Source: a virus
Direction: 5' to 3' (one strand)
DNA: 23,810 bases
IMG/VR virus record: IMGVR_UViG_3300030380_000934
Coordinates: 1 to 23,810 of that record
Position 1 is the first letter of the stretch. Each line of letters begins with the position of its first letter. The notes under the pieces are model-generated. The model had not been told where the DNA came from. It did not search any database and worked only from the letters and a program-made list of their open reading frames with translations. The position numbers and the translations under genes are program-made. Of the stretch, positions 1 through 23,810 are shown one piece after another.

Positions 1-1558
1 TGATGACACTTGGCTTAGCCACCAAATCCCACTCGCTGTTGGTGTCGCTATACTGATTAAAAAAAGCAGAATTAGCTTTGGCGTAATCTTGATTGTTGAA
101 TCCGTCTTGTCCGTCATAAAAATCTACCTCACCTTTGGTTATATCTAATGTATCTGTAATTTTCACTTCAAAATATTCCTTATTAAAACTTACAACTGTC
201 ACTAAATCAAGTTCTTGTAATACTACGTCTGACTCTATTTTGGTAGATGGTAGACTATTACTTTTGTTTTTATTGCTCTTATTTTCGCTGTTAGACGTGC
301 TTTTTTCTTCGCTTTTTTCGTTTTTTACGTCTTTTTTAGTAATAACAGTACTTTTCTTAATAATATTATTTTTTTGCTTTTCTACATTTTCCTCTTGTTT
401 TTCTTCTTTTTCTTCGGCGCCACTATCGTCTGATATGTCGCTTTCTTCATTTTTTCCAACATCTTCATCATTCTCTGCTGGTGTTTCCTCTTGCTGTTCA
501 TTGTTATTCCCCTCTAAATCTTCTTCCATATTTGTTTCTTCTAGTTCGGCTGGAATTTCTTCGTTTCTTAATTCTTCTAAAGTTTCTGGCATTTCAATAT
601 CTATATCAATTTCTGGTAAATCCATATCTGGTATATCTGTTTCCACAGGTACATCAACTCCTGTATCTACAATTATTGGCATTTCATTATTTATACCTAT
701 ATCTGCAATATCAGAGTGCATTTGTTCTGCTCTAATATCAGATATAACAGATATTGATGGTGATAGACTTGCTATTTGCATATCTTGTTGTGGGCCAATA
801 TCTAAAACGCCACTTGATAAAGTATCTACAATACTGTTTTCATCAAGACCACCAATAATAACAACTGGCGCTTCTTCTATAATCGCCAAAGGGCTCTCTA
901 TTTGCGTTATTTGGCTACTTTCTGGTATTTCTACTGGCGTTATATCGTCTAATGTTAAAACTACGCTTAAATCGTCAATTATAGTGCCAAACTGCCCATT
1001 TTTATTTCCTGTATCGGCGCCAAAATAGTTTACTGTTAATGAAGTATTATTTGTTTGAAATATATTGCTTACATCAACAGAATAATTGGTTGTTTTTGTT
1101 CCGTCATTATAATCTGATGTAAAATTATGCGTTAACACTTCTGTAGTAGTTCCGTCTGATAAAGTCATTGTAATATTTACAGGGTCCAAATTATTTTCTG
1201 TACCAAATTGTGTACACCAAGCACTACCACTATTATTACAGCCAATAGATATTAGGCTTCCAGATATAGATATAACTTCTTGGTTTTCTTCAGCAATGGT
1301 TTCTAAAGATATTGATTGTGTTACCGAGCCACCCTCTGCACTGCTAAATCTTACCGATTTTGATATGCCACCAGAATAAGTATTCCCATCATAATCAACA
1401 TTACCATTTAGTTCCCAGCCGTTAGTCTGGTTATCAAATGAGCCATTATTTAGGATATTTGTCGTTTCCGTTGCCCTGACCTTTTGAGGTGCTGTAATTA
1501 CTAACATTGTAATCAGTACCCAGATAATCAGGATAGCGTAATATCTGACCATATTCAT
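1..1558 (-). CDS. Secreted modular protein, C-terminus outside window (partial)
   Basis: The frame is open from ATG 1558 to the window edge (519 codons, no stop), so the protein is at least 519 residues. Residues 1-29 form a signal peptide: positively charged start, a hydrophobic stretch around residues 8-23, and a plausible cleavage after VRA (29). Residues about 34-200 look like a beta-sandwich, possibly carbohydrate-binding: it opens with NILNNGSFDNQTNGW and ends with GTIIDDLSVVL, a layout seen in CBM/DUF642-like folds. Residues about 200-390 are rich in Asp, Glu and Pro, then comes a Lys/Glu-rich stretch to about 430 and a more ordered segment (SFNKEYFEVKITDTLDI, then EVDFYDGQDGFNNQDYAKA). 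The start is chosen because it gives the complete signal peptide; the SD is weak (GGGG about 7 nt upstream) and ATG 1552 is an alternative. The first 113 bp overlap the preceding gene in another frame. From memory, similar proteins end the tail region of marine phages. Role unknown; surface binding or host exit are guesses. Confidence 0.8.
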   Translation of the reverse strand, partial: MNMVRYYAILIIWVLITMLVITAPQKVRATETTNILNNGSFDNQTNGWELNGNVDYDGNTYSGGISKSVRFSSAEGGSVTQSISLETIAEENQEVISISGSLISIGCNNSGSAWCTQFGTENNLDPVNITMTLSDGTTTEVLTHNFTSDYNDGTKTTNYSVDVSNIFQTNNTSLTVNYFGADTGNKNGQFGTIIDDLSVVLTLDDITPVEIPESSQITQIESPLAIIEEAPVVIIGGLDENSIVDTLSSGVLDIGPQQDMQIASLSPSISVISDIRAEQMHSDIADIGINNEMPIIVDTGVDVPVETDIPDMDLPEIDIDIEMPETLEELRNEEIPAELEETNMEEDLEGNNNEQQEETPAENDEDVGKNEESDISDDSGAEEKEEKQEENVEKQKNNIIKKSTVITKKDVKNEKSEEKSTSNSENKSNKNKSNSLPSTKIESDVVLQELDLVTVVSFNKEYFEVKITDTLDITKGEVDFYDGQDGFNNQDYAKANSAFFNQYSDTNSEWDLVAKPSVI

Positions 1559-1988
1559 TTATATACCCCATCATTTTATAATGTTTGATTGCGTCTTTTC
1601 CAATTAATGCTTTTTTACCATTCCAAATACTACAAGGCGTACCACTATGTAACATAGCAGACCAGACCTCTTTTGAGCCAGCACATAATATACTTATACT
1701 TGCAACTTTTAACCCAGCTTTACTTAAACTATTTGCTAATGCTCTGCGCTCACAATTCCAATCTGTAAATGTAGTTCCTGTAGATATACCAACAACAGAT
1801 GTAGATACTGCGCCCACAACAGGGAAAGAACATATCATTTGCGAATAACTTTGCACGCCAGGGGCAATCGCAGATGGTGGTGGTTGGTTTTTATAATTTA
1901 CAGTAGAATCTGCACCATAGGATTTTACAGAAGCCCATATTAAGACCAAGACCATAATAAATAAAAATATTATAAAACTTCTTCGCAA
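1446..1988 (-). CDS. Small secreted protein with four cysteines, function unknown
   Basis: This 180-residue protein has a clear signal peptide: MRRSF, then a hydrophobic segment IIFLFIMVLVLIWASV, with probable cleavage near SYGA/D (about residue 26). The mature part starts with a Pro-rich stretch (QPPPSAIAPGVQSYSQ). It has cysteines in the motifs MICSF, NCERRAL, ILCAG and TPCSIW, enough for two disulfides in the periplasm. The stretch NCERRALANSLSKAGLKVAS looks helical. I recall this PPPSA-x-APG plus NCER layout from other marine phages, where no function is known. The start overlaps the end of the upstream tail gene by 19 bp, indicating translational coupling, and the C-terminal 37 codons overlap the next secreted gene in a different frame. 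A Sec-exported phage protein beside tail genes could act in lysis, exclusion of other phages or virion attachment; none of these can be read from the sequence. Confidence 0.8.
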   Translation of the reverse strand: MRRSFIIFLFIMVLVLIWASVKSYGADSTVNYKNQPPPSAIAPGVQSYSQMICSFPVVGAVSTSVVGISTGTTFTDWNCERRALANSLSKAGLKVASISILCAGSKEVWSAMLHSGTPCSIWNGKKALIGKDAIKHYKMMGYINEYGQILRYPDYLGTDYNVSNYSTSKGQGNGNDKYPK

Positions 1989-2596
1989 CTAAATGACACT
2001 CCGTATAAGCTAATATGATTTGCACTCCAAGTCAGTTCATTACTTAACATTCTCATCACGCATTTAGGACTTGAATAAGTTACTGTTGCATTATTTGATA
2101 AAGTAGCAGATAAAGGTGGCTCTATTGTAAGAGTAGCATTTCCACTTCCATCACTAGCAACATCAGCAATAATCATATGTAATTTACTTGTTGCGCCAGA
2201 ATTAAATTGCACATAATCTCCTTTCTTGAATAATTGAGATTCAGAAGTGTCTGCACCATCTACTGTTACGTCATAAGCACCAACAGCGTGGTCTGCACTT
2301 ACAGCAATAGTGTTTGATATTGTTCCTTGTACATTTTTAGCGTCAGGGTCCCCCATTAAAAAAGTACCAAATTGTCCGTGTAATTGCATAAAAAATGCTA
2401 ACCATTCATTTGCTTGCGTTCTATTCATGGGTGGTAAAGTAACTGTGCTATACCATTTTGCACCTAAAAATTCGTGTACTTGCGTTCCATAGGTAAATGG
2501 GCTTTGTGATTGTGCTACAGCTTTTGCAATACCCCATTCGCTTCTTATGAAGTTTGGTGTACTAGGCATTGTAAGTGGATATGTAGGCTGTCCCAT
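1970..2596 (-). CDS. Tail-tip (distal tail-like) protein
   Basis: A 208-residue protein encoded directly after the tape measure gene, with start and stop one base apart. The N-terminus is YPLTMPSTPNFIRSEWGIAKA, followed by HEFLGAKWYSTVTLPPMNR and then LAFFMQLHGQFGTFLMGDP. The centre has a beta-rich domain with KKGDYVQFNSGATSKLHMI, and the end (LYGVSFSCEEVL) resembles other phage proteins that close with a beta strand. The position after the tape measure is that of GTA gp12 (DUF2460) or the distal tail protein of siphoviruses, which joins tube to tail tip. The sequence does not match DUF2460 clearly by eye, so the role rests mainly on position and the beta-rich pattern. Tail-tip protein is fairly secure; the exact family is not. 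Confidence 0.7.
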   Translation of the reverse strand: MGQPTYPLTMPSTPNFIRSEWGIAKAVAQSQSPFTYGTQVHEFLGAKWYSTVTLPPMNRTQANEWLAFFMQLHGQFGTFLMGDPDAKNVQGTISNTIAVSADHAVGAYDVTVDGADTSESQLFKKGDYVQFNSGATSKLHMIIADVASDGSGNATLTIEPPLSATLSNNATVTYSSPKCVMRMLSNELTWSANHISLYGVSFSCEEVL

Positions 2597-4537
2597 TTAT
2601 GCTCCAAAGTCTTTAGCAAAAGTACCACCTCTTAACCTAGCGTCCCTTACTGCTGTTAATGTATTCTCTCTGATAGCTGGTAACATATTCATTATTTCTG
2701 CTCTTACTGTTTGACTTACCCCAGTAGCAAAATTTAAGTTTTGCTCTATAACAACAGATTGACCACCACCAGAGCTAGTTGTTTGCGCATTATTCATAAT
2801 GTTTCCAGCAGATTTTGGAACAAATAATTCTGGTCCTCTTTCTCCTACCATATAAGGCATATTAGGACTTACCGAGCCACCACCAGCTAAACCTACCAAT
2901 CCTTTCAGACCAGCAAAAATATTTTGACCTATACTGCCACCAGCTAACGCAGATGAATTCATAGCTTCTCTTATTCTTTTAAGCATTGGCTCTATAACTG
3001 CAAGTTGAAATATTAAAGCAACCACTTGTTGTAATACGCTTTGGAATATATCAACCATACTATCTTTAAAATCTTTTCCACTTACAACTGCTTCACCAAA
3101 AGCTGTAGATATTCTTTTACCAATGTCAGCAAACATACCGTTTACTTTTTCAAGCTGTTCCATTTCTTCATCAAACGCTTCTGCTTGTATTTCAGCAAGT
3201 CTGTCCATTTCTACTTGTGCAATTTGCGCCCTTAATTTAAAATTTTCTTCTTTTTTCTTGGTAATTTCTTCTTCTGCTTTTTCTTCTAAATGTGCAGTAT
3301 TCTTTAAAAATAAAGCCCTATCTGATTCGCTTAAACCAAACGATTTATTGCCACCTTGGTTTATTTTTTCTGCCATAATTTCACCAGCACTTTTACCAGT
3401 AACAAAGTTAACAAAATCTCTGTATGCTTCTTTAGCTTTTTCAAGCTTATCAATAATAAAATTTTGTATCACAGAAGCTAATGATTTAAATTCATCTTTT
3501 AAAAGAACTACGGAAGCTATAACTGATACTGCAAAAAATATTGGATTTGCTTTAATTGTCTGGTTAAGTTTAAACATTGCTCGTCTTAAAGTTACTACTT
3601 TTGCAGTCAAACCTGTTAAAAACATTCCAATCTTTAAAGCAATAAAAGCTTTGAAAGCAATAACAACACCGTCAATAGCAACACCAATATTTTCAAAAGC
3701 TGTGCCCATAGAATCGCCTATCTCTTTACCAAATTTCATTATGTTTTCACGGTTAGCATTTAGGTTATCTCTAAATTCCTCTAACCCACCAGCAAACTTT
3801 ACAAAAAATCCCTCTGCGACAGCGATTGTAAATTGTTGTAATACATCACCAATCATAGATATATTACCTTCAACGGTTACAGCCATTTCTTTTGTTGCTT
3901 TACCAAACTTTCCATCTCCAGAAAAAACGGCAGCAAAAGCTTCTCCAGCACCCTCAACAGTATCAACCATCATTCCTGTATCTCGGATAATTTGTGTAAT
4001 ACCTTTCTCTCTAAATATATCTGCTGCAGCCAAGCCACCAGAAAAAACTCTTTGTATTTGACTTGCAGTTGTAGCAAAATCAAGACCAGCAATTACAGCA
4101 ACATTACCTGTAATTTCCATAATATCTCTTAAATGTTCTGCGTCTTTTGATACTACAGCTAATGAGCCAGAGCCAGCTTGTATTTCGCCTAGTGAGAAAG
4201 GAACAGTACCAGCATATTCCAGTAGTTGTTCAAATGCTCTATTACCTTCTTCTACGCTTCCAAATAAATTATTAAAACGTATTTCAAGCCTTTGTATTTC
4301 CATACCTGTTTTAATAACGCTTCTTATCGCCAGAGCACCAAAGGCAATACCAGCAACAGTACCAATCTTAGCCATTGATATTGCTACACGATTTAATGTT
4401 GAATTTAATCTGGTAAGACTTTTACCCATACCACCAGTAGAATTTTTGACAGTATTATTTGCTTGTTGCATACCTTTCTTTAAATCTTTAAGGTCTGCTT
4501 CAATTCGTACTACAAGTTTGTCTAGTTCAGTTGCCAT
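2597..4537 (-). CDS. Tail tape measure protein
   Basis: This protein sets tail length and fills the tube before DNA ejection. It has 646 residues. The N-terminus (ATELDKLVVRIEADLKDLKKG) is typical of tape measures, with heptad-like helices to about residue 50. A hydrophobic segment follows at about 56-75 (AKIGTVAGIAFGALAIRSVI), and others lie near 290-350 and 505-525. The C-terminal part has a Gly-rich turn and the sequence MVGERGPELFVPKSAG, seen at the end of many tape measures. At roughly 0.15 nm per residue (known rule for siphoviruses) it predicts a tail near 100 nm. Its ATG shares one base with the stop of the frameshifted chaperone ORF (TAATG), so translation is probably coupled. Position after the chaperone gene is standard for siphoviruses and GTAs. 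Confidence 0.93.
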   Translation of the reverse strand: MATELDKLVVRIEADLKDLKKGMQQANNTVKNSTGGMGKSLTRLNSTLNRVAISMAKIGTVAGIAFGALAIRSVIKTGMEIQRLEIRFNNLFGSVEEGNRAFEQLLEYAGTVPFSLGEIQAGSGSLAVVSKDAEHLRDIMEITGNVAVIAGLDFATTASQIQRVFSGGLAAADIFREKGITQIIRDTGMMVDTVEGAGEAFAAVFSGDGKFGKATKEMAVTVEGNISMIGDVLQQFTIAVAEGFFVKFAGGLEEFRDNLNANRENIMKFGKEIGDSMGTAFENIGVAIDGVVIAFKAFIALKIGMFLTGLTAKVVTLRRAMFKLNQTIKANPIFFAVSVIASVVLLKDEFKSLASVIQNFIIDKLEKAKEAYRDFVNFVTGKSAGEIMAEKINQGGNKSFGLSESDRALFLKNTAHLEEKAEEEITKKKEENFKLRAQIAQVEMDRLAEIQAEAFDEEMEQLEKVNGMFADIGKRISTAFGEAVVSGKDFKDSMVDIFQSVLQQVVALIFQLAVIEPMLKRIREAMNSSALAGGSIGQNIFAGLKGLVGLAGGGSVSPNMPYMVGERGPELFVPKSAGNIMNNAQTTSSGGGQSVVIEQNLNFATGVSQTVRAEIMNMLPAIRENTLTAVRDARLRGGTFAKDFGA

Positions 4538-4761
4538 TAGTTATCTGGGTACATCTCCATTAATTCTTCTAAATCTTCTTTATCCATTGAGCCAGACTTC
4601 TTACCACCATTAAACTCTATGAATCCTTTAACTGCCAGACTTATTTCGGTAATGCTCATTTCCCAAAAAACAACTGGGTTTATTCCTATCATGCCTACAC
4701 ATATTTCAATCCATCTTTTATATGGTAGTTCTGCATTTTCATCTATTCCTCTGTCGGACTT
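4537..4761 (-). CDS. Tail assembly chaperone, -1 frameshift extension (gpT-like part)
   Basis: This ORF has no start codon at its head: its frame is closed by a TGA just upstream of the A-run at 4760-4768, and the first ATG lies well inside the conserved part. It can be read fully only by ribosomes that slip -1 on the A-run while translating the upstream chaperone. The product would be the first 109 residues of that chaperone, then a Lys from AAG (4761-4759), then 73 residues beginning SDRGIDENAELPYKRW and ending MEMYPDN. The added part has the pattern W-I-x-I-C-V-G-x-x-G-I-N-P-x-x-F-W-x-M and EISLAVKGF, matching the second chaperone gene of GTA-like phages (Phage_TAC/DUF2376-like family, from memory). 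The stop overlaps the tape measure start. Fusion length 183 residues. Confidence 0.82.
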   Translation of the reverse strand, partial: KSDRGIDENAELPYKRWIEICVGMIGINPVVFWEMSITEISLAVKGFIEFNGGKKSGSMDKEDLEELMEMYPDN

Positions 4762-5087
4762 TTTTTTTCTTCTCCGTCATCAAAATTTAAAGCTTCTGTA
4801 ATTAAATCTGCAGTCATTTTAATCGCTTCCATAATTCCAATATCCGTAACCAAACCTCTAATGTCTTTCTCTTGTACGTTATTACCACCAGCTCTAATTG
4901 CTAAATGCAGAATTGTAATCACTTCCGTCATACTTATATCTGCTTCTGCCATTCTTTTAGCTAGTCGCATAAGGCCAAAGCCTAAAGCTTTTTCAATCCT
5001 TAACATTGTATCAAGGCTCATTTTTGCCTTGTACTCTTGCTCCCCAAATTTAAGAAGCTTCTCTGCTCTTAACGGATTTATGCTCAT
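4743..5087 (-). CDS. Tail assembly chaperone, upstream frame (gpG-like; GTA gp10-like)
   Basis: A 114-residue, mostly helical protein. MSINPLRAEKLLKFGEQEYKAKM followed by LDTMLRIEKALG matches the short tail assembly chaperones of GTA-like phages, which bind tape measure and tail tube subunits during tail assembly and are absent from the virion. Residues 60-95 (ILHLAIRAGG, then MEAIKMTADLITEALNF) form further helices. The gene overlaps the upstream one by 38 bp in another frame. Near the 3' end, codons for Glu-Lys-Lys lie in nine consecutive A bases, and the normal stop comes only five codons later (SPTEE). This is the usual place for a frameshift that joins the chaperone to its extension. Unshifted and shifted products are expected together. 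Confidence 0.87.
   Translation of the reverse strand: MSINPLRAEKLLKFGEQEYKAKMSLDTMLRIEKALGFGLMRLAKRMAEADISMTEVITILHLAIRAGGNNVQEKDIRGLVTDIGIMEAIKMTADLITEALNFDDGEEKKSPTEE
4760..4768 (-). promoter_or_regulatory. Slippery sequence for programmed -1 ribosomal frameshift
   Basis: On the minus strand nine A bases precede GTCC. In the zero frame the codons are GAA AAA AAA AGT; slipping back one base on A-AAA-AAA gives AAG TCC GAC as the next codons and enters the 73-codon extension. A-runs followed by G are among the most efficient -1 slip sites in bacteria (dnaX, phage lambda G/GT). I did not identify a clear pseudoknot or an upstream SD-like stimulator. Confidence 0.82.
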
Positions 5088-5304
5088 TGTTACTCTCCTT
5101 TGTTGTAATCATAATAATTTCATCTCTACCACCAACATTAGTGGCAGTCTTGATTGTATAAGATTTTTTATTAATCTTAACTGTGTCCGAATCTTTAAAT
5201 CCTTTAAAAAATGGTACCTCTATCTCAACATTGTTTTCATTAATATTGACTTGCCCATCTAGTTTTTTAGAGCCTATTTCTAATGGCATTAATTCCCAGC
5301 CCAT
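5050..5304 (-). CDS. Small tail-module protein, function unknown
   Basis: An 84-residue protein starting MGWELMPLEIGSKKLDGQV. GGAG lies six bases before the ATG. The middle (VEIEVPFFKGFKDSDTVKI, KKSYTIKTATNVGGRDEI) is beta-rich, and the last 20 residues are charged and polar. The 3' end overlaps the chaperone start by 38 bp. Its position between tail tube and chaperone in a tail operon suggests a role in tail assembly or a minor tail part. I do not recognise a named family. Confidence 0.7.
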   Translation of the reverse strand: MGWELMPLEIGSKKLDGQVNINENNVEIEVPFFKGFKDSDTVKINKKSYTIKTATNVGGRDEIIMITTKESNNEHKSVKSREAS

Positions 5305-5318
5305 AATATTCTCCTAAA

Positions 5319-5732
5319 TTATACTGTCGCAAATGTAACTGCACCAGCCGATTCAAAACTTATTGTATAGTTTACTTCACCATTGTAACTACCAGCATAT
5401 TCAATAGTTGTTACTTGAAACGCACCAGTAAATGTCGCAAAATCTGGGACAAGTAGTTGAAAATTACTAAATGTCGCTGCAGCAAAAGCTGTTCTTACAC
5501 TTGCTTCACTTGCTGAATCAGTAAATACACCAGAGCCACTTATGCTAAAACTTTGGATTCCAGCGTTGGCTAATAATGTTCTTACTTTGCTTGAATCTTT
5601 ATTTGTTACATCTATTGTTTCGGCGTTCATGCTTATTGAAGTATCTCGTAAACCAGCAACAGTTGTAAATGTTTCTGGGCTACCAGCATTACCTATTTTT
5701 ACAAGTAAATCACTTCCCTTTTGTACTGCCAT
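5319..5732 (-). CDS. Major tail tube protein
   Basis: A 137-residue, Ser/Thr/Ala-rich, beta-rich protein with few charged residues. MAVQKGSDLLVKIGN opens it, followed by FTTVAGLRDTSISMNAETIDVT; the pattern KGxDLLVKIG...AGLRxTSxSxNAExIDVT is that of the TP901-1/GTA gp9 tail tube family. The C-terminal part (GSYNGEVNYTISFESAGAVTF) fits the closing strands of that fold. Subunits would stack as hexameric rings around the tape measure. The length matches the GTA version. Neighbours (tail terminator upstream, chaperone downstream) agree. Confidence 0.9.
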   Translation of the reverse strand: MAVQKGSDLLVKIGNAGSPETFTTVAGLRDTSISMNAETIDVTNKDSSKVRTLLANAGIQSFSISGSGVFTDSASEASVRTAFAAATFSNFQLLVPDFATFTGAFQVTTIEYAGSYNGEVNYTISFESAGAVTFATV

Positions 5733-5749
5733 ATCTGTCTCCTAAAAAA

Positions 5750-6157
5750 TTAACTATCATATACAATCACAGATAAAGTTATCACACCGTGTCTTGTAAG
5801 TCCATCACTCTCAACAAGAGTAATAACATTTCGCACTTGGCTAACTACCATATCTGCACCACTTACGCTATATGTTGTATCGTGAAACAAAGCGTAAATT
5901 CTTTCCATAGCGTCCTTAATTTCTTTCTTTCCTCTATACTGGCTCCAAACTTCTATATCAATCGTATACTCATTACCATCTATTGTTTTGGTACCTCTAT
6001 TTACTGCTGATTCATTACCAATAACAACATACGGATAATCTGTATCTTGTGGCACATTATCAAATATTCTATTGTTACCAACAATACCATCAAGAGTGCT
6101 ATCACCATTTAATGTAGAATATATAATCGTTTGTAAGTCAAAAGAATGATATGCCAT
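5750..6157 (-). CDS. Tail terminator/completion protein (DUF3168-like)
   Basis: A 135-residue protein of the DUF3168 type (GTA gp8, HK97-type tail terminator): an N-terminal helix (HSFDLQTIIYSTLNGDSTL), then NRIFDNVPQDTDYPYVVIGNE, the family's typical run from the first loop into a strand. EYTIDIEVWSQYRGKKEIKD, an IYALF helix and a final strand (RHGVITLSVIVYD) complete the fold. Such proteins cap the tail tube and connect it to the head. The stop overlaps the preceding start by one base (TAATG-like arrangement). Confidence 0.87.
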   Translation of the reverse strand: MAYHSFDLQTIIYSTLNGDSTLDGIVGNNRIFDNVPQDTDYPYVVIGNESAVNRGTKTIDGNEYTIDIEVWSQYRGKKEIKDAMERIYALFHDTTYSVSGADMVVSQVRNVITLVESDGLTRHGVITLSVIVYDS

Positions 6158-6636
6158 TATATTTTTTTCCCTGTACCTATTGGTTTTGGTAATTGTGTTT
6201 TAATGCTTATATCACTAGCAATCTTATTCGCATATATTTCTGTGTTTTTGTAAGCCATAGATTCTTTTCCCAAGAAAGGTCGTTTTTTGTATCTTGCGCC
6301 TAATTCTGCTGACAAAGCATAGTTTACGTTTGTAAATACAGTTGCACTATGTCGGTCATCTGTTTGGAATGGCATAGCTCTCATAACAAAAATACTATTT
6401 ACCAGTCTACCACTATCTATTGCTGGTGGGTTTGGCGATACAGAAGCAGTATGTATTTTTTTTCCTCTTTTATATTGTCTGCCTACTTTTGGTGTGCTTT
6501 TTATTCCTTTAACACTTTGGTTTCTTAAATGGTTAGCAACTCTATCCAAATGTCTTTGTGCATTACTATTATATAGGCGCACAGCTTCCGTTACTTGCTT
6601 ATCTATACTGCTTGTTACCTTTACTTTTATTGACAT
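6157..6636 (-). CDS. HK97 gp10-like head-tail protein
   Basis: A 159-residue basic protein. It opens with the helix SSIDKQVTEAVRLYNSNAQRHLDRV. The central segment contains ASVSPNPPAIDSGRLVNSIFV (P-x-x-x-G-x-L-x-x-S-I), typical of the HK97 gp10 family, and the end has LSAELGARYKKRPFL, where many gp10 members carry E-x-G-x-x-x-x-P-x-R/P-P-F-L. The family acts at the head-tail joint or tail completion. Gene order between head closure and tail terminator is the standard one. A long C-terminal basic tail (PKPIGTGKKI) follows. Confidence 0.83.
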   Translation of the reverse strand: MSIKVKVTSSIDKQVTEAVRLYNSNAQRHLDRVANHLRNQSVKGIKSTPKVGRQYKRGKKIHTASVSPNPPAIDSGRLVNSIFVMRAMPFQTDDRHSATVFTNVNYALSAELGARYKKRPFLGKESMAYKNTEIYANKIASDISIKTQLPKPIGTGKKI

Positions 6637-6642
6637 AAAATA

Positions 6643-6966
6643 TTAAGTAGCAACTCCCTCTGTGGCTTGTATTTCTTGAAATTTTTCTTTTCCCTCTACA
6701 ATAGATTTGATATGCGTAATATCAAATACTTGTGAATTGTAACTAATCCTATGTTTTGTGGTTACAGATGATAAGTACCTTATGGTAAATGTAAAATTAT
6801 TGGTAGAACGTAATTGGTCACCAAATACTCCCTCACCACCAGAGTTATTTGTAACCATAGCCCATACTGTCGCTAGTGTGCTGTAACTTGTTGCTTGTCC
6901 ACCACCAGAATCAGTTGCACCACCTAATGTCTGGATAACAATTTTGTTTCTCATCTGTCCTATCAT
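6643..6966 (-). CDS. Head-tail joining (head closure) protein
   Basis: A 107-residue beta-barrel protein of the phage head-tail joining family (SPP1 gp16-like, Phage_H_T_join). The N-terminus MIGQMRNKIVIQ is typical (I/L-R-x-R-I-x-I-Q), followed by SGGGQATSYSTLATVWAMVT, TIRYLSSVTTKHRISYNSQVF and HIKSIVEGKEKFQEIQATE. It closes the head after packaging, below the connector ring. The ATG overlaps the connector stop by one base, so the two are translationally coupled. Confidence 0.88.
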   Translation of the reverse strand: MIGQMRNKIVIQTLGGATDSGGGQATSYSTLATVWAMVTNNSGGEGVFGDQLRSTNNFTFTIRYLSSVTTKHRISYNSQVFDITHIKSIVEGKEKFQEIQATEGVAT

Positions 6967-7643
6967 TAACCAAACAATCCTCCGAATTGTGCGTGTCCAC
7001 GATAAGGATTCGTTGACATAGATTTTATTATGTAACTTTGTAAAAGTTGCGTTGCGCTAGTAGGCGCCAATACACGCTTCCCATCTAGTAAATCTCCTCT
7101 ATGCTCAAAAAGATAACTAGCATATGCTAAACAAGCCGACTTTATATCGTAAGGTATCGCTGTTGTCGCACCATAACCAGCAACATATTGTATCTCTATA
7201 CCATTAGCAACCCTTAAACTTACTGGCCAATTAGCACCATTTCTTAAAACAACTCTTGCTGGTACATTTGCAGTATCTAAAAAATAATTACTTGTTGCGT
7301 ATGTTGTCGCAGTATCATCATCAGTATAATATTTAATGTGGGTTACACTTGATACTGGGCTTTTTGGTAACAGTATACTTCTTCTATCTATATTTCTATC
7401 TATACCAACATAAAAACCCTCTGGTATAGGCATATCATTATCATAAACAGCGTCTACAAATAATTGGTATGTTACTGTTGTTAATGTTCTTTTTGTATAT
7501 TCTTTAGCCCAATTATGTACTGCTCTTTCTATTAAAGCTACAACCGTATCATCATCAGAAGAATCAATCTTTAGCCAAGCTTTTATCTCTGCTTGAGTAA
7601 CTGCGTATGCTGTTTCTGTTGTATGTACTTTTAATCCAGCCAT
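6966..7643 (-). CDS. Head-tail connector (gp6/gp15-like adaptor)
   Basis: A 225-residue protein with the helical N-terminus of connector adaptors: VTQAEIKAWLKIDSSDDDT, then LIERAVHNWAKEYTKRTL. This is the usual D-D-x-x-I/V-x-x-L-I-x-x-A pattern with the aromatic/threonine site that follows. A beta-rich middle (ILLPKSPVSSVTHIKYYTDD and YFLDTANVPARVVLRNGANW) follows, then IEIQYVAGYG and a C-terminal helical part (SACLAYASYLFEHRGDLL). This domain order matches the longer adaptor family of GTA and mu-like prophages, which binds beneath the portal. The C-terminus GHAQFGGLFG is Gly-rich. Confidence 0.87.
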   Translation of the reverse strand: MAGLKVHTTETAYAVTQAEIKAWLKIDSSDDDTVVALIERAVHNWAKEYTKRTLTTVTYQLFVDAVYDNDMPIPEGFYVGIDRNIDRRSILLPKSPVSSVTHIKYYTDDDTATTYATSNYFLDTANVPARVVLRNGANWPVSLRVANGIEIQYVAGYGATTAIPYDIKSACLAYASYLFEHRGDLLDGKRVLAPTSATQLLQSYIIKSMSTNPYRGHAQFGGLFG

Positions 7644-7653
7644 TTAGTTTCTC

Positions 7654-7839
7654 CTAATCTGCGTCTGCAATCGTGTTGCCTGAATCTTCCCAAGCCTTGA
7701 CTAATATTCTTTCTTTGTTTTTTTCATCAAGTGGCACAAACATTTCAACACTATCAATAACTGCTTTTATGCAAGAATATTCTCCTGTTATTGGGTCATT
7801 AACTTTTTTTGCTGAACTAACTATTCTATCATCTTCCAT
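7654..7839 (-). CDS. Small conserved-type protein of unknown function
   Basis: A 61-residue acidic protein starting MEDDRIVSSAKKVNDPITGE, with SCIKAVIDSVEMFVPLDEKN in the middle and the end NTIADAD. I recall similar 60-70 residue proteins next to tail fibre genes in marine phages, with the same pattern of a short strand, VPLD and a final IxDAD. It ends ten bases before the connector start and begins nine bases after the fibre stop, so it is part of the structural operon. No function can be assigned; a fibre assembly aid is only a positional guess. Confidence 0.72.
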   Translation of the reverse strand: MEDDRIVSSAKKVNDPITGEYSCIKAVIDSVEMFVPLDEKNKERILVKAWEDSGNTIADAD

Positions 7840-7848
7840 ATATTACTC

Positions 7849-9405
7849 CTATAATTCTGCGTCCATATCTGCACCTAGACCACCCATAGCAACATTTTGC
7901 TTTGTTGTTAAACTTGTATCATGGTTTAATCCATATCTAAATCCATTTTGTCCCATATTGCTAAAAGCTAGTGTTGTCGTTGTACCAGAGCCACCAATCG
8001 TAGCAATAAAGCCAACAGGATTGGCAGTAAGTGTTGGTGCAACTCGCATTGTTCTTCTTAATTGTGGGGTTGGTTGTACTGTGGTAGCACTCGCAGCCTC
8101 GGCTGTTGGGTTTAACCCGTTTGCAGTATTATCGCCAATTATAAAATATCTATGACATCTTAATAAAGTATCGTCATACATCTCATGTTGAAATGACGGT
8201 AATGAGCCTGTTGTAAACTCACCCACTTCCATTTGTAATCCTGTAAAATAAACATTATTACTTGTGCTACTTGCACTATTCACTTGACCTACTGCTCTGT
8301 TTGCATTGGTTGAACTTGTCCATGTTGTGCTTAATGTCCCACTTGTAAAATCACTTCCAGCACCAAGCCATAAATTTATAGCAAAACTACTACCTGTATC
8401 GTTACCTAAAACTCCAGATGTATCTCCAGCAAAATTTAATACTTTTTTCTCCCAAGTGTTAGAATCGGTTATTGTGTAGGCTTGAGATATTTGTCTTGAG
8501 TTATCAACATCAAATAATTCAGCAATATATGTTCCTGTTACTGTTGCTTTTATCCAAAAAGAAATGGTAACTTTTTCAGCACTAGAAGTTCCTTTTTTAA
8601 GTAACTGTAAATCTTGTCCTTCAAAAAGATATCTTGCTAAATGAAAAGTTCCAGACGCAACAGAAGTATCTGCTGTAGTACAATCTAATTTCCATGATTT
8701 GGCAAAGCCTTGTCCTGTTGGATTGTCTGTATCTTGTGTGTGTGTCCAAGTACCATTATCACTTAAATCAACTTTCATTCTATCTATAGTGTGATACCCA
8801 GTACCTGTGATTCCTGTTGTGCTTGTACCTCTTTGAGCTACTGCCATAGCACCATTAATAATAAGTGGTTTTACATTTGGTCTTAGTGATTGACCAGCAG
8901 TAGCCCATGATAAAGTACCAGAGCCATTAGTTACCAATGCTTGATTTGCAGAGCCGTCTGCGTCTGGTAAAACCCATATTTTATCTGCTGATAAAGCTGG
9001 AGCCTCAAAACCAACATAGTTAGCACCCTCATAAAATCTTAATTCATTATTAGAGCCACCAATAGACAAATGACTTGCTGTAGTCAAAGCACCACCATCT
9101 GCGATTGTAAGTGCGTCATCTCCATCTGTAAATTCTATCAATGCTGTTCTTACAGAATCAGATTTAAAATATTCTACTGTGTCATTGCTTTGGTCTAATA
9201 CAGCAAGAGTAATGTTTGCGTCATTATCTTCGTTTCGCATATATAAAGTGTTAGCAGAAGTATCATACCAAAACTGATTAGCAAATGTGGTTGATGGTGC
9301 TGAACTTCCAGAGCTTGTACTTGCCAAAGCCTGTAATGCTGAGTTAATGTCAGCCCTCGTATTTGGAAAGGTCTGATTTGCTATAGTAAAATCATTCTGG
9401 CTCAT
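7849..9405 (-). CDS. Tail fibre/receptor-binding protein
   Basis: A 518-residue, Thr/Ser/Asn-rich, beta-rich protein. The N-terminus (MSQNDFTIANQTFPNTRADI, then NSALQALASTSSGSSAPST and FANQFWYDTSANTLYMRNED) is a module I recall from many marine phage fibres, probably the virion attachment part. Residues about 75-180 have repeated beta turns (GDDALTIADGGALTTASHLSI). From about 185 there is a jelly-roll-like, carbohydrate-binding type domain (INGAMAVAQRGTS, KVTISFWIKATVTGTYIAEL, YFTGLQMEVGEF), then LLRCHRYFIIG and a short C-terminal domain. It probably binds the host surface. GGAG-type SD precedes the ATG. C-terminal regions of such proteins usually vary with host. Confidence 0.82.
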   Translation of the reverse strand: MSQNDFTIANQTFPNTRADINSALQALASTSSGSSAPSTTFANQFWYDTSANTLYMRNEDNDANITLAVLDQSNDTVEYFKSDSVRTALIEFTDGDDALTIADGGALTTASHLSIGGSNNELRFYEGANYVGFEAPALSADKIWVLPDADGSANQALVTNGSGTLSWATAGQSLRPNVKPLIINGAMAVAQRGTSTTGITGTGYHTIDRMKVDLSDNGTWTHTQDTDNPTGQGFAKSWKLDCTTADTSVASGTFHLARYLFEGQDLQLLKKGTSSAEKVTISFWIKATVTGTYIAELFDVDNSRQISQAYTITDSNTWEKKVLNFAGDTSGVLGNDTGSSFAINLWLGAGSDFTSGTLSTTWTSSTNANRAVGQVNSASSTSNNVYFTGLQMEVGEFTTGSLPSFQHEMYDDTLLRCHRYFIIGDNTANGLNPTAEAASATTVQPTPQLRRTMRVAPTLTANPVGFIATIGGSGTTTTLAFSNMGQNGFRYGLNHDTSLTTKQNVAMGGLGADMDAEL

Positions 9406-9444
9406 TTTTTATACTCCTAAATAATGTTAACAATACGCTAAATA

Positions 9445-12400
9445 TTAGCTTGATTCAAGATATCCGTACCCTTTAGCAACATAGCTAAAATCTTTTGCTA
9501 CAGGGTTACCAGTTCCTGTGCCTTGGTAAAAGTTTATGGTAAATCCTGTTGCTGATTTACTTGATATAACATAATGTTGATTTTGGTCTAGGTCATCTAT
9601 TGTTAAGCCTAGCCCTTGCAACTCTTTAAAAGCTGGACTAAATGTTATTGTTTTTCCGCTTGTGGAAGCTTCTACATTATCTTCTGCAACAGTTCTGTCT
9701 GGCATATCTATTGTTGCTGATAGAACAGAAATCGCTGGTGTTGAATCTGGATTATTTGTAGTTAATTTAGCTCTTAACTTAATGTATCTGGCTTTGTAAT
9801 TACCTAAAACATAATCTTGATAATCGCTGTAAGTAGAATTGTCATTTGAGGTTGATATTTGGATTTTAGCGTCCACATCATCAAATTCGGTATAGTTACC
9901 ATCAAAATTACCTTCTTGGCTATCAAATAAGCCCTCAAAGCTGTCAAATAGGCTATTTGCGTTAAATCTACTACTGGTTAAAGAGGTTGTTACATATGAG
10001 TTAAAAATACCACCTAAATCTATTGGATTGGAATTAAATTCATAAAAACCATCTAAATTACTTGTTACTTCGCCACCATCATCAAAATTTCCTAAAGCAG
10101 AATCAAATAAACCAGAATGGTCATCAAACAGCTCACCAAGTGTTATTTGTAAAAAATTAACACCATCTCTGGTTACAACTTCCGTATCTGTTTTTGTACC
10201 AGCAAAACCAGTAGATTCTGTAGCCGTTGTTACTGCATTAAAATCATCTGCAATCTGGTTTCTAATAACAATTTTTTTAGCAGAAGTTACAGAAGTAATT
10301 CCTAGAACATCAACAGCTTTTATCATATATGTACCTGTTTGTGCTGGTAGAGATATTTGATTAGTTGCTTTAGATATATAATTAGCAACGATAGTGGCGC
10401 CAGAATAAACTTGGCTTGTTATTGCTGGTGTATGTCTAATAATATAATGAGATAAATCCAATTCACTATTTGCAGTCCAAGAACATACAGCTAGATTATT
10501 TACAATGTTTACAGAAAAATCTGTAACATCTGCTGGTGGTGCAGTTTTACCTACTACTTCGTGTGCGCCAGATGTAAAAGAAGAAGCAACGCCAAAAGCA
10601 TTTATTGACCTAGCTCTTACTTCATATGTCTGGCCATCTTCTACATCTTTTATTTCAAATTTAAGTGATGTACCAACAGTCTTTGCTCTACCTAAAGATG
10701 TAAATTCTGTATCTGTAGAAGTATTTCTATACTGCACTTCTATTTCGTTAGTTGTGCCTTGGTTAGAAGAAACATTAACAACTAATATTGTTGAAACAAG
10801 ACCAGAATAGGCTCTCATAATATCGCTTAATACTATTGCTGGTGCAGATACTGTTTCGGCTGTTGGTAATGAAGTATTATCAGAAATAAATGCAGATTCT
10901 TCTGCGTTCCAATCCCACACGCTTTCTGTTGTTTCTTGTAGTGTTAAGTCAATACCAATATCATCTGGTGTAGATACAAACTTCCAATCTGCTACTTGAA
11001 ATATTTTAGAATTAAAGCCTAATCTTGAATTATTAATAGTTACTGTATCTCCTACCTGTAGTTTAAAAGCTGACAATTTCATTGGCGCACTTATAACCAT
11101 TTGCTGTCTGTTTTTAAATAAAATTACTTTAGCAATTCTTTGCGCCATTGTTGATGATATTGTGAAAGGTAGGTCTGCATTAGCAAATATTGTTTCGTCA
11201 TTATCCTCACTTACAAAAGTGCTTGACGTTACCATTGGGTAATCAGATGGTTGCCAATTACTTTCTGGGCTAGTAAAAACACCTTTAACTGTATTAAATA
11301 AATTTCTTCTTGATTGTTTCGCCTGTATAGATATGCCACCTCTAAAATCATCTTCATTAAGGGTTATAGATGGCGCAACGTATTTACCACCAGATAGATG
11401 AAACTTGCCGTTAGAATAACTCAATACTGATAACATAGAGCCACATAATTCATCTATGGTAGTCATTGGGTCAACATTACTGTAAACAATGCCGTGTGAT
11501 TCATACCTATTTTCTGTGCCACCACCAGCCAAAGTTATATCTTCATCACATATATTTGCCACCGTTGTAAATGAAGTTGTATCTATATTTGCAGTAGGTG
11601 TGGCTAATCCAAAGCGTGTGTCAGTCAAATAATCGTGTAAGCATAAAGCTGGGTTAGAAGAAAAAGCTGTGGAGCCTGTTCTAAAATCTAAAACTTTTTT
11701 ACCTTTAATTTCAGCAGATACATTTGGTATTCCATTTGGGAAAGCGTCTGCGTCATATTTTAAAGAAACATACAAATACGCTATTCCAGACAATGTGTGG
11801 TCTGTTGTCCATTCTGAAACTTCTGAAACTAAATCTGCGTCTGCTTGTTGAGTATCACTACCAAAATGTTTTTTAATTCTTACTGTTAATTCAGATGTAT
11901 CTGTAAATGTTTGCGTGGCAACTATTGCATAATCTGATTCCGTAGATGTACCAGATAAAAATGGTTTTGGAAAATTAGGGTTGTTATTATATGGTGTTAT
12001 TCTAAAAGATGAGCCACCTGGTCCAGAAAATCTTATTGACGTTGCTCTTACATCTGTACGCAAAGCTTCTGATATTGTAACTGCTAATGTGTGCCTAGAG
12101 CCAGACGCAGAAGAACTACCACCAGAAGATATGCCATAATTTACTCCGTTAATATTTAGAGTGTCTGCTGTTGCTACTGAAAATGCTGAATCAGAAACTA
12201 ATGTTATGGAAGTTATACCTTTATTTATTCCAGAGCCGTTTTCAACAGAATAGCCACCGAAAGGTAACTGTCTATTAAATGGCATAGTTGTATATTCAGA
12301 AACAACAAGACTTCTTGTCTTATTTGTAAATCTTGATTCTTTTGAATATTTGCTTGGACTTGTAACTTTAAACTGCGTTACTCCGTTAGAATCACTTCCA

Positions 12401-12807
12401 GCACTAGCAAGAGTTAATTCTTCGTCACCAAAATATATTTTATCTATTGCTTGTATTTCATGTGAAGCAAGTTGAATAACCAAATGTAAATTTTTATCAT
12501 TGTTGGTACCAGCCATAAATAAAATACCACCAGATTTTTTTGTTTCACCGTAAACAGTATCTCTGGTAATAATCGCTTGTTTGACCATTTCAGACCTAGC
12601 AGATAATTGTTGCTGAAAATTAGCTTTTGGTTTTTTAGCAAATACTTTTGACAAGATGGTAGATACAACCATACTGCCTACAAAGTTTACAGCGAACGCT
12701 GCCAAAGGATTTGTTATCATTAGTAAGTTACTAAAAAAACCACCTTTAGCACCTACTGTTTCGGCAGCACTCTTTACAGCTTTAAATATGCTACTAAAGA
12801 ATCCCAT
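9445..12807 (-). CDS. J-like tail tip (central fibre) protein
   Basis: The longest gene of the window (1120 residues). The N-terminal 60 residues contain a hydrophobic stretch (NPLAAFAVNFVGSMVVSTIL), followed by FQQQLSARSEMVKQAIITRD and YGETKKSGGILFMAG, typical of the marine/GTA-like host-specificity proteins. The middle has a tail-hub-like region (LCLHDYLTDTRFGL, IVYSNVDPMTTIDELCGSML, RGGISIQAKQSRRNLFNTVK, LQVGDTVTINNSRLGF). From about residue 690 come fibronectin-III-like segments (YEVRARSINAFGVAS, LSHYIIRHTPAI). Residues 890-970 hold a duplicated FDS motif and the C-terminus ends in KGYGYLESS. The protein would form the tail tip and contact the host. It follows the hub gene by about 30 bp. 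Confidence 0.88.
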   Translation of the reverse strand: MGFFSSIFKAVKSAAETVGAKGGFFSNLLMITNPLAAFAVNFVGSMVVSTILSKVFAKKPKANFQQQLSARSEMVKQAIITRDTVYGETKKSGGILFMAGTNNDKNLHLVIQLASHEIQAIDKIYFGDEELTLASAGSDSNGVTQFKVTSPSKYSKESRFTNKTRSLVVSEYTTMPFNRQLPFGGYSVENGSGINKGITSITLVSDSAFSVATADTLNINGVNYGISSGGSSSASGSRHTLAVTISEALRTDVRATSIRFSGPGGSSFRITPYNNNPNFPKPFLSGTSTESDYAIVATQTFTDTSELTVRIKKHFGSDTQQADADLVSEVSEWTTDHTLSGIAYLYVSLKYDADAFPNGIPNVSAEIKGKKVLDFRTGSTAFSSNPALCLHDYLTDTRFGLATPTANIDTTSFTTVANICDEDITLAGGGTENRYESHGIVYSNVDPMTTIDELCGSMLSVLSYSNGKFHLSGGKYVAPSITLNEDDFRGGISIQAKQSRRNLFNTVKGVFTSPESNWQPSDYPMVTSSTFVSEDNDETIFANADLPFTISSTMAQRIAKVILFKNRQQMVISAPMKLSAFKLQVGDTVTINNSRLGFNSKIFQVADWKFVSTPDDIGIDLTLQETTESVWDWNAEESAFISDNTSLPTAETVSAPAIVLSDIMRAYSGLVSTILVVNVSSNQGTTNEIEVQYRNTSTDTEFTSLGRAKTVGTSLKFEIKDVEDGQTYEVRARSINAFGVASSFTSGAHEVVGKTAPPADVTDFSVNIVNNLAVCSWTANSELDLSHYIIRHTPAITSQVYSGATIVANYISKATNQISLPAQTGTYMIKAVDVLGITSVTSAKKIVIRNQIADDFNAVTTATESTGFAGTKTDTEVVTRDGVNFLQITLGELFDDHSGLFDSALGNFDDGGEVTSNLDGFYEFNSNPIDLGGIFNSYVTTSLTSSRFNANSLFDSFEGLFDSQEGNFDGNYTEFDDVDAKIQISTSNDNSTYSDYQDYVLGNYKARYIKLRAKLTTNNPDSTPAISVLSATIDMPDRTVAEDNVEASTSGKTITFSPAFKELQGLGLTIDDLDQNQHYVISSKSATGFTINFYQGTGTGNPVAKDFSYVAKGYGYLESS
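9899..10138 (-). repeat. Internal repeat of an Asp/Phe-rich motif in the J-like protein
   Basis: Two copies of a motif of the form L-F-D-x-x-x-G-L-F-D-S-x-x-G-N-F-D lie at about residues 890-906 and 951-967, separated by about 45 residues that look like one small beta domain (FYEFNSNPIDLGGIFNSYVT). The two copies flank rather than tandemly repeat the domain. Confidence 0.7.
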
Positions 12808-12837
12808 TATTACGCACCCCTAAAATTAAGTATTGTT

Positions 12838-13425
12838 TTAACTATATTTGCCATCACTTTCACCCCCACCCCAATCAATAGACTTGTCTTGCATATCATC
12901 TACAAATTCTAAACCTTTATCATTTGGGAAGAAAAATTTTTGGTCTTGGTCTGTATATCTAAAATCCAATGCTTTTTCTAAAGATATTAATTTGCTTTCA
13001 ATATTGTATTGTATGGTTGATGTCTCTCCATCTTCCATAATGCTTACTGTATCAACAGTCCCACTAAATATTTGGTAAGGTGTATCTACTACAGCAATCG
13101 CATTACCTGTGGTTGTTAATACACCAAATTTAACATTAACCACTACGCCTTGTTGTGTTTCGTTAAAAGCGCCAGATAAAATTGTAGTGTCTAATCCAGT
13201 AAGAGTAATATTTAATCCGTTGGCTTTTACGTCTGCAGATTCTTCTACTTGACCAACAGAAATTAAATTACCTAAACCTAGATAATTTTGACCATCAATA
13301 TTAAATTCAGAATAACCTGTCCATACTCTTAAATTTTGAATATATAAAAACTCTACAGCATAGAAAGGTCTAGTTTGAGTGCTAGATAATTGCGCAGAAA
13401 AGGTACTACCAATAGACCTAGCCAT
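12838..13425 (-). CDS. Tail baseplate hub protein (DUF2163-like)
   Basis: A 195-residue protein. Near the start are LSSTQTRPFYAVEFLYIQNL and LRVWTGYSEFNIDGQNYLGLG, then the strand pair ADVKANGLNITLTGLD. The end (FRYTDQDQKFFFPNDKGLEF, then DKSIDWGGG) matches the closing motif D-x-x-x-x-x-x-P-x-D-x-G-x-x-F-V of hub proteins related to GTA gp13 (DUF2163/BR0599 group), which lie between tail tube and tip. It is shorter than the usual 280-300 residue DUF2163 proteins, so this is probably only the N-terminal hub domain. Its place just before the J-like gene fits. Confidence 0.78.
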   Translation of the reverse strand: MARSIGSTFSAQLSSTQTRPFYAVEFLYIQNLRVWTGYSEFNIDGQNYLGLGNLISVGQVEESADVKANGLNITLTGLDTTILSGAFNETQQGVVVNVKFGVLTTTGNAIAVVDTPYQIFSGTVDTVSIMEDGETSTIQYNIESKLISLEKALDFRYTDQDQKFFFPNDKGLEFVDDMQDKSIDWGGGESDGKYS

Positions 13426-13433
13426 TTAATCAC

Positions 13434-13664
13434 CTATGATTTTTTTTTGGTAGTTTTTTTCTTTGTAGCTTTTTTTTTGGCTTTTGTTTCTACTGGCTCA
13501 TCTATCTTTATTTCCATAGCAACATTACTTGCTACTAAATTATTTGCTAAATCTTTTTGCCATTGTTCATCACAATCAACTATCTCGGCATTTTTGTAAA
13601 TTCTTGTTGCGTTGCCTGAAGCGTTGCATGAAGCTTTTATATCTGCCAACATTTTAATTTTCAT
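13434..13664 (-). CDS. Small head-module protein with lysine-rich tail
   Basis: A 76-residue protein. The first 50 residues (MKIKMLADIKASCNASGNAT, then KNAEIVDCDEQWQKDLANNL) form a small beta/alpha domain, and the last 20 residues are nearly all Lys, Ala and Thr (KKKATKKKTTKKKS). Small proteins of this shape, with a strand-rich start and charged tail, sit just after the capsid genes in many phages and are sometimes head-associated. SD AGGAG precedes the ATG. I assign no function; DNA binding by the Lys tail is possible. The A-rich codons contain slip-prone runs, but frame -1 reads only a few residues further. Confidence 0.65.
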   Translation of the reverse strand: MKIKMLADIKASCNASGNATRIYKNAEIVDCDEQWQKDLANNLVASNVAMEIKIDEPVETKAKKKATKKKTTKKKS

Positions 13665-13684
13665 TATAATCTCCTATTAAGAGT

Positions 13685-13719
13685 AGAGGGCTCACAACGA
13701 GCAATCGGAGAAGCCCCCT
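13685..13719 (-). terminator. Stem-loop after the capsid/decoration genes
   Basis: On the minus strand an 8-bp stem (AGGGGGCT with AGCCCTCT, including one G-U pair) encloses a 19-nt region with an inner CGA-TTGC-TCG stem. The wobble is a mismatch on the plus strand, so the structure favours minus-strand RNA. No U-run follows, so it is more likely a partial terminator or an RNA-stabilising structure between capsid genes and downstream tail genes than a strong terminator. Confidence 0.55.
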
Positions 13720-13733
13720 ACAAACTTATAATA

Positions 13734-14165
13734 TTAAGCGTCAACTGAATCTATAGGATTACCCAATACAGCCTGTACACTTATAGGTGTACCGTTTGAA
13801 TGAGTTCCTGTTGCGTCAATTTTCACTCTAACATATCTTGCACCACCAATATAACCAATCTGGCTAGTCTGTGGTGTTTCACCATTTGCGTCTAGTGTTA
13901 AGAAAATACCAGAACTATCAACACTTCCCTCTGTTACAGATGTAGAACTTGTAACAGCAGTAAATGTAGAATCGTCTGTTGATTCTTGAAGTATAAAGTC
14001 AAACTTTACACTTCCAGACAATGTATCACCTTCAATACCAGAGTTTACGATAAACATTACTGATTCAAAACCTTGTCTATCTACAGTTGTGCCATCAGTG
14101 TCAGCTGTAAATACTTTTGCGTCTTGACAAGTAACGGATTTAGTTCTATTTGCAATATCTCTCAT
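13734..14165 (-). CDS. Probable capsid decoration protein
   Basis: A 143-residue, Thr/Ser/Gly-rich protein immediately downstream of the major capsid gene (12 bp). The start MRDIANRTKSVTCQDAKVFT is followed by VDRQGFESVMFIVNSG and a beta-rich middle (GSVKFDFILQESTDDSTFTA). The end, RYVRVKIDATGTHSNGTPIS and VQAVLGNP, is found in small proteins after the capsid in many phages, where some decorate the capsid surface. The composition (few Lys, many Thr/Ser and Gly) suits a beta-sandwich. Decoration is inferred from position and composition; the stem-loop that follows separates this pair from the rest. Confidence 0.68.
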   Translation of the reverse strand: MRDIANRTKSVTCQDAKVFTADTDGTTVDRQGFESVMFIVNSGIEGDTLSGSVKFDFILQESTDDSTFTAVTSSTSVTEGSVDSSGIFLTLDANGETPQTSQIGYIGGARYVRVKIDATGTHSNGTPISVQAVLGNPIDSVDA

Positions 14166-14177
14166 AATAACCCCCCG

Positions 14178-15398
14178 TTATGCAGAAATGTTTTGTAGTC
14201 TTATTGCTTCTGGTAAGACTACTGCACCACCAACTCTACGTCTGGCGATATAACGTATATTTCCACTTGTTGCTTGTGTAAATTGGTCTCTCATTACAGA
14301 AAGGTTTACTCTGTCAACAATAGTGTATGCTCTTGAAAAATCTCCATAAGCGATTGGTTTTGCACCAGCACCTACATCAGCCATATCTTCTGCAAGAACA
14401 TAAGGCTTACCTAAAATTGTAGATGGAGCACCACCAACGTAACTCATAGAGTTTACAAAGATTTTTTGTCCCTCTGTGTCTTCTAATTTAAGAATTGCAG
14501 CCAATGTGCTTCTGTTAAAAACAAATCTAGCATTATTCATATAATCAGATTTAATAGCATACATAAGGTCTAATAAACCATTTGCTGTAAGCGCAGTACC
14601 ATTACCAGAGTTAGTAGAACTAACACCAGCAGTAGAATCTGTAAACCCTTGTGGGCGACCTATACTGTTACCAGATATAAATGCTGTGCCCTCGGCTTTC
14701 GCAAACTGTTCACCAAACTCTGTAGACATCTCGCTTTCTAAATCAAAAGCAGAATCTTCTAACATAGCTTGAGATATATCAACCAACGCATATAACTCAT
14801 GTGCGTCAATCTGCATTAAACCAGTTGTATAACCAGTTGTTTCAGAACGTGTGCCAGTTTCTGATACAAAACTTGCAGCGAATTGGCCAGTTCTTTTTGG
14901 TATCTCAATACCTCTGTTAGATGTGCTTCTTACTCTTGCAATAGAACGAATTGGAGAAATTTCTGTAACAGTCTTAATTAAGTCTGCAACATATTCTGTA
15001 GGAGCATAAAAACCACCTAATGTATCATCTGATTCATAAAGTGCTTTCTTCTCTACCTCGTCCATATTATCTTTTCCAACTCTTAACATAGAGCTAAAAG
15101 CTTTCATTTGTATATCTACATCTTTAGAATTGTTACCAGTTTCTGGTCTGGCAATAATTCTTTCCAAGCCGTCAAGCTTGGTTTCTGCGTCTGCAAGTGC
15201 TTTTTCTTGTAGTTCAATTTTCTGTCTGGTTTCTTCCATTTTTGAAATGTCGTCAGCCATCTTGTCAACTTTTTCTACAAGTAAAGGGTCAGCAGAGCCT
15301 TTCTTTTCTATCTCTTGTAATTTTTTAGAGTTCTCACTTTTAAATTCTTCAAAAGCAGAGCCTAACTCATTTACAACAGATTTTATTTCTTCACTCAT
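14178..15398 (-). CDS. Major capsid protein (HK97 fold)
   Basis: A 406-residue HK97-type capsid protein. Residues 1-90 form the helical scaffolding-like delta domain (coiled coil: SVVNELGSAFEEFKSENSKK, VDKMADDISKMEETRQKIEL). This domain would be removed by the protease, probably near residues 95-115 (PETGNNSKDVDIQMKAFSSM). The mature part has ALYESDDTLGGFYAPTEYVA, ISPIRSIARVRSTSN, ELYALVDISQAMLEDSAFDL, FNRSTLAAILKL and GKPYVLAEDM, and ends with RDQFTQATSGNIRYIARRRV and GGAVVLPEAIRLQ, all typical of the family. Its gene follows the protease by 11 bp. Confidence 0.96.
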   Translation of the reverse strand: MSEEIKSVVNELGSAFEEFKSENSKKLQEIEKKGSADPLLVEKVDKMADDISKMEETRQKIELQEKALADAETKLDGLERIIARPETGNNSKDVDIQMKAFSSMLRVGKDNMDEVEKKALYESDDTLGGFYAPTEYVADLIKTVTEISPIRSIARVRSTSNRGIEIPKRTGQFAASFVSETGTRSETTGYTTGLMQIDAHELYALVDISQAMLEDSAFDLESEMSTEFGEQFAKAEGTAFISGNSIGRPQGFTDSTAGVSSTNSGNGTALTANGLLDLMYAIKSDYMNNARFVFNRSTLAAILKLEDTEGQKIFVNSMSYVGGAPSTILGKPYVLAEDMADVGAGAKPIAYGDFSRAYTIVDRVNLSVMRDQFTQATSGNIRYIARRRVGGAVVLPEAIRLQNISA

Positions 15399-15409
15399 AA
15401 TAAACTCCG

Positions 15410-16072
15410 TTAGTGTTTAATTTTATCAATAAGTGCATTTATACTATCAGCAACATCACGTTGCTCTAATAAATCTTGCTCTTGGTAAGACTTATAAAGT
15501 ATGTTTGCAGTTTGTTTCGCAACAGCACTTGACATTACACCAACATCTCGTAAGTGTTCTTCAAGTTCTCTTGGCCCCATATTCGCCAATTTTACTTTTG
15601 TAACTTTGGCTTTTGGATTCATTGGAAACGTAACCATTGATATTTCCATTAAGTCCAAATTGTTGATGGTACGTTTTTTTAGCTTGTCGCTATATCTGTA
15701 ATCCTCTGGCGATAACTTATAGCCTATTGACATACTATCTAAAGCGCCCATTTTCATTAGCTCGTAAACTTCCTTACCTTTCTGTGTACCCATAGCAAGT
15801 CTACCTTTAATCTTCAAACCTCTTTTATCTTCTTCTAATGCGTCAATTACGCCTATCGGCTCATCAGTCTTGTGCTGATAAAGTAATTTAATTTGTTTTG
15901 GTTTTTTATCGTAGATTGATTTAGCAAATGCACCTTGTTTGATTACATCATTTCCTAAATCTTTATTGTTAAATACAGAAGCGTAACCCTCAAAACTGCC
16001 ATCTTCTTCTGTGTCAATACCTTTATAATCACACTCTAAATCAAGAACGTCATTTATAAATTCTTCAGACAT
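15410..16072 (-). CDS. Prohead protease (HK97 family)
   Basis: A 220-residue serine protease that cleaves the capsid delta domain during maturation. Motifs: FEGYASVFNNKDLGNDVIKQ (residues 28-46), GAFAKSI, LLYQHK with the probable catalytic His67, and MGALDSMSIGYKL, where Ser115 is the probable nucleophile. The end has LEEHLRDVGVMSSAVA, usual in this family. Spacing to the capsid gene is 11 bp. It is first in the structural operon after a terminator at 16138-16176, so it probably has its own promoter. The SD is AAGGA about ten bases before the ATG. Confidence 0.95.
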   Translation of the reverse strand: MSEEFINDVLDLECDYKGIDTEEDGSFEGYASVFNNKDLGNDVIKQGAFAKSIYDKKPKQIKLLYQHKTDEPIGVIDALEEDKRGLKIKGRLAMGTQKGKEVYELMKMGALDSMSIGYKLSPEDYRYSDKLKKRTINNLDLMEISMVTFPMNPKAKVTKVKLANMGPRELEEHLRDVGVMSSAVAKQTANILYKSYQEQDLLEQRDVADSINALIDKIKH

Positions 16073-16105
16073 AACACTTATTCCTTGTCAAGTAAAAGTT
16101 CCTTT

Positions 16106-16135
16106 ATGATAGCAATACTTATGCATTAATTACAA
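16106..16135 (-). promoter_or_regulatory. Weak sigma70-like promoter before the protease gene
   Basis: On the minus strand TTGTAA at 16135-16130 and TATCAT at 16111-16106 are 18 bp apart, about 34 bp before the protease ATG. The location between a terminator and the first gene of the head operon makes a promoter likely, but the boxes are not strong. Confidence 0.35.
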
Positions 16136-16137
16136 GC

Positions 16138-16176
16138 AAAAAAAAAGGTGCAGAGAATTAGCAAAAACTCCACACC
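16138..16176 (-). terminator. Rho-independent terminator closing the minus-strand cassette genes
   Basis: Minus-strand stem GGTGTGGAG with CTCTGCACC (two G-U pairs), 12-nt loop, followed immediately by nine T bases. It lies 18 bp past the stop of the last cassette gene (16194) and before the protease gene, and its wobble pairs favour minus-strand RNA. This is the best-formed terminator in the window. Confidence 0.83.
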
Positions 16177-16193
16177 CAAACTTTAGCAAGTAT

Positions 16194-16439
16194 CTATTTC
16201 TTTCTTTTACGTTTTTCGTACTGAAACTTATGGTTTAAATCCCACGCACATTCTTGAAGTTTGCGAACATCTCCCATATCAATATCAAAACATTCAGAAA
16301 TATTGTTTAATATACCAAATAATGTAGATATTGTCGTATCAATACTTTCTATCTGTTCCTTTGATAATTTTGATACACCTACTGCAAGTTCTTTCTGCTT
16401 TCTATCGTATTCTATTTCCCATTTTTCTTTTTTATTCAT
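16194..16439 (-). CDS. Small cassette protein, function unknown
   Basis: An 81-residue charged protein, mostly helical, opening MNKKEKWEIEYDRKQKELAV and ending in KYE-like basic residues (QYEKRKRKK). The middle (IDTTISTLFGILNNISECF) is amphipathic, suggesting coiled-coil or helix pairing. GGAG lies six bases before the ATG, and its start overlaps the end of the HTH gene by 8 bp. It is the last gene of the cassette's minus arm. I recognise no family. Confidence 0.65.
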   Translation of the reverse strand: MNKKEKWEIEYDRKQKELAVGVSKLSKEQIESIDTTISTLFGILNNISECFDIDMGDVRKLQECAWDLNHKFQYEKRKRKK

Positions 16440-16647
16440 TATATTCTCCTACAAGAGTGTACATTACAAATCTAGGTTGACCTTTCTTTTCTACCCAAAC
16501 ACTTTCTATGTCATAGCCATCTGCTCTTAGGTTGTAAATAATTGAAGATAATCTGGTGGCTCTATACTTAGATATAGCTGTCCAAGTGTCTATATGACCA
16601 TAACTCAATAAATGTTTTTTAATTTCTTGCGATTTATTTTGCTTCAT
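16432..16647 (-). CDS. Small winged-helix/HTH DNA-binding protein
   Basis: A 71-residue protein. The sequence KSQEIKKHLLSYGHIDTWTA and ISKYRATRLSSIIYNLRADGY matches the HTH_39-type helix-turn-helix (I-x-x-H-L-x-x-x-G-x-I-x-x-x-x-A-x-x-x-Y-x-x-x-R-L-x-x-x-I-x-x-L-R-x-x-G). It ends with a wing-like IESVWVEKK and RFVMYTLVGEYNE. The start at 16647 is chosen over the upstream ATG at 16716 because GGAG lies seven bases before it and it overlaps the stop of the previous gene (ATGA). The upstream start would give 23 extra residues inside that gene. It may regulate this cassette through the control region at 17357-17621, but that is inference. Confidence 0.82.
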   Translation of the reverse strand: MKQNKSQEIKKHLLSYGHIDTWTAISKYRATRLSSIIYNLRADGYDIESVWVEKKGQPRFVMYTLVGEYNE

Positions 16648-16961
16648 AATAGTTCTCCAAAAGTTTCTGGTGTGTAATACATATCTCTTTCTATAGGTAA
16701 TCCTAATGGTGGACACTTAATAGCTTTTATTTCATTAATATTGAAATATCCATATTCTCTGGTATCTTTACCAAACATCTGAGCAATACCAAAGCAGATA
16801 CCATCTTCGTCCATAGAATGTACCCACCAAGTCGCTTGACCTGATGGGTTAAAAAATTTAACAACAACTTTGTCGTATTCAATACTGCCATCAGTATCTT
16901 CAAGGCTTTTATTGTTATTTTCTAATAATTTTTTTTCTATTGCTTTAGTCAATAATTTCAT
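16644..16961 (-). CDS. DUF2958 protein
   Basis: A 105-residue protein matching DUF2958: LLTKAIEKKLLENNNKS, DKVVVKFFNPSGQATWWVHS, DGICFGIAQMFGK, then YGYFNINEIKAIKCPPLGLP and IERDMYY, the usual closing motif G-Y-F-x-x-x-E-I-x-x-x-x-x-P-x-G-L-P-I-E-R-D. The family is common on plasmids and in phages; its activity is not known to me. The ATG overlaps the upstream stop by one base, and the stop overlaps the next start, so the four minus-strand cassette genes form one operon. Confidence 0.87.
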   Translation of the reverse strand: MKLLTKAIEKKLLENNNKSLEDTDGSIEYDKVVVKFFNPSGQATWWVHSMDEDGICFGIAQMFGKDTREYGYFNINEIKAIKCPPLGLPIERDMYYTPETFGELL

Positions 16962-17356
16962 TATTTCACCCCCCAGCTTCTATTATGGTTATTTGCAACT
17001 TTTTCGTGTAGATATTCAAACCAATTATCTTTTATTGCTTGAAACATAAATTGAAATGATTCGTCATTCATAAGAGAATATTTTGCAATTTTACTTTTTT
17101 TAGTGTCTGTTCTTGGCTTGTAGATAAAACCTGTATTTTTACTTATAAATGCGTGGGTTTCGTTTCTACTTTCTTTTTCAAATATTGATTTTATTTTATA
17201 GTATTTTGAGCCACTTTCATCTATTTCAAACCTTACTGGTAATCTTTTCCCAGAAGATTTTATATGAGTTTTTTCTACATATTCTACATTTAAATATAAA
17301 GTATAATCTTTTGCTCTTTTAAATATCTTGTTTTGCTCGTCATTTCTTTCTTTCAT
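16961..17356 (-). CDS. Cassette protein of unknown function
   Basis: A 131-residue basic protein, first of the minus-strand operon. The start is MKERNDEQNKIFKRAKDYTL, followed by DESGSKYYKIKSIFEK, AFISKNTGFIYKPRTDTKKS and FQFMFQAIKDNWFEYLHEKV. The GFIYKP segment resembles a motif I have seen in small early proteins of marine phages. GGAG lies six bases before the ATG at 17356. The ORF ends by overlapping the DUF2958 start. No function assigned. Confidence 0.75.
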   Translation of the reverse strand: MKERNDEQNKIFKRAKDYTLYLNVEYVEKTHIKSSGKRLPVRFEIDESGSKYYKIKSIFEKESRNETHAFISKNTGFIYKPRTDTKKSKIAKYSLMNDESFQFMFQAIKDNWFEYLHEKVANNHNRSWGVK

Positions 17357-17402
17357 AATTATCTCCGTTTATTTAATTAAAATATAGATTTATATATAAG
17401 TA

Positions 17403-17420
17403 ATCTATATATATATAGTA
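17403..17420 (-). repeat. Promoter-like repeat, inverted copy
   Basis: Reverse complement of the 18-bp sequence at 17561-17578, facing the minus-strand operon. Both copies end with GAT followed by T/A-A toward their own start codon. Confidence 0.85.
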
Positions 17421-17545
17421 ATTGGTATTTTGGAAAAATAAAGGGCTATTTTGCTATTTCCCCGTAACTTTTTTGGTATTTTTTTGTAAGTTGCTGATTT
17501 TAAAGATAATTTAGTTATATATTCTATATATATATACTGTACTTA

Positions 17546-17562
17546 TATATGGTTGCCATATA
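17546..17562. promoter_or_regulatory. Operator-like dyad over the plus-strand promoter
   Basis: Perfect 7-bp inverted repeat TATATGG-TTG-CCATATA. It overlaps the proposed -35 box (17553-17558), so a protein bound here would block the plus operon. Confidence 0.5.
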
Positions 17563-17578
17563 CTATATATATATAGAT
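17561..17578 (+). repeat. Promoter-like repeat, forward copy
   Basis: Exact 18-bp match to the inverted copy at 17403-17420, oriented toward the plus-strand operon. The proposed -10 box begins at its end. Confidence 0.85.
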
Positions 17579-17621
17579 AAAGTATGTATCTATAAAAAAC
17601 TTAAATTTTAGGAGATTTAAA

Positions 17622-17717
17622 ATGGAAAATATAGCAATAATACTAGGCATATCATTACAGACAGTCGCAGTTATTTATATTTTATATAAAGTAAACCAAG
17701 AAACAAAAACTTATTAG
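17622..17717 (+). CDS. 31-residue membrane protein
   Basis: A very short ORF: MENIAIILGISLQTVAVIYI, then LYKVNQETKTY and TAG. The AGGAG at 17610-17614 is seven bases from the ATG, as strong as for the next two genes. Residues about 3-22 are hydrophobic, enough for one membrane span, and the end is charged. It is the first gene of the plus-strand operon, ten bases before the next ATG. Small phage membrane proteins can act as holins, pinholins or exclusion factors, but nothing selects between these here. Confidence 0.7.
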   Translation: MENIAIILGISLQTVAVIYILYKVNQETKTY

Positions 17718-17727
17718 GAGAAAGAAA

Positions 17728-18144
17728 ATGAATAAATTAACTACACAAGAAAAAACAAAAGCAATATATTTCGTAGCTTTACAAAAGACCAAGAAACTTA
17801 AAATTAAGATTGCTAATCTTGAGTGTAAATATCTTGAAGAAGCAATAGTTGTAATGAATTTAATAAGTGCTTTAAAAGAAGAAACATATAAAAGTTATAA
17901 AGAGGGTGCAGATAGAAAAGAGTATGTCGCAAATGCAAAATATGAACTGTATAACCTTGAGCAAAAAATAAGTAAGTTAAGAACTGAACTTGATGAAAAT
18001 AATAATCTTCTTATGAGGAGCTGTATTGAAAGTGAAGATATAATTAAATATTGTTTAGATGGTGATTGGGAAGCAGTTTATAATGGACACGAGGAGTTTC
18101 AATTTCTTCATAAGGCTATAAGAAAAATAGAGGGTGTATCTTAA
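17728..18144 (+). CDS. Coiled-coil cassette protein, function unknown
   Basis: A 138-residue helical protein with heptad patterns (KLKIKIANLECKYLEEAIVV and KYELYNLEQKISKLRTELDE). The C-terminal part is IIKYCLDGDWEAVYNGHEEF and FLHKAIRKIEGVS. SD AGGAG is located eight bases before the ATG. Second gene of the plus-strand operon. No family recognised; early-type phage proteins of this shape are common and diverse. Confidence 0.72.
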   Translation: MNKLTTQEKTKAIYFVALQKTKKLKIKIANLECKYLEEAIVVMNLISALKEETYKSYKEGADRKEYVANAKYELYNLEQKISKLRTELDENNNLLMRSCIESEDIIKYCLDGDWEAVYNGHEEFQFLHKAIRKIEGVS

Positions 18145-18152
18145 AATTAACA

Positions 18153-18170
18153 GGGAGCAGAAATGCTCCC
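18153..18170 (+). terminator. GAAA-tetraloop stem-loop between plus-strand genes
   Basis: GGGAGCA and TGCTCCC form a perfect 7-bp stem with the GNRA loop GAAA. No T-run follows. The next gene's SD (AGGAG) lies eight bases past it, so it may protect mRNA, pause transcription or affect translation rather than terminate. Confidence 0.6.
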
Positions 18171-18188
18171 ACAAACTAGGAGATAGAA

Positions 18189-18512
18189 ATGGAAAATACA
18201 AAAAAGAAAGAATATGAGGGCGATTATGAGGGTTGGGAAAAAGAATGTTTAGCTGATTTAGATATTCCTAAATTGTGGGAAGATGTTTCGTGGAGTAATG
18301 ATATTGCTCCTTCTTTTCGTACACAAAATGGATTTCAAGTATTTATTATGGAAAAAGACAAAAACAAAAGGGAATTTCATAATGATGTAAGATTTTTTGT
18401 GCAACATTATAATTATTATGGTTATGATTTTGTTTGTCGTAGGTTTGATGATTTTAAAGAAGTTATAAATTATGTAAACCAAAATACAGGTGCATACATC
18501 TTTAAATATTAG
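18189..18512 (+). CDS. Aromatic-rich cassette protein, function unknown
   Basis: A 107-residue protein, acidic at the start (EYEGDYEGWEKECLADLDIP) and rich in Phe and Tyr (RFFVQHYNYYGYDFVCRRFD). SD AGGAG precedes the ATG by seven bases. It is the last gene of the plus-strand operon; its stop lies six bases from the stop of the opposing MuF-like gene, so the two transcripts converge here. No family recognised. Confidence 0.72.
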   Translation: MENTKKKEYEGDYEGWEKECLADLDIPKLWEDVSWSNDIAPSFRTQNGFQVFIMEKDKNKREFHNDVRFFVQHYNYYGYDFVCRRFDDFKEVINYVNQNTGAYIFKY

Positions 18513-18518
18513 TAGTTG

Positions 18519-19295
18519 CTAACTAATAACATCATCTTCTTCATCATAGAATGTTAAGAAGCAACGGCAGTTACAGACGTTCATAGGCCCACCAGCCGTA
18601 TCGCCTGGGCTAGACATAGCTATTGGTATAACACCATTTTTAGTCGGCGTATTTACAATAAACTTTTCATCAATGCCAACTCTTTTTCCGTCCATTCTCT
18701 TATGCCAACTTCTTGCTCTAGTATCTAGCGCATTATTCCATTCTTTCTTAGGATTTTTAAGTTCTAAAGATTTTGCTATTTCTAAATTACCAACATTCAT
18801 AGCGTTATGTGTTTCTGTTCTAGCTATAAGCGTTGCTCTACTACTAGCAAACGCAGAAGAATTTTTTATGTTTTTACTTATTTGTTGTATGGATAAACCA
18901 TCTCTTAAACCCTTTCGGATAGTATTTGCTATTTTTTTTCTTGTTGTTTCCGATATATTGGTTACTTCTTTGGCAGTATAAACGCTTACATAACTCGCAA
19001 CTATTTGTTCAGTTGTTTGCATTTCTTTTCTAAATCTTTGTCTATTAATTCTATTTGCTGTTTGCTCTATTACAAACGTATATTGGTTGGACAGTATAGA
19101 ATATAGCTCGTTTCCATATTCTTCACTAAAGATATTTTCTATGTCAAAACCAGCTAGATATTTTCTACTTGCTTGTATACTAACTTTATTAAATAATTTT
19201 TTAAGCTTGGCATTTAATCTTTTCGTATAGTTTAAATAAAGCCTTAATTGTTCTCTATAATCCCTACGTCTGCTTATTTTAATTTTGTCTGCCAT
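18519..19295 (-). CDS. MuF/SPP1 gp7-like head morphogenesis protein
   Basis: A 258-residue minor head protein. Family signature residues: SRATLIARTETHNAMNVGN (A-R-T-E-T, residues 158-162), then WNNALDTRARSWHKRMDGKR with D191, R195, H198 and D202-G203, and the end SSPGDTAGGPMNVCNCRC with the N-C-R-C motif (242-245). Such proteins sit inside the head and may be ejected with DNA. N-terminal residues 1-120 are helical and charged. The ORF overlaps the HNH gene by 17 bp. It is complete; the end is five residues (DDVIS) beyond the conserved part. Confidence 0.93.
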   Translation of the reverse strand: MADKIKISRRRDYREQLRLYLNYTKRLNAKLKKLFNKVSIQASRKYLAGFDIENIFSEEYGNELYSILSNQYTFVIEQTANRINRQRFRKEMQTTEQIVASYVSVYTAKEVTNISETTRKKIANTIRKGLRDGLSIQQISKNIKNSSAFASSRATLIARTETHNAMNVGNLEIAKSLELKNPKKEWNNALDTRARSWHKRMDGKRVGIDEKFIVNTPTKNGVIPIAMSSPGDTAGGPMNVCNCRCFLTFYDEEDDVIS

Positions 19296-19572
19296 ATAAC
19301 ATATCCTTAGTTTCTTGCAATAGTTCTTCTTGCGTTCCCCATTTACTCGTAAAATTTTTAGGACTGTGATGATATGCTTCTTCTGATGTTCTGTGGTGGT
19401 ATGGGCATAAGGGTATAGTTTCTAGGTATGTTGCTTTTTTACCTAATCCAGAGCCATTTTTTATGTGGTGTATTTCTGCTGGTGTATCTGAATAACCCAT
19501 CTTATGACATACTATACAGCCTAGTTCTGCAACAATAGCCAGATGAAGTTTTATTTCTTTTTGTGTAGCCAT
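19279..19572 (-). CDS. HNH nuclease, Ref-like (RecA-dependent nuclease family)
   Basis: A 97-residue HNH protein. C19-I-V-C22, H35-H36, C56-P-Y-H59-H60 and H68-H69 provide the metal and active-site residues. The order A-E-I-H-H-I, then I-P-L-C-P-Y-H-H-R, then the end KWGTQEELL resembles the C-terminal nuclease domain of the phage P1 Ref family (RecA-dependent nuclease) more than the gp74-type HNH of HK97. It has only this domain; P1 Ref has an extra N-terminal part. HNH proteins next to terminases are known to help packaging in HK97-like phages, so that role is also possible. It overlaps the peptidase stop by one base and the MuF-like gene by 17 bp. Confidence 0.85.
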   Translation of the reverse strand: MATQKEIKLHLAIVAELGCIVCHKMGYSDTPAEIHHIKNGSGLGKKATYLETIPLCPYHHRTSEEAYHHSPKNFTSKWGTQEELLQETKDMLYGRQN

Positions 19573-19973
19573 TATTCAATTATCTCAAAATGAACAGCGT
19601 CAATAAAGGACATATCCCTGTTTAATTTAAAATCACCAGTAACCCAGCTTCCACCCCAACGTATTTTTATATCTAATATTTCGCAAACTTCTCCAACAAC
19701 TCCAGCAACTGCTTCATAAAATTCCAGCTCCCACGTTACCTTACCACCGTTGTAACATACAATATCAACAGCTTTACCTTGACAATGTAAAGACTTAGCG
19801 CCAACTTTACTTTTACCCTCTGCTAATAATTGCTCTGCTCTTTCTACGCTTCGCAACCCCTCTGTGATACCAAAGTCTATAGGCGTTATTTTAATGACCT
19901 CTGTAAATACAAGCTTTAAATCTGGGTGCACTTCTTCTAGTCTTTCTAATGATGTTTGCCCAAACTTAAACAT
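19572..19973 (-). CDS. Peptidase M15-type endolysin
   Basis: A 133-residue protein of the VanY/L-Ala-D-Glu endopeptidase (M15) family. GLRSVERAEQLLAEGKSK (39-56) is the typical start of the fold, then SLHCQGKAVDI with H63 and D70, and VHFEI with H128, the three expected zinc ligands; E130 would help. Length agrees with single-domain phage endolysins such as that of T5. No signal peptide is visible, so a holin would be needed for access to the cell wall. Placed between portal and nuclease rather than in a separate lysis module, it could also be a virion-linked peptidase. Confidence 0.9.
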   Translation of the reverse strand: MFKFGQTSLERLEEVHPDLKLVFTEVIKITPIDFGITEGLRSVERAEQLLAEGKSKVGAKSLHCQGKAVDIVCYNGGKVTWELEFYEAVAGVVGEVCEILDIKIRWGGSWVTGDFKLNRDMSFIDAVHFEIIE

Positions 19974-19976
19974 AAT

Positions 19977-22103
19977 TTACTCCTTAGATGACAGTGGGTG
20001 GTCTTTAGGTAGTAAGTCTAAATCAAACTTACCACTTCTAAATCTTCCAGAACGTACAGCATATAAGAAAGCATTCACTCTTGCATACGCCCATTGGTCT
20101 TCCGAATTAACACTAGGTCTTACACTTGATGGGTTAGTTCTATATGCGCCAACACCTCTTTTAAATACTTTACCAAGCATACCTACAGTTACACGCTTAC
20201 CTTTCTTATCGCCATATTTGTCGTTATGCTCATCTACTTTCCCTTGCAAAGCTTTTTCTACAGTCTTAGATAATCCAGCAACTTTTGTTTCTAGTTCTTC
20301 ATTAAAACTTTTTTCTCTTTCTCGCATTATTTTATTTCTTTGTACCTTACTCCAGCTAAAGCCAGCGTCCCCACCCCATAAAGCCCAAGCAATACGCCCA
20401 GCAGATGGATAGCCTTTCTGGCTAGGTCTAAAGCCTTGACCTTGTTTATCTACTTCGTGTCTTGAGAAAAAAGAGAACATTCTCAATACAGTACTTGCAG
20501 ACATACTTGTTCCATTTATTATCTGATTGGCTCTTGTTACGCCTACTTGTGTACCACCTCTATTAAACTCTTTACGCCATTCAAGACCACGCTTGGCTTC
20601 TGCTTTCATACCAGCAGTTGCAGTAAAGCTTAAGTCTGATACAGCTTTTTCTCCTACTAACTCGTCATATTCTTCGTGCGTTTCACATGGCATATAAACT
20701 GTTTCGCCATCTAGTTCCATAGTATGTGTACCAGAACAACCTATTGCGTCTGCTCGTCTTTCTGCTTCTTCTTCACTTTCAAACACATCTTCTTCTGGCA
20801 TTGCTTTTTCGCCATAAGCATTTTCCCATTCTTCCTCATAAGACTTTTCGTCATCTTCTGGACTTGAATCATCTACTTCACCAATAGGAAATAAATTTGA
20901 TGGTACAAGTAAACTGTCGCCACCATCTATTGATTCCAATCCTAGTCTTTCTCTGGCTTCGTTTCGTGTTAATATTCCTTGTTGCACACCTTGTGATACA
21001 TTTGAAAAAATTTGCTTACGTTTTTCAGCCATAGCTGGAATACTATCCATATTATATTTAATGCTTATATTTTCGCCATAAGACGTGCTCAACCACTCGT
21101 TTAAATCACTTTCAAGTCTTTCTAGTAATGGTATTACAGTTTCCTCATATAAAGATAATCTTGCTTCGGCTACGTTGGCGTATGTTTGGTCTGCTATTCC
21201 TACAAGTTGCGCTGGTACCCCAAAGCATAATGCAATTTCTCTGGCTGACATATTCATCAACTCTAAAAAATCCATGTCTTTTGGATTTAAGCCCATTTGT
21301 TGATAATCAAAATCGCCCTCTAATAATAGTGGTCTACCAGAATTATATGAGCCCTTAAATCTAAATTCTAAATCTTCCAAGATACTTGCTCTTTGGTCGT
21401 CAGTAAGTGTAGCAGACATGCCAGTTTCATCTTTAGGTTGAAACTTAATCATAGCAGATGGTGTACAGCCATTTTTTAATAAACCAACATTATGCAATCC
21501 AGCTAAATTATGTTGGTCAATATTATATGCACCAGCAACAATAGGAGATAATCCGTAAAAATCATCTAAAGGGTTCCAAAGTTTAACGTGCTTTAACTGT
21601 GATATCCCTGTTAACTTATCCACAGGATATTCATTTACAGTTTTATTATCTATTTTATAACAATATCTATCTGGTATCATAGAACTACTAGCTTTTATTT
21701 CTACTCTATCTGGCCTTAATAAATATAATTCTGATGGCTCACCAAATTCTTTATCTTTCAACATATATGAATTTCCAGAAATTAATAAATAACTTATCAT
21801 TGAATGGAAAAATTCTACTTGTGATTGAAGTGGGTTAGGTCTTTTTAACAAAGATAACAATGGGTGGCTCTCTAATTTTATATCGCCAGAAAATACATCT
21901 ATGCTTACCGAACTTGAGCTATTTGCTATCATAGAAACACATTTGTACACAATAGCGTTTTCTTGATAACCGTCTTTGGCATAATCTTTGTATCTTCTTG
22001 TAGTTTTGGATTCGTATGCGTTAATTCTATTAATTATTACTTTTGGAGCTTCTTTCTTTCGTATTGGCTCTGTTTGTTTTTTAAACCTATCAAATAATCC
22101 CAT
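19977..22103 (-). CDS. Portal protein with C-terminal multi-domain extension
   Basis: A 708-residue protein. Residues 1-400 are an HK97-type portal: GYQENAIVYKCVSMIANSSS, HPLLSLLKRPNP, then VEFFHSMISYLLISGNSY, LYLLRPDRVEI, and MNMSAREIALCFGVPAQLVG (284-302), TYANVAEARLSLYEETVIPL. After an acidic linker (412-450), residues 441-480 hold a short Cys/His motif (GCSGTH..., MPCETH; C456, H460, C473, H476). Residues 497-590 have GLEWRKEFNRGGTQVGVTRA and YPSAGRIAWALWGGDAGFSW, a module I recall as a domain in marine phage structural proteins. Residues 640-700 contain VFKRGVGAYRTNPSSVRP and WAYARVNAFLYAVRSG, similar to DUF5824-like domains. A normal portal is about 400-450 residues. The reading frame is intact, so this looks like a true fusion. 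Confidence 0.93.
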   Translation of the reverse strand: MGLFDRFKKQTEPIRKKEAPKVIINRINAYESKTTRRYKDYAKDGYQENAIVYKCVSMIANSSSSVSIDVFSGDIKLESHPLLSLLKRPNPLQSQVEFFHSMISYLLISGNSYMLKDKEFGEPSELYLLRPDRVEIKASSSMIPDRYCYKIDNKTVNEYPVDKLTGISQLKHVKLWNPLDDFYGLSPIVAGAYNIDQHNLAGLHNVGLLKNGCTPSAMIKFQPKDETGMSATLTDDQRASILEDLEFRFKGSYNSGRPLLLEGDFDYQQMGLNPKDMDFLELMNMSAREIALCFGVPAQLVGIADQTYANVAEARLSLYEETVIPLLERLESDLNEWLSTSYGENISIKYNMDSIPAMAEKRKQIFSNVSQGVQQGILTRNEARERLGLESIDGGDSLLVPSNLFPIGEVDDSSPEDDEKSYEEEWENAYGEKAMPEEDVFESEEEAERRADAIGCSGTHTMELDGETVYMPCETHEEYDELVGEKAVSDLSFTATAGMKAEAKRGLEWRKEFNRGGTQVGVTRANQIINGTSMSASTVLRMFSFFSRHEVDKQGQGFRPSQKGYPSAGRIAWALWGGDAGFSWSKVQRNKIMREREKSFNEELETKVAGLSKTVEKALQGKVDEHNDKYGDKKGKRVTVGMLGKVFKRGVGAYRTNPSSVRPSVNSEDQWAYARVNAFLYAVRSGRFRSGKFDLDLLPKDHPLSSKE

Positions 22104-22110
22104 ATTGTCC

Positions 22111-23394
22111 TCAACTAATTTTAAATATTGCTGTGCCAGATGATTGCAGAGAAGTTAACGCCCAAACAAGTGCGTCAAGCCTATCAGGCGATTTTATTGT
22201 CTGTGGTGTATATTGCGTCATCTGTTCTTCCAGTTCCTTAAAATATTCTGCGTGATGTACCTTATTCATTTCATACAACGCACTAATTGGCTCTGCTCTT
22301 AACATCTTTCCCCTTGTTGCTCTAACTGAACTGTAAGGCACATTTACATCTTGTACCCTTAACAGTTTTTCAATTAAGTCGCCACCGTTATTTACTTCAC
22401 ATACAATCCTATCAGCTTCAAATTTGTAGTACAACTCAATCGCACGTTTTATCCATACATCAGGGCTAAAAATACCAGAATAATCACCTAAAACATAATA
22501 ATTATTATCAACCCCTCTACCAGCAACTATAATTCCAGTTTCATCAGAAGATTGGTTAGACGTTACAGCTGGGTCAATCGCAACCACAATTCTTTGTAAA
22601 TCTGGAACAATGTCAATTCTGTTTTGCTCTATATTAGCAGAATTAAATAATGCACCCTCAATATCTTCTAGTATTTCTGCGTATAGCTCTTGCCTACCAA
22701 GTCTTGTACCCTCATATCTTTCTTTTAGCATTTTAATTGCAGATGGCGCTAGGTTATCTATGTTATCAAACGTACTACCTTTAATTATTTTTGTGTCTGC
22801 TCTTACAGCTAATTCTCTAATTAGTTCTGTAGGTCTAGGCGTTGTAGTAATTATACATTTTGGCGAATCACCAAGTCGTAATGCCATCATTAAATTATCA
22901 AATGTTTCACGATATCGCCACGAGGCTAATTCATCACACCATATTCTATGGAACTGTACACCTCTTAACCTGTCTGGCTCTATCGCTGGGAAGCCTGTAA
23001 TCCTACTGCCATTATAAAAAGTAATCTCATTTGCTGACTTGTTATAACCAGTTTCATTAAATAATTCTTTATCAAGAATGCCCAGCAGACCAGATTCACC
23101 AGCAAAACAAACTCGTTTTAAATCGCCATATGTAGGCGCTATTACACCACATATAACATTTGGATTTAGTAAACAGTATTGGATAATATCATATGCGCCA
23201 GTAAGAGTTTTTCCCCAACCTCTACCAGCTAAAAATAATTGTATATTGTAATCATCATCATCAATCACAATTTGGTTTTTTCTTGCTTTGTTATACCAAT
23301 CAGTGAGTAGTATTGTCGCTGTCTTTTTCTGAGAGTTTAGCTCTTTGAATGTCTTTGATAAGTTCAGCGAATTTGTCATCTTGATTTGTGCCAT
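22111..23394 (-). CDS. terL: Terminase large subunit
   Basis: A 427-residue packaging motor with both domains. Walker A AGRGWGKT (56-63), Walker B IWCDE (151-155) and motif C TTTPRP (183-188) form the ATPase. The nuclease has VVAIDPAV with D274, CEVNNGG with E333 and SPDRLDALVWAL with D404/D407. Compact length and the GRGWGKT/SPDRLDALVWAL motifs resemble the GTA gp2 terminase group. The start at 23394 is preferred because GGAG lies seven bases before it, although this overlaps the small-subunit gene by 95 bp; ATG 23379 is an alternative. Complete protein. Confidence 0.96.
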   Translation of the reverse strand: MAQIKMTNSLNLSKTFKELNSQKKTATILLTDWYNKARKNQIVIDDDDYNIQLFLAGRGWGKTLTGAYDIIQYCLLNPNVICGVIAPTYGDLKRVCFAGESGLLGILDKELFNETGYNKSANEITFYNGSRITGFPAIEPDRLRGVQFHRIWCDELASWRYRETFDNLMMALRLGDSPKCIITTTPRPTELIRELAVRADTKIIKGSTFDNIDNLAPSAIKMLKERYEGTRLGRQELYAEILEDIEGALFNSANIEQNRIDIVPDLQRIVVAIDPAVTSNQSSDETGIIVAGRGVDNNYYVLGDYSGIFSPDVWIKRAIELYYKFEADRIVCEVNNGGDLIEKLLRVQDVNVPYSSVRATRGKMLRAEPISALYEMNKVHHAEYFKELEEQMTQYTPQTIKSPDRLDALVWALTSLQSSGTAIFKIS

Positions 23395-23683
23395 CTTGTA
23401 TCTCCAATATATCTTTTTCTGTCCAACGTGCTTGTGTCTTAAGCCAGAATATACACGCTGTTACTGCTTCACGTCCTGTACCAGTTGCTATTTTAAAAAG
23501 ATTTTGCGCTATCTGTGCATTTGCTTTCGCTTTACCCTTTGTTAGTTCTTCTTCATAGTATTTATACAATGTAGGTTTTGATATATCTAGTGTGCTACAA
23601 ATTTGTTCGTGTGGAATACCCAAGCCAGATAACTGAGTTACCACTCTTGCTATTTCTTCCGTTTTATTTACTGTTTTTGGCAT
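23300..23683 (-). CDS. terS: Probable terminase small subunit
   Basis: A 127-residue protein with an N-terminal helix-turn-helix (TEEIARVVTQLSGLGIPHEQ, then ICSTLDISKPTLYKYYEEEL, residues 7-47), then LTKGKAKANAQIAQNLFKIA and TACIFWLKTQARW, a layout typical of small terminases that bind the packaging site. The C-terminal tail is charged. It is encoded just upstream of the large subunit with a 95-bp overlap. No clear SD is seen before the ATG. It would recognise DNA at or near its own gene. Confidence 0.85.
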   Translation of the reverse strand: MPKTVNKTEEIARVVTQLSGLGIPHEQICSTLDISKPTLYKYYEEELTKGKAKANAQIAQNLFKIATGTGREAVTACIFWLKTQARWTEKDILEIQDGTNQDDKFAELIKDIQRAKLSEKDSDNTTH

Positions 23684-23810
23684 ATATATCTTTTATAGAG
23701 TAAAAATAAAATTATTTCAACTATTTCTCTATTATGTAACCTACAAAATTAGAGAACTTAAAAAACAACATAGCATTATACTTTTGAAGCATTTTTTTGC
23801 TTATTGGTCT
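23684..23810 (-). promoter_or_regulatory. Upstream region of the packaging operon with dyad
   Basis: 127 bp with no gene. A TATAAT box is present on the minus strand at 23781-23776 without a good -35. Between it and the small-terminase ATG lies a 7-bp inverted repeat, TTCTCTA (23725-23731) with TAGAGAA (23750-23756), 18 bp apart. This may be an operator or a terminase binding site. The window ends here, so more upstream DNA is missing. Confidence 0.4.

Follow-up and report, generated by a model that had tools for sequence, protein, structure and literature searches.

The pid moron of Salmonella phage P22 occupies a variable site, is transcribed opposite to its surroundings and ends in a 3' terminator (PMC3573128). 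Judged from its sequence, the locus described here, part of a virus record that runs to 23,810 bases (the window, meaning the whole stretch of DNA analysed), resembles this moron more closely than any other described case that we found. As with phage morons of the pid kind, small genes occur at a place that is empty or differently filled in relatives, are transcribed against their neighbours and may carry their own regulatory signals and terminator (PMC3573128). Unlike P22 pid, however, two cassettes stand head to head, and a putative promoter-leader module is common to two insertion sites of one genome and to many relatives; moreover, no integrase was found in this phage.

Two further kinds of system are comparable in part. 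Lambdoid divergent immunity and early control regions of the PR/PRM type have two gene sets reading outward from one regulatory region, an arrangement shared by the present locus. The comparable region of this phage lies elsewhere, however (25865–25993 of a second record, G001), beside a gene for a 73-aa Cro-like protein, and no repeated operators of fixed spacing were found at 17357–17621. Emory, Bouvet and Belasco in 1992, and related work, reportedly described 5'-terminal stabilising stem-loops in the ompA and papA leaders of Escherichia coli. The hairpins considered here likewise precede the ribosome site and lie where the transcript is predicted to start, but they belong to phage leaders with AT-rich stems, a predicted start point and a putative effect on stability. 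Stabilisation of mRNA by 5' stem-loops is the subject of references listed in PMC3997798.

We consider it probable (roughly 0.7) that the locus comprises two moron-like cassettes placed head to head at a landing site for optional genes, the + cassette being led by a recurring promoter-leader module. We see in the layout an add-on of a kind already known from phages, not a novel switch for regulation, and a puzzling symmetric repeat would become a recognisable arrangement in which optional genes of a phage come with control sequences that are portable.

Gene Content of the MuF-Protease Interval

The terminase, portal, endolysin, HNH, MuF-like, protease and capsid genes of the window are all on the − strand (the names terminase, portal, protease and capsid rest on the sequences themselves and on homology with the gene order of relatives). 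Between the MuF-like and protease genes lie three + genes (17622–18512) and four − genes (17356 down to 16194), which meet head to head at 17357–17621 (table 1); as the earlier note had described, two divergent sets of genes start from here. The two cassettes have GC contents of 28.3% and 29.5%, a base composition unlike that of the flanking structural genes (32–37%). A terminator-like site closes the − cassette ahead of what is probably the protease gene's own promoter; no terminator acting in the sense of the + cassette was found after that cassette. A similar stem and T-run also precedes the protease gene in many relatives with same-strand cassettes, and TG-containing −10-like sites, read by eye, precede it in relatives with or without a cassette. 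A separate intergenic hairpin within the + cassette (GGGAGCA-GAAA-TGCTCCC, 18153–18170) occurs in 52 loci, often one per cassette, and its variants retain pairing (GGGAGCTA/TAGCTCCC, GGGGGTA/TACCCCC and GGGGCTA/TAGCCCC).

Table 1. Features of the MuF-Protease Interval and Its Borders (Window Coordinates)
Feature	Position	Strand	Basis or remark
MuF-like head gene	18519–19295	−	
107-aa gene, last of + cassette, convergent with MuF	18189–18512	+	
138-aa gene (g138), + cassette	17728–18144	+	Homologues at same site in relatives, on MuF/protease strand; early-site homologue in L037
31-aa ORF (g31), first of + cassette	17622–17717	+	Homologous ORF beside 138-aa gene in L010–L012
P+ module: TA-rich stretch, promoter-like hexamers, leader dyad, AAAAACTTAAA...AGGAG, start codon	17527–17624	+	Profile match
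Leader dyad/hairpin, + arm, TATAGATA-7-TATCTATA	17572–17594	+	Counterpart hairpin in most module copies; z −1.4 alone
18-bp copy, + arm, TACTATATATATATAGAT	17561–17578	+	Exact reverse complement of 17403–17420
Third dyad, TATATGG-TTG-CCATATA	17546–17562		Mostly within preferred P+ spacer
Preferred P+ core, TGTACT-17-TACTAT	17538–17566	+	Placed by alignment to relatives
Element TTAAAATCAGCAACTTACA, like relatives' upstream element (AAATCA...ACTTA)	17485–17503	−	Top window score 15.8 bits, next 8.9; training 16.9–27.4
18-bp copy, − arm, inverted	17403–17420	−	Exact match to 17561–17578 copy
Leader dyad/hairpin, − arm, ATATAGATT-11-AATCTATAT	17382–17410	−	z −1.1 alone
131-aa gene, DUF7717 (PF24835)	16961–17356	−	
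105-aa gene, DUF2958 (PF11171)	16644–16961	−	
71-aa winged-helix protein, HTH_39 (PF14090)	16432–16647	−	E 1.3e-7
81-aa gene, last of − cassette	16194–16439	−	
Terminator-like GGTGTGGAG...CTCTGCACC + T9, closing − cassette	16138–16176	−	Read from sequence; loop exceeds scanning tool's reach
Promoter-like TTGTAA-18-TATCAT, extended −10 type, of protease/capsid genes	16106–16135	−	
Protease gene	15410–16072	−	

About 190 loci were gathered by family searches and by scans that used as queries the terminase, the protease, the 138-aa protein and the DUF2958 protein, whereas a scan with the 131-aa protein returned this phage alone. A near-identity search of the phage collection gave no match, TerL relatives among named phages are all less than 60% identical (best rows ∼45%), and no relative emerged when bacterial genomes were scanned with the capsid protein. 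G001 (L192+L193) is a second record of the same phage, with 32,293 bases and 99.9% identity across the shared stretches; its far end (30892–32082) repeats sequence from window positions 2–1558, at the opposite end, suggesting a circular or permuted genome.

The interval from MuF to protease varies among relatives between a gene-free 111 bp and 3.5 kb, and in three loci (L054, L056 and L060) it is only 111–119 bp and holds no gene, so that the cassettes, as morons do, separate two genes that are direct neighbours in relatives. When ORFs preceded by a ribosome-site-like sequence are counted, the cassettes of one set of relatives are all or mainly on the same strand as the neighbouring genes and those of another set all or mainly on the opposite strand. 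The 138-aa gene shares the strand of MuF and protease in all other phages in which it lies close to both and is opposite only here; the one other opposite-strand case (L037) is at the early site. We suggest that this interval is where optional cassettes of small genes land. Many of the genes are kept in relatives, with neither the mirrored repeat nor the divergent layout, an outcome close to the one that the earlier note had itself named as refuting joint control by a shared operator pair. In four loci (L027, L037, L039 and L053), long ORFs of 193–326 aa lie in or after the MuF end and are followed by a small opposite-strand ORF.

A Recurring Putative Promoter-Leader Module

Many of the relatives' cassettes are headed by one module of ∼130 bp, comprising an upstream element, a sigma-70-like promoter, a leader hairpin and AAAAACTTAAA-AGGAG. 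Same-strand cassettes start after an AT-rich stretch, with the element AAATCA...ACTTA just past the MuF stop followed by TA-rich DNA. The promoter-like core has a −35-like TTTACA or TTGACA, a spacer of 16–17 nt and a −10-like TATACT or TATAAT, after which come the hairpin, AAAAACTTAAA and AGGAG. The + arm is the window's top match to a profile built from the relatives' MuF-downstream regions alone (E 0.0057), and it is matched at E 0.027 by a profile enlarged with early-site copies, in a larger search space. This likeness to a module conserved in relatives argues for the promoter region that the earlier note had placed there, and may give the + cassette the promoter of its own that is typical of a moron; the − arm is weak in this respect.

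The exact hexamers of the putative + promoter are ambiguous because a hexamer matrix gives the core placed by alignment 0.6, against 8.4 for TTTAGT-17-TATACT (17510–17538) and 5.4 for TTGCCA-17-GATAAA (17553–17581); an alternative −10, TATACT at 17559–17564 with a 15-nt spacer, also fits. The orientation of the element at 17485–17503 is similarly ambiguous, since a near copy, GTAACTTGCTGATTTTA, reads in the other direction upstream of the same phage's early-site module, and we therefore claim neither that the + cassette was inserted nor that it was inverted in place.

The module recurs beyond the interval. The enlarged profile matches at least two places in each of four records (G002, G003, G009 and G010), including the MuF-protease and early sites, and the early-site copies come after a gene for a 2OG-Fe(II) oxygenase and a small gene. 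Two further matches occur in this phage, at 25909 and 28924 of G001, one of them in the early divergent region. The distinct copies listed number 43, among them opposite-strand copies within the MuF-protease interval in L082 and L065, and at least four gene families follow the module at the two sites alike. Since one stretch of ∼130 bp stands in front of optional genes at two genome sites and in many relatives, we tentatively propose, as a possibility rather than an expectation, that the module is a recombination anchor by which cassettes swap between sites and phages through homologous exchange, arriving already wired to early control; if so, the window would be a case in which two cassettes ended up head to head through an exchange of this type. 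The module could serve to find accessory cassettes of unassigned function in uncultured phages, and could help to ask how accessory genes move yet stay under phage control.

Mirrored Repeat and Predicted Leader Hairpins

The letters and positions reported earlier for the 18-bp inversion hold, as do those of the third dyad, and the flanking dyads ATATAGATT/AATCTATAT (17382–17390/17402–17410) and TATAGATA/TATCTATA (17572–17579/17587–17594) are perfect. The 14-bp core of the 18-mer, CTATATATATATAG, is its own reverse complement and is found at two places in the window and no others, so that two bases per side decide whether the copies are mirrored or direct. The region 17357–17621 is 19% GC, and a third (TA)6 run lies at 17525–17536.

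The earlier note had considered the exact mirrored copy with matching flanks harder to explain by chance than single dyads and proposed shuffling as a check. An exact separated inverted repeat of at least 18 bp arose in 1 of 1000 dinucleotide-preserving shuffles of the 265-bp region, a count that is not a strict probability because the region was chosen for its repeat. The best mirrored ungapped score, 23, lies above all 300 shuffles (maximum 19); masking the (TA)n runs brings it down to 11, against a mean of 12.0 for unmasked shuffles, the only null used; mirror similarity falls to chance level once the TA runs are masked. The repeat is thus rarer than chance, as claimed, mainly because of its TA runs. 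Taken by themselves, the leader dyads are no rarer than chance, since two dyads with arms of at least 8 were matched in 43 of 500 shuffles, in keeping with the caution originally attached to single dyads. Among the ∼190 loci, the 18-mer and its 14-bp core occur in none from other phages; both are found only in loci of the same phage.

Across 41 distinct copies of the module, the leader folds more stably than shuffles at z < −1.5 in 31 (median −3.0); the two arms of the window are weaker, and neither is individually beyond chance (table 1). The dyad loops of this one phage measure 7 nt in the + arm, 11 nt in the − arm and 6 nt at the early promoter, unlike the equal spacing that a two-sided operator needs at both promoters. 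Such unequal arm spacing fits operator half-sites bound by a single dimer less well than it fits predicted RNA hairpins where the transcript would begin, and it favours the latter. Within the close family the leader hairpin is 94% paired and the one-sided changes are all G–U, with no excess of covariation over shuffles, and a search of Rfam gave nothing over any family threshold. An arm-swap test of the leader arms was set aside as biased, the arms having been chosen by folding. Palindromes in the promoter spacer were considered as operators and rejected, being no more palindromic than chance in relatives. By analogy with known 5' stem-loops, the leader hairpins would be likely to protect or pace the mRNA, and the mirrored 18-mer may be the shared TA-rich start region of both leaders, with the −10 and start point as predicted.

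In the − arm, the core of the 18-mer and a leader dyad occupy positions that match those in the + arm. The profile of the relatives' modules did not find it, and its best −35 scores 4.5 against 7.0–17.6 in training. It resembles the + core as a putative promoter that lacks a clear −35, and the case for a transcript start of its own is weaker.

Possible Control of the Two Arms

These features of the − arm bear on a possible though less probable account, namely that the + arm is the sole promoter, that the likeness of the − arm reflects TA-rich chance and that the − genes, which lie on the MuF/protease strand, are read from a late transcript coming from MuF. The loss of the mirror score on masking, the failure of the profile to find the − arm and its poor −35 would all suit such an arrangement. 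Core and leader dyad nevertheless occur in matching positions, and the − cassette ends in a terminator-like site of its own, like the module-headed cassettes of relatives. On the reading with two moron-like cassettes, the − cassette has a weaker similar core in front and a putative terminator before the protease gene's putative promoter, and the module that recurs in this phage family stands, in one copy, at the head of the + cassette.

The earlier note had instead interpreted the repeats as an operator pair, with one dimeric regulator, perhaps the HTH protein at 16432–16647, binding both mirrored copies and controlling both arms jointly. This is improbable. The rarity of the exact inverted copy, the HTH_39 gene inside the − cassette and the candidate upstream element between the arms speak for it, but the 18-mer is missing from the loci of other phages, dyad arm spacing varies among module copies and the spacer dyads are at chance. 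Nor are the sites conserved with the regulator in relatives: HTH_39 was found in 4 of 12 records (G001, G004, G005 and G007) and not in the module-bearing G002, G003, G008, G009 and G010, although these records may be fragments, leaving the HTH protein unsupported as controller. Far more doubtful still is an invertible promoter, in which the 18-bp repeats would be recombination sites and the intervening 140 bp would flip. Inverted repeats do flank a putatively promoter-bearing segment, but the 18-mer core is palindromic, the segment is oriented alike in the second record of the phage (which is identical across window positions 16300–17727), and no serine or tyrosine recombinase (PF00239, PF00589) was found in G001 or four relatives by searches whose controls were positive, although a host enzyme could act.

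For the two moron-like cassettes, the 73-aa Cro/repressor-like protein, encoded beside the early divergent region and weakly matching phage repressors, is by conservation a better regulator candidate than HTH_39, and may control them. Relatives of it occur in all six other whole records covering its place (G002, G003, G004, G008, G009 and G010) and in seven further loci (L037, L051, L062, L066, L073, L076 and L077). Also in the early region of G001 are genes for a 2OG-Fe(II) oxygenase and for a protein with a DnaB-like helicase domain (early-region genes at 24180–25049 and 28101–28694), and positions 22707–23702 were read by eye as a putative cytosine methylase.
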